From: Parvibaculum indicum
GTDB taxonomy: Bacteria > Pseudomonadota > Alphaproteobacteria > Parvibaculales > Parvibaculaceae
NCBI RefSeq assembly: GCF_011762095.1
Contig: NZ_JAASQO010000001.1
Coordinates: 372,001 to 436,000, forward strand
Length of the DNA: 64,000 bases
Direction of reading: 5' to 3'
In this document: in pieces, positions 1 through 64,000 of the stretch
Numbering within the stretch: the stretch's first letter is position 1
How the letters are laid out: every line of letters starts with the position of its first letter
Made by a program: the position numbers and the translations under genes
The notes under the pieces: generated by a model
Databases searched by the model: none
The model's input: the letters and a program-made list of their open reading frames with translations, nothing else
What the model was told of the DNA's origin: nothing

Positions 1-365
1 CGGAAGTCACGCACGCGCGGCAGCGCGATGGTGATCAGGCGGTCCAGGAACTCGTACATGCGGTCGCGGCGTAGCGTAACCTTCACGCCGATCGGCATAT
101 CTTCGCGAAGCTTGAAGCCGGCGATCGAGGTCTTGGCCTTGGTGATGACCGGCTTCTGGCCGGTAATCGCCTGAAGGTCCTCGAAGGCGGACTTGATCTT
201 CTTGGAGTCGCCAACGGCCTCGCCGACGCCCATATTGATCACGACCTTGTCGATCCGCGGGATCTGAAGCACGTTCGCGTAATTGAACTGCTCTTTCATC
301 TGGCCGCGGATGGCCTCGTTATACTGTGCGCGCAGACGCGGCGCGTAGCTCTGTGCTTCAGCCAT
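1..365 (-). CDS. rplE: 50S ribosomal protein L5, 5' part only
   Basis: Large-subunit protein that binds 5S rRNA and contacts the central protuberance. About 121 N-terminal residues are visible, starting [11 protein letters not shown] and including the family stretch [20 protein letters not shown]; the C-terminal third lies beyond the window start. The start codon at 365-363 lies inside the end of rplX, an 8-nt overlap that suggests translational coupling. The position after rplX is the usual S10/spc operon order. Confidence 0.97.
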
Positions 366-675
366 CGATCACATCTCCCGACGCCTTGGCGAAACGAACC
401 TTGCGGCCGTCGTCCAGCGTCTTGAAACCAACTCGCGTCGCCTTGCCGGAAGCGGGATCGGCAATGGCGAGATTCGACAGGTGAATGGACGCCTCGCGGG
501 TCGAAATGCCGCCGGCCGACACCTGGGACGGCTTCTCGTGGCGCTTCACCATGTTCACGCCCTGAACGAGAGCGCGGGACTCCTTGGGAAGCACGGCGAG
601 AACTTCGCCGGTCCGACCCTTGTCCTTGCCCGCCAGGACAACGACCTTGTCACCCTTTTTGATCTTCTGGGCCAT
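358..675 (-). CDS. rplX: 50S ribosomal protein L24
   Basis: Assembly-initiating 50S protein of 105 residues. The KOW motif lies near the N-terminus ([20 protein letters not shown]), followed by the typical [10 protein letters not shown] segment. The ATG at 675 shares one base with the stop of rplN (TGATG), which is why this start is chosen over a longer reading that runs upstream into rplN. Same operon as its neighbours. Confidence 0.97.
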
Positions 676-1043
676 CAGAGCACCTCCGGGGCCAGCGAGA
701 CGATCTTCATATGGTTCTTCGCGCGAAGTTCGCGGGTCACCGGACCGAAGATACGGGTGCCGATCGGCTCGCCCTGATTGTTCACAAGCACCGCCGCATT
801 GCGGTCGAAACGGATGACGCTTCCATCTGCGCGGCGGATATCCTTCGCGGTGCGGACGATCACGGCCTTGACCACATCGCCCTTCTTCACCTTGCCGCGC
901 GGAATGGCTTCCTTCACGCTGACGACGATGATGTCGCCCACGGAAGCGTATTTCCGCTTGGAACCACCCAGAACCTTGATGCACATCACGCGACGCGCAC
1001 CAGAGTTGTCGGCGACCTCCAGGTTTGTTTCCTGTTGAATCAT
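675..1043 (-). CDS. rplN: 50S ribosomal protein L14
   Basis: Ribosomal protein of exactly the usual 122 residues, starting [20 protein letters not shown]. It forms part of the intersubunit bridge with 16S rRNA and contacts L19. Its stop overlaps the start of rplX by one base. It lies 43 bases after rpsQ in the S10/spc gene order. Confidence 0.98.
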
Positions 1044-1086
1044 AACTTCATCCGCCTTCGCTCGGACCGAACCTCACCCTTGGGGC

Positions 1087-1323
1087 TCAGGCCTCGTCCG
1101 TAATGACTTCCCATCGCTTGCTACGAGAGTGCGGGCGGCATTCCTGGATCTTCACGATCTGGCCGACCTTCGCCTGATTGCTCTCGTCATGAGCGTGATA
1201 CTTCTTGGTGCGGCGCACGATCTTCTTCAGGAGCGGGTCCTTGAAGCGGCGCTCGATATTCACTGTCACCGTCTTTTCGTTCTTGTCGCTGACAACGACA
1301 CCCTGGAGGATTCTCTTCGGCAT
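1087..1323 (-). CDS. rpsQ: 30S ribosomal protein S17
   Basis: Primary 16S rRNA-binding protein of 78 residues with the OB-fold sequence of the family ([19 protein letters not shown] near the start, then [23 protein letters not shown] nearby). It follows rpmC after 11 bases, in the conserved L16-L29-S17 order. Confidence 0.97.
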
Positions 1324-1334
1324 GGTTCTCGTCC

Positions 1335-1541
1335 TCAGCCCTTGTTCTGTTCAGCCGGCGCGGCCTGCCGCTGCATGGTCTTGATCCGCGCAATGTCTCG
1401 GCGGATCTGACGGAAGCGCGCAGTCTTCTCCAGCTGGCCGCTCGCCTGCTGGAAGCGAAGGTTGAACTGTTCCTTCTTCAGCTTCACCAGCTCGTCATCG
1501 AGCTGGTCCGGCGTCATGTCTCTCACTTCACTGGCCTTCAT
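1335..1541 (-). CDS. rpmC: 50S ribosomal protein L29
   Basis: Small 68-residue helical protein at the polypeptide exit tunnel, beside the docking site for trigger factor and SRP on L23. The N-terminus [18 protein letters not shown] and the central [17 protein letters not shown] helix are characteristic. The C-terminus ends in an Ala/Gln-rich tail. It lies 63 bases after rplP, a slightly longer gap than elsewhere in this operon. Confidence 0.97.
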
Positions 1542-1604
1542 GGCCCGACCCTTTCATTTCGTCGCCGCCGCACGGCGGGAAATTTGCCTTAACCGTCCTT
1601 ACGC

Positions 1605-2024
1605 TCAACCGTGCTCGCCGGGACGCGCGACAAAGCGCGTCTTGACCGGAAGCTTGGCCGCCCCGAGGCGCAGCGCCTCTTCGGCGATCGCATGCGGAAC
1701 ACCGTCGATCTCGAACATGATCCGGCCCGGCTTCACTTTGGCCGCCCAGTATTCCGGCGTGCCCTTACCCTTACCCATGCGGACTTCGGTCGGCTTCTGC
1801 GAAACCGGAACGTCCGGGAAGATACGGATCCACACACGGCCCGCGCGCTTCATGTGACGCGTGATCGCACGGCGTGCCGCCTCGATCTGGCGCGCGGTGA
1901 CGCGAGCCGGCTCCTGGGCCTTCAGGCCATAGGCGCCGAAATCCAGATTCGTTCCGCCCTTCGCGGCGCCGTGGATACGGCCCTTGTGTTGCTTGCGGAA
2001 CTTTGTGCGCTTCGGTTGCAGCAT
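1605..2024 (-). CDS. rplP: 50S ribosomal protein L16
   Basis: Protein of 139 residues that helps form the A-site region and binds near 5S rRNA. It starts [19 protein letters not shown] and carries the conserved [20 protein letters not shown] segment and the GKGTPEYW motif. It lies between rpsC and rpmC in the standard order. Confidence 0.98.
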
Positions 2025-2089
2025 CGTCGTTACTCTCTATCGCTCGATCGCGGGAATGTTTTCGTCCCGCCGATTGTGCTTAAGCCCTT

Positions 2090-2800
2090 TTAGCCGTTCT
2101 GGTGCTCGCGGCGCTGACGCTGGCCGCTGCCATCGCCTTCCAGCGCGCGGCGTTCGGACGCCATCGGATCGTGCTCAAGGATTTCGCCCTTGTAGATCCA
2201 AACCTTCACGCCGCATGTGCCGTAAGCCGTCTTCGCCGTCGCAACGCCGTAATCGATGTCGGCGCGCAGCGTGTGAAGCGGCACGCGGCCTTCACGGTAC
2301 CATTCCGTGCGCGCGATTTCCGCGCCGCCCAGACGACCCGAGCAGGTGATACGGATGCCGCCCGCGCCGAGACGCATAGCCGACTGCACCGCCCGCTTCA
2401 TCGCGCGGCGGAACGCCACACGGCGCTCGAGCTGCTGCGCGATATTGTCCGCGACCAGCGTCGCGTCGATCTCGGGCTTACGGACCTCGACGATGTTCAG
2501 ATGAACTTCCGAACCCGTCATCTTGCTGATCTTGCGGCGAAGGACTTCGATGTCCTGGCCCTTCTTGCCGATCACCACACCCGGACGCGCCGTGTGGATG
2601 GAGACCCGGCACTTCTTGTGCGGACGCTCGATCACGATGCGCGACACGCCGGCCTGCTTGACTTCCTTTTCCAGGAACTCGCGGATCTTCAGATCCTCGT
2701 GCAGCAGCTTGCCGTATTCGTGACGGCCGGCATACCAGCGGGAGTCCCAGGTGCGGTTGATACCCAGCCGCAGACCGATCGGATTAACTTTATGACCCAT
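2090..2800 (-). CDS. rpsC: 30S ribosomal protein S3
   Basis: 236-residue protein of the 30S head that lines the mRNA entry channel. The start [13 protein letters not shown] at 2800 is chosen because it matches the family N-terminus and overlaps the rplV stop by one base; the open frame continues 31 codons further upstream without similarity. The KH domain with [14 protein letters not shown] is at about residues 68-82. A short polar tail ([11 protein letters not shown]) ends the protein. Confidence 0.97.
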
Positions 2801-3180
2801 CAGGCCGTCTCCTCGACTTGGCGAACGACGATCGTGAGCTGGCTGAACGGCTTCTCGATGCGGCCGACGCGACCACGCGCGCGGGCATGCCACCGCTTCA
2901 TCACCAGGTTCTTGCCAACATAGGCCTCGGAGACGACGAGATCGTCGACATCGAGGTCGTGGTTGTTTTCCGCATTCGCGATCGCGCTCTGCAGAATCTT
3001 CTTCACGTCCTTCGCGATACGCTTGCGCGAGAAGGTCAGGTCGGCGAGCGCCGTCTCCACCTTCTTGCCGCGAATGGTCTGCGCGACGAGGTTCAGCTTC
3101 TGCGGGCTGATGCGGATCATGCGACCCACGGCCTGCGCCTCATTCTCAGGCAGACGCCTTTTTGCTGCAGGTTTGCCCAT
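2800..3180 (-). CDS. rplV: 50S ribosomal protein L22
   Basis: 126-residue protein whose extended hairpin reaches into the exit tunnel. The family sequence [21 protein letters not shown] is at about residues 16-36 and the hairpin region [14 protein letters not shown] is near residue 95. It sits 3 bases after rpsS and overlaps rpsC by one base, so it is tightly coupled within the operon. Confidence 0.97.
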
Positions 3181-3183
3181 GGC

Positions 3184-3459
3184 TTACCTCTTCGCTTTCT
3201 TGTCGGCCGTGTGGCCGTAATAGGTCCGCGACGGCGAGAACTCGCCGAGCTTGTGGCCCACCATGTCTTCCGTGACCAGGACCGGCACATGCTTCTTGCC
3301 GTTATGCACACCGAAGGTCAGGCCGACGAACTGCGGCAGGATGACCGAGCGGCGGCTCCAGGTCTTGATGACTTCCTTGCGTCCCGAAGAACCCGACTTC
3401 TCTGCCTTCTTGAGCAGATACCCGTCGACGAAGGGGCCTTTTTTGACTGAACGAGCCAT
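3184..3459 (-). CDS. rpsS: 30S ribosomal protein S19
   Basis: 91-residue protein of the 30S head that binds 16S rRNA with S13. It starts [20 protein letters not shown] and contains the family motif [13 protein letters not shown] with [20 protein letters not shown] close behind. Length and position after rplB are standard. Confidence 0.98.
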
Positions 3460-3470
3460 AATGAGTTCCC

Positions 3471-4304
3471 TTAACCCTTACGCTTGTGACGGCTACGGAC
3501 GATGTACTTGTCGGTCGCCTTGTTTTTGCGCGTGCGCTTGCCCTTGGTCGGCTTGCCCCACGGCGTCACCGGATGACGGCCGCCCGAAGTACGCCCTTCA
3601 CCACCGCCATGCGGATGGTCGACCGGGTTCATGACCACGCCGCGAACATGCGGGCGCTTGCCCATCCAGCGCTTGCGGCCGGCCTTCGCGATCGTGATGT
3701 TCATGTGGTCCGGATTGGACACCGCGCCGATCGACGCCATGCACTCGCCCGACACCATGCGCGTCTCGCCGGAAGAAAGGCGAACAAGCGCATATCCCTG
3801 GTCGCGGCCGACGAGCTGCACATAGGCGCCCGCGGACCGTGCGATCTGACCGCCCTTGCCCGGCTTCATCTCCACATTGTGGATGATGGTGCCGACCGGA
3901 ATGTTCTTCAGCGGCATCGCATTTCCCGGCTTCACGTCGACGCGCTCGCCCGAAACCACCTTGTCGCCGGTCTGCAGACGCTGCGGCGCCAGAATGTAGC
4001 TCAGCTCGCCATCGTCATACTTGATGAGCGCGATGAACGCGGTCCGGTTCGGATCGTATTCGAGCCGCTCGACCGTCGCGGAGACATCGGCCTTGCGACG
4101 CTTGAAGTCCACAAGGCGATAGCTGCGCTTGTGCCCGCCACCGCGGAAGCGCGTGGTCACGCGGCCCTTGTTGTTGCGGCCACCCGACTTTGTCAGGCCT
4201 TCCGTCAAGGTCTTCACGGGCTTGCCCTTGTGAAGACCCGACCGGTCCACAATCACCAGGCCGCGTTGCGCCGGGCTTGTCGGTTTGTATTTCTTCAGTG
4301 CCAT
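3471..4304 (-). CDS. rplB: 50S ribosomal protein L2
   Basis: 277-residue protein close to the peptidyl transferase centre. It starts [20 protein letters not shown]. The near-universal motif [14 protein letters not shown], which includes the histidine linked to peptidyl transferase activity, is at about residues 224-238. It sits 44 bases after rplW. Confidence 0.98.
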
Positions 4305-4348
4305 AGCTTTAAGCTTCTTACCTTGGCGGCCCTAGCGGACCCAGTTCC

Positions 4349-4639
4349 TCAAAGACCCGTCGTGATATCGATCGAATGGCCCTCTTCGAGGGTCACGACC
4401 GCCTTCTTGACGTCGCTCTGCTTACCCTTGATGCCGCGGAAACGCTTGGTCTTGCCCTTCCGGTTCAGCGTGTTGACCGCCTTCACCTTCACCTTGAAGA
4501 GAGCTTCGACCGCTTCCTTCACCTGGGGCTTCGTCGCGGTATCGACGACCTTGAAAACCACCTGGTTGTTCTCGGCCGCGAAGGTCGACTTTTCGGTGAT
4601 GATCGGCGCCACGATGATGTCGTAATGCGTCTCGCTCAT
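4349..4639 (-). CDS. rplW: 50S ribosomal protein L23
   Basis: 96-residue exit-tunnel protein and docking point for trigger factor and SRP. It contains [15 protein letters not shown] near the N-terminus and the basic loop [20 protein letters not shown]. Its ATG overlaps the stop of rplD in an ATGA arrangement (4636-4639), indicating translational coupling. Confidence 0.98.
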
Positions 4640-5259
4640 TTGAACCGCGCCTCCAGGCTCTCGACTGCGGCCTTGGTCAGCACGAGCTTCTCGCGCCGCA
4701 GAATGTCGTACACATTGATGCCCTGCACCGGCAGCACATCCACATTCGGGATGTTGCTCGCGGCCTTGGCGAAATTCGTGTCGAGCTCCGCGCCGTCGAT
4801 GATCAGCGCATTGCTCAGTCCCAGCTTCGCCAGGGCATCCTTTGCCGCCTTGGTCTTCGGCTCGGCCAGCTTCGCCTCGTCCAGGATGACGAGGTTGTCG
4901 CTCTTTGCCTTGCTGGACAGCGCATGGCGCAGCGCAAGGGCGCGAACCTTCTTGGGCAGGTCGATCGCATGGCTGCGCACGACCGGGCCGAACGCCTTGC
5001 CGCCACCGCGGAACTGCGGCGCCTTACGGTCGCCGTGCCGCGCACCGCCAGAGCCCTTCTGGCGCACGAACTTCTTGCCCGTGGCCGAGATTTCGCTGCG
5101 GCCCTTCGTCTTGTGCGTACCGGCCTGGCGCTTGGCGAGCTGGTAGCTGACCATACGATGCAGGATGTCCGCGCGGGGTTCCAGCGCAAACACATCGTCG
5201 AGAAGCTCGACGGAGCCTGCCTTGCCGGCATCAAGCGTGGTTACGTCCGCCTTCATCAC
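4636..5259 (-). CDS. rplD: 50S ribosomal protein L4
   Basis: 207-residue protein lining the exit tunnel; in enterobacteria it is also the autoregulator of the S10 operon, which is not shown here. The conserved [22 protein letters not shown] loop is at about residues 69-90, followed by [21 protein letters not shown]. The start may be either of two adjacent ATG codons (MMKADV). It overlaps rplC and rplW by four bases each. Confidence 0.97.
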
Positions 5260-6050
5260 GCACCTTCCTTGTCGGCGCCTTCGGCACCATTCGTCTCTTC
5301 AGCCGGCGCCTCGGCGGGAGCCTCTTCGGCGGCCGCTTCCGCGGCTTCCTCGGCAGGCTTCGCAATTTCTTCACCGGCCCGGCGGAACCCGCCCGGCATC
5401 GGCACATCTTCGGGAAGCTTGGACTTCACGGCGTCGCGAAGCATGATCCAGCCACCCTTGGAGCCCGGTACCGCGCCGCGCACCATGATGAGGCCGCGCT
5501 CGGGGTCGGTCTGCACCACTTCAAGGTTCTGCGTCGTCACGCGACGCGCACCCATGTGGCCGGCCATCTTCTTGCCCTTGAACACCTTGCCGGGATCCTG
5601 GCATTGACCGGTCGAACCGTGGCTGCGGTGGCTGATCGACACGCCATGCGTCGCACGCAGGCCGCCGAAATTGTGCCGCTTCATCGCACCCTGAAAGCCC
5701 TTACCGATCGACGTGCCGCAAGCATCCACGAGCTGGCCGGCGACGAAATGATCCGCCGTCAGTTCCACGCCCACATCGAGCATGTTTTCGGGGGTCACGC
5801 GGAATTCCACGATCTCCCGCTTCGGCTCAACGCTCGCCACGGCAAACTGGCCGCGCTGCGATCTGGACACGTTCTTCGCCTTGGCAAGCCCCGCACCGAG
5901 TTGAACGGCGGTGTAGCCGTTCTTTTCCTCGGTCCGCTGGCTGACAACCTGGCAGTTATCCAGCTTCAGCACCGTCACTGGTACATGCCGCCCGTCTTCG
6001 GTGAACAGGCGGGTCATGCCCATCTTTTTGACAATCACACCGGAACGCAT
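5256..6050 (-). CDS. rplC: 50S ribosomal protein L3 with an Ala/Glu-rich C-terminal tail
   Basis: 264-residue L3 that nucleates 50S assembly. The ATG at 6050 ([16 protein letters not shown]) matches the family; the open frame extends 21 codons upstream without similarity. The core ends near residue 225 and is followed by about 40 residues of mostly Ala, Glu and Pro, longer than the roughly 209-residue enterobacterial protein. The segment [20 protein letters not shown] (about 145-164) contains the glutamine methylated by PrmB in other bacteria. Confidence 0.96.
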
Positions 6051-6087
6051 GGTCCCATTCCTCGTCTTGATCCAGAAAACAAGCTGC

Positions 6088-6396
6088 TTAGAGCTTGATT
6101 TCCACGTCCACACCGGCCGCCAGGTCGAGCTTCATAAGAGCGTCCACCGTCTGGGGCGTGGGGTCCACGATGTCGAGCACACGCTTGTGCGTCCGAATTT
6201 CGAATTGCTCACGGCTCTTCTTGTCGATATGCGGGCCGCGAAGCACCGTAAATTTTTCAAGCCGCGTCGGCAGCGGGATAGGACCCAGAACCTGGGCGCC
6301 CGTACGCTTCGCCGTGTTCACGATTTCCCGCGTGGACACGTCCAGCACACGGTGGTCGAAACCCTTGAGCCTGATGCGGATCTTCTGCTGTTGCAT
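6088..6396 (-). CDS. rpsJ: 30S ribosomal protein S10
   Basis: 102-residue protein of the 30S head, also the NusE antitermination factor that pairs with NusG and NusB. The start [19 protein letters not shown] at 6396 is chosen by family match; the frame extends 14 codons upstream. It is the first gene of the S10 cluster and follows tuf directly, so the str and S10 operons are adjacent. Confidence 0.97.
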
Positions 6397-6427
6397 CTTC
6401 AATCCTTGCCTGTAATCGGCTTGGGCG

Positions 6428-6450
6428 GGGCGCGCCATCGAGGCGCGCCC
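6428..6450 (-). other. Hairpin between tuf copy 1 and rpsJ
   Basis: A perfect 9-bp stem (6428-6436 with 6442-6450, loop of 5) built on the sequence GGCGCGCC, in the 70-base gap between tuf and rpsJ. No U-run follows on the transcribed strand, so it does not look like a standard terminator. It could be an attenuation or processing site between the str and S10 segments. Confidence 0.5.
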
Positions 6451-6466
6451 TCACCTGTTTCTTACA

Positions 6467-7657
<1,191 letters not shown>

Positions 7658-7699
7658 TTCGGCGCTCCATCCTTCTGGAACTGACTTCGTTTAACGGGA

Positions 7700-9775
<2,076 letters not shown>

Positions 9776-9817
9776 AGCAGCAGCCTCAGCGACTTGGATC
9801 CCGTCAGGGCCCTTTGA

Positions 9818-10300
<483 letters not shown>

Positions 10301-10672
10301 TTACTTCGGACGCTTCGCGCCATATTTCGAACGGCGCTGGCGGCGATCCTTGACACCCTGCGTATCGAGCACGCCACGGATGATGTGGTAGCGAACGCCC
10401 GGCAAGTCCTTCACGCGGCCGCCACGGATCATCACCACGGAGTGTTCCTGGAGATTGTGGCCCTCGCCCGGGATATAGCCGGTCACTTCGTAACCGTTGG
10501 TCAGGCGAATACGCGCGACCTTACGAAGGGCCGAGTTCGGCTTCTTCGGGGTCGTCGTATAAACGCGCGTGCACACGCCTCGCTTCTGCGGGCAAGCCTG
10601 CATCGCCGGTACTTTGTTCCGCTTCACCTGCGGCTTGCGCGGATTGCGGATTAGCTGGTTGACTGTGGGCAT
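10301..10672 (-). CDS. rpsL: 30S ribosomal protein S12
   Basis: 123-residue decoding-centre protein. The start [19 protein letters not shown] at 10672 is chosen by family match; the frame runs 38 codons upstream without similarity. The segments [15 protein letters not shown] and [13 protein letters not shown] keep the lysines at the positions equivalent to K43 and K88, so the protein looks like the streptomycin-sensitive form. It is the first gene of the str operon. Confidence 0.98.
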
Positions 10673-11108
10673 TCGTCTTTTCGCCTGTCGACCTTGATTG
10701 TCCAAAACAAAAACGTCGCACAGCCCCTTTTCGTATCGAAATGGGCTGAGCGCGCTGCGGAACACGAGGCCGTTTTCGGCCCTCATGTCCCAGAATGCAG
10801 AGGACCCCGGAACCCGGGATCATGCGCCATTCCTCGTATTCGGTTTACCGGCCTCAGTGTCTAGATCGGCCTTGAGACGGCGCCTGTTTCGGCTGCCTTC
10901 GGGCCCAGTGCTCTACTACCTGAAGCGAAAGTGCGCGGAAGTTACTTCCGGCCCCTGCCCCCGTCAACCCCAACCTTAACGAAATGCCCAGATTTCTGCC
11001 GTCCGGAGAGCATCGAGGGCAAAATCCGGAAAATATCGCTCCCGCGTCCGCTCGGGAGCTGAAAAATCACTCTCAAACCTGTATCCGGCGGGCGCCGGAC
11101 GGGTGTTT
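10673..11108 (-). promoter_or_regulatory. str operon leader and upstream gap
   Basis: A 436-base gap with no convincing gene. On the minus strand it carries the presumed str promoter (see 10939-10967), about 260 bases of leader, and a hairpin-forming stretch at 10721-10748 (a 6-bp outer stem CAGCCC/GGGCTG and an inner AT-rich stem). The far end, 10968-11108, holds nothing that I recognise. Confidence 0.5.
10939..10967 (-). promoter_or_regulatory. Candidate sigma-70-type promoter of the str operon
   Basis: On the minus strand, TTGACG (10967-10962) is separated by exactly 17 bases from TAACTT (10944-10939). The -10 element overlaps a perfect 13-base palindrome GGAAGTTACTTCC (10937-10949). Transcription from here would give a leader of about 260 bases before rpsL. 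No transcription data support it. Confidence 0.5.
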
Positions 11109-12050
11109 TCAGGGGGAATCGTTGGCTCCCGAGTCAGAATCGCACCCCAGCCGGCGGCCCATGACGCGGAAAATGACCGGATTCGCACACAGCTCGGCGA
11201 ATCCCTCCGCCGCCCGCCGGTCGGCAAGTCGGCCGAAATCGGCCAGGAGGTCCAGACAAATGAAGATGGTACGGACCTGCGATTTGTAGAAAGCATCGGG
11301 GCTCCCGCCGCAATTCGTGACGGACACCTTGACGGGAACCGGCCAGTCCATCAGCCCGTCCAGCCGGTCTGCGATACGGTCGAAAAGTCGGCTCCGCCTC
11401 AGGATCTCATAAACATGCCGGTTATCCGGGCCAACCGGCTTGTCGTATTGCATCGAGAGCATCGGCAGTCGCGCGCCCCGCCTCTTCGCCACCTCCGGCG
11501 CACGCCTGTGCTGACTGTACAGCCACTCCACCGCGCGCTTGGCCCGGGCAAACTCCCGGTCGCAGAACCAGCCTCGCTCCACAGGCAGGAGCTTCGTATC
11601 GAGCGAGAGGGAGAGCAAATCCTGATTAGCCCCCATGGCGAGGCAGTTGATGTTGTAGAAACGCACGATGGAGAGCGGGTGTTCGTCCCAATAGGGCTTC
11701 AGCTCCGTCGCCCGTCCCCTGGCTTCCCACTCCTGATGCCACTCGGCCGAAACCATCAGTAGCCGGTCGACGCCGCTCGGCCGGCTCTGCACGTCGTAAT
11801 TGAGGACCATGAGCACGGTCGCCAACGTATCGGCGGCTTCCTCCTCCCGGCTGAAGAGCGGCACGTCGAAAACATCGAAGGCCGCATGACCGAACTCATG
11901 CAGCAGGGTGAACTCCGCATTCGCAAGGACATATTCGGTCCGCAAAATGTCCAGTTCATCCTTATCGAGCGGTCGCGCCGACGCCGGAACGGCGGCCAAT
12001 GGCAGAGCCAGGCAAAATGCCAGAAGCGATCGGATGACTTGCCCGAACAT
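11109..12050 (-). CDS. Secreted DUF4344-type putative zinc metallopeptidase
   Basis: 313 residues with an N-terminal signal peptide (about 1-25: a hydrophobic stretch ending in VPASARP). The zinc motif HEFGHAAFD at about residues 51-59 fits HExxH, and EEEAADTLA some 18 residues later could supply the third ligand, as in the DUF4344 family of putative metallopeptidases. The substrate is unknown. It sits between the rpoBC terminator and the str promoter, on the same strand but probably as a separate unit. No strong ribosome-binding site precedes the chosen ATG, so the start is uncertain. Confidence 0.75.
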   Translation of the reverse strand: MFGQVIRSLLAFCLALPLAAVPASARPLDKDELDILRTEYVLANAEFTLLHEFGHAAFDVFDVPLFSREEEAADTLATVLMVLNYDVQSRPSGVDRLLMVSAEWHQEWEARGRATELKPYWDEHPLSIVRFYNINCLAMGANQDLLSLSLDTKLLPVERGWFCDREFARAKRAVEWLYSQHRRAPEVAKRRGARLPMLSMQYDKPVGPDNRHVYEILRRSRLFDRIADRLDGLMDWPVPVKVSVTNCGGSPDAFYKSQVRTIFICLDLLADFGRLADRRAAEGFAELCANPVIFRVMGRRLGCDSDSGANDSP

Positions 12051-12071
12051 GCCTGAAATATCCTCGTGAAA

Positions 12072-12104
12072 GAAAAAGGGCCGCGCGGTAGTCCCGCGCG
12101 GCCC
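12072..12104 (-). terminator. Intrinsic terminator of the rplKAJL-rpoBC operon
   Basis: A perfect 11-bp GC-rich stem (12078-12088 with 12094-12104, loop of 5). On the transcribed minus strand it is followed at once by TTTTTCT. It lies 26 bases after the rpoC stop. Confidence 0.9.
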
Positions 12105-12129
12105 GTTTCCCGGATCGTCGGAGACGGCC

Positions 12130-16326
<4,197 letters not shown>

Positions 16327-16451
16327 GAGACGTCTCCTGAGCTTTGGCCGCCAGGCCAACGGGGGTGATTTTCGCGGATGGTGGGGCCTTCCTTCCGCCT
16401 ACCCCGTATTTCGATACCCATAATTCCCTTCCGCGCGTTTCGCGGGAAGAC

Positions 16452-16480
16452 GGCGGCGCGCCCGTCATGGGCGCACCGCC
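16452..16480 (-). other. Intercistronic hairpin between rpoB and rpoC
   Basis: Two 12-base arms (16452-16463 and 16469-16480, loop of 5) pair with one G-U on the transcribed strand. No U-run follows. The location suggests an RNA processing or stability element in the rpoBC message. Confidence 0.5.
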
Positions 16481-16494
16481 TTTCGTCCTGATCG

Positions 16495-20583
<4,089 letters not shown>

Positions 20584-20733
20584 ATGTGCTCCTCGCAACG
20601 CTCTGTCTAAGAACGGCGGCCGGGCGTTTTGTCCGGAAGAAGGGCCGCCCGGTCTCATGCCCTTCTCTCCCGGTATCTCCGGTAGTCCTCGCGCCAATAT
20701 CCCGTTTCAAGGGGCGGCCGCTGAGGGATCGGC

Positions 20734-20760
20734 CGGGACGGAAGCCGAAGCTCCGTCCCG
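20734..20760 (-). other. Attenuator-like hairpin between rplL and rpoB
   Basis: A perfect 9-bp stem (20734-20742 with 20752-20760, loop of 9) in the 197-base gap between rplL and rpoB. The transcribed strand has no U-run after it. In Escherichia coli the corresponding gap holds a partial attenuator and an RNase III site, so a similar role is possible here. Confidence 0.5.
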
Positions 20761-20780
20761 GACCGCGTAGTCGTAAGGTC

Positions 20781-21158
20781 TTACTTGAGTTCGACCTTGG
20801 CGCCGGCGCCTTCGAGCTGCGCCTTGAGCTTTTCGGCTTCTTCCTTTTCCACACCTTCCTTGATGGGCTTCGGAGCGCCTTCCACCATGTCCTTGGCTTC
20901 CTTGAGGCCAAGGCCGGTGATCGCACGGACTTCCTTGATCACGTTGATCTTCTTGTCGCCCGCGTCGGCCAGGATCACGTCGAACTCGCTCTGTTCGGCA
21001 GCGGCTTCGCCACCCGCGGCGGCACCACCGGCAGCTGCGACGGCAACCGGCGCAGCGGCGGAGACGCCCCACTTCTCTTCGAGCATCTTGGAAAGCTCGG
21101 CGGCTTCCAGGACGGTCAGGTTCGACAGGTCTTCAACAATCTTTTCCAGATCAGCCAT
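20781..21158 (-). CDS. rplL: 50S ribosomal protein L7/L12
   Basis: 125-residue stalk protein, present in several copies, that recruits translational GTPases. It has the N-terminal dimerisation domain ([20 protein letters not shown]), an Ala/Gly-rich hinge around residues 35-52 and the C-terminal factor-binding domain [20 protein letters not shown]. It follows rplJ after 49 bases. Confidence 0.98.
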
Positions 21159-21207
21159 TTTTCAATCTCTCTTGGATTCGGTTGGTTTCGATTTCACCGG
21201 ATCGGCC

Positions 21208-21726
21208 TCAGGCCGCTTCGTCCTTGGTGGCATAGGCATTCAGCACGCGTGCGAGCTGGCCGGCAGGCGCCTGAACGACACCGGCAATACGCGTGGCGGG
21301 CGTGTTGATCATGCCCACGATCTTGGCGCGCAGCTCATCCAGCGACGGCATGTCAGCAAGCTGCTTCACGCCGTCCGCGTCCAGTACGGTCTCGCCCATC
21401 GCGCCGCCCAGGATCACCAGCTTCTGGTTTTCCTTGGCGAACTTGGCCGCAATCTTGGGTGCTGCGACCGGATCGTCCGAATAGGCAATGGCCGTCGGCC
21501 CCGTGAAGAGATCGGAGATCCCTGCCATCGGGGTGCCATCAAGAGCGAGCTTGGCGAGCCTGTTCTTCGTTACCTTGAACGAGGCCCCCACCTCACCCAT
21601 GCGTGAACGGAGGTCTGTGATCTCCGTCACGGTGAGGCCGGTGTAGTGGGCAACGACAACCACGCCGGTCGTGCTGAACACGCCATTGAGCTGCGTTACG
21701 AGCTCGGATTTTTCCGCTCTATCCAC
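21208..21726 (-). CDS. rplJ: 50S ribosomal protein L10
   Basis: 172-residue stalk base protein that carries the L7/L12 dimers. It starts [21 protein letters not shown] and shows [20 protein letters not shown] and the C-terminal helix used for L7/L12 binding. With L7/L12 it normally represses its own translation through the leader upstream; a structured leader is present here. Confidence 0.97.
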
Positions 21727-22117
21727 TTAAGCTCTCTCCTTCGCGCACAACCCCTGTGCGCTTGGGGACGGTTACCCGTCTTTGGCAAATGCCGTGCGTC
21801 GCTTCGGTTCGGCAGCCAAGCCGCACCTCCGCATCACACGGCGCTCACTTGCCTGTCCCGGGCTCCAACCGATCCCGAAGACCGGACCATGCCGACCTTC
21901 AAAACCGTTTCAGCTCCCGTCTGTGCCGGCCGCCTCTTAACTGGCGCTTAGCCGTCATCCCGAAAGGGGATCGGGCACCTGCAGTCTCGGACAGGTAAAC
22001 GGACGATGGCGCAGCCACCCCGGTTCACCATCAGGTAAAGCCAGAGTGCCTGCGTCCCGTCCGTTTCAACCGTCCGCGGACTCCGAGAGCCCTGCGGACG
22101 GAAACTCGTTACCGGCC
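21727..22117 (-). promoter_or_regulatory. rplJL leader, candidate L10-binding autoregulatory RNA
   Basis: A 391-base gene-free stretch between rplA and rplJ with several strong stems. A 9-bp perfect stem pairs 21997-22005 with 22058-22066 and encloses smaller helices. An 8-bp stem pairs 22070-22077 with 22094-22101 just after rplA. A 7-bp stem pairs 21743-21749 with 21755-21761 shortly before rplJ. The place and the long-range stem match the known L10 leader, where L10-L12 binding blocks rplJ translation. The assignment is by position and fold only. Confidence 0.6.
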
Positions 22118-22819
22118 TCAGGCCGGCTGCAGCGCCGTCGCCGTGTCGACCTTGACCCCGGGGCCCATGGTCGAGCTGATCGCGATGCGCTTGATATACG
22201 TGCCCTTGGCGCCTGTCGGCTTGGCCTTGTTCACGGCATCGACCAGGGCGCGGATATTTCCAGCGATCTGGTCTTCGGTGAAGCTCGCCTTGCCGACGCC
22301 GGCATGCACGATACCGGCCTTCTCGACGCGGAATTCCACGGCGCCGCCCTTGGCGGCCTTCACGGCTTCCTCGACATCCGGCGTTACCGTACCGACCTTC
22401 GGGTTCGGCATCAGGCCGCGCGGACCCAGCACCTTACCCAGACGGCCGACCAGCGGCATCATGTCCGGCGTCGCAATGCAGCGATCGAAGTCGATCTTGC
22501 CGCCCTGAACTTCCTCGGCGAGATCTTCCGCGCCGACGACATCGGCACCCGCGGCCTTGGCCGCCTCCGCCTTGTCGCCCTTGGCGAAAACCGCCACACG
22601 AACGGAACGGCCGGAACCGTTCGGCAGCGTCACCACACCGCGGACCATCTGGTCGGCATGGCGGGGATCGACGCCGAGCGCGATGGCCACTTCCACCGTC
22701 TCGTCGAATTTCGCGCCGGCCTTCGACTTGACGAGCTTCACAGCTTCGTCGAGCGAATAGGTCGCCTTGCGGTCGATGCCCTCACGGGCGTTCTCGATGC
22801 GTTTTCCTGCTTTCGCCAT
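22118..22819 (-). CDS. rplA: 50S ribosomal protein L1
   Basis: 233-residue protein of the L1 stalk, which moves deacylated tRNA from the E site. It contains [24 protein letters not shown]-type sequence ([19 protein letters not shown] here) and [10 protein letters not shown] near residue 130. It follows rplK after 4 bases and in many bacteria represses the rplKA message. Confidence 0.98.
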
Positions 22820-22823
22820 GGCC

Positions 22824-23252
22824 TTACTCCGTCACCTGAAGGCCCATGGAACGGGCGGAACCGGCAATGATCTTCGTCGCCTGATCGAGATCGTTGGCGT
22901 TGAGATCCTTCATCTTCTGTTCTGCGATTTCGCGGCACTGCGCCATCGTGACGGTGCCTGCGCTGTCGCGGCCCGGCGTCTTGGAACCGGACTTGATCTT
23001 CGCTGCCTTCTTCAGGAAGAAGGAGGCGGGCGGGGTCTTCATCTCGAACGTGAAAGAGCGGTCCGAATAAGCGGTGATGATCACCGGAATCGGCATGCCC
23101 TGCTCCATCTGCTGGGATTCCGCGTTGAACGCCTTGCAGAATTCCATGATGTTCAGACCACGCTGACCGAGCGCGGGACCGATCGGCGGCGAAGGATTCG
23201 CCTGTCCGGCCGGCACCTGCAACTTGATGTAGCCTTCGATTTTCTTAGCCAT
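22824..23252 (-). CDS. rplK: 50S ribosomal protein L11
   Basis: 142-residue protein of the GTPase-associated centre, needed for stringent-factor activation and bound by thiostrepton-type drugs. The proline-rich [20 protein letters not shown] segment at about residues 13-32 and GTARSMGL-type C-terminus ([12 protein letters not shown]) are diagnostic. It is first in the rplKAJL set. Confidence 0.98.
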
Positions 23253-23363
23253 CTCTATCCCCTTCCGGCACCTGCCGGATCTGTGGGTTAGTGGTTCATC
23301 GGTCCGGGCCGGCTATTGCATACCGGCCCTCGCCTCCCACACACGACAACAGGCGGAAAAGCC

Positions 23364-23894
23364 CTAGAGCTTCTCGACCTGCGAATATTCGAGCTCCACC
23401 GGCGTGGCGCGCCCGAAAATCGACACGGCAACCTTGAGCCGCGCCTTTTCCTCGTCGACTTCCTCGACGAAACCGTTGAACGAGGCGAAAGGTCCATCCG
23501 CGACGCGCACCTGCTCGCCGATCTCGAACGTGATCGACGGCTTGGGACGCTCCACGCCTTCCTGCACCTGATGCAGGATGCGATCGACTTCCGCCTGGCT
23601 GATGGGCATCGGCTTGTTGTCCGCGCCCAGGAAACCCGTCACCTTCGGCGTTTCCTTGACCAGATGATAGGTCTGGTCCGTCAGCTCCATCTTCACCAGC
23701 ACATAGCCGGGAAAGAATTTGCGTTCCGCATTTATCTTTCGCCCGCGCCGCATCTCGACGACCTCTTCGGTCGGCACGAGAATCTCCTCGAACTCGTCGG
23801 CAAGCCCGTGCTGCTCCGCCTGCTCGCGGAGCGCCTCGGCCACCTTCTTCTCGAAGTTCGAGTAGGCGTGAACGATGTACCAGCGTTTGGCCAT
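23364..23894 (-). CDS. nusG: Transcription termination/antitermination protein NusG
   Basis: 176-residue elongation factor that binds RNA polymerase and links to S10 or Rho. It has the NGN domain ([20 protein letters not shown], then [20 protein letters not shown]) and a C-terminal KOW domain ([20 protein letters not shown]). It follows secE after 14 bases in the standard secE-nusG pair. Confidence 0.98.
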
Positions 23895-23908
23895 GGGCCC
23901 CTATTGCC

Positions 23909-24109
23909 TCAACTGCCGCCAAGCCCGAGCACGAAAGATACGCCCATGCTCAGCACCTGATCGGCTAGAAAGAAGAAAACCGTCGCAAACGCCACCATAA
24001 TGAACACCATGACGGTCGTGATCACGGTTTCCCGGCGCGTCGGCCAGGTCACTTTCATGACCTCCGAACGAACCTGCTGCAAAAATTGGAGCGGATTGGT
24101 CTTCGCCAT
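23909..24109 (-). CDS. secE: Preprotein translocase subunit SecE
   Basis: 66-residue single-span membrane protein that stabilises the SecY channel. It has the conserved amphipathic segment QQVRSEVMKVTWPTRRETV followed by one transmembrane helix (about residues 32-60). The short single-helix form is normal outside enterobacteria. Confidence 0.96.
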   Translation of the reverse strand: MAKTNPLQFLQQVRSEVMKVTWPTRRETVITTVMVFIMVAFATVFFFLADQVLSMGVSFVLGLGGS

Positions 24110-24216
24110 TCCTGCCTAAATCCTCTATTGCGCGCCTGACCGGACTGCGCCGGCCATCCTGTCCTTCTGCCGGGTCCGACCGGGTTTTCCTGACCCCGCC
24201 ACCCGACTGCCGGCGC

Positions 24217-24292
24217 TGGCAGGAGTGGAGGGGCTCGAACCCCCAACCCCCGGTTTTGGAGACCGGTGCTCTACCAGTTGAGCTACACTCCT
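24217..24292 (-). tRNA. tRNA-Trp (CCA anticodon)
   Basis: A complete 76-base cloverleaf on the minus strand: 7-bp acceptor stem AGGAGTG/CACTCCT, anticodon loop CTCCAAA with CCA, and the T-loop GTTCGAGCC. The 3' CCA is encoded (24219-24217). It lies between tuf copy 2 and secE, a classic bacterial location. Confidence 0.97.
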
Positions 24293-24349
24293 AGGCGCGC
24301 CCTGCAGCACCTGAACCTTTAAATCCGGTCCAGAACCTTACGAGACGCC

Positions 24350-24378
24350 AAAGCCCTCCGCGGTTCCCCGCGAAGGGC
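24350..24378 (-). terminator. Weak intrinsic terminator after tuf copy 2
   Basis: Ten-base arms (24353-24362 and 24369-24378) pair on the transcribed strand with one G-U, followed by only TTT. It lies just beyond the tuf stop and before tRNA-Trp. Some read-through into tRNA-Trp and secE is likely. Confidence 0.5.
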
Positions 24379-24389
24379 CGGTTCCAGGA

Positions 24390-25580
<1,191 letters not shown>

Positions 25581-25691
25581 CGGCTCACGTCACCTTCAGT
25601 TGATCGATCAGTCCATAGCCGCCGGAAGACCCGGCGCGTCGAACTCTTCCACTTTTCCTTCGCCGCCACGACAACCGGCGTCGAAACACTC

Positions 25692-25765
25692 TGGAGCGGG
25701 TGAAGGGAATCGAACCCTCGTCGTAAGCTTGGAAGGCTTCTGCTCTACCATTGAGCTACACCCGC
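25692..25765 (-). tRNA. tRNA-Gly (TCC anticodon)
   Basis: A 74-base tRNA on the minus strand with acceptor stem GCGGGTG/CACCCGC, anticodon loop CTTCCAA containing TCC, T-loop GTTCGATTC, discriminator T and encoded CCA. It lies just upstream of tuf copy 2 and is probably co-transcribed with tRNA-Tyr and tuf. Confidence 0.97.
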
Positions 25766-25891
25766 CCGAATCCTGATGCCCCTTGATCGAGGCCGCTCCT
25801 GTCCCGCATGAGGCGCTTCGGGGGCTGCCGGTCACGGCGCTCTACCCTCAGAGCCGGCGCGCGAGCCACGCCACATCTATATATCCGTCGG

Positions 25892-25976
25892 TGGTGGAGG
25901 GGGTTGGATTCGAACCAACGTAGGCATAGCCAGCGGATTTACAGTCCGCCCCCTTTAGCCACTCGGGCACCCCTCC
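25892..25976 (-). tRNA. tRNA-Tyr (GTA anticodon)
   Basis: An 85-base class II tRNA with a long variable arm, acceptor stem GGAGGGG/CCCCTCC, anticodon GTA in the loop CTGTAAA, T-loop GTTCGAATC and encoded CCA. It is first in the Tyr-Gly-tuf-Trp-secE array. Confidence 0.97.
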
Positions 25977-26257
25977 GTTCTCCGACGAGATATGTCCGAT
26001 GCTAAATCTCTTGAAATCCCAATGAGTTCGCGCGTTTCTTTCGAGCACCGCCAGCTTGCGCCCGGGCGGCTTTATTGAGCTTTGCCGGGCTTGTGTCAAC
26101 AGAAATCCCGCAGAAAAGCTGGCGTGACCGTTGAGTTATCCCGCTTGGCAAATGCTGAAACGCCTCCGCAGCGTCTTCTGTCCAGCTTTTCAGCCAACCG
26201 AAGGCACTGATGCAGAGGCGATTGCAAGAGCCTGAGTGGCGCAATATAAGCGCGCCT

Positions 26258-27121
26258 ATGAGCAGGCGCAAGCAATCCCGGAAGCAAAATCGGCCCGATT
26301 CGTCCTCCCGAAGGGCCAGCGAGGCCGATTCTTCTCCCCGCGCGCCCCGTCCCGATCGGTCCGCTCCTCCCAAAAGGCGTCAAAGGGGCGGCTCTCAGGG
26401 GGCGTCCCCGGATGAAAACTGGCTATACGGCTTCCACGCCGTGCTGGCGGCGCTGGAAAACCCGGCCCGCAGCCCCAAACGCCTCCTTCTGACAAAAAAC
26501 GCCAGCGCCGAACTTCACCGCCAGGGGCGCGCCGCCCTGCCGCTGACGCCCGAACCGGCCTCCGGCGAGGAGATCGCCTTCCTTCTGCCGCCCGGGGCCG
26601 TTCATCAGGGAATAACCCTGCAGGCAAGCCCTCTGCCCGATTACGACCTGCCGGAGGCCAGCGAAGAGGCGCGCAGTGTCGTGATCCTCGACCAGGTGAC
26701 CGATCCGCATAATTTCGGGGCCATCCTGCGCTCTGCAGCCGTTTTCGGCGCCACAGCCCTCGTGACGACGGCCCGCCATTCCCCGCCTCTGGGCGGCGTC
26801 CTCGCCAAGGCCGCCTCCGGCGCGCTCGAGAAGGTGAAAATCGCCCGGGTTCCCAATCTCGCCCGGGCGATGGAAGAATTGCAGGATCTCGGTTTCGAGC
26901 TGATCGGCCTCGACGGCGATGCCGACGCCACCCTCCCCGCCCTCGACCTCGGCGAGCGGGTCGGCCTCGTGCTGGGCGCGGAGGGCGCCGGCCTCAGACG
27001 CCTCACACGGGAACATTGCGACCTGCTGGCGAAACTTCCCGCCTCCGGCGACATGCGCAGCCTCAACGTCTCCAACGCCGCCGCCGTCGCCCTCTACGAA
27101 CTTTTCCGCCGCACCCTGTAA
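26258..27121 (+). CDS. rlmB: 23S rRNA (guanosine-2'-O)-methyltransferase, TrmH/SPOUT family
   Basis: About 287 residues. A basic, probably disordered N-terminus of about 45 residues precedes the substrate-binding domain (ENWLYGFHAVLAALENPARS). The C-terminal SPOUT knot has the three family motifs: DQVTDPHNFGAILRSAAVFG, LVLGAEGAGLRRLTREHCD and SLNVSNAAAVALYE. The family methylates G2251 of 23S rRNA using S-adenosylmethionine. An in-frame ATG at 26210 with AAGG just upstream is an alternative start. It is divergent from the tRNA-Tyr array. Confidence 0.88.
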   Translation: MSRRKQSRKQNRPDSSSRRASEADSSPRAPRPDRSAPPKRRQRGGSQGASPDENWLYGFHAVLAALENPARSPKRLLLTKNASAELHRQGRAALPLTPEPASGEEIAFLLPPGAVHQGITLQASPLPDYDLPEASEEARSVVILDQVTDPHNFGAILRSAAVFGATALVTTARHSPPLGGVLAKAASGALEKVKIARVPNLARAMEELQDLGFELIGLDGDADATLPALDLGERVGLVLGAEGAGLRRLTREHCDLLAKLPASGDMRSLNVSNAAAVALYELFRRTL

Positions 27122-27199
27122 CTTCCATGAAATGCGCGAAACGGGCCTCGATTCCCGCCTTGCCCGGCCCGACGCCCGCCACTATCTTGCGCGCAGATT

Positions 27200-27275
<76 letters not shown>

Positions 27276-27282
27276 GCCCGCC

Positions 27283-27297
27283 CTGAAAGCCTTTCAG
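27283..27297. repeat. Short perfect inverted repeat between tRNA-Thr and a convergent gene
   Basis: Seven-base arms CTGAAAG/CTTTCAG with a single base between. It lies 8 bases after tRNA-Thr and overlaps the stop codon of the convergent glycosyltransferase gene. It could help end transcription, but no U-run follows it. Confidence 0.4.
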
Positions 27298-29357
27298 AGT
27301 AGGCCCCTGTCAATAAGCATCCGCCGCATCTGCTGCCCCACCGCTTCGGGCGAATATCGCTCGATCATCGTCTGCCGCCCCCGCATTCCCTTCAGCCGGG
27401 CGGCTTCCGGATCGTCCACGATTTCCCGCAAGGCACGCCCCGCATCCTCGATATCGGGCTCCGCCCAAACCTGCCCCTTCCAGTCGACATAACTGTCCGG
27501 CTCCAGCGGGACGAGCCGATATGCAACCGGATAGCCGGTTTCTTCATCGACGAAATCCGTGGTCGAGGAAAAATCGGTAGAGACCACAGGCTTGCCCGCC
27601 GCCATCGCCTCTGCCGGCCCGAAGCCGAACCCCTCCGAACGATGCAGCGAAATAAACGCATCGCATGACATCACGAGACGATCCATTTCCTCGCGCGTCA
27701 GCGTCCTGTCGATCACCTCGATCCGCGGGTCCTGACGGGCCGCCTCGAGGAGCCATCGGCGGCGTCCGTCATCGTTACCTCCCCTGACTTTCACGCTGAG
27801 GCGGACATCCTGTCGCCCGCCGGCAAAGGCACTGGTGAACGCCCTGACGGGGCCTTCCGGGTTTTTCCGGGAGGCAAAGGAATCGAAGTCCATATAGGCT
27901 AGGAACCTGAACAGTCCGGCCTCCTCATGCGGCTGTAGCAGGGGGATACGCACGGGCTGTGGCAGGACGAAGACGGGCGCGTCGCAAGATTTGGCAAACG
28001 CATCGGCGACGAAATTGGACGGCGCCCAAACCTCGTCATAGGCACTCACCAAGTGACTTGTGCCCTCCGGCAAGCTGCCCAGCTCCCAGAAAGGGTAGAG
28101 AATATCCGTTCGCCCCGGGTTGATCTTGCCCATATAGCGAAAGAAGTTGACCGCATCGAAGACATGAATGCTCGCCTGCCGATCGGTCGCCAGCCCGCAC
28201 TTCGTGTGAAACTCTCCGTCATAGGCCGTTTTCGATGTTGGGCGGGCATCGTAAAGCGAGAGCGGAATACGCGCCGCATCTGCGGCATAGCTCAGATTTC
28301 GCGCAGCCTGGCCGAGCCCGATGACCGACTGCAAATGCCCGATTAGACAAATCCCCGGGTAAAATGGCGGCCCGCCATTCATGCGTATACGGAATTCCTT
28401 CATCCGCCCTGCCAGACCGTCCCGCTCTTTCCGCGGCAATTCCGAAATGATCTCCAGCGGGCTTTGACCGAGATTTGCTCCAAAGCCGAAGGCGCCGGTC
28501 AACTCGGGCACAAACCATGCCGAAGGCAAGCGGCCTTCCTTCCATCCCTGAAACAAATAGTGATGAAGAGGATCGACCCCCGCCTGCCGCACATCCGAAT
28601 AGACCCGGAGATACCACTCGCTGTCGAAAAGGCCGGATTGCAGCATCCAGTTCCTTGTCTCATCCGGGACCGGGGAATATTTGCTCCGACGCTTTTTCAG
28701 AGGTCGCGTCCAACGGCTGATCGTCCCCGCAAGCGGAAAAGATCGCCTCGGCGTTCCATATCGCCCTTTCCCGTCGCTACGGGACTTCCATAACCCACCG
28801 CCCTCGGGGGAAGGGACAATCAGTTCGGCGGGCCGCACGGATTGGAAACGGGAGAGAAAATCATCGAGCGGGCACGGACCGGAAAGGCCATCGACCGTCA
28901 GATCGCCGCGTCCGAGCGCGACAAAGCCTTCATCCCCCTCGGCCTCGACGGCAACCGGCCCGACTGTCCCGTCTCCATCTTCGAGCGCAGCTGACAGACG
29001 CGCAAAACAGGCCGCGTCGAACCGTTTTCCCGCCTTCACGGCGCAAGCATAATCTCCGCGCCAATCTGCAAGACGCTTCGCCCCCGCATCGCTGTCCGCC
29101 ACATGACTGCAGCCGCGAAGCGTCCGGCAAAGAATCTCGCATGACGGATCGACCCGCCCTTCCGGAGACCCCAGCAGAAAGACTTCAATGTTACGAAAGG
29201 TCTGGCTTTCGAGAGAACGAAGCGTATCCGAAATGTCTTCCGACGCTGCGTCGCGCACATCCACGAAAATGGAGAAAAGAAACGGAGAAAGAGAATAAGA
29301 GCCATGCTTTTTCAACGGCAGCCATTCATCTCGACCCATTCCCGGTTTTCCCCTCAT
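27294..29357 (-). CDS. Large modular glycosyltransferase (GT4-type C-terminal domain)
   Basis: 687 residues in three parts. Residues 24-200 resemble a worn GT2 fold (SLESQTFRNIEVFLLGSPEG) without a clear DXD. Residues 240-282 are the short module found between glycosyltransferase domains of cell-surface polysaccharide enzymes (LFDSEWYLRVYSDVRQAGVD, then HHYLFQGWKEGRLPS). Residues from about 330 are a GT-B glycosyltransferase with HRSEGFGFGPAEAMAAGKPV, the nucleotide-sugar glutamate motif. No signal peptide is visible. The sugar and acceptor are unknown. It is a lone gene with no other polysaccharide genes nearby. Confidence 0.8.
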   Translation of the reverse strand: MRGKPGMGRDEWLPLKKHGSYSLSPFLFSIFVDVRDAASEDISDTLRSLESQTFRNIEVFLLGSPEGRVDPSCEILCRTLRGCSHVADSDAGAKRLADWRGDYACAVKAGKRFDAACFARLSAALEDGDGTVGPVAVEAEGDEGFVALGRGDLTVDGLSGPCPLDDFLSRFQSVRPAELIVPSPEGGGLWKSRSDGKGRYGTPRRSFPLAGTISRWTRPLKKRRSKYSPVPDETRNWMLQSGLFDSEWYLRVYSDVRQAGVDPLHHYLFQGWKEGRLPSAWFVPELTGAFGFGANLGQSPLEIISELPRKERDGLAGRMKEFRIRMNGGPPFYPGICLIGHLQSVIGLGQAARNLSYAADAARIPLSLYDARPTSKTAYDGEFHTKCGLATDRQASIHVFDAVNFFRYMGKINPGRTDILYPFWELGSLPEGTSHLVSAYDEVWAPSNFVADAFAKSCDAPVFVLPQPVRIPLLQPHEEAGLFRFLAYMDFDSFASRKNPEGPVRAFTSAFAGGRQDVRLSVKVRGGNDDGRRRWLLEAARQDPRIEVIDRTLTREEMDRLVMSCDAFISLHRSEGFGFGPAEAMAAGKPVVSTDFSSTTDFVDEETGYPVAYRLVPLEPDSYVDWKGQVWAEPDIEDAGRALREIVDDPEAARLKGMRGRQTMIERYSPEAVGQQMRRMLIDRGLL

Positions 29358-29509
29358 CCGCTCCCGGCACGGATTTTTTGATCGCTTTACCCGTTCTCAC
29401 AAAAATGGAGGCGGCCTCGGCGGCGCCTCCATTCTACTTCGAAACAAATTTTATCGATAGACGCAAACTGCCTTTTGTCCACCGTCGAAACGGGTTCGTC
29501 CCCCGGAGA

Positions 29510-29941
29510 TTACTCCGTCGAGCAAGGATATTTCGACGCCAGCGCACGGGCGGAAAGTTCAAGCGCCGGCTTGTCCAGAAGGTCGGGGTGCTCTTCGGCA
29601 TAACCGACGGCGAGCTTTGCGAACTCGTCGAACCGGATCAATTGGGGCGGCTCGAAACAGACGGTCTCGTCTTCATTCGGACCGAGGCGATGGACTTCGA
29701 AAGGCGCACCCGGCTCGCGCCCATTATTGACGGCGCTGACCAGCCCCACTGCATAGCTCTTGCAGGACGCCGACCCCACCACGTCATCGACATTCGCCTC
29801 GCCTTTCAAAAACGACTTGCAGGACTGCACCAGTTCCGCGCCGGCTTCCACGCGCGACGCCGCGGCCTGAGCCGGGGCCGACAGGCTGGCGCCCACCGCA
29901 AGCAGGAATGCGGCGACGGCCGGGACAACGAGATATTTCAT
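29510..29941 (-). CDS. Secreted Rap1a/Tai-like protein
   Basis: 143 residues with an excellent ribosome-binding site (GGAGGAG) and a signal peptide (about 1-26, ending AQA). The mature part has four cysteines: SCKSFLKG, SCKSYAVGLVSAV, VCFEPP and KYPC, and the closing pattern EEHPDLLDKPALELSARALA. This matches the Rap1a/Tai family, known from type VI amidase immunity proteins in Serratia and Enterobacter. No amidase effector is adjacent, so a general periplasmic role is as likely as immunity. Confidence 0.65.
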   Translation of the reverse strand: MKYLVVPAVAAFLLAVGASLSAPAQAAASRVEAGAELVQSCKSFLKGEANVDDVVGSASCKSYAVGLVSAVNNGREPGAPFEVHRLGPNEDETVCFEPPQLIRFDEFAKLAVGYAEEHPDLLDKPALELSARALASKYPCSTE

Positions 29942-30046
29942 CTGGGCTCCTCCTTTGGATGATCGACGCGTTTCTTGTTCAATGTCGGCTGACGCATCGT
30001 GCGTTTCAATGTGCCATGAGATGAACATTCGGCAATTTGCGTCAGA

Positions 30047-31312
30047 TCAATCTCCGCTTCGCACCGATGCCGTGCGGGCGCCGGCCGCCTGCGCCGCCCT
30101 GGCTTTCTCGTCGTTTTCGGTGATCTGGCGCCCCAGCGCGAGATAGGTCGGAATCTCGTCGTCGGCGAGCGGCTTCATCGCCTGCTTCCGCTTCATCGCC
30201 GCCTCGATATAGGGCGCAAGTTCTTCCATCTTGCGGCGTTCGCGCTCTTCTTCTTCCGCCTTGAACTCAGGCATCACCTTTTCGGCGAAAAGTTCCATCG
30301 CCTCGCAAATATGCCGGTGACGGTTCTTCCCGCCCTGCTGGATGAAGATCACCTGATCGACGCCCGCGTCGCGGAAGCCTTTCAAATGCTCCCGCACCTG
30401 ATCCGGCGTCCCGATGCCGCGATTGGCTCCCTCTTCGGGAATATTGTCTCGCGCGGCTTCGAAATTCGCCCAGATGTCCGTCCGGCCCGGCTTGTGTTCG
30501 CCGAAGATGTAATGATGGCCGAGCCCGTAGCTGAAGAAGCGGAACCCATCCATGCCGCGACGCTTGGCCTCTTCCTCGTCCTCATGCACGGAAAAGCCCG
30601 TCACCATGGCAATGTTCGGGTTCACATTATGGCCGATGGGCACGCATTCTTCCTTGAAGATGCGGTAATAGTCGTCGACCCATTTTTTCGCCTCTTCGGT
30701 ATCGACGAAAGCGAAAGTGAGAGCCCCGATGCCTAGCCGCGCGGCGAGCTTGATTGTCTCGCGGTTGGAGCAGGCGACCCAGATCGGCGGGTGCGGCCGT
30801 TGCACCGGCTTCGGCACCACGTTCCGGCAAGGCATGGAGAAATACTTCCCCTCGAAGCCCGGATAAGGGTCCATCGCCATCATGTTGGCGCATTGCTCCA
30901 CGCCCTCGCGCCACATATCGCGCTTCTCGGACGGCTCGATGCCGAAACCGCCCAGTTCCATGATGGAGGAACTTTCGCCCGTGCCCCATTCCACACGACC
31001 ATTGGAGACGAGATCGAGCATGCCGATCCGCTCCGCCACGCGGGCCGGGTGATTGTATTTGGGCGGCATCAGCACGATGCCGTGCCCGAGACGAATATTC
31101 TTTGTACGTTGCGAACAGGCCGCGAGAAACACTTCCGGCGCAGAGGAGTGCGAATACTCCTCCAGAAAATGGTGTTCCACTTCCCACGCATAATCGATGC
31201 CGAGCCTGTCGGCGAGCTCCACCTGATCGAGCGCTTCCTGAATGAGCTTCTGCTCGTCGCCTTGCGCCCAGGGCCGCGGCAATTGATGTTCGTAAAAGAT
31301 CCCGAACTTCAT
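30047..31312 (-). CDS. Luciferase-like (LLM class) flavin-dependent monooxygenase
   Basis: 421 residues starting MKFGIFYEHQLPRPWAQGDE after GGGAGGAG. The TIM-barrel signatures of the F420/FMN bacterial luciferase family are visible: YAWEVEHHFLEEYSHSSAPE, RLGHGIVLMPPKYNHPARVA and VSNGRVEWGTGESSSIMELG. Residues from about 345 form a charged, helical C-terminal extension. Such enzymes insert one oxygen into an organic substrate using reduced flavin from a partner reductase, or act with F420. It lies 34 bases after a ferritin-like gene and likely shares its transcript; the substrate is unknown. Confidence 0.85.
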   Translation of the reverse strand: MKFGIFYEHQLPRPWAQGDEQKLIQEALDQVELADRLGIDYAWEVEHHFLEEYSHSSAPEVFLAACSQRTKNIRLGHGIVLMPPKYNHPARVAERIGMLDLVSNGRVEWGTGESSSIMELGGFGIEPSEKRDMWREGVEQCANMMAMDPYPGFEGKYFSMPCRNVVPKPVQRPHPPIWVACSNRETIKLAARLGIGALTFAFVDTEEAKKWVDDYYRIFKEECVPIGHNVNPNIAMVTGFSVHEDEEEAKRRGMDGFRFFSYGLGHHYIFGEHKPGRTDIWANFEAARDNIPEEGANRGIGTPDQVREHLKGFRDAGVDQVIFIQQGGKNRHRHICEAMELFAEKVMPEFKAEEEERERRKMEELAPYIEAAMKRKQAMKPLADDEIPTYLALGRQITENDEKARAAQAAGARTASVRSGD

Positions 31313-31346
31313 CGGACTCTCCTCCCCTGTTTCGATTTCCCGCCGC

Positions 31347-32381
31347 TCAGGCCGCGCGCGCCTTCGTCTCGAGCGCTTCGAATTCGGCGAAGAGTTTGCG
31401 GCCTTCCGGCGTCGCTTCCAGCCGCGCCCCGATCGCGTCATGCGTTTGTTGTCGGGAGAAATCGGCCTGGGTCACGGCATGCCACTCCACCATGCCCTCC
31501 CAGATCGGATCGATGAGATCCTTGCCCTTCACCGTGCCGCCATCGACGGCCTTGAAGGTGAAGCTGCGCATCTCCGAAATCGTCGTCTGCAGATAACCGA
31601 CATGGATGGCCTCGTCGACACGGATGCGCTCGACCATCTCCGCCGCCATTTCCGCATCGGCGCGGCGATCGGTGAAAAGTTCCGGATCCCGCATGATCTC
31701 GCAACAGAAGCTGAAGAAACTCTCCGCCCGCACCTCGATCATCAGCACATTCATCAGCAGAAGGATGAGCTGCTCGAACCCTTCCGGAAGCTGCGGCATG
31801 AGCCGCCCCTGATCCGGCCGCCCGATGCTTTCCGGCACCTCCGGAATGGGATAGGCATCCGCCCCGAAAAGAAGGTCGCGCGCGGCAAACCACATCGCGT
31901 CATGCGCGCCATATTCCGGGTGATCCGGATCGCCGCCCTCATCCGCGCCATGGGCGTAGAGAAGCCCCTTGTGCAGATGGCCGGCGCAGGTCTGCGAAAT
32001 ATCGTCTGCGATGATCTGCTGAAAGTCGGGGGCCTGCAGGTCGCACAATGCACGGCCCCGCGCCTCGATGATTCCGGTAATGGTGAGCGAGTTCCACAGG
32101 CTCTCCCCATACCCGTTTTTCAGGAGAAGTCGCTGCTGCTCGATGCTCGGATAATTGCCGCGCTTCAGGAGCTGCACGCTCGCATCGATAAGCGGCCAGC
32201 CGCTTTTCGTCAGTTGCTCCTGCCAGGCATGAACCGCGGGCCAGCGATGGAGCGTCCGCGGCGAGAGATAGCTGCCATCGGCCGCGATCCCGCCATGCAA
32301 CAGATAACCCGCCGCTTCATGCGGCCTGGCCGCCTCATGCGACGCCATCAATTCGTCGCGGCTGTAAGTAAGCTTTGCCAT
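31347..32381 (-). CDS. Uncharacterised ferritin-like protein, putative diiron oxygenase
   Basis: 344 residues, no family name recognised. Helical sequence carries spaced carboxylate and histidine motifs: IIEARG (E106), AGHLHKG (H135, H137), EVRAESFFSF (E216, E220) and DEAIHVGYL (E257, H260). This pattern, ending in ExxH, is what a four-helix diiron centre needs, so a ferritin-like oxidase or oxygenase is inferred. There is no signal peptide. It sits between a TetR gene (43 bases upstream) and a luciferase-like monooxygenase (34 bases downstream), which suggests joint work on one compound. Confidence 0.55.
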   Translation of the reverse strand: MAKLTYSRDELMASHEAARPHEAAGYLLHGGIAADGSYLSPRTLHRWPAVHAWQEQLTKSGWPLIDASVQLLKRGNYPSIEQQRLLLKNGYGESLWNSLTITGIIEARGRALCDLQAPDFQQIIADDISQTCAGHLHKGLLYAHGADEGGDPDHPEYGAHDAMWFAARDLLFGADAYPIPEVPESIGRPDQGRLMPQLPEGFEQLILLLMNVLMIEVRAESFFSFCCEIMRDPELFTDRRADAEMAAEMVERIRVDEAIHVGYLQTTISEMRSFTFKAVDGGTVKGKDLIDPIWEGMVEWHAVTQADFSRQQTHDAIGARLEATPEGRKLFAEFEALETKARAA

Positions 32382-32424
32382 CCTCCGGTTCCTCCCTGTG
32401 GCAATTCATTTTATTTCGGCAGCG

Positions 32425-33099
32425 CTACCTCGCCTCCAGTGCGCGCACGACGACCTTGGTCGTCTGATCGATGACGCGGTCATAGGGTATCTTGTTTCGA
32501 TAGGCGTAGGCGCCGCCTTGCTTCACCGCGCCGAGAATGAGATAGCCGGCAAACTTGCTGTCGACGTCGGCGGCGGCCTCGCCCGCTTCCTTCCAGCGGT
32601 CGATCACGCCGGCCCAGCTATCCGCCCAGCGATCCGCCGGCATCTTGCGCCCCATATCGCCCGTGGAAAGCACGGCGATATCGGTGAGCGCCGCGCCCAG
32701 CACCGCCGGATTGGCTTCCGAGTATTCGAAGATCGCCTTCAGGATTTCCCGCACGCCTTCTTCCAGCGAATGGGCCTCGGCCAAGTGCTTTTCGAGAAAG
32801 AGTTCCAGCTCCCCCGCCGCCTCCTCGGTGAAAGCGAGAAAGCAATCCAGCTTGTCCTCGAAATGAAGATAGAACGTGCCATGCCCGACACCGGCGGCCT
32901 TGGAAATATCCTGCGGCCGCGTCTCGTGATAGCCGCGCTCGACAAAGAGCTTCCGCGCCGCCGCCAGCAATTTGCGGCGGCTCTCCTGCTTGCGTCGAAC
33001 CGCGGCCGTCACAGGCTTGCTGTCTTCGTCTGCCTTGTCGGCCTGCGTCGCTTCGGCAACGTCTTCACCGACACCTGATGTCGTTTCCTCATGCGTCAT
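32425..33099 (-). CDS. TetR/AcrR-family transcriptional regulator
   Basis: About 224 residues. A polar 30-residue tail precedes the helix-turn-helix: RRKLLAAARKLFVERGYHET then DISKAAGVGHGTFYLHFEDK. The C-terminal ligand-binding domain is helical. The ATG at 33099 is chosen; the frame allows 12 more codons upstream, but they would overlap the palindromes. It is first in an apparent operon with the ferritin-like and luciferase-like genes and probably regulates itself and them through the operator at 33110-33145. Confidence 0.88.
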   Translation of the reverse strand: MTHEETTSGVGEDVAEATQADKADEDSKPVTAAVRRKQESRRKLLAAARKLFVERGYHETRPQDISKAAGVGHGTFYLHFEDKLDCFLAFTEEAAGELELFLEKHLAEAHSLEEGVREILKAIFEYSEANPAVLGAALTDIAVLSTGDMGRKMPADRWADSWAGVIDRWKEAGEAAADVDSKFAGYLILGAVKQGGAYAYRNKIPYDRVIDQTTKVVVRALEAR

Positions 33100-33109
33100 G
33101 GGGAACAGG

Positions 33110-33145
33110 CTTGGCCTAAAATGACATTTTGTCAATTAGGCCAAG
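33110..33145. promoter_or_regulatory. Nested palindromic operator upstream of the TetR operon
   Basis: Two inverted repeats share nearly one centre. The outer arms CTTGGCCTAA (33110-33119) and TTAGGCCAAG (33136-33145) are perfect. The inner TGACA-TTT-TGTCA (33122-33134) is also perfect. A partial second copy of the inner motif, TGACATTTTTGTA, is at 33156-33168. The site lies 10 bases before the TetR start, a usual place for autorepression. Confidence 0.75.
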
Positions 33146-33203
33146 TCCGTTTCGCTGACATTTTTGTATGTGCACTGCAACAAGTTAGCAGTAGGCGCGG
33201 GGG

Positions 33204-35546
33204 TTACTCCGCCGCCTTCGCCCCGCCGGCCTGAATGATTTCCCAGAGTTTGAGCGGGGTCACCGGCATGTCGATCGCCTCCACCCCATAGGGCTTCAGC
33301 GCATCGATGATCGCATTGATGAAGGCCGCCGGCGCACCGACCGTGCCCGCCTCGCCCGCGCCCTTCACGCCCAGCGCATTGGAACGGGAGGGAATCTCGT
33401 TCCAGCTGATGTCGAAACTCGGCATATCGTCGGCGCGCGGCATCCAGTAATCCATGAAGGAACCGGTCATGAGCTGCCCGTTCTCGTCATACTTGGCGAG
33501 TTCGCCCATGGCCTGACCGAGCCCCTGCGCGATACCGCCATGCACCTGCCCCGCCACGATGAGCGGGTTCAGGATCTGGCCGAAATCGTCGACCGCCGTG
33601 AATTTGACGATGCGGTAGCGGCCCGTATCCGCGTCGATCTCCACCTCGCAGATATGCGCACCGTTCGGGAAGGTATTTTCCTTCTGGCTGTACTCGCCAT
33701 CGCCCGAGAGTTCGCCAAGATCGGCCTGCGTGCTCGCCTTGCGTGCGACATCGAACAGGTCGATGGACTTGTCCGTGCCGGCCACCGCGAAGACCGGCTC
33801 GCCATATTCGCCGCGATACTCGATATCAGCCTTGGCCGCTTCCAGCTCGTTGGCTGCAATCTCCCGGCCCTTGTCGATAAGATCGTCGGATGCGCTGGAG
33901 ATCGCGCCGGAGACCATATAGACGGCCTTGGAGCCGCCCGTGCCCGCGCCGCCCGGCAGCACGTCGGAATCGCCGAGATGGATTTTCACCTTCTCCGCAT
34001 CGAGGCCGAGACGTTGGCAGATGAGCTGCGTCCAGACGGTCTCGTGCCCCTGCCCGTTGGTCTGCTGCCCCGTCCAGACATGAACCGTTCCCGCCTCCGG
34101 GTCGACGGCGACACGCGCATAATCGGACATACCCGCCGCCGTGCGCTCGACATAATAGCTGATGCCGATACCGCGCAGCTTGCCCTCGCTTGCGGCCTGC
34201 GCGCGGCGCGCTTCGAAGCCGTCATACTCGGAATGCGCCAGCGCATCGCTCAGATTGCGGTCGAAATCGCCGGAGTCGAAGGGCAGCACCGGCTTCTGGT
34301 CGATCGGCATCATGTCGGAGGGTACGAAATTGCGGCGGCGAAGCTCCGCGGGCGCCACGCCGAACTCCTTCGCAGCCTTTTCCATCAGGCGTTCGATCAC
34401 ATAGGAGGCCTCCGGCCGCCCCGCCCCGCGATAGGCATCGACCGGCGTCGTGTTCGTATAGACGGCGCGGACGCGATTATAGAGCGCCGGCACCATATAG
34501 ACGCCCACATGCATACCGCGCGGCGCCAATGTGGGGATGAACGGACCGAACTGTCCCTGATAGGCGCCGAGATTGGCGATCGTCTCCACCCGCAGCCCGA
34601 GGATCTTGCCGTCGGCATCGAGCGCGATCTCGGCTTCCGTCACATGGTCGCGCCCCTGCGTATCGGTGATGAAGCTGTCGGAACGGTCCGCCACCCATTT
34701 CACCGGACGACCGAGCTGCTTGGCGGCGAACAGCACCAGCGGATATTCCGCATAGTTGAAGGTCTTCATGCCGAAACCGCCGCCCACATCGTCGCTGACG
34801 ACGCGAAGCTGCGTCGGGTCGATACCGAGCGAATAGCTGGCGATGAAATTGCGAAGCCCGTGCACGCCCTGGCAGCCGGTATAAAGCGTGTAATGGTCGC
34901 GCGAGGCATCGTATTCGCCCAGCGCCGCGCGCGGCTCCATCGCATTGACGACGATCCGGTTGTTGATAAGACGCAGCTTCGTCACATGATGCGCCTTGTC
35001 GAACCCTTCATTCACCGCCGCTTCGTCGCCCAGATCCCAGTCATAGGCGATATTGCTGCCATTCTCTTCCCAGATGACCGGCGAAGACGGATCCGCCGCT
35101 CCTTCCGTATCGGCAACTGCCGGCAGATCGTCATAATCGACCATGATGAATTCGGCCGCGTCGCGCGCCTGGTCCGGCGTCTCGGCGACGACAACCGCCA
35201 CGGTATCGCCCACATAGCGCACACGGTCCTGCGCAATGAGATGGCGCGTCGTCTTGTAGATGTCCGAACCGTCGCGGTTCTTGATCATGTCGGCCGCGGG
35301 GCTGCCGATGATCCCCAGCCCCGCCGCTTTCGCATCCTCGCCGGTATAGATGGCGAGTACGCCGGGCGCGGCTTTCGCATCCTCCGTGTCGATATTGCCG
35401 ATTTTCGCATGGGCGTAGGGCGAACGGACCATAAAGGCGTAGGCCTGCCCTTCCAGCGATATGTCGCCCGTATAGCGGCCATGCCCGGTAACGAGGCGCT
35501 CATCCTCGACACGCTGCACCGACTGCCCGACACCGAACTTGACCAT
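33204..35546 (-). CDS. Xanthine dehydrogenase-family molybdopterin-binding subunit, CoxL form II type
   Basis: 780 residues starting MVKFGVGQSVQRVEDERLVT. It has the N-terminal hammerhead domain, then the molybdopterin domain with VVSDDVGGGFGMK (about 249-261), AYRGAGR (about 371-377) in the active-site loop, and the catalytic glutamate in GVKGAGEAGTVGAP near residue 730. AYRGAGR marks the form II group; true CO dehydrogenase has AYxCSFR. The substrate is therefore uncertain, probably an aldehyde or heterocycle. The FAD and 2Fe-2S subunits usually encoded next to it are absent here. It lies downstream of an aldolase and an FAD oxidase on the same strand. Confidence 0.85.
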   Translation of the reverse strand: MVKFGVGQSVQRVEDERLVTGHGRYTGDISLEGQAYAFMVRSPYAHAKIGNIDTEDAKAAPGVLAIYTGEDAKAAGLGIIGSPAADMIKNRDGSDIYKTTRHLIAQDRVRYVGDTVAVVVAETPDQARDAAEFIMVDYDDLPAVADTEGAADPSSPVIWEENGSNIAYDWDLGDEAAVNEGFDKAHHVTKLRLINNRIVVNAMEPRAALGEYDASRDHYTLYTGCQGVHGLRNFIASYSLGIDPTQLRVVSDDVGGGFGMKTFNYAEYPLVLFAAKQLGRPVKWVADRSDSFITDTQGRDHVTEAEIALDADGKILGLRVETIANLGAYQGQFGPFIPTLAPRGMHVGVYMVPALYNRVRAVYTNTTPVDAYRGAGRPEASYVIERLMEKAAKEFGVAPAELRRRNFVPSDMMPIDQKPVLPFDSGDFDRNLSDALAHSEYDGFEARRAQAASEGKLRGIGISYYVERTAAGMSDYARVAVDPEAGTVHVWTGQQTNGQGHETVWTQLICQRLGLDAEKVKIHLGDSDVLPGGAGTGGSKAVYMVSGAISSASDDLIDKGREIAANELEAAKADIEYRGEYGEPVFAVAGTDKSIDLFDVARKASTQADLGELSGDGEYSQKENTFPNGAHICEVEIDADTGRYRIVKFTAVDDFGQILNPLIVAGQVHGGIAQGLGQAMGELAKYDENGQLMTGSFMDYWMPRADDMPSFDISWNEIPSRSNALGVKGAGEAGTVGAPAAFINAIIDALKPYGVEAIDMPVTPLKLWEIIQAGGAKAAE

Positions 35547-35650
35547 GGGAAACCCTCTCGAACGAAGACGCATTGGAACGGAAAGAAGATGCGGCGCCGC
35601 ACCGCATCTCAAGTGGAAAATATATGGATGGACCGGACGGCGAACGCCGT

Positions 35651-36427
35651 TCAGTCGCGATAGGACGGATCGACCCTGTCGAGCGTGCGCAGAAGCGCCG
35701 GCCAGGCCAGCTTGCCGATGCCATGACGCTTGTGGAACTGTCCCTGATCCGCCGTCTTCTCCGGCACGCCGTCGTGCGGCATGGTCAGGGCCCGCCCGCC
35801 GGACAGCGCCCGCACCTGGATGGAACAGGCGCGTTCGAGGAAGAAGAGCCGAAGAAACGCATCCGCACAGCTCGCGCCGACCGTCAGCAGGCCGTGATTG
35901 CGCAAGATCATGCAATGCTTGTCGTCGAGATCGCGGATCAGCCTTTCGCGCTCGTCGAGTTCCAGCGCAATGCCTTCATAGTCGTGATAGGCGAGATCGC
36001 CGAGCACGATCATCGCGGTCTGGCTCAGCGGCAAAAGGCCGTCGGCCTGCGCGGACACGGCAACCCCGTCATCGGAATGCGTATGGATCACGCAATTGGC
36101 ATCGCTGCCGGTGGAATGCACCGCGGAGTGAATGGTGAAGCCCGCCGGGTTCACCATGTAATCCGTTTCCTGCACGATGTTGCCGTCGAGATCGATCTTC
36201 ACAAGGCTCGATGCCGTGATCTCGTCGAAGGTCATTCCATAGGGATTGATGAGGAAGTGATGCTCCGGCCCCGGCACGCGCGCCGAAATATGCGTATAGA
36301 TCAGGTCGCTCCAGCCGTAATGCGCAACGAGGCGGTAGGTCGCCGCAAGGTTGACGCGGACCTCCCACTCCTCCCTGGAAACCTGCTCGCGCATCGACAG
36401 GCCGCTGAAATCTTCTGCGACGGACAT
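35651..36427 (-). CDS. Class II aldolase/adducin-family protein
   Basis: 258 residues. Zinc-type histidines are visible in VIHTHSDDG (two) and in LRNHGLLTVG (one), with YTHISARVPGPEHHFLINPY upstream, the typical layout of L-fuculose-phosphate aldolase-like proteins. Members act on phosphorylated sugars or 3-oxo-acids, and many have no known substrate. It lies 104 bases before the CoxL-like gene and 121 bases after an FAD-linked oxidase, suggesting a small catabolic set. Confidence 0.82.
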   Translation of the reverse strand: MSVAEDFSGLSMREQVSREEWEVRVNLAATYRLVAHYGWSDLIYTHISARVPGPEHHFLINPYGMTFDEITASSLVKIDLDGNIVQETDYMVNPAGFTIHSAVHSTGSDANCVIHTHSDDGVAVSAQADGLLPLSQTAMIVLGDLAYHDYEGIALELDERERLIRDLDDKHCMILRNHGLLTVGASCADAFLRLFFLERACSIQVRALSGGRALTMPHDGVPEKTADQGQFHKRHGIGKLAWPALLRTLDRVDPSYRD

Positions 36428-36548
36428 GGGGGCACCTCCACGAATGGCATTGTACTGGGATAGCGTTTCCGGTCAGTGTGACACGGCGCCGGGCCTCAGC
36501 CAAGCCGGGAGCTGAAATCCGCCTCCTCCGCCAGATTGCGCCGCCGCT

Positions 36549-37964
36549 CTATTCCGCGGCCTGCGCGTGTGGAACGGGCTCCAGCACCTTGCCGGGATTG
36601 AGGATGTCCTTCGGGTCCAGCGCGTGCTTCAGCGTCCGCATCAGCGCGACTTCCTCCGGCGAGCGCGACCAGCCGAGATAAGGCCGCTTTTCAAGCCCGA
36701 TCCCGTGTTCGGCCGACACCGAGCCTTGCCGCTTCTGGAGCGCGCCATAGACGATCTCTTCAACGGCGCGGCGCGTCTCCGGCGACGCATCGGGAAAGCT
36801 GCCCGGAATGACGTGCAGATTGCCGTCGCCCAGATGGCCGAACACCATCAGCGAATAATCCGGCCATTTGGCCGCGAAAGCCTCGCGGATTTCGGCGATG
36901 TAACTTTCCATATCGGCGATGCGCAGGCTCACATCGAAGGTGAACATCGGATAATTGTTCACGACCTGGGCGACGTCGTCACGCAGCGCCCACATGCCGT
37001 CGCGCTCAGCCTGATTCTTGGCGATCACCGCATCGGAGGCCACCCCCTGCTCCAGCGCCTGCGTGAGCGCCGCCTCGAAGCGCGCACTGTCTTCCTCCTG
37101 GTTGCCGCCCATGGATTCGATCAGCACGTAATAGGGATGACCATGGGGAATGGGCGGACGGCCCTGCGCCGGCTCGCTGGAGACGAGCTTGTAGAAATCC
37201 TCCCACATCACCTCATAGGCCGAGAGCGTACCGCCCAGCGCGCGCTCCATATGGCGCAGGAGCTTCGGCAGATTGTCGAAATTCTCGATCGCGACAAACG
37301 CCGTGTCCTGCGATACGGGCTTCGGGCGCAGCCGAAGCACGGCGCGCGTCACGATACCCAGCGTCCCTTCCGACCCGATGAAGAGCTGCTTCAGGTCGTA
37401 GCCCGCATTGTTCTTGATGAGCTTGTTGAGCGAGGAGATGACCGTGCCGTCCGCCAGCACCGCCTCCACGCCCAGCACCATGTCGCGCATCATGCCATAG
37501 CGCAGCACGCGATTGCCGCCCGCATTGGTGGAGATGTTGCCGCCAATGGTGGCCGAGCCCCGCGCACCGAGATCGAGCGGGAAGAAATAGCCCTTGGTCT
37601 CCACCTCTTCGCAAAGCGTCTGCAGGATCGTCCCGGCCTCCACCGTCGCCGTGCCGCCCGTCTCGTCGATTTCCTCGATCCGGTTCATTCGGTCCACGGA
37701 GAGCGCGATCATGCCTTCGCAGGCCGCGCCTTCCACAAGACCCGTCTTGCCGCCCCAGGGCACGACGCCCACGCCTGCCTGATGGCAAAGCGCAAGCGCC
37801 TTCGACACTTCTTCCGTGCTGGCGGGACGGAGCACCGCGCGGGGTGTCCCGAGATGGCTCCACGCCCCTTGCGCCTTTTCATGCGCGGCCTCGCCTTCGA
37901 GCACACTGCCCTCGCCCAGCGCCGATTTCAGCTTGGCAATCAGTTCGTCCATCGAGGCAGGCAT
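36549..37964 (-). CDS. FAD-binding oxidase, D-lactate/glycolate dehydrogenase (GlcD) type
   Basis: 471 residues. The PCMH-type FAD domain has VVPWGGKTGLVEGAACEGMI and GARGSATIGGNISTNAGGNR; the C-terminal domain has FGHLGDGNLHVIPGS and SAEHGIGLEKRPYLGWSRSP, both typical of 2-hydroxyacid dehydrogenases of the GlcD/DLD group. It oxidises a D-2-hydroxyacid and passes electrons to the respiratory chain or an acceptor. No separate GlcE/GlcF genes are near, so it is the single-subunit form. It is the first gene of its minus-strand set. Confidence 0.85.
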   Translation of the reverse strand: MPASMDELIAKLKSALGEGSVLEGEAAHEKAQGAWSHLGTPRAVLRPASTEEVSKALALCHQAGVGVVPWGGKTGLVEGAACEGMIALSVDRMNRIEEIDETGGTATVEAGTILQTLCEEVETKGYFFPLDLGARGSATIGGNISTNAGGNRVLRYGMMRDMVLGVEAVLADGTVISSLNKLIKNNAGYDLKQLFIGSEGTLGIVTRAVLRLRPKPVSQDTAFVAIENFDNLPKLLRHMERALGGTLSAYEVMWEDFYKLVSSEPAQGRPPIPHGHPYYVLIESMGGNQEEDSARFEAALTQALEQGVASDAVIAKNQAERDGMWALRDDVAQVVNNYPMFTFDVSLRIADMESYIAEIREAFAAKWPDYSLMVFGHLGDGNLHVIPGSFPDASPETRRAVEEIVYGALQKRQGSVSAEHGIGLEKRPYLGWSRSPEEVALMRTLKHALDPKDILNPGKVLEPVPHAQAAE

Positions 37965-38141
37965 GAGTGTTCTCCCGAATATGCATTTGATTGGAGCGCA
38001 ATATAGCGCAGCGGGGACGCTGCGTCATGGCGTCCCGGACGGCCAGGAAAACAGGTGTCTTCCGGACAGGCGCGAAAAAGGCAGGTGAAACACGTTCAAA
38101 TTATCGGCGGCGCCGCGAATGGTACGCCCGGGGAAATGCCC

Positions 38142-39647
38142 TCATCCCCCGATTACCCGCTTCACCGCGCCTTGCCAGCGCCCGTAGCGGGCATTGCGCT
38201 CCTCTTCCGCCATTTCCGGCGCAAAGGCCTTTTCGCAGCGCCAGTGGTCGGCGACATCCTTCGTCCCGCCATAGAAGCCCACCTGCATCCCGGCGAGATA
38301 AGCCGCGCCCAGCGCGGTCGTCTCCGTCACTTCCGGGCGTTCCACGGGACGGCCCAGAATGTCGGTCATGTTCTGCACGAACCAGTCGTTCATCACCATG
38401 CCGCCATCGACACGCAACGCCTTGGGTGCCGTAAGACCCGCCTCGCGCATGTCTTCGCCCATCGCATCCATCAGGTCGCGCGTCTGGAAGGAGACGCTTT
38501 CAAGCGCCGCCCGCACGATTTCCGGCGCCCCCGTATCGCGCACCATGCCGAACAGCGCCGCCCGTGCCTCCGGCTCCCAATAGGGCGCCCCGAGGCCGGT
38601 GAAAGCAGGCACGAGGATCACATGGCTCATCGGGTTGGCGTCCCGCGCCATCGCCTCGCTCTCTTCCGAGGTATCGATCAGCCCCATCTCGTCGCGCAGC
38701 CATTGCACGATGGCGCCCGCCATGAAGATCGACCCTTCCAGCGCATAGGTGGTCTTGCCGCCGATACGATAGGCCACCGTGCCCAGCAGTCGGTTCTGAC
38801 TCTGCACGCGCTTTCCGCCCGTATTCACCAGCGCGAAACAGCCCGTGCCATAGGTCGATTTCATCAACCCCGGTTCGAAACAGGCCTGACCGACGGTGGC
38901 GGCCTGCTGGTCGCCCGCCACGCCCGCGATCGGAATTTCCGCCCCGAAAAGATCGGCCGCCGTGACGCCGAAATCGTCGCAACAATCCTTCACCTCCGGC
39001 AGGACGCTGCGCGGAATGTCGAACCAGCCGAGGATTTCGTCGTCCCAGTCCTGGCGGTCGATGTTGAAAAGCATGGTACGCGAGGCATTCGTCGCATCGG
39101 TCACGTGACGCTTGCCGCCGGTGAGCTTGTAGATGAGCCAGCTATCGATCGTGCCGAAGCAAAGCTCGCCCGCTTCCGCCCGGGGTCGCGCACCCGGCAC
39201 ATTGTCCAGAAGCCAGGCAAGTTTGGTACCCGAGAAATAGGGGTCGAGCAGCAGCCCGGTCTTCTCCTGGACGATGGGCTCCTTGCCCTCCGCCTTCAGC
39301 CCGCTACAGATGCCGGCGGTACGCCGGTCCTGCCAAACGATGGCGTGATGCAGCGGCTCGCCGCTTGCCCGGTCCCAGAGCACCGTCGTCTCGCGCTGAT
39401 TGGTGATGCCGATGGCTGCAATATTGGCCGCGACGGTTCCGCCCGTCAGAAGCCCCCGGCAGACGGCAAGCGTCGCCTCCCAGATTTCCCCGGCATCGTG
39501 CTCCACCCAGCCATCCTGCGGGAAATGCTGGGTCAGCTCACGCTGCCGCACCCGCATGGGCGAGCCGGATTTGTCAAACAGGAGCGCCCTCGTGCTCGTC
39601 GTGCCCTGATCGATGGCAAGGATATACCGGGCCTCTTCCGCCGCCAT
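38142..39647 (-). CDS. glpK: Glycerol kinase
   Basis: 501 residues of the FGGY kinase family. The N-terminus [20 protein letters not shown] and the C-terminal [20 protein letters not shown] and [15 protein letters not shown] segments are typical of GlpK, which phosphorylates glycerol with ATP to sn-glycerol 3-phosphate. No facilitator (glpF) or glycerol-3-phosphate dehydrogenase is next to it. It follows a small membrane protein after 62 bases. Confidence 0.93.
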
Positions 39648-39709
39648 GCGTGCCTCCCTCTCTTCGCGTGGAGGCAGAGGCTAGCCGCAGTCGCGCGCGC
39701 GCAAAAGCC

Positions 39710-40333
39710 CTACTCGACCGAATGTCGCAGCCAGTCGGGCGGCGCGCTCTTCTTTTCCGATTGCGGCTTGTAGATATTGTCGAACGGGTCTTCACCGGAA
39801 GCAGGCGCGGCGCTTTTCTCCGTCCGGGATGACGGCGCAGCCGCCTCCGTCGCCGTATCGTCATTGGCAATCGCGATGATGACAATGGCAACGGCCAACG
39901 CCACGACGATGGAAGCGATGATGGCGGCAAGGGTCGAAACGCCGCCCTTGCGGCGGAGGAAGGACCGGCGCCCCTCGCCCTTAAGCCCCTCCTCATCGGC
40001 CTTTTGCGCGGCCTTCCATGCACCCTTCACCACCAGCGACTTGCCCATCATGGCGAAGGCGATGCCGATACCCGTGGCCACCCCCGCCCCGCCCGTCGGC
40101 AGAATTTCGGGCAGGCCGAAGCTGATCCCGATCGAAACAAACAGCCACAACCAAAGCTTGCGATAAGCCAACCAGATCGCGGTCGTGAAAAACGCCGTCC
40201 AGATGAACCCCATCCTGAACTTGCCGGCCGCGCGGCATTTCCGGAGGTAATCGAGATAGGTGTCGGCGTTGGGCCCCGCAAAGGCCACGAGGTCCGCTTC
40301 TGCCAGATTGAGTTCCTTGGGGTAGCCGGCCAT
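39710..40333 (-). CDS. Membrane protein resembling DUF2628
   Basis: 207 residues. The N-terminal 45 residues are soluble, followed by two or three hydrophobic segments (about 43-62, 64-95) and one more (about 134-155). The C-terminus is a polar Ser/Ala/Glu-rich tail. DUF2628-like spacing is the best match that I can see. Function unknown. It is divergent from moaA and upstream of glpK. Confidence 0.55.
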   Translation of the reverse strand: MAGYPKELNLAEADLVAFAGPNADTYLDYLRKCRAAGKFRMGFIWTAFFTTAIWLAYRKLWLWLFVSIGISFGLPEILPTGGAGVATGIGIAFAMMGKSLVVKGAWKAAQKADEEGLKGEGRRSFLRRKGGVSTLAAIIASIVVALAVAIVIIAIANDDTATEAAAPSSRTEKSAAPASGEDPFDNIYKPQSEKKSAPPDWLRHSVE

Positions 40334-40458
40334 GGTTCCGCTCCCGCCGCCTCCGACAATATCGATCAGGGTCGATCCGGCATCATTAAACCCTCGGTTT
40401 TATTAGAAACCGGTAAAACCCTCTCATTTACGGGGGCGAAAATCGGCTGACCCATTGC

Positions 40459-40471
40459 TATATTCCGGTCA
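40459..40471 (+). promoter_or_regulatory. Candidate -10 element directly before moaA (leaderless start)
   Basis: TATATT at 40459-40464 ends six bases before the ATG at 40471, so transcription would begin at or near the start codon. No ribosome-binding site is seen. No good -35 element is present 16-18 bases upstream, which weakens the call. Confidence 0.35.
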
Positions 40472-41505
40472 TGGACATGGAAACCGGCATCGACACGGCC
40501 CCGCCCTCAAGCGAGATGATCGACCCCTTCGGACGCGCGGTCACCTATCTGCGCGTCTCGGTAACGGATCGCTGCGACTTCCGCTGCACCTATTGCATGG
40601 CGGAACACATGACGTTCCTGCCGAAAAAGGAGCTGCTTACGCTGGAGGAGCTGGACCGCGTCTGCTCCGCTTTCATCCGCAAGGGCGTGAGGAAGCTGCG
40701 TCTGACGGGCGGCGAGCCGCTGGTCCGCCGCGATGTGATGACGCTGGTGAAAAGCCTCGGCCGCCATCTGGAGACGGGAGCGCTCGACGAACTGACGCTG
40801 ACCAGCAATGGCAGCCAGCTCGCCCGCTTCGCCGACGACCTCCATGCCGCGGGCGTCCGCCGGGTGAACGTCTCGCTCGATACGCTGAAGGAAGACCTCT
40901 TCCAGCAGATTACCCGCTGGGGCCGCCTGCCCCAGGTACTGGAAGGCATCGAGGCCGCGAAGCGCGCCGGCTTGCAGGTCAAGATCAACGCCGTGGCGCT
41001 CAAGGGCGTGAACGATGCGGAAATCCCCGCCCTTGTCGACTGGGCGCATGGCGAGGGCCATGACCTCACCCTGATCGAGACCATGCCGCTGGGCGAGATC
41101 GACGAAGACCGCACCGACCGTTACCTGCCGCTGAGCCGGGTGCGCGAAAGCCTGTCGGAGCGCTGGACGCTGACCGATCTGCCCGAACGCACGGGCGGCC
41201 CGGCGCGCTATGTGCGCGTGGAGGAAACCGGCGGCAAGCTCGGCTTCATTACCCCGCTCACGCATAATTTCTGCGAAAGCTGCAACCGCGTGCGCCTCAC
41301 CTGCACCGGCACGCTTTATATGTGCCTCGGCCAGGAGGATGCCGCCGACCTGCGCGCCCCGCTCCGCGCCAGCGAAGGCGACGAATTGCTCGACCGCGCC
41401 ATCGACGAAGCGATCGGCCGCAAGCCGAAGGGCCATGACTTCATCATCGACCGCGAGCACGAGCGGCCGGCCGTTTCTCGCCACATGTCGCTGACCGGCG
41501 GATAG
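40471..41505 (+). CDS. moaA: GTP 3',8-cyclase (molybdenum cofactor biosynthesis protein A)
   Basis: 344-residue radical SAM enzyme for the first step of molybdopterin synthesis. The radical SAM cluster CDFRCTYCM is at about residues 34-42. The second 4Fe-4S site [14 protein letters not shown] with a third cysteine in MCLG is near residues 268-290. The C-terminal double glycine (SLTGG) is present. A second ATG lies two codons downstream. Molybdenum use in this genome is also shown by the CoxL-type protein nearby. No other moa genes are adjacent. Confidence 0.95.
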
Positions 41506-41514
41506 GCGGAAAGC

Positions 41515-41859
41515 CTAACCGCCTTTCGCCTGCTCCTTCGCCCAGCCGATATAGTCTTCGTTCCCGCCCTCGATCGGCAGCACCAGCAGCGCGGGCACCT
41601 CATAGGGGTGGAGCTTTCGCGTCTCGTCCATCGCCCGGTCGGCAAGGTCGGCCCGCGTCTTGATGAAGGCGACCACTTCGCTTTCGCATTCCACCTTGCC
41701 CTGCCACTCATAGATCGAGCGGATTTCGGGGTAGATGTTCACGCAGGCCGCCAGCCTGCTTTCGACCAGTTGCCGGCCGATCCGGTCGGCCGTACCCGTA
41801 TCCGGCAGCGTGGTATAGATGAAAACCAGCCCCGATCCGGTTTCGGTCTTTTCGATCAT
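41515..41859 (-). CDS. cutA: CutA divalent-ion tolerance-type protein
   Basis: 114 residues of the trimeric, PII-like CutA fold, with IYTTLPDTGTADRIGRQLVE, SRLAACVNIYPEIRSIYEWQ and GKVECESEVVAFIKTR. The ATG at 41859 is chosen by family length; the open frame continues antisense to nadK without meaning. The true role of CutA is unsettled, copper tolerance being the original claim. It is convergent with moaA, with 9 bases between the stops. Confidence 0.92.
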   Translation of the reverse strand: MIEKTETGSGLVFIYTTLPDTGTADRIGRQLVESRLAACVNIYPEIRSIYEWQGKVECESEVVAFIKTRADLADRAMDETRKLHPYEVPALLVLPIEGGNEDYIGWAKEQAKGG

Positions 41860-41922
41860 GTGCTTATCTCCCGTTTCCACCGAGGCTAATATGCCTGCTT
41901 CCCCTAAAGGAACCGCAAGCCG

Positions 41923-42690
41923 ATGAAATTCGAGAAGATTGCCTTCGTGGCGACGGAGATGCCCGAAGCCCAGGAAGCGCTGGAAAAGCTGCGGAACCGG
42001 TATGGCGACGCCGCGCCGGACGATGCCGACGTCATCGTCGCCCTGGGTGGCGACGGTCTGATGCTTCAGACCATGCATCAGAGCATCCATCGCGGCATCC
42101 CCATCTATGGCATGAACCGCGGCTCGGTCGGCTTTCTGATGAACGAATACAAGGACGACGATCTGATTTCGCGCCTCGAAGCCGCCGAGATCTCGCGCCT
42201 CCACCCCTTGCGCATGAAAACCCGGCTTGCCAATGGCGAGACCCATGAGGCGCTTGCGATCAATGAAGTCTCGCTGCTGCGCGAAACCCGCCAGGCCGCC
42301 AAGATCCGCATCACCATCGACGGCAAGGTGCGGATGCAGGAACTGATCTGCGACGGCGTATTGGTGGCAACGCCCGCGGGCAGCACGGCCTATAACCTGT
42401 CCGTGCAGGGACCGATCATCCCGATCGACGCGCAGCTTCTCGCGCTCACGCCCATCAGCGCCTTCCGCCCGCGCCGCTGGCGCGGAGCGCTGCTCTCGCA
42501 TCGCGCGGAAGTGAAATTCGAAATCCTCGAACCGAAAAAGCGCCCCGTCTCCGCCGTGGCCGACCACACCGAGTTCCGCGAGGTCGCGGAAGTCGATGTG
42601 AAGGAAGACCAGTCGGTGAACCTGCTGATGATGTTCGACAGCGACCACAGCCTGGACGAACGCATCCTGGGCGAACAGTTCCTGTATTAG
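41923..42690 (+). CDS. nadK: NAD kinase
   Basis: 255 residues. The [11 protein letters not shown] motif (about 46-56) holds the catalytic aspartate, then NEVSLLRE, and [16 protein letters not shown] is the nucleotide-binding loop. It phosphorylates NAD to NADP using ATP or polyphosphate. The short length with no N-terminal extension is common in alphaproteobacteria. It is divergent from cutA. Confidence 0.95.
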
Positions 42691-42702
42691 GAATTTCTCC
42701 GC

Positions 42703-43338
42703 CTAGACGGAATGCGCTTCGTCTCGCCTCTTGACGGCATCGGTTGCGAGCGCGCCATAGGCAAGGCCGGCCGCCCAGATGGCAAGGCCGATATGAAAGA
42801 CATCCATGGATGTCGAGGCCGACAGGCCGTAGAATCCCATGCTCGCCAGCGCTGCGCCCGCATAGCCCGCCGCGCCGACAATGAACCCGGCGCCCGCTGC
42901 CACGCTGCCGCGAATGGCGATCACAATGCCCGCCGCCAGCATCAGCACCAGCATGACGAGGCTCGCCATCTGCGCATAAATGTCGCCGACCGGCGCAGTC
43001 GCTTCCGCAACAGCCAGCGGCACGATGATCGCCGGCAACAGCCAGAGCACGCCGAGCGCCATCCTGCCGGGTTGACCGCGCAGCAGGATGACGATGGCGG
43101 CAATGGTCCAGCTCGGCCCGAGGATCATGGCCATAAGCGAAATGGTTTCATTGGCCAGCACGACCAGATGCGTCGGATAGCCCCCATAGCGGATAGCGCC
43201 GAAAAATGCCGCCGGCACCACGATCAGCAAGGCGGCGCAGGCAAAGTCGAGCCCCGGCCTGTCCCTGTGCCCAAACAGCCGCACCGCGCCGACCAGCGCG
43301 GCCAGCATGAGAACGATTTCGAAAAGCGTATTCGTCAT
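42703..43338 (-). CDS. Polytopic membrane protein of unknown function
   Basis: 211 residues with six or seven hydrophobic helices and short loops, starting MTNTLFEIVLMLAALVGAVR. No family recognised. It starts 5 bases after the stop of a Nudix hydrolase on the same strand, so the two are very likely co-transcribed. It is convergent with nadK. Confidence 0.6.
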   Translation of the reverse strand: MTNTLFEIVLMLAALVGAVRLFGHRDRPGLDFACAALLIVVPAAFFGAIRYGGYPTHLVVLANETISLMAMILGPSWTIAAIVILLRGQPGRMALGVLWLLPAIIVPLAVAEATAPVGDIYAQMASLVMLVLMLAAGIVIAIRGSVAAGAGFIVGAAGYAGAALASMGFYGLSASTSMDVFHIGLAIWAAGLAYGALATDAVKRRDEAHSV

Positions 43339-43343
43339 GGGGA

Positions 43344-44174
43344 TTACTTCGCTTTCGGCTTGGCGACATTGGCGACGGCGTCCAGCGGCTCGTCCGTCAC
43401 CGAATAACCCGCCTCCGCCGGAATGCGGAGAATGGCTTCGCCCGCATCGTTCTTCGTCACCTGCGGTTCCACCGTCACGATGGGCCTGTTGCGCGCTTCC
43501 TCGATCGCATGGGCGACATTCGCGCTCCGCCCCACCTTCTCGACATTCATGCGGGTCGGGAAAATGATCGTGCGTTTGCCCGCCTGCGCTTCTTCCAGCG
43601 CGATCTGCGGCCGGATCCAGACGCTGTCCACCGATTCCGAACCGTCATGGACCGCCAGATGATCGGCGGGCGCCTCGGCCAGATAGAAATGCGTGTCGAA
43701 ACGCTTCGGCATCATGTTCGGCGTGATCCAGTGCGCGAACGGCGTCAGCATATCCACCGCCACACGCAGGTTCTCCCGCTCCAGAAATTCGGCAATGCCC
43801 AGTTCGCCCTTGTTGAGCGCATCGCGATAGGGCTCCAGCGTGGCAAGCCGCGCGGCATCCACCACATCGCCGGTCTGTGCATTGCGCGCCAGCAATACGC
43901 CCGCCTCCTCGAACGCCTCGCGAATAGCCGCAACCCGAAGTGCCAGCAGCGTGTCGTCGAACGCCTCCGCCCCGTCCACGCGTGCGCGCACCTGCTGCGC
44001 ATAATCCGCCTTGTCCACCTTGCCGCCGGGAAACACGAGCGCCCCCGAGGCGAAATCGATCTGGTGATGGCGCACCACCATAAAGACCTCGAGCCCCTCC
44101 GCGCCGTCGCGCAGCAGCAGGATCGTCGATGAGGGAATAAGCGTATCGCCCCCCGTCGCGTGTCGTTCAGCCAT
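43344..44174 (-). CDS. Nudix hydrolase, NUDT19/CoA diphosphatase-like
   Basis: 276 residues. The Nudix fold begins PSSTILLLRDGAEGLEVFMV, with FASGALVFPGGKVDKADY and then RVAAIREAFEEAGVLLAR. The Nudix box is split by an insertion of about 25 residues between the glycine and the REAFEE helix, the form seen in NUDT19/NUDT7-related enzymes that cleave CoA derivatives. A CoA or acyl-CoA substrate is therefore plausible, in keeping with the acyl-CoA genes of the region. Confidence 0.8.
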   Translation of the reverse strand: MAERHATGGDTLIPSSTILLLRDGAEGLEVFMVVRHHQIDFASGALVFPGGKVDKADYAQQVRARVDGAEAFDDTLLALRVAAIREAFEEAGVLLARNAQTGDVVDAARLATLEPYRDALNKGELGIAEFLERENLRVAVDMLTPFAHWITPNMMPKRFDTHFYLAEAPADHLAVHDGSESVDSVWIRPQIALEEAQAGKRTIIFPTRMNVEKVGRSANVAHAIEEARNRPIVTVEPQVTKNDAGEAILRIPAEAGYSVTDEPLDAVANVAKPKAK

Positions 44175-44383
44175 TTCTCACTCCCTCCAGCCGCCCGGTT
44201 AAAATCCGGACATTCTTATTAACGCTTTGGCGACGCTGATCCTGCATGGATGGAACGGATTAAGTGTGCCGAAACCACCTTGCGCCGAAACTGCCACAGG
44301 GCGGACACGTGCCCAGCGAAGGTTTTGTGCCCGAGTACCGCCACGACCCGCCACCATGAAACGCCGTCAGCAATCGGTTCAAG

Positions 44384-45952
44384 ATGTACAGCAGTTCGTT
44401 TCGTCTGACCAACCGGGACATCGATCTCGCCTTTGAGGCGCAGCACCTCTTTCTGGTGTTTCAGCCGCGGATTTCGCTGGTTGACGGTACGATTCTGGGC
44501 GCGGAAGCTTATGTGAGATGGACCCATCCGGAATATGGCCTGCTGCCGCCCGGCCTCTTCCTTTCCTTCTTCGACAGGCGCGAACGCGCAGGCGAACTCA
44601 CACGCTATGTCGCCGCGCGTGCCGCCGAAACGCTGGTCTTCTGGCAGGGAAAAGGTCAGGACTGGCCGATCTCCATCAATCTCTCCGCCTCGGACGTGAA
44701 CGATGCCGGACTGGCCGGCGCCCTGGACGGGATCATGGCGGCCCATGATCTCGATCCCTCCTGCCTCACCATCGAAATTCCCGAAGGCGCCATTGCCCGC
44801 TCGCCCGACACCGCCACCCGCACCATTCGCGAGCTGCGGCGCATGGGCTTCCGAACGGCGCTGGATGGCGGCGGCGCAGTCATCGTCCCCGACGAGCTGC
44901 TCACGACCGACTACTTCAATGAAGTGAAGATCGGCGGCGCCTCCATCATCCAGTTCGCCAAGCGGGTGAAAAAATCCGGCATCGGTTTCGTCGGCAAGCG
45001 CGTCACGCTCGCCGCCGGCCGAGGTATGGACGCGACCGCCGTGGGCGTGGAAAACGAAACGACACTCGGCGCATTGCGCGAACTCGGCTTCACCGCCGCG
45101 CAAGGGGCCTATATCTGCCGTCCCATGAAACCGGAAGAGCTTGTCGGCTGGCACTACGCCGCCCCCGCCGCGGAGGAAGAAGACGAAATCCTGCTGCTGG
45201 AGCCGATGAGCGAAAGCACCTTCCACCAGACTATCGAGGAACCGCTTGAGCTGACCGAGCCGCTTGAAGAGGAAGAGATCGAAACGCCCTGCGACATGGA
45301 TGCGCCGGAAGAAAGCGCGTTCGATCCGGCAAGTATCGAGCTCGACGAATATGAAGAGCTGGAGAGCGCCCCCCTCGCCGATGACGACCTGGAAACCCTC
45401 GCAGCCATCCGCAGCGAAGTCATGAGCCTGGCGGGCTATGACGAAACGGAAACGCCTCCCGACCTGTTCGAACCGCAACTGGAAGATGAGTTGGAGGAAG
45501 AGCCGGACGACGAAGCCGAAGAGACCTCCGAGTTCCTGTCCGTCATGGACCCCGCGCCCATCGAGTACAGGCCGGATGAACCCGCCCGCATTGCCGGAAC
45601 TTCGCCTCGCGCGGAAGAAACGGAGGCCGTCGACGAGCTGATCCTCGATTATACCGCGCTCGATTTCGACTTGCCGGGCGAAGAAATCCGCATGATGGCC
45701 TGGCGCATCGACCGCGTCTGCCTCTTCCCGGGCCGGGAACTCGTTCGCCGCATACCGGCTCGAAAACGCCGCAGGCGGCCGGCGGGCAAACGCCCCGCCC
45801 CCGCTCGCGCCCGGACCGCGCGCGGCAAGACACCGGCCCGCCGCCGCGCAAAGGCTGCGCCCGGCAAATCCCGTCGGCCCGCGCCGCCGCGCAAACGGCA
45901 GCGCCGCGGGACGCCGAAGCGGTCTTTCCTGGAACGCGCGCTCGGGCTTTAG
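44384..45952 (+). CDS. Degenerate EAL-domain protein with acidic linker and basic tail
   Basis: 522 residues in three parts. Residues 12-258 are an EAL fold with E41 (EAY in place of EAL), N99, E134, K182, E223 and Q240, but the central DDFGTG-type metal motif is replaced by DGGGAV (D161, G162), so c-di-GMP hydrolysis is doubtful and binding or scaffolding is more likely. Residues about 260-445 are strongly acidic. Residues about 450-522 are Arg/Lys/Pro/Ala-rich, like H1-type tails (for example PAGKRPAPARARTARGKTPA). No ribosome-binding site is seen, so the start is uncertain. No GGDEF partner is adjacent. Confidence 0.75.
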   Translation: MYSSSFRLTNRDIDLAFEAQHLFLVFQPRISLVDGTILGAEAYVRWTHPEYGLLPPGLFLSFFDRRERAGELTRYVAARAAETLVFWQGKGQDWPISINLSASDVNDAGLAGALDGIMAAHDLDPSCLTIEIPEGAIARSPDTATRTIRELRRMGFRTALDGGGAVIVPDELLTTDYFNEVKIGGASIIQFAKRVKKSGIGFVGKRVTLAAGRGMDATAVGVENETTLGALRELGFTAAQGAYICRPMKPEELVGWHYAAPAAEEEDEILLLEPMSESTFHQTIEEPLELTEPLEEEEIETPCDMDAPEESAFDPASIELDEYEELESAPLADDDLETLAAIRSEVMSLAGYDETETPPDLFEPQLEDELEEEPDDEAEETSEFLSVMDPAPIEYRPDEPARIAGTSPRAEETEAVDELILDYTALDFDLPGEEIRMMAWRIDRVCLFPGRELVRRIPARKRRRRPAGKRPAPARARTARGKTPARRRAKAAPGKSRRPAPPRKRQRRGTPKRSFLERALGL

Positions 45953-45962
45953 TCCCGCCCGA

Positions 45963-47177
45963 TCAGACTTTTTCGATAATCATCGCAATGCCCTGCCCCA
46001 CACCGATGCACATGGTGCAAAGGGCGAAACGTCCATCGCGCTTGTGCAGCTCATGCGTGGCGGTCAACACCAGCCGCGCACCGCTCATACCCAGTGGATG
46101 CCCCAATGCGATGGCGCCGCCATTCGGGTTCACATGTTCCGCATCGTCGGGCAGCCCCAGATCGCGCATCACCGCAAGGCCCTGGCTCGCAAAGGCTTCG
46201 TTGAGCTCGATCACATCCATGTCGGCAAGCGTCAGGCCCGTCTTTTCCAGCACCTTGCGCGTCGCCGGCGCCGGACCGATGCCCATGATACGCGGCGGCA
46301 CGCCGGCGGTCGCCATGGCGACGATCCGTGCGCGCGGCGTCAGGCCGTGCGCTTCCACCGCGTTGCCGGAAGCGACGATCATGGCGCAGGCGCCGTCATT
46401 CACGCCCGATGCATTGCCGGCGGTCACCGAGCCGCCCTCGCGGAACGGCGCGCGAAGTTTCGCAAGCGCCTCCAGCGTCGTTTCCGGGCGGGGATGCTCG
46501 TCCGTATCGATCACCGTCTCTCCCTTGCGGGTCGAGATGGTGACGGGAACGATCTCTTCGGCCAGACGCCCGTTTTTCAGCGCAACACCCGCCTTCTGCT
46601 GGCTGCGCCAGGCGAAAGCGTCCTGGTCTTCACGGGAAATCTGGAAGTCTTCGGCCACGTTCTCGGCCGTTTCCGGCATGCTGTCGACCCCATACTGGCT
46701 TTCCATCAGCGGATTGACGAAGCGCCAGCCGATCGTCGTATCGTAAATCTCGGCATTCCGGTCATAGGCGCTGGTGGCCTTGCCCATGACGAAAGGCGCG
46801 CGCGACATGCTTTCCACGCCGCCGGCAATGACGAACTCGGCTTCGCCGGATTTGATCGCCCGGCCCGCCGTGCCGATGGCATCCATACCCGACCCGCAAA
46901 GCCGGTTCACCGTGGCGCCCGGCACCGCATCCGGCAGACCCGCCAGCAGCGACGACATGCGCGCGACATTGCGATTGTCTTCACCGGCCTGGTTGGCGCA
47001 GCCGAAGATCACATCGTCCACCCGCTCCCAATTGACCGACGGATTGCGCTCCATCAGCGCCATCAGAGGCACCGCCCCCAGATCGTCCGCCCGCACGGGC
47101 GCAAGCGATCCGCCGTACCGGCCGACCGGCGTACGGGCTCCGTCGCAAATGAAGGCTTCCTGAATCTGATGGGTCAT
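45963..47177 (-). CDS. Thiolase, probably 3-oxoadipyl-CoA thiolase (PcaF/PaaJ type)
   Basis: 404 residues starting [20 protein letters not shown]. The active cysteine is in [19 protein letters not shown], the histidine in [18 protein letters not shown], and the second cysteine in [12 protein letters not shown]. The stretches [20 protein letters not shown] and [15 protein letters not shown] are very close to PcaF/PaaJ, which cleave 3-oxoadipyl-CoA to succinyl-CoA and acetyl-CoA. Other ring-cleavage genes are absent here, so general beta-oxidation is possible. It follows the DUF2336 gene after 85 bases. Confidence 0.85.
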
Positions 47178-47262
47178 GCCGTCTCTCCGGGGGCGAAATT
47201 GAATCGTTGGAGGCGGCAAACTAGCAGCTTTTCACGCGGTTCTCAGCGGGAAGTTCTTCGCG

Positions 47263-48408
47263 TCAGGCCGCGCCCGCGGAAACGTTGAGCGGCTCCGCCA
47301 CGTTCAGCCCCGTCCCGCTGAGGCGGCCGAGCTGGTCCATCAGCGCGTCGAAATCCCCGCCTTGCAGCGTGTCGTAGCTGGAAAGGAGCCCCTTCACGAC
47401 CGTGGCCCGGTACTGTTCCTGATCGAAAACCGAGGCCGCCTTTTCGCGATGGAACGCATCCAGCATCACCCGAAAGGCCGGATAGAGCGCTTCGGGCATT
47501 CCGGCCCGCGCATAGACGGCGCGAAAGCCCAGCGCCCCCACATCGTGGATCAGGCGCCAGATCCGGACCTCGGGCACATCGGTGAGCCGGGCCATGGAGG
47601 CTTCCACGAAACGCATCTCGCCCTGGCAGCCCAGACGCAGAATGAGACTTCCCGTCAGCCGCTGGTTTGCGGCGAGCTGGTCCACCAGCTTGCGCAGGTC
47701 GATATCGCTCATCCGCGTGACGGCTTCCGCCGTGCTGCGCTCGCGCGCCTGCGCCTCCAGCATCCCGGCCGTGCGCGTGTCGAGGGAATGAGTGTTGACG
47801 AGATAATCCCTCAGATTTTCCGAGACCTGCGAGATGAGTTTCTCGATCAGCAGAGCCGGTACGTCGCTGCGTGCAACGACAGGCTCCACGACTTCTCGGT
47901 CGTCCGGATACCGCTCGGCCAGCATCCCTGCGGCCGCTTCGTCGATGATGGCGCCTTCATTGGCGACCAGCGTCAGCACCGCGGTTCGGTCGCCTTGCGA
48001 AACGATCGCTTCCGAAACCGCCGAATTGACGGAGGGGCGGCTGGCAATGGCGCATTGCTTGGCGGGACTGCCATAGGTGACGAGGCCGACCAGATCTTCG
48101 TCGGTAAGAACGGGTGAATTCCTCAGAACGGGGATGGCGACCTCATCGAGATCGCGCGCCAGCTCCAATACGATGCCGCGCGGCGCGCCGGGCATGTCTT
48201 TCAGGCTGTCGGACAGCGCTTCCCGAACGGTAATCGCGACATCGTGAACGAGATAGCCGAGCACTTCCCGGGCCAGTTCGCGTTCGCGCGGCGATAGATC
48301 GACGCTCTCGAACTGCTGCGCCACCTTTTCGGCCACCTCCGCACGCGCCGTGCCGGATGGGTGCGCCATCAGACGCTGCACATCCTGTATGCTGAGTTTC
48401 CTACGCAT
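47263..48408 (-). CDS. DUF2336 domain-containing protein
   Basis: About 381 residues of helical HEAT-like repeats (SPRERELAREVLGYLVHDVA, TVREALSDSLKDMPGAPRGI, DEDLVGLVTYGSPAKQCAIA). This is the alphaproteobacterial DUF2336 family, of unknown function. The ATG at 48408 follows GGCGGGG; another lies 6 codons upstream. No membrane segment. A perfect inverted repeat precedes it at 48474-48493. Confidence 0.8.
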   Translation of the reverse strand: MRRKLSIQDVQRLMAHPSGTARAEVAEKVAQQFESVDLSPRERELAREVLGYLVHDVAITVREALSDSLKDMPGAPRGIVLELARDLDEVAIPVLRNSPVLTDEDLVGLVTYGSPAKQCAIASRPSVNSAVSEAIVSQGDRTAVLTLVANEGAIIDEAAAGMLAERYPDDREVVEPVVARSDVPALLIEKLISQVSENLRDYLVNTHSLDTRTAGMLEAQARERSTAEAVTRMSDIDLRKLVDQLAANQRLTGSLILRLGCQGEMRFVEASMARLTDVPEVRIWRLIHDVGALGFRAVYARAGMPEALYPAFRVMLDAFHREKAASVFDQEQYRATVVKGLLSSYDTLQGGDFDALMDQLGRLSGTGLNVAEPLNVSAGAA

Positions 48409-48473
48409 TGCCCCGCCTTGACCCAATCATCGAGAAGCAACGGGCAAATCCCACCTCGCCCGTCTGTATCTGC

Positions 48474-48493
48474 ATCGCTCAACTTAGAGCGAT
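48474..48493. repeat. Inverted repeat between DUF2336 and CoA-transferase genes
   Basis: Perfect 7-base arms ATCGCTC and GAGCGAT separated by six bases, in the divergent 258-base gap. It could be an operator; no regulator gene is adjacent and no promoter elements are clear. Confidence 0.4.
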
Positions 48494-48666
48494 ACGATTA
48501 AGGACGGGTTTACGATGATGCCCGCTTCCGCGCCGAACGCCCGGATTTACCTTGCCGGCCGATCCCTTCCGGGGCAGGCGGCGGCGAAACCGCGCTTTTG
48601 ACTCCCCCCGCTTTTCATGGATGATCGCCGCAACCGGAAACACAAGAAATCGGACGGGGAACCCTG

Positions 48667-49866
48667 ATGCTGGAAGGTCTCAAAGTCGTGGAAATGGCAA
48701 CCTATATCGCCGCGCCGGGCGCGGGCGGCATCCTTGCCGACTGGGGGGCGGAGGTCATCAAGATCGAGCCCCTGAGCGGATGCCCGATGCGCTACACCAT
48801 GGCCAATGTCGGCGCGGACCATCTGAAGGGCAGCCCGATCTTCGATCTCGACAATCGCGGCAAGAAGGGCCTGGCCATCAACACCGCGACGCCGGAGGGC
48901 GTGGCCGCGGTGAAACGGCTGGTCGAGGATGCCGACGTCTTCATCACCAATGTGCGCCCCGGCGGGCTGGAACGCGCAGGGCTGGATTACGACTCCCTGA
49001 AAGAGATCAATCCGCGCCTCATCTATGCCAGCGTCACCGGCTACGGGCTGGAAGGCCCCGACAGGGACCGTCCCGGCTTCGACATCGCCGCCTTTTATGC
49101 CCGGTCCGGCGTGGGCTGGCTGCAGACCGTCAAGGGCGGCGAACCCGTCTCGCTGCGGACCGGCATCGGCGACCACACCACCAGCATGGCGACGGTGGGC
49201 GGGATTCTCGCCGCCGTCTTCGAACGCCAGACGACCGGCAAGGGCCGCCTGGTGGAAGCCTCGCTCCTGCGCGCGGGCATCTATGCGGCCGGGTCGGACA
49301 CCGCCGTCCAGCTCCGCTACGGTAAGCTCGGCTCCACCAAGACGCGCCATGAGGCCATCCAGCCCATCAGCAATTTCTTCAAGACCCGGGATACCTGGAT
49401 CGTGATCGTCCCGCGTCAGGGGTCGACCGACTGGACGGCGATCTGCAAGGTGATCGGCCGGCCCGAACTCGAAACCGATCCCCGTTTCGACACCCCGAAG
49501 AACCGACGCGCCAACGCTGCCGAACTGGTGGATATTCTGGACGCCGCCTTCATCCAGCACGATCTCGCCCATTGGCGCGAGAAGCTCGATGCCGAGGACA
49601 TGATCTGGGCCCCGCTTCTGCGTCCGGCCGATGTCTTCGCCGATCCGCAGGCCAGGGCCGCCGGCGCCTATGTGGAAGTGCCCGAAGAAGGCGGCGGCGA
49701 AGGAACCTATCTTTCGCCGGCCTCGCCCATCCGTTTCCCCGGCGCCGATGACGGCCCCAAGGGCCCGGCGCCCGTTCTCGGCGAACACACCATCGACACG
49801 CTGAAGGCATCCGGGTTCAGCGACGAGGAAATCGAAGGGCTGAGGAAAGCCGGCGCCATCGGCTAG
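48667..49866 (+). CDS. CaiB/BaiF-family (class III) CoA-transferase
   Basis: 399 residues starting MLEGLKVVEMATYIAAPGAG. The family pattern LADWGAEVIKIEPLSG, NRGKKGLAINTATPEGVAAV and the catalytic aspartate in RPGFDIAAFYARSG are present. Such enzymes move CoA between carboxylic acids. The gene ends in the residues KAGAIG, and the last 23 bases are repeated at 51806-51828. Its stop overlaps the stop of the convergent reductase in the shared tetramer CTAG. Confidence 0.88.
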   Translation: MLEGLKVVEMATYIAAPGAGGILADWGAEVIKIEPLSGCPMRYTMANVGADHLKGSPIFDLDNRGKKGLAINTATPEGVAAVKRLVEDADVFITNVRPGGLERAGLDYDSLKEINPRLIYASVTGYGLEGPDRDRPGFDIAAFYARSGVGWLQTVKGGEPVSLRTGIGDHTTSMATVGGILAAVFERQTTGKGRLVEASLLRAGIYAAGSDTAVQLRYGKLGSTKTRHEAIQPISNFFKTRDTWIVIVPRQGSTDWTAICKVIGRPELETDPRFDTPKNRRANAAELVDILDAAFIQHDLAHWREKLDAEDMIWAPLLRPADVFADPQARAAGAYVEVPEEGGGEGTYLSPASPIRFPGADDGPKGPAPVLGEHTIDTLKASGFSDEEIEGLRKAGAIG

Positions 49867-49868
49867 GC
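49846..49868. repeat. Left copy of a 23-bp direct repeat (end of CoA-transferase gene)
   Basis: This stretch, encoding KAGAIG plus stop, recurs at 51806-51828 with one mismatch at the third base. Similarity ends sharply on both sides. The pair brackets the reductase and TetR genes. Confidence 0.8.
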
Positions 49869-50954
49869 TGCATCCTCCACCTGCGCGAGGCGGTCGATGG
49901 AGATGCCCTCCTCATTCATGATCTGCCTCGCCGTCTCAATGTCGGTAACCGTTTCAGCGACCTGAATCCCGGCTGACGGCGTCCCCTGACGGATCAGCCG
50001 GTCGAGCTGGATCATGGCGCCCGTCGCAGTCAGATGTGTCTGGCCCTGCGGATCCGTGACGATCCAGCTCTCCCGCATGGCTCCGTTTGCGCCCTCGCCT
50101 TCGATATCGATACGAACCCGATGCGCCCCGCCTTCTCCGGGATTGTGCATCAGCCCATGCCGCAACTTGCGGAACCGCTCGCCACTGATGAGCCCCCACA
50201 AGCCGGAACGCACGAGAACACTCAGAAGCGGGCCCGAAGTTCGGTCGTCGAAACCGATACGCGCCGCCACGCTTCTCGCCCCCGTGACGATGGGGAGCGT
50301 CATCTGGTCCGGCGTATCGAAGCGATAGAGCGGAAAGCGCCCCACTCCCGGAAATTCCGTCTTGATCCCCTTGCGAAAGGGATATGCCATCACCGCCCGC
50401 CCTTCTTCACGGACCTCGAAGGGAAGCGCCATCCTGTCCATATATTCCACCGAGTTGGGACCGGACTTGTCCTGTGCCGCATAGAGGATGCCGACTTCGA
50501 TCCGATCGACCTGCCGGAAACCGGCCGCCATCTCACGCACCAGTATGCCGACCGTCGCGGCCATCCAGGAGGAGGCGAAGACGACCGGAGCCCTGGAGGT
50601 ATCTTCCATCGCCGCCCGCAGAATCGAGCCCCGCATCCGTTCGGTCCAGCGCGTGATGTCGATATAGGGAATATGCGCGCGGATCGCGTCGAGCATCAGA
50701 TTGTCGTCGATGTCGTTGACCGCCCCGAGCACGAGGGCGGGCTGCCTTTCGAGCCCGGCCAGCGGATTGCGGGCGGAGATATCCAGCCGCACGACCGCCG
50801 CGCGGCCCAGCTCTTCGACAAGCTCTTCTCCCTGCCTCGGCGATCGTCCGCCCAGCAGTATCTCGATTTCCGGATAGCGCTTTCTCAGAAGCCGGGCGAT
50901 TTGCGTGCCGACAACGCCATAGCCGCCGGCAATGAGCACAGTTTCATTGGTCAC
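49863..50954 (-). CDS. Saccharopine dehydrogenase-like NAD(P)-binding protein
   Basis: 363 residues starting MTNETVLIAGGYGVVGTQIA, a Rossmann nucleotide loop of the GxGxxG type. The pattern GRAAVVRLDISARNPLAGLE and LVLGAVNDIDDNLMLDAIRA matches saccharopine dehydrogenase-like reductases, which include trans-acting enoyl reductase-type proteins. The substrate is unknown. It is divergent from a TetR gene, with paired palindromes between, and convergent with the CoA-transferase, sharing CTAG at the stops. Confidence 0.78.
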   Translation of the reverse strand: MTNETVLIAGGYGVVGTQIARLLRKRYPEIEILLGGRSPRQGEELVEELGRAAVVRLDISARNPLAGLERQPALVLGAVNDIDDNLMLDAIRAHIPYIDITRWTERMRGSILRAAMEDTSRAPVVFASSWMAATVGILVREMAAGFRQVDRIEVGILYAAQDKSGPNSVEYMDRMALPFEVREEGRAVMAYPFRKGIKTEFPGVGRFPLYRFDTPDQMTLPIVTGARSVAARIGFDDRTSGPLLSVLVRSGLWGLISGERFRKLRHGLMHNPGEGGAHRVRIDIEGEGANGAMRESWIVTDPQGQTHLTATGAMIQLDRLIRQGTPSAGIQVAETVTDIETARQIMNEEGISIDRLAQVEDAA

Positions 50955-51083
50955 TGGAATCTACCTGATTGTAGAGAATGAATCAGAGTGCGATGGAAGG
51001 GCGGCACCACATGCCCGCGAGCCCCGGCATCGCCATGCCTGCCGCGCTCGCCCCACCCGCTTTCAGAAAACCCCGCCTTGAAA

Positions 51084-51095
51084 GACGTGCACGTC
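51084..51095. promoter_or_regulatory. 12-base perfect palindrome in the reductase-TetR gap
   Basis: GACGTGCACGTC is a perfect palindrome 35 bases upstream of the paired operator-like sites. It may be a third protein site or chance. Confidence 0.35.
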
Positions 51096-51118
51096 GCTGC
51101 ATTCGGCCACCTCACTTT

Positions 51119-51159
51119 TGGTCACATGACCATGTTTATATTTTTTGGTCAAGAGACCA
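51119..51159. promoter_or_regulatory. Two tandem palindromic operators for a divergent TetR regulator
   Basis: TGGTCACATGACCA (51119-51132) and TGGTCAAGAGACCA (51146-51159) share the form TGGTC-N4-GACCA, with centres 27 bases apart. They lie 20-60 bases before the TetR start, in the 225-base gap that also serves the divergent reductase gene. Binding by the adjacent TetR protein is inferred. Confidence 0.7.
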
Positions 51160-51179
51160 TTTTCGGGATAAAAGGCGGC

Positions 51180-51794
51180 ATGTCCGCGAATGACCGGAGA
51201 CGGCGAGGGAAGATGGTGAGAAGGACCGGCGCCAAGGGCCAGCGACGCATCGAAGAAATTCTCGATGCAGCGGAGGAAATACTGGTCGAGGTGGGGTATG
51301 GAGGCCTGTCCATGCGCGGTGTTGCCGACCGGCTCGGCTTGCGCCTTTCGCATGTTCAGTACTATTTCGGCGGGCCCGACGCTCTGTTGGAGGCGATTTT
51401 CGACCGCTCGCTCACACGCTCGATCGAGGCGTTCGAACACCGCCCGAAACGCGAAGGGATCGAGGCCATGGTCGCCTTCGTGCTCGAAGATCAGCTTTCC
51501 ACGAGCTACTGCCGGCTGTTCTTCGAACTATGGGCGCTCGCCGCGCGCGACATGAAGGCCAACGCTGTCCTTGCCCGCTATTACGCGCGTTATCAGTCCT
51601 ATGTGGAGAGCATGGTCGCCTCGGAATATCCCCAGGCGAAACCGGCACAGCTCAAACGCTGCGCCGTCATCCTGATGAGCCTGTTCGAGGGCTTGTCGCT
51701 TTTCAGGGGCGTCGAAGGCCGGATCGCCGTATCGCGGCGCGAGCTCGACAAGGATATCGTGAAAGCGGTTCGCGCCATCCTCGCGCAAAGCTGA
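51180..51794 (+). CDS. TetR/AcrR-family transcriptional regulator
   Basis: 204 residues starting MSANDRRRRGKMVRRTG after AAAGGCGG. The helix-turn-helix is RIEEILDAAEEILVEVGYGG then MRGVADRLGLRLSHVQYYFG; the C-terminal domain is helical. An ATG 11 codons later is an alternative start. It is divergent from the reductase and probably controls both through the paired palindromes. It lies inside the repeat-flanked module. Confidence 0.87.
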   Translation: MSANDRRRRGKMVRRTGAKGQRRIEEILDAAEEILVEVGYGGLSMRGVADRLGLRLSHVQYYFGGPDALLEAIFDRSLTRSIEAFEHRPKREGIEAMVAFVLEDQLSTSYCRLFFELWALAARDMKANAVLARYYARYQSYVESMVASEYPQAKPAQLKRCAVILMSLFEGLSLFRGVEGRIAVSRRELDKDIVKAVRAILAQS

Positions 51795-51805
51795 CCCGGC
51801 CGACA

Positions 51806-51828
51806 AAGGCCGGCGCCATCGGCTAGGC
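51806..51828. repeat. Right copy of the 23-bp direct repeat (relic of a CoA-transferase end)
   Basis: 22 of 23 bases match 49846-49868. In one frame it still reads KAGAIG-stop, although no CoA-transferase gene precedes it here. It starts 12 bases after the TetR stop. Confidence 0.8.
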
Positions 51829-51831
51829 CCG

Positions 51832-52791
51832 TCAGGCCATGGCGTTGACGGCCTCATGGGGCGGTCGGGCAAGGTCCTGCCAGGTCCCGATGGCGCCATG
51901 CCGGGCGCGCGGCTCATCCTTGTCCTTCGCCGCATCATTATCGACCGCCTGCGGCGGATCGAGCGAGGCGAGGATCTGCACCACAGCGGGGCTGAGCTTC
52001 AGCGCCCCGCTGCCGGGCGCGGTATCGGGCCTGAACGGACGGGCTTGCCCGGAAGACGGTACGTAGCGCCTCCCGGGCGAAGCCTCTCCATCCGCATGGC
52101 TGGCGGCCATTCCCGTACCACCCTTTACGTCGAAAGGAATGGCCGCCGCCATGCTTGCCGCACCGCCACCCGTGCCGGCAACCGCATGTTTGCTGATGAG
52201 CTGCTGATAGACCTCGTTCGCCGTGCGCGCACGGCCCGACGCCTCGTAGAAAATCGATCTGTTCGCCTTCGCCGCCGCGGGGAAGAGTCTGTCCGCCGGC
52301 ATCCCCGGATCGTTCTCGGCGGTCGAGATCAGTTTCGACGCCCCGCCCGCGCCGAGGAAATGCGCGATATAGAGTTCGCCGCCCACCGGCTCGCGCCCCA
52401 GACGCGACTGAAGAATGTTGGCGCTTTCCTGCGTATAGGCGCCGGCCATCAGCGCCGACACTTCCGGATCCTTGCGCAGGGAAAGAATTTCCGCCCGGTC
52501 GGCAGGATCTGCCACGCAGTATTTGCCGTCCGCGCCCCGGGTGATCCTGGCCGCCTCCTGGCCCAGGCCCAGCTCTCCGCCGTAAGTCTTGAGCGTCGAA
52601 AGCCAACTCTGCTCGGTAAACTGAAAAAGCCCCGTCGCGCTCGAAGTCCCTGATTTCGCGGAACAATCGAGGCTCGACTCGCGCATGGCCGTTTGCAGCA
52701 GATAGTCGAAATCTGCACCGGTCTTCCGGCTTGCCTGCTGCAGGGCGGCGGATATGTCGGGACGCGCAGTGAGCGCGGCTACGAGCGACAT
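51832..52791 (-). CDS. Lytic transglycosylase-like (SLT fold) protein
   Basis: 319 residues starting MSLVAALTARPDISAALQQA. The segment LLQTAMRESSLDCSAKSGTS with GLFQFTEQSWLSTLKTYGGE matches the SLT fold; the glutamate in RESS is the candidate catalytic acid. The C-terminal 110 residues are Pro/Gly/Ala-rich and look disordered. No signal peptide is visible from this ATG; an upstream start would add 48 residues without improving it. Possible roles are wall opening for secretion or a flagellar or envelope machine, but no such genes are near. Confidence 0.75.
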   Translation of the reverse strand: MSLVAALTARPDISAALQQASRKTGADFDYLLQTAMRESSLDCSAKSGTSSATGLFQFTEQSWLSTLKTYGGELGLGQEAARITRGADGKYCVADPADRAEILSLRKDPEVSALMAGAYTQESANILQSRLGREPVGGELYIAHFLGAGGASKLISTAENDPGMPADRLFPAAAKANRSIFYEASGRARTANEVYQQLISKHAVAGTGGGAASMAAAIPFDVKGGTGMAASHADGEASPGRRYVPSSGQARPFRPDTAPGSGALKLSPAVVQILASLDPPQAVDNDAAKDKDEPRARHGAIGTWQDLARPPHEAVNAMA

Positions 52792-52952
52792 GGGACTTCC
52801 TTTCCAATTCCGACGAGAAAGGAGCAATCCCCGTGCCATTCCATATGACGGAAAACTAGCGATTTCACGACCGCGCCGGGAGATTGGCTGTAAGCTCCCG
52901 GCCAAGCACAAAAGAATCGTGCGGACATGCTGCAAGAGGGAGGAATTGCGGA

Positions 52953-54371
52953 ATGGCCGAAACAGAAATCGCCGCCGAGGTCGAGGAAGAACTTCATCAC
53001 CCCCACAGGGACCGGATCGAGCTGCCCTATCCCAACCAGCTTTATGCCTGGTATGTGGTCGGCGTACTGGTGCTCGCCTACACCTTCTCTTTCATCGACC
53101 GGCAGATCCTGAGCCTGCTCGTCGGCCCGATGAAACGCGACCTCGCAATCACCGACACCCAGATGAGCCTGTTGCAAGGTCTGGCCTTCGCCATTTTCTA
53201 CACGCTGATGGGGCTTCCCATCGGCCGCATGGTCGATCGCAGCCACCGCGTCCGCATCATTTCAGCCGGCGTTTTCGTGTGGAGCATGATGACCGCTTTT
53301 TGTGGCCTGGCAAAGGCTTACTGGCAACTCTTCATCTTCCGCATGGGGGTCGGCGTAGGCGAAGCGGCGCTGACGCCATCGGCCTATTCCATGATCGCCG
53401 ACTACTTCCCGCCCAAGCGGCTGGGCTTCGCGCTCGGCGTCTATGGTATGGGCGTCTATATCGGCGCGGGGCTGGCGCTCGTCATCGGCGCCGAGGTGAT
53501 CGGCCTCGTCTCCAATGGCGGCGACCTCACATTGCCCATCGTCGGCGACGTCTTCGCCTGGCAGGTCGTCTTCCTCGTCGTGGGCCTGCCCGGCGTGCTC
53601 ATCGCGCTCTGGACGCTCAGCCTGAAGGAACCGACCCGGCGCGGTCATATGCGCAAGGAAATCGGCGCGGACGGCGTCGAGAAGCAGGTCGATGTGCCGC
53701 TCGGCGAGGTTCTCGGATATTTCAGGGACAACTGGAAGACCCTGGCTCCCCTTAGCCTGTGCTACGCCCTGTGCGCCATGATGGCTTATGGCGTGGCCGC
53801 CTGGATCCCCAGCTTCTTCGTTCGCTCGTTCGACTGGAGCTATGTCGAGGCCGGGCGGTGGTATGGCTGGATCATCGTCGTCTTCGGCACATCCGGCGTC
53901 GTCGCCGGCGGCTGGCTGGCCGATAAGCTGACGGACAAGGGCATCCGCAATGGCCGAATGCTGGTCTGCGCGGTGACCGGCCTTGCCGCCATGCCCTTCA
54001 CGCTCGGCTATCCGCTGATGAACGACCCTTATTGGGCGCTCGTCCTGCTGTGTCCCTCGACCTTCTTTGCCACCTTCTCCACCGGCGCCGGGCCCTCGGC
54101 CCTGCAGGAGCTGATGCCGAACCAGATGCGCGGCTTCGCCTCGGCGGCCCTGATCTTCGTGGTGAACATCATCGGTCTTGGCCTCGGCCCCACCTCCATC
54201 GCACTGGTGACGGACTTCGTCTATGGCGACGAAATGATGCTGCGCTATTCGCTCGTCTGGGCGCCCGCGGTCATCCTGTCGCTGGCTGTGCTCGCCGGTT
54301 TCCTCGCGCTCAAACCCTATCTCGCCAGTCTCACCTATCTTGAGACATGGAGTAAGGAGCACGAGAAATAG
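52953..54371 (+). CDS. Major facilitator superfamily transporter
   Basis: 472 residues after a strong GGGAGGAA site. It has about 12 hydrophobic helices, starting with LYAWYVVGVLVLAYTFSFID. The MFS loop 2-3 motif is visible as GLPIGRMVDRSHRVRIISAG, and the linker between halves is TRRGHMRKEIGADGVEKQVD. The N-terminal 30 residues are charged and cytoplasmic. The family contains spinster-type and organic-acid carriers; the substrate is unknown. Confidence 0.88.
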   Translation: MAETEIAAEVEEELHHPHRDRIELPYPNQLYAWYVVGVLVLAYTFSFIDRQILSLLVGPMKRDLAITDTQMSLLQGLAFAIFYTLMGLPIGRMVDRSHRVRIISAGVFVWSMMTAFCGLAKAYWQLFIFRMGVGVGEAALTPSAYSMIADYFPPKRLGFALGVYGMGVYIGAGLALVIGAEVIGLVSNGGDLTLPIVGDVFAWQVVFLVVGLPGVLIALWTLSLKEPTRRGHMRKEIGADGVEKQVDVPLGEVLGYFRDNWKTLAPLSLCYALCAMMAYGVAAWIPSFFVRSFDWSYVEAGRWYGWIIVVFGTSGVVAGGWLADKLTDKGIRNGRMLVCAVTGLAAMPFTLGYPLMNDPYWALVLLCPSTFFATFSTGAGPSALQELMPNQMRGFASAALIFVVNIIGLGLGPTSIALVTDFVYGDEMMLRYSLVWAPAVILSLAVLAGFLALKPYLASLTYLETWSKEHEK

Positions 54372-54414
54372 AGTCTCATTTCAATGAGTTGGAAGAAGAA
54401 CCGGACTCTTTCTG

Positions 54415-54759
54415 TCAGCCGGCCCGGAGGCGCCCTCGGGCGCTGGCCTGCTCCAGCTTGAAGAGCAGAAGCTCCGGATCGAAGGGCCAGACGAGATAGT
54501 CGTCCGCACCCGCCGCCAGCGCCTCGCGCACATGGGCGGGCGAGGCATTGTCGGCAATGGCCAGCACCAGCGCGTGGCGGCTCGCGGGCGATGTCCTGAT
54601 CTGCCGGATGACGGCAGCCTGCTCGTCCGGTTCATCCGCCACGAGGTAAAGCTGCGCCTGCCCGGACGCCGGCACCAGCTCGACGCGCAACCGCATCAGG
54701 ATCGAGGCGATCCCGCTTTTCGTGGGGCCCTTCGGGCCTGTAATCCGGGCTGTGATCAT
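54415..54759 (-). CDS. Truncated, degenerate response-regulator receiver-like protein
   Basis: About 114 residues. The C-terminal part VLAIADNASPAHVREALAAG followed by ADDYLVWPFDPELLLFKLEQ closely follows the receiver end pattern GADDYLxKPF, but the invariant lysine is replaced by tryptophan and no phospho-acceptor aspartate stands at the expected place. It is probably a non-phosphorylated relative. A GTG start at 54795 would add 12 codons. No kinase is nearby. Confidence 0.6.
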   Translation of the reverse strand: MITARITGPKGPTKSGIASILMRLRVELVPASGQAQLYLVADEPDEQAAVIRQIRTSPASRHALVLAIADNASPAHVREALAAGADDYLVWPFDPELLLFKLEQASARGRLRAG

Positions 54760-54841
54760 GGTTTTCGAGGTTCCGGGTCCTGCGGGACGACTCACCTGTC
54801 CCGCTTTCGAACAACCCTCGCCCGAAGAAATAAATCAAAGG

Positions 54842-55255
54842 TTAACCATGAGCGCCGAGCCGGCCCCGAAGCCGCTCGATCAGCGCCTCTTCCTCATCCG
54901 CTCCATAAGGCTCAGCCTCCCCAACGCCCCAGACCGGCCCCGGCCAGGCGGCATCCCGCGCGAAGCGGGCGATGATATGGACGTGAAGCTGCGGCACCAT
55001 ATTGCCCAGCGCGGCCACGTTCATCTTTTCCGCGGCCGTCTCCTCCCGGAGAATCTGGCTGACCCTTTCGATCTCCTCATAAAAGCTGTGCTTGTCCGCC
55101 GGCGGCACCCCGTCGAAGTCCCGCAAGCCCTCCCGCCGGGGTACGAGGATGAGCCACGGATAGCGCCGGTCCTTCATCAACAGCACACGGCAGAGCGCAA
55201 GATCGATCACCGGCACCGTATCGGCGGCAAGGCGTTCGTGGAGGGCGAAACTCAT
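54842..55255 (-). CDS. HIT-family (histidine triad) hydrolase or transferase
   Basis: 137 residues. The triad region is VPQLHVHIIARFARD, with Q89 in place of the first histidine, H91 and H93 (QxHxH), which places it in the branch with one histidine changed. The family cleaves nucleotide phosphate bonds such as AMP-lysine or dinucleoside polyphosphates. Its start overlaps the stop of the next gene upstream by four bases. Confidence 0.88.
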   Translation of the reverse strand: MSFALHERLAADTVPVIDLALCRVLLMKDRRYPWLILVPRREGLRDFDGVPPADKHSFYEEIERVSQILREETAAEKMNVAALGNMVPQLHVHIIARFARDAAWPGPVWGVGEAEPYGADEEEALIERLRGRLGAHG

Positions 55256-55503
55256 TGCGGATCCTCATGCGCCGACAGCCGTTCCCGGCGCATGCCGAAC
55301 AACGCGCCGGCGAAGAAAATACCGGAACTGAGATCGACAAGGCCGATCATCGCCAACGGTCCGAACGGCCGGTCCCATTGCAGACCGGGAAGGGAAGCGC
55401 ATACCACCGCCAGCACGGCAATCCCCGTACCGCCAAACCCGGCGGCTAACAGGGAAAAGCTCAACCGGTCATCCCGTTGCGTCAAACGCTCCAACAGCTT
55501 CAT
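55252..55503 (-). CDS. Small two-span membrane protein
   Basis: 83 residues starting [20 protein letters not shown] after a GAGGAGG site. Two hydrophobic helices (about 18-42 and 48-70) are joined by a short loop. No family recognised. It lies between the acyl-CoA dehydrogenase and the HIT gene with overlapping or near-touching ends, so the three are probably one transcript. Confidence 0.6.
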
Positions 55504-55514
55504 ATCCTCCTCCC

Positions 55515-56684
55515 TCAGTAGGATTTCGGCAGGTCCAGTACCCTCTCCGCGATATGGCTCAGGATCAACTCCCGGCTCACCGGCGCGATGCGGGCGATCA
55601 TCACCTCGCGCATATAGCGCTCGACATGAAATTCCTTGGCATAGCCCATGCCGCCATGGGTCATGATGGCCGTTTCGCAGGCCTTGAAGCCCGCTTCGGC
55701 GGCGAGATATTTGCCCGCATTGGCCTCCGCGCCACAGGATGCGCCCGAGTCGTAGAGCGAGGCCGCCTTGAAGACCATCAGATTGGCGGCTTCCAGCTCC
55801 GCCCAGCAGGCAGCCAGCGGATGCTGGATCGCCTGGTTCTGACCGATGGGCCGCCCGAAGACGACGCGGTCGCGGGCATAGTCTGCCGCCTTGCGCAGCG
55901 CCGCGCGGCCTACCCCCACCGCTTCCGCGCCGATCAGCACGCGCTCCGGATTGAGCCCGTGAAGCAGGTAGTGGAACCCCTTCCCCTCCTCGCCGATCAG
56001 GTCGCCCGCCGGTATACGAAGCCCGTCGAAGAAAACGGCATTGGAGTCGACCGCCTTGCGGCCCATCTTCTCGATCTCGCGTACTTCGGTCGCCCCGCCC
56101 CGGTCGAGATCGGTATAGAAGAGCGAAAGCCCCTCGGTGGGCTTGGCGCATTGCTCCTTCGGCGTGGTGCGCGCCAGCAGCAAAATCTTGTTCGCCGTCT
56201 GCGCCGTCGAGGTCCACATTTTTCGCCCATGGACCACATAATGATCGCCGTCCCGCTCGGCTTTGGTGCTGATCGAGGTCGTATTGAGACCCGCATCGGG
56301 CTCCGTCACGCCGAAGCAGCAGCGGTCCTCGCCCCGGATGAGCGGCGGCAGGTTCCGCTCCTTCTGCTCGTCGGTCCCGAAGACGACGAGCGGCATGGGC
56401 CCAAAAAGATTGATATGGATGGCCGACGCCCCGGAGAGACAGGCCCCGGACTCTGCAATGGTCTGGGCGATGATCGCCGCCTCGGTGACGCCCTGCCCCG
56501 CGCCCCCAAGATTCTCCGGCATGGCGATGCCGAGCCAGCCGCCCGCCGCGATTTCACTCACGAAATCCTCCGGAAAGCCGCCATCCCGGTCATGCGCCAG
56601 CCAGTAGGCGTCATCGTACTTGGCGCAAATGCGGCCCACCGCGTCGCGAATCGCCTCCTGTTCGGGCGTGAAGGTGAAATCCAT
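55515..56684 (-). CDS. Acyl-CoA dehydrogenase family protein
   Basis: 389 residues starting [20 protein letters not shown]. It has the standard three-domain fold with [20 protein letters not shown] and [18 protein letters not shown]-like helices, and the flavin-binding segment [20 protein letters not shown], then [20 protein letters not shown]. The usual catalytic EGT segment near the C-terminus is replaced by [18 protein letters not shown], so the base may be elsewhere (as in isovaleryl-CoA dehydrogenase) or the reaction may differ. The ATG at 56684 is chosen; the frame runs far upstream into the divergent gene. Confidence 0.85.
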
Positions 56685-56783
56685 GAAGCGCCTCCCTGCG
56701 GCCTTCTTCCGGGCCGTCCCTTTTTTACTGCGTGTTTTCAGGGCTATAAGGTAGCCAATCAAGACCGCATAACCGAGGACGAA

Positions 56784-57245
56784 ATGCCGGGACTCTATTT
56801 CGAGGAATTCGAGGAAGGCCAGCTTATCAGGCACGCCATCACCCGCACGGTGACGGAGGCCGACAACACCTTCTTCTCGACCATGACCATGAACCCGGCC
56901 GCGCTCCATATCGACCACGATTATGCCGCCCGCGAGACGGAGTTCGGCAAGCCGCTGGTGAACAGCCTGCTGACGCTGGGCATGATGATCGGCATTTCGG
57001 TGCATGAGACGACCCATATGACGACCATCGCCAATCTGGGGATGACGGATGTGGTCTTTCCCAAGCCCGTCTTTCACGGCGATACGCTGAGGATCGAGAC
57101 GAAAGTGATGGGCAAGCGCCGGTCCAAATCGCGGCCGAAAGCGGGCATCGTGACCTTCGAGCACAAGGCCTATAACCAGCATGGCGAGGAAGTCGCCTCC
57201 TGTACGCGGCAGGCCTTCATGCATGCCAAGACGGAAGGCGAATAA
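56784..57245 (+). CDS. MaoC-family (R)-hydratase
   Basis: 153 residues of the hotdog fold, with [20 protein letters not shown] and [20 protein letters not shown] holding the hydratase 2 motif with the aspartate and histidine (ADN, HIDHDYA). Likely an (R)-3-hydroxyacyl-CoA or mesaconyl-type hydratase. It lies 3 bases before a CitE-like lyase, so the two are coupled, a pairing that suggests a malyl/methylmalyl-CoA type pathway. It is divergent from the acyl-CoA dehydrogenase. Confidence 0.85.
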
Positions 57246-57248
57246 GCG

Positions 57249-58121
57249 ATGCGTTCCTGGCTCTTCGTCCCCGGCGACAGCGAGAAGAAACAGTCGAAGG
57301 CGCATCTGAGCGGTGCCGACGTGCTGATCCTCGATATGGAGGATTCCGTCGCGCTCTCCAACAAGGAAGCCGCCCGCAGGATCACCGCCGACTATCTGGC
57401 AGGCGCCGACCGTTCAGGCCCGAAACTCTTCGTGCGCATGAACGCGCTCGACACCCCCTTCTGGGAAGACGACCTTGCGGCCGTGGTAAAGGCCAAACCC
57501 GACGGCATCATGGTGCCGAAGTCGAAATCCGGCGACTGCATCAGGACGGTCGCCTTCGCCCTCACCGAGCATGAGCAGGAAGCGGGCATCGCCACCGGCG
57601 CAACCAAGCTCTGTTGCGTGGCGACGGAAACCGCCGCCTCGCTCTTCACCCTCGGCACCTATCAGGATGCCTCGCCCCGCCTTTCCATGATGACCTGGGG
57701 CGCGGAAGACCTCGCCGCCGACCTCGGCGCACGCTCGAACAAGGACGATAACGGCCTCTATACCGGCCCCTATCGCCTCGCCCGCACATTGACCCTGCTC
57801 GGCGCGGTCGCGGCGGGCGTCGATCCGGTCGACAGCATCTATGCCGATTTCCGCGACGAGGCAGGCCTCGAAGCGGATGCCCGCGCCGCCGCGCGCGACG
57901 GCTTCACCGGCAAGATGGCGATCCACCCGGCACAGGTGCCCGTCATCAACCGCATCTTCACGCCGAGCGACGACGACCTCGCCCATGCGCGCGCCGTCAT
58001 CAAGGCGTTTGACGACGCTGGCGATGTCGGCGTCGTCTCGCTTGACGGCGTGATGCTCGACATGCCCCATCTGAAACAGGCGCGCCGCCTCGTCGAGCGC
58101 GCCGCCCAAGCCTCGAACTAG
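57249..58121 (+). CDS. HpcH/HpaI aldolase (CitE-like CoA ester lyase)
   Basis: 290 residues. MRSWLFVPGDSEKKQSKAHL, then LILDMEDSVALSNKEAARR, the glutamate in VATETAASLFTLG and the aspartate in TWGAEDLAADLGARS are the magnesium-binding residues of citramalyl/malyl-CoA lyases. KMAIHPAQVPVINRIFTPSD is the C-terminal family motif. The reaction is reversible aldol cleavage of a CoA ester giving glyoxylate or pyruvate. It probably works with the MaoC hydratase 3 bases upstream. Confidence 0.88.
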   Translation: MRSWLFVPGDSEKKQSKAHLSGADVLILDMEDSVALSNKEAARRITADYLAGADRSGPKLFVRMNALDTPFWEDDLAAVVKAKPDGIMVPKSKSGDCIRTVAFALTEHEQEAGIATGATKLCCVATETAASLFTLGTYQDASPRLSMMTWGAEDLAADLGARSNKDDNGLYTGPYRLARTLTLLGAVAAGVDPVDSIYADFRDEAGLEADARAAARDGFTGKMAIHPAQVPVINRIFTPSDDDLAHARAVIKAFDDAGDVGVVSLDGVMLDMPHLKQARRLVERAAQASN

Positions 58122-58134
58122 AACGGAATACCCC

Positions 58135-59559
58135 TTGTCGAATCCCTTTGGCCCGTCCCCGACCCAGGAAATCCAGGAACTGATAGAGGCCCGCAAATTC
58201 GCGGAGGCCGACCGGAAAGCGCGGGCGCGTATCGCCTCGACCCCTGACGATCCGGACCTGCACGCCCTGCGCGCCAGCGCACTCTTGCCCATGGGCAAGT
58301 TCGACATCGCCGAAAAGGAATTGCGCAAATGCATCGAGCTGAGGCCGCATGAAGTCACGCCCTGGCTCAATTACGGACGCTTCCTGCAACAGACGAACCG
58401 CTGGGGCGATGCGCTGACGCATTACGCCAACGCGGTACGCAGCTTTCCCGGCGAACCGCAGGTCATCATGACCTTCGGCCAGCTTCTCCAGCGCATGGGC
58501 AAGTTCGCAGAAGCGGAAGCCGCCTACCGGAAAGCCGTGGAGCTGGATCCCGGCTCGCAGAGCTACAACATGCTCGGCATGGCGCAGTTGCGGCAGGACC
58601 GGGTGGAAGACGCCATCGCCTGTTTCAACGAGGCGATTTCCATGGATCCGCAAAACGCTGCCGCCTATGGCAATCTCGGCAATGCGGAACAGAAACGCGG
58701 AAATTTCGAGGCCGCGGCGGACGCCTATGAGCGCTGCCACGAGCTGAGCCCGAAGGACGTGCTCCCCTTCGTCAGCCGCGGCATGGCGCTGATGAAGCTC
58801 GAACGCTGGAAAGAAGCCGCCGACATATTCGAGGAAGTCCTGGGCAGCTACGGGCCGGAACGACGCGCCGCCGCCTGGCTGCCCTTCGTCCGGGCGCAGG
58901 AGCTGGGCCAGCTTCCCGCCGGTTACCGCGCCGAAATCGGCCGTATCGTAGCGCGCGCCGCGCTGGAGGTGCCCGAAGGCTATGCCTCCATGGACGAGTT
59001 CAACGCCGCGCTGGCCGAGGCGCTGAGCGAAGACAGCTCCACCGTCTGGGAACCGGCGGGCAAGGCCACGCGCGGCGGCGGCCAGACGGGCCTCCTTCTC
59101 GACAAGCCCCGCGAACCCTTCATCGCTTTCGAAAAAATGCTGCGCAAGGCGATCGACGCGCATTTCGACACCATCAGGCGCGAGGCCGGTCACCCCTTTT
59201 TCGGCCAGGTGCCGGAAAGCTACCAGATCGACATGTGGGGCACGCTGCTTGCCGAAGGCGGTCACCAGCATGCGCATATCCATACCGGCGGCTGGATGAG
59301 CGGCGTCTATTACGTGGCGCTTCCTCCTGTCGTGAACGACACCGCCAACAAGGAGACGAAGGAAGGCTGGATCGAATTCGGCGCCCCGCCGCCGGACTTC
59401 ACGCCGTCATTCGATGTGGAGACGGTCGCTTTCGAGCCCCAGCAGGGCAGCGCCTTCTTCTTCCCCTCCTATCTCTTCCACCGCACCCTGCCCTTCAAGG
59501 GCGAGACGCCGCGCATCAGCCTTGCCTTCGACGTCAAACCGATGAGCTGGCGGCGCTAG
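58135..59559 (+). CDS. TPR-repeat protein with C-terminal 2-oxoglutarate/Fe(II) oxygenase-like domain
   Basis: 474 residues from a TTG start with a weak GGAA site, 13 bases after the CitE-like gene. Residues about 10-250 hold at least five tetratricopeptide repeats (for example AEAAYRKAVELDPGSQSYNM, AIACFNEAISMDPQNAAAYG). Residues 330-470 match the putative 2OG-Fe(II) oxygenase domain: HAHIHTGGWMSGVYYVALPP and FFPSYLFHRTLPFKGETPRI with a likely H-x-H/H iron set. It may hydroxylate a protein or peptide held by the repeats. Its stop shares CTAG with the convergent HAD gene. Confidence 0.75.
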   Translation: MSNPFGPSPTQEIQELIEARKFAEADRKARARIASTPDDPDLHALRASALLPMGKFDIAEKELRKCIELRPHEVTPWLNYGRFLQQTNRWGDALTHYANAVRSFPGEPQVIMTFGQLLQRMGKFAEAEAAYRKAVELDPGSQSYNMLGMAQLRQDRVEDAIACFNEAISMDPQNAAAYGNLGNAEQKRGNFEAAADAYERCHELSPKDVLPFVSRGMALMKLERWKEAADIFEEVLGSYGPERRAAAWLPFVRAQELGQLPAGYRAEIGRIVARAALEVPEGYASMDEFNAALAEALSEDSSTVWEPAGKATRGGGQTGLLLDKPREPFIAFEKMLRKAIDAHFDTIRREAGHPFFGQVPESYQIDMWGTLLAEGGHQHAHIHTGGWMSGVYYVALPPVVNDTANKETKEGWIEFGAPPPDFTPSFDVETVAFEPQQGSAFFFPSYLFHRTLPFKGETPRISLAFDVKPMSWRR

Positions 59560-60275
59560 AGATAGTCTTCGAGGCTGTCGGGCAGAACGGCGATGTTGTC
59601 GATCACCATATCGGCAAACGGCATGAGGTCGTCGCGCCCGCTCGCCCCCGTCAGCACCCCGACGGCAAGCCCGGCGCCCGCCGCGCGCGCCATTTCAAGG
59701 TCATGCGTATTATCGCCCACGACCGCGACGGATGACGCCTCCAGTCCGGTTTCCCGGCAAAAGGCCTGCACCATGCCCGGTCCCGGCTTCGAGCCGTGCC
59801 CGCTGTCATATCCGCAGCAAAAGGAAAGCTGTGGCCCGAAATCGAAACGCGCCACCGCCGCAATGGCCGACGCATAGCTGTCATTGGTCGCAATGCCGAG
59901 GACGAGCCCTCTTTCCTTGAGCCTCGCAAAGAAAACGGCCAGATCGGTCACGGGTACCGACGCAACCGGCCCCATTTCGGCAAAGAGCGCATCGAGCCAG
60001 CGAACGAGATCGTCATTCTCCCAAGCAGAAAGGTGAGGACGCCAGGCATCGGCCAGGTCCTGCGTATCGCCCGCGGCGAAGATGCTGCCTGCGGCGATCC
60101 GGCCCGAGGAAACGTCATATCCCGCCGCCACCATCAAATGCCGCGCAAGCGCCTCGTCGCCGCGGGCGAGCCGGTTCGCCGCCTCGCCGAAGACCGATGT
60201 CCAGCTTCGATGAAAGTCGAACAACGTACCGTCCTTGTCGAACAGCACTCCCCGGATATCCACTGCCTGTCCCAT
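59556..60275 (-). CDS. HAD-superfamily phosphatase, phosphoglycolate phosphatase-like
   Basis: 239 residues. The nucleophile motif DKDGTLFDF (D13, D15) is at the start, the TND motif is present in GIATNDSYASAIAA, and VVGDNTHDLEMARAAGAG is the C-terminal acidic motif. It has the cap domain of the Gph/PGP subfamily. Substrate not assigned. It follows a flavin reductase after 8 bases on the same strand. Confidence 0.85.
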   Translation of the reverse strand: MGQAVDIRGVLFDKDGTLFDFHRSWTSVFGEAANRLARGDEALARHLMVAAGYDVSSGRIAAGSIFAAGDTQDLADAWRPHLSAWENDDLVRWLDALFAEMGPVASVPVTDLAVFFARLKERGLVLGIATNDSYASAIAAVARFDFGPQLSFCCGYDSGHGSKPGPGMVQAFCRETGLEASSVAVVGDNTHDLEMARAAGAGLAVGVLTGASGRDDLMPFADMVIDNIAVLPDSLEDYL

Positions 60276-60283
60276 CGCCCCGC

Positions 60284-60886
60284 CTATTTCGGCCGCTGCA
60301 TCTGGAAGACCTCGTCCACCACGGCATAATCCATATAGCCGAGCCGCGAGACGGGCTTCATCGCGGCGCTGTCGACCATTCCTTCGGCAATGAAACGGTC
60401 GTCGATGTGAATGCCGACCACCTGCCCCAGAACCACTTCATAGAAAGGGTGCTTTTCCCCGTGCCTGTCTTTCAGTCGGATCGTGTCGAGATAGACGCAT
60501 TCCAAATGCGCGGGCGCGCCTTTCACGCGGGGCGGCTTCACCAGTTTCGACGGCAGCTTTTCAAGCCCGGCCAGCTCGAACTCGTCGACCTCCGGTCCGA
60601 CCGAGGCGGATGAAGCGTTCATCGCCTCGCGCTGCTCCCAGCCGGAAAAATTGCAGACGAACTCGCCCGTCTCCTCGGCAATGCGCTGGCTGTCCTTGCG
60701 AAGCCCGCTGGCGAACATGACGATATGCGGATCGGTCGCCACGCCGTTGAAGAAGCTGTAGGGCGCAAGATTGGCGACACCGTTCCCGTCCAGCGTCGAG
60801 ATCCAGCCGATGGGCCGCGGCACCACCAAGGCCTTGAACGGGTCGTGCTTCAAGCCGTGTTCGTTCTTCTCGGCGTCGTAAAACAT
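60284..60886 (-). CDS. Flavin reductase-like FMN-binding protein
   Basis: 200 residues of the split-barrel flavin reductase family, with VPRPIGWISTLDGNGVANLA, then PYSFFNGVATDPHIVMFASG and LRKDSQRIAEETGEFVCNF. These proteins reduce FMN with NAD(P)H, often for two-component monooxygenases; the closest visible partner is the luciferase-like enzyme 29 kb away, so no link is shown. Confidence 0.85.
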   Translation of the reverse strand: MFYDAEKNEHGLKHDPFKALVVPRPIGWISTLDGNGVANLAPYSFFNGVATDPHIVMFASGLRKDSQRIAEETGEFVCNFSGWEQREAMNASSASVGPEVDEFELAGLEKLPSKLVKPPRVKGAPAHLECVYLDTIRLKDRHGEKHPFYEVVLGQVVGIHIDDRFIAEGMVDSAAMKPVSRLGYMDYAVVDEVFQMQRPK

Positions 60887-60909
60887 TATGCCTCCCGTAT
60901 AGCAACTCG

Positions 60910-60939
60910 TCGCAATGTCGCCTTATGAGAGGCTATAAT
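60910..60939 (+). promoter_or_regulatory. Candidate promoter with perfect TATAAT
   Basis: TATAAT at 60934-60939 is a consensus -10 element upstream of the gene starting at 60994. The best -35 candidates at 60910-60917 (such as TCGCAA) are weak. Confidence 0.4.
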
Positions 60940-60993
60940 GCCCCAATCCGGCGCCAAGGCGCCATGCGGCACGACGAAATGGGAGGTGGCACC

Positions 60994-61281
60994 ATGCGTA
61001 TGTTGCGAATGTTCACGGCAGGCGTCCTCGCGATAGGCGGCGCGGCCCTGACCCTGTTGATCCTCTTGCAGAACCGGGGCGCGGGCATCTCGGTCGGTAC
61101 GCTGGCCACACTGTGCTTCATCGCCTTCGTCTACGACAACCGGCAGGGCCTGTTCGGCGGCGAAGCAAAAGCGAAAAAGGCAAGCAGAGAGGCGCAGCGC
61201 GCCGCCGTTGGCCATGTTCACGCCATGTCGCGCCTCCAGTCCGGCGAAGTACGCGGTGCCCCGCCCGGCTCCGCGGGATAG
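60994..61281 (+). CDS. Small two-span membrane protein
   Basis: 95 residues starting MRMLRMFTAGVLAIGGAALT after GGGAGGTGG. Two hydrophobic helices (about 7-25 and 32-48) are followed by a basic, Ala/Lys-rich tail. No family recognised. It is convergent with a nitroreductase and divergent from the flavin reductase. Confidence 0.6.
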   Translation: MRMLRMFTAGVLAIGGAALTLLILLQNRGAGISVGTLATLCFIAFVYDNRQGLFGGEAKAKKASREAQRAAVGHVHAMSRLQSGEVRGAPPGSAG

Positions 61282-61294
61282 ACCCCTTCAGCCC

Positions 61295-61924
61295 TTAATC
61301 CGCCACCCAGCGCGTAACGATATCGGAAAGCTCCGGACGCGGACGTTCGTCCTTGGGCTGGGTCGGTGTGCCGAAATAGAGGAAACCGGCCACGCGCTCT
61401 TTTTCGCCGAGACCCAGCGCCTTGTCGATCTCCGCGTCGAAGGCGTACCACTCCGTCAACCATTGCGAGGCATAGCCGAGCGCCGTCGCCGCGATCAGCA
61501 TGTTCTGGCAAACCGCGCCCACGGAGAGCGTCTGTTCCCAGGCCGGAATCTTCGGATGGTCGGGGTCCACGCGCGAGACCACGCAAATGACGAGCGGCGC
61601 CCGCGTGAAGCGGTTCGCCTCCACCTCAAGCTGGTCCTCGCCCGCGCGCGGCTCGTTTCTCGAATAGGCGTCGGCCAGATGCGTCCCGAACTGCCGCCGC
61701 GCCTCGCCTTCAAAAAGGATGAACCGCCACGGCGCTAGCTTGCCGTGATCGGGCACGCGCGCACCGGCGCGCAGGATCGTCTCGATCTCGGCCTCGCTCG
61801 GGCCCGGCTCGCTCATGGTGAGCGCCTTGGCGGAGCGGCGCTTCAGCAACAGTTCGACCGTTTCGGGCGAACGGAGCCACTCGCTGGCGACATCCACGGT
61901 TTTGGGAGAGGCAGACTCTGACAA
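61295..61924 (-). CDS. Nitroreductase family protein (YdjA-like)
   Basis: 209 residues with LLLKRRSAKALTMSEPGPSE, the start pattern of the YdjA-like group, and GARVPDHGKLAPWRFILFEG. It binds FMN and reduces nitro groups or quinones with NAD(P)H. Near the C-terminus FGTPTQPKDERPRP matches the family. It is divergent from an outer-membrane-like gene. Confidence 0.88.
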   Translation of the reverse strand: MSESASPKTVDVASEWLRSPETVELLLKRRSAKALTMSEPGPSEAEIETILRAGARVPDHGKLAPWRFILFEGEARRQFGTHLADAYSRNEPRAGEDQLEVEANRFTRAPLVICVVSRVDPDHPKIPAWEQTLSVGAVCQNMLIAATALGYASQWLTEWYAFDAEIDKALGLGEKERVAGFLYFGTPTQPKDERPRPELSDIVTRWVAD

Positions 61925-62037
61925 GGACGCTTCCTTTCGATCATTCGGCTTTTCGAGCGGGCATCAGGCAAATATGCATTGCCGCTTTACAGGCGCAAGC
62001 CCCTGTCTGAAACTTGAATTTCAAATTGGGCGGGGGG

Positions 62038-62850
62038 GTGCGGCTGGTGGGACCGCATATTTCACGGGCAGCCATGCTGGCATGCGCCGCAATGACGGTA
62101 TTTGCGCCGGGCGCTCGGGCCGGTGGCTGGCCCCTGCCGCCCGACACCTCACAGATAGTCATTCGCGCAACACAATCCAGTGCCGACACGCAATTCAGCC
62201 ATGATGGCGAGCGGCGCGACATTCTTCCCTACCGGAAACGCGAAATCGCGGCTTATGGAGAACACGGCCTTTTCAAAGACCTTACCCTGCTGGGGGAATT
62301 GGCCTGGAAACAGGACCGCAAGAACTGGCATGCCGGGGCCCGTTTCATCGATCAAGGTTTTTCACGGGCCAAGCTCGGCATCCGCTACGCATTGGGAGAA
62401 TGGCAGGGTACTGAGTTTTCGTTCCAGCCTGTCGCAACCGTCCATCTGATGAAATCCGGTGACGACCCGTCCATGCCCGGCCCGGGCGACACGGATATCG
62501 AAGCGGGTGGAACGCTCGCCAGCAGCGACACATTGCTGGGTATGGAAATCTTCAGCGTCCAGGAGATCGGCTACAGCTTCTCCGGCGGCGGCCGTCCCGA
62601 CAGGCTTCGCGCCGACGTCACGCTGGGCCTGAAGCCCCTGCGCGACGTGATGTTGCTGATCGAAAGCCGCAATGCCGCCAATCTTGGCGATCTGCGCCGC
62701 CAGGGCACGCAGGAATCGAAGCTCTATGTCTCGCTCGTCTATGACGTAACGCAAAACTGGTCGCTGGAACTGGGCGCACTGAAAACCGTGTTCGGCCGCA
62801 ATGCGCTGGATGAAAGCGGCGTCACTCTGGGTCTGTGGCACCGCTTCTGA
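62038..62850 (+). CDS. Outer-membrane beta-barrel-like hypothetical protein
   Basis: About 270 residues. The GTG at 62038 after GGGCGGGG gives a good signal peptide (hydrophobic ACAAMTVFAPGARAGG). A TTG at 62014 or an ATG inside the signal are alternatives. The mature part has alternating hydrophobic strands and ends in SGVTLGLWHRF with a C-terminal phenylalanine, the usual outer-membrane assembly signal. Function unknown. Its 3' end overlaps the convergent gene by 29 bases. Confidence 0.7.
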   Translation: MRLVGPHISRAAMLACAAMTVFAPGARAGGWPLPPDTSQIVIRATQSSADTQFSHDGERRDILPYRKREIAAYGEHGLFKDLTLLGELAWKQDRKNWHAGARFIDQGFSRAKLGIRYALGEWQGTEFSFQPVATVHLMKSGDDPSMPGPGDTDIEAGGTLASSDTLLGMEIFSVQEIGYSFSGGGRPDRLRADVTLGLKPLRDVMLLIESRNAANLGDLRRQGTQESKLYVSLVYDVTQNWSLELGALKTVFGRNALDESGVTLGLWHRF

Positions 62851-64000
62851 GCCACGCCTCGTCATCGGAAATGGCGCCGACCACCGGTGCCTCGACCGCG
62901 CCCGCCGCAACGCGCAGCATGGCAAGCACATCCGTATCCGGCGGGGTATCGACGCCCGATCCCGGCGCGCTCCCCTCAAGTTGCGTCAGTGTAAAATCCA
63001 TCCGCGTTTCATAGCTTCGCTCGATCTGGTTGCGCAGCCGCTGCTCCGCGCGGTACCAGGCCCGTTTCATCGTGCCGTCGCGGCAACTGGCAAGTTCCGC
63101 TCCCTGCGCGCCCCACCGCCGCTCCACGCAATGATATGGATCGAAGGACAGGCGAAAAAGACGCTGGCGCACATCCTCGAAACTCAGCACACGGCGCGAC
63201 GTGTCGCTTCTCGTATAGGCGATCCGGCACAGATCCGCTTCGCCCTCATAGAGCACGGCAAGATCGGCGGCGAGGTTGCCGCCCGCATAGTCGAGCCTCT
63301 CGCTTCCCTCCTTCTCCATTTTGAGAAAGCGGGCAAGCTGCTCCTTCAACTCGACGAAGGAGGATTTGAGCCGCGCATCGCGCGACGGTGTGGAATAGGT
63401 CTCCCAGTCGCCCGACGTGCCGTAAATATTCCGCGGCAGGCGCGAAGGCTGGGCACGCTCCTGAATCCCCGCGCGCAAGGCGATATCCACCGCCTGCACA
63501 CGATAATGAAGATCGTCGCAGAGCTCGCGCATCATCAGGCGCGTCTCGCGTATGGGATCGTAGACGACATTATGCGCGGCGACGGCCTGACGCACATAGT
63601 CGTAATACCCCATGGCCCGCCCCTTGAAGAGGAAGCGCGCCGCATGCCAGCTCCGGTTGCGGGTGTCGGCATTGCCGTAAAACTGCTCGGCCGACCAGTC
63701 CTTGAGCGTGACATTGGACGCTGGCACGACATGCCCGCCCATCAGCGCCCCGTCTTCGCCGGGCGACGCGCCGACAAGCGTCAGCGGACGGAAATTCTTG
63801 AACCCCGCCCCCATGCCGGGCGAGGCGCGCACGAAGCGCTGGCCGTAACTTCCCCGCGTCAGCGAGTTATCCGGATGACTGTCGATGAAACGGATGCGCC
63901 CATCCGCCGTCACCTTGTAGACGACGGCGACATGCCCGTTCGGATCGTAAATCACGGTGCCCGGGCGGATCGCGGCCCGGGAAATCTCCACCGGGTAGAA
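62822..64000 (-). CDS. Cell-wall hydrolase-like protein, 5' end beyond window
   Basis: About 392 codons are visible, and the frame stays open to the window end, so the start is missing. The visible N-terminal part RPGTVIYDPNGHVAVVYKVT and RIRFIDSHPDNSLTRGSYGQ resembles the His/Asp half of CHAP or NlpC/P60 cysteine peptidases; the catalytic cysteine would lie in the missing part. The rest is helical with cysteine pairs (ELCDDL, DLCRIAY, YHCVERR, ASCRDG). Function not assigned. Confidence 0.55.
   Translation of the reverse strand, partial: FYPVEISRAAIRPGTVIYDPNGHVAVVYKVTADGRIRFIDSHPDNSLTRGSYGQRFVRASPGMGAGFKNFRPLTLVGASPGEDGALMGGHVVPASNVTLKDWSAEQFYGNADTRNRSWHAARFLFKGRAMGYYDYVRQAVAAHNVVYDPIRETRLMMRELCDDLHYRVQAVDIALRAGIQERAQPSRLPRNIYGTSGDWETYSTPSRDARLKSSFVELKEQLARFLKMEKEGSERLDYAGGNLAADLAVLYEGEADLCRIAYTRSDTSRRVLSFEDVRQRLFRLSFDPYHCVERRWGAQGAELASCRDGTMKRAWYRAEQRLRNQIERSYETRMDFTLTQLEGSAPGSGVDTPPDTDVLAMLRVAAGAVEAPVVGAISDDEAWLRSGATDPE

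Follow-up and report, generated by a model that had tools for sequence, protein, structure and literature searches.

How does a reductase gene with its apparent TetR-family regulator come to lie between two convergent genes, enclosed by a direct repeat that spells the end of one of them? We addressed this question for a locus of Parvibaculum indicum within a window of 64,000 nucleotides (the whole stretch of DNA analysed, from whose first letter positions are counted) and in relatives of the species. The closest of these, Parvibaculum sp. CPC32 (genome G015), also carries an insert at this place. The original prediction had proposed integration at a gene end that duplicates its target or the relic of a tandem duplication with later deletion.

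A duplicated gene end at a convergent junction

The junction includes the following features:

48667..49866, + strand: COAT, a CoA-transferase of family III (PF02515, 2.8e-102) and the putative target gene, ending in KAGAIG-stop
49846..49868, + strand: repeat copy 1, the end of COAT, whose TAG shares bases with the stop of the convergent reductase gene
49863..50954, - strand: RED, a saccharopine-dehydrogenase-like NAD(P)-binding reductase (weak PF03435 match, E 0.0031, below cut-off)
51213..51794, + strand: a TetR-family regulator (PF00440 1e-8, PF13977 7e-9; 94% in CPC32)
51806..51828, + strand: repeat copy 2, interpreted as the original COAT end that has stayed next to TG; it spells KAGAIG-stop in both species
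51832..52791, - strand: TG, the transglycosylase-like right neighbour (PF01464 SLT, E 0.002, below cut-off; identified by synteny)

The repeat is confirmed as originally described. Its copies, at 49846-49868 and 51806-51828, start 1960 bases apart, agree at 22 of 23 positions and read AA(A/G)GCCGGCGCCATCGGCTAGGC, with a single mismatch between them. The assignment to the end of COAT also holds, the repeat comprising the final 21 bases of that gene (six codons and the stop) and two bases more. The position had to be corrected in two respects. Copy 1 ends two genes, since the COAT stop (49864-49866, +) overlaps the reductase stop (49863-49865, -) in CTAG, and copy 2 is separated from the TetR stop, which ends at 51794, by 11 bases. 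The TAG of copy 2 ends at 51826 and is followed by five bases and then by the TG stop from 51832; in the window, the frame that spells KAGAIG-stop differs from that of TetR.

This sequence is rare in its surroundings. The exact 20-mer GCCGGCGCCATCGGCTAGGC has only two matches in the entire 4.02-Mb genome, both at the copies, and a 24-base pattern allowing up to three mismatches matched only the two copies in the window and nothing in 100 shuffled windows. A broader control took in 356 kb of the contig that carries the window (292 kb plus the window itself), where exact pairs of at least 17 bases spaced 0.3-20 kb apart numbered 44. Among those of at least 20 bases, judged by eye, the COAT-end pair was the only one of its type, and the others resemble short palindromic repeats between genes, segments of two pairs of paralogous genes and a 1192-bp duplication.

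Could the repeat instead have a function common to both places, such as bidirectional termination of convergent genes? Both copies do lie between convergent genes, and copy 2 in the window adjoins CCGGCC-GACAAA-GGCCGG. However, this stem is broken in CPC32, the two terminator-like sites found in 49700-51950 (1.9 in shuffles) both lie away from the copies, and the genome holds two copies only. The idea is barely credible, and a shared terminator was rejected on account of the broken stem and the position of the terminator-like sites.

Empty, filled and otherwise filled junctions

We assigned a state to the COAT-TG junction in 27 Parvibaculum genomes, including that of the window. The module is present in two genomes only (the window's own and CPC32; one of the two is a MAG), seven junctions are empty and 18 hold another insert. 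Stop-to-stop gaps at the empty junctions of G003, G004, G006, G007, G016, G019 and G020 are -4, 3, 0, 24, 0, 8 and 0 nt, respectively, and COAT likewise adjoins TG in G029, G033 and G032, from two other genera. The sequence of the COAT end itself has diverged at these empty sites. Thus, the empty site sought in relatives, with COAT joined to TG, was indeed found, and the proposed integration at a gene end with duplication of the target is supported by the seven empty junctions in the genus and the three outside it. The surroundings are stable: 20 of the 27 genomes (the window's own and CPC32 counted) keep the order DUF2336-COAT...TG-MFS on a single contig, and a COAT orthologue at 77-97%, with conserved neighbours, was found in 25 of the 26 further genomes of the genus, the exception being the G023 assembly.

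The 18 other inserts comprise 11 with COAT and TG on one contig and seven judged from broken contigs (G005, G008, G009, G011, G013, G023 and G026), which were assigned by the Rrf2 gene beside TG. GST lies beside COAT in four of the latter (G008, G011, G013 and G026) and is absent from that place in G005 and G009. These inserts hold varying sets of genes, named by eye from their translations, that include GST, a cation ATPase or acyltransferase, truncated haemoglobin and Rrf2; the insert of G022 lacks the truncated haemoglobin and Rrf2 genes. No copy of the COAT end was found in the 11 complete other inserts, where the best direct matches carry 7-10 mismatches in 23 at scattered places, or within 400 nt beyond TG in the seven broken-contig genomes (at least 7 mismatches). 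In the window and in CPC32 alike, by comparison, 3 nt separate copy 2 from the TG stop, and the copy has one mismatch in 23 in the window (next best 8) and four in CPC32 (next best 10). A chance origin of the repeat was rejected on the genome-wide count of the 20-mer, the shuffles, the comparison with other inserts and the 356-kb control.

Compared between the window and CPC32, copy 1 shows 3 differences in its 23 positions and copy 2 shows 2. The place of copy 1 in CPC32 differs from that genome's own copy 2 at 4 of 23, and the best inverted match within its insert has 6 mismatches, which means that noise extends down to 6; for these reasons CPC32 alone is less convincing, and the original length of the repeat is uncertain. 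At one site both window copies read GCC and both CPC32 copies GCG, and this shared C or G hints at parallel change (chance) or conversion between copies.

A tree was built from COAT, MFS, DUF2336 and TG of 28 genomes, with some rows partial or missing and with G023 and G026 left out. Support of 100 was obtained for the window and CPC32 as a pair, for 16 other-insert genomes and for both groups together, while the position of G019 was weak (59). The simplest reading is that one insertion into an empty junction took place in the ancestor of the window species and CPC32, and that the sister clade would have been filled separately. Aligned blocks that span the module and its flank are 90.4% and 89.6% identical to CPC32; it is therefore probable that the module was inherited from a time at which these two lineages had not yet parted.

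These patterns bear on two alternatives. According to the first, the module is ancestral and the lineages with empty sites lost exactly the DNA between the repeats, a course known from Haloquadratum; repeat-mediated deletions do leave one repeat copy (PMC3119063). This would demand a separate loss for each lineage with an empty site, the other genera included, while different genes occupy the junction in further genomes and the tree favours insertion, all of which make it decidedly improbable. The second is the tandem duplication raised in the original prediction, in which COAT and a neighbour were duplicated around the operon and the second COAT was trimmed to its last 21 bases. It would likewise leave a COAT end beside TG. 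Yet a translated search of the window found no other COAT-derived sequence, further COAT matches longer than 100 residues in the 27 genus genomes are 37% identical or less, and the deletion would need to have its borders 11 nt past a TetR gene left intact and 21 nt short of where COAT ends, so that we regard this origin as disfavoured and improbable. Extra COAT matches of higher identity are short pieces only (42-48%), plus a 94% piece in G026 (residues 1-62) that lies at a contig edge and therefore fits a split COAT gene in that genome. A second COAT gene as the source of the repeat is thus not supported by the genus and translated window searches.

A six-gene operon in CPC32 and its trimmed form in the window

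The insert between COAT and TG measures 1965 nt in the window as against 4738 nt in CPC32, where it reads tetR | tat-gmc-m1-m2-red. Here gmc encodes a GMC oxidoreductase (PF00732, PF05199), m1 and m2 are small membrane-protein-like genes, and tat encodes a TAT-signal protein weakly like gluconate dehydrogenase subunit 3 (PF13618, E 0.015, below cut-off). CPC32 has all of these genes in order, whereas the window has tetR and red only.

Similar operons occur elsewhere. The order tat-gmc-m-m-red recurs in the Kordiimonadaceae genome L059, an m gene adjoins red in both L058 and L059, and tetR|tat-gmc-m1-m2 is found in G029 and G033 at other sites, their COAT-TG junctions being empty; there a 58% TetR homologue is divergent from tat-gmc. 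The likeness to this GMC-dehydrogenase/TAT-subunit operon lies in the tat-gmc-m-m(-red) order and, in G029 and G033, in the divergent tetR. The window differs from all three genomes in lacking tat, gmc, m1 and m2; unlike in CPC32, no red adjoins the operons of G029 and G033; and the TetR match closest to the L059 operon (33%) lies at a distance of 2.7 kb. From these gene orders, red is taken as the last gene of the operon and TetR as its divergent neighbour and likely regulator.

Close relatives of RED were found at three loci only in the genome contigs searched (91, 45 and 41%), the 91% match being that of CPC32, and no solved structure matched the reductase by sequence at E<=0.1. Among the 27 genus genomes a strong gmc match occurs only in CPC32. 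A further search of 385 genomes of the class gave no gmc match at E<=1e-120, a result of little weight given that this draw contained no genome known to match. The original prediction had also asked for the same module at another site, and this was not found: only homologous operons in other genera were seen. Plasmids were rejected as a source: the best of the listed matches reached about 37% for red (10 of 38 records; these homologues are annotated as saccharopine dehydrogenase) and 32% for gmc (8 of 262 records), each under 60%.

Comparison with the intact operon of CPC32 indicates that the reductase-TetR module is a deletion remnant of a six-gene, TetR-linked operon. Two further features of the window bear on this point:

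50983..51102, - strand: a 39-codon fusion remnant, in which the TAT signal of the lost tat is fused in frame to the last m2 residues (...WCRPSIAL)
51119..51159, no strand assigned: two palindromic candidate TetR operators (TGGTCACATGACCA and TGGTCAAGAGACCA), with starts 27 bp apart

The fusion remnant is the scar of a net deletion of about 2.77 kb in the window lineage, after which it and the reductase stand directly behind the divergent spacer with its operator-like palindromes. Both palindromes are kept in CPC32, and related imperfect sites occur in the tetR-tat spacers of G033 and G029, with none in L059. A loose form of the palindrome pattern matched three other places in the window, two of which lie in the 1192-bp duplication on the contig. 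No sigma-70-like promoter was found in 49700-51950. A function of the palindromes as TetR operators is putative, and direct control of red by TetR may have been retained in the window. The reductase and its TetR are therefore the present content of the insert, as the original prediction stated, though not the original cassette; the earlier observation and its main idea stand, and the present module content is a secondary product.

Possible routes of insertion and known systems

Comparison among relatives thus reveals an empty site, an insert, a duplicated end, a larger original operon and a deletion within it. The explanation that we hold very probable is a single insertion of a regulated operon, with a 23-26 bp target duplicated at a gene end, and a later internal deletion. 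In the ancestor of the window species and CPC32, an operon of about 4.7 kb (tetR divergent from tat-gmc-m1-m2-red) would have entered the convergent COAT/TG junction at a point within the last six codons of COAT. No less than 23 bp of target now flanks it on either side; the stretch may amount to 26 bp, in which case it would reach the edge of the TG stop. In this way COAT would keep its end (copy 1), the displaced original end would remain beside TG (copy 2), and the joint would supply the reductase with a stop codon that shares bases with the COAT stop. A subsequent internal deletion of about 2.77 kb in the window lineage would have taken tat, gmc, m1 and m2 and placed the reductase behind the original divergent spacer and its operator-like palindromes.

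Insertion with target duplication is well supported, and the duplication presumably arose in the insertion event itself. Weighing against the explanation as a whole, neither an insertion enzyme nor long terminal inverted repeats were found, and no further site with the insert was seen; moreover, the GCC/GCG site needs parallel change or conversion, and the carriers are just the two genomes mentioned, MAG included. As regards a DDE transposon, none of 25 listed (of 26) inverted pairs of at least 14 nt joins the inner ends of the insert, and the target duplications described for DDE transposases are 8 bp long (PMC5704250), shorter than the 23-26 bp seen here. A 9-base inverted match (TGCGCGAGG) noted by eye near both inner ends in the window is not kept in CPC32.

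The insertion may have been the work of an integrase, since lost or supplied in trans, or of the joining of ends where a break was staggered. Two such routes are nested within the explanation above. In one, the copies would be attL and attR of a CIME-like element, the COAT 3' end would be attB, and the integrase would later have been lost. Direct repeats of 8-60 bp that hold and spare the 3' end of a protein gene are described for such elements (PMC5704250), and size and position fit. However, consistent with the original remark that no integrase is present, a domain search at E<=0.001 found neither the tyrosine-recombinase family PF00589 nor the resolvase family PF00239 on the 479.5-kb contig, all seven PF00589 matches in the genome being on other contigs. 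In addition, the CPC32 insert is one operon with little extra DNA, and the 11 other inserts show no repeat and no integrase recognised by eye (as opposed to a family scan). The only viral contig with the 20-mer carries it at the end of an unrelated gene; this single IMG/VR match, to the pattern with S at one place, was read as chance, and a phage source was rejected. We therefore consider this route possible but rather unlikely.

In the other route, the end of COAT would have been nicked twice, at offset positions, and the filling-in of this staggered break during the joining of a foreign or translocated piece of DNA would have copied 23-26 bp without any site-specific enzyme. The lack of both enzyme families on the contig and of long inverted repeats is in keeping with this, as are insert ends that look arbitrary relative to the operon (the RED stop lies in the target copy, and 11 nt stand between TetR and copy 2) and the uptake of other DNA without a repeat by the same junction in other genomes. 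The overlap is long, and the route falls somewhat short of an even chance; as a mechanism, end joining is slightly ahead of a lost integrase. A small passive cassette, as first proposed, is possible. It is highly improbable that the 23-26 bp duplication is the signature of an undescribed, enzyme-borrowing kind of operon insertion into convergent gene ends, in which the target end is rebuilt and a stop borrowed and for which COAT/TG would be one preferred port.

The locus offers a cleanly resolved case of a regulated operon entering a chromosome with nothing broken, its empty, filled and trimmed states being visible among relatives. It also illustrates that what looks like a gene paired with its own regulator can be all that is left of a longer operon, a point of importance wherever regulators are matched to neighbouring genes by proximity. 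Should the repeat prove to be an attachment site, the 23-mer would predict a testable excision product. None of the literature found on Parvibaculum genomic islands dealt with the subject, as judged by titles and the opening of abstracts.

Among known systems, tyrosine-integrase elements, like their remnants without an integrase, typically duplicate the 3' end of a gene and leave that gene intact (PMC5704250). The present insert resembles such a decayed element, or CIME, in that flanking direct repeats hold the gene end, the gene is unbroken and no integrase lies inside (PMC5704250), and an empty attB-like site is found in 7 of the 27 genus genomes and three of other genera. Unlike the CIMEs described there, it has no recognised remnants of transfer or integration genes and consists of one regulated operon, its excision is putative, and no cognate integrase or related integrase-bearing element was seen at the site, in the contig or (by eye) in the 11 other inserts. 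In Haloquadratum walsbyi, DNA present in one strain only is similarly bracketed by short direct repeats, of 10-19 bp in 16 cases, and the other strain has a single copy; however, 10 of the 11 decidable cases there were read as deletions (PMC3119063), whereas here the outgroups point to insertion, and the repeat is longer and placed at a gene end. The event is therefore of a known kind and well resolved here, a clean rather than exceptional piece of genome history.

The junction between the CoA-transferase and transglycosylase-like genes

In 18 Parvibaculum genomes this junction, where the window carries the tetR-reductase insert, holds other, changing genes (for example at loci L113, L115, L121 and L122), which by eye we named as GST, ATPase or acyltransferase, truncated haemoglobin and Rrf2; in G014 a carboxylase-like and an OYE-like gene, likewise named by eye, are found there. 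Therefore, within the genus this junction counts as a variable site.

Repeats on the window's contig

The exact-repeat survey, which covered 356 kb of the contig, also returned:

window 6466-7657 and 24389-25580: identical duplication, 1192 bp
G000:C1:194869-207600: clustered short palindromic intergenic repeats, TCCCGGCTTTCGCCGGGATGACA type, several copies inside ~13 kb

The identical copies, 17.9 kb apart, are presumably, by the look of the sequence, two elongation factor Tu genes, and loose pattern matching in the window placed an operator-like palindrome, TGGTCAACATGACCA, inside both.

tetR-reductase pairs at other sites

Elsewhere in the genus there are further tetR-reductase pairs, their reductases at 34-37% identity. 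Outside Parvibaculum, G033 carries a pair away from the junction, with palindromes identified by pattern match:

L143 8302-8342 (G033): two operator-like palindromes, TGGTCAGTGACCA and TGGTCATTGACCA

These lie 28 bp start to start and resemble the window's operator-like pair.
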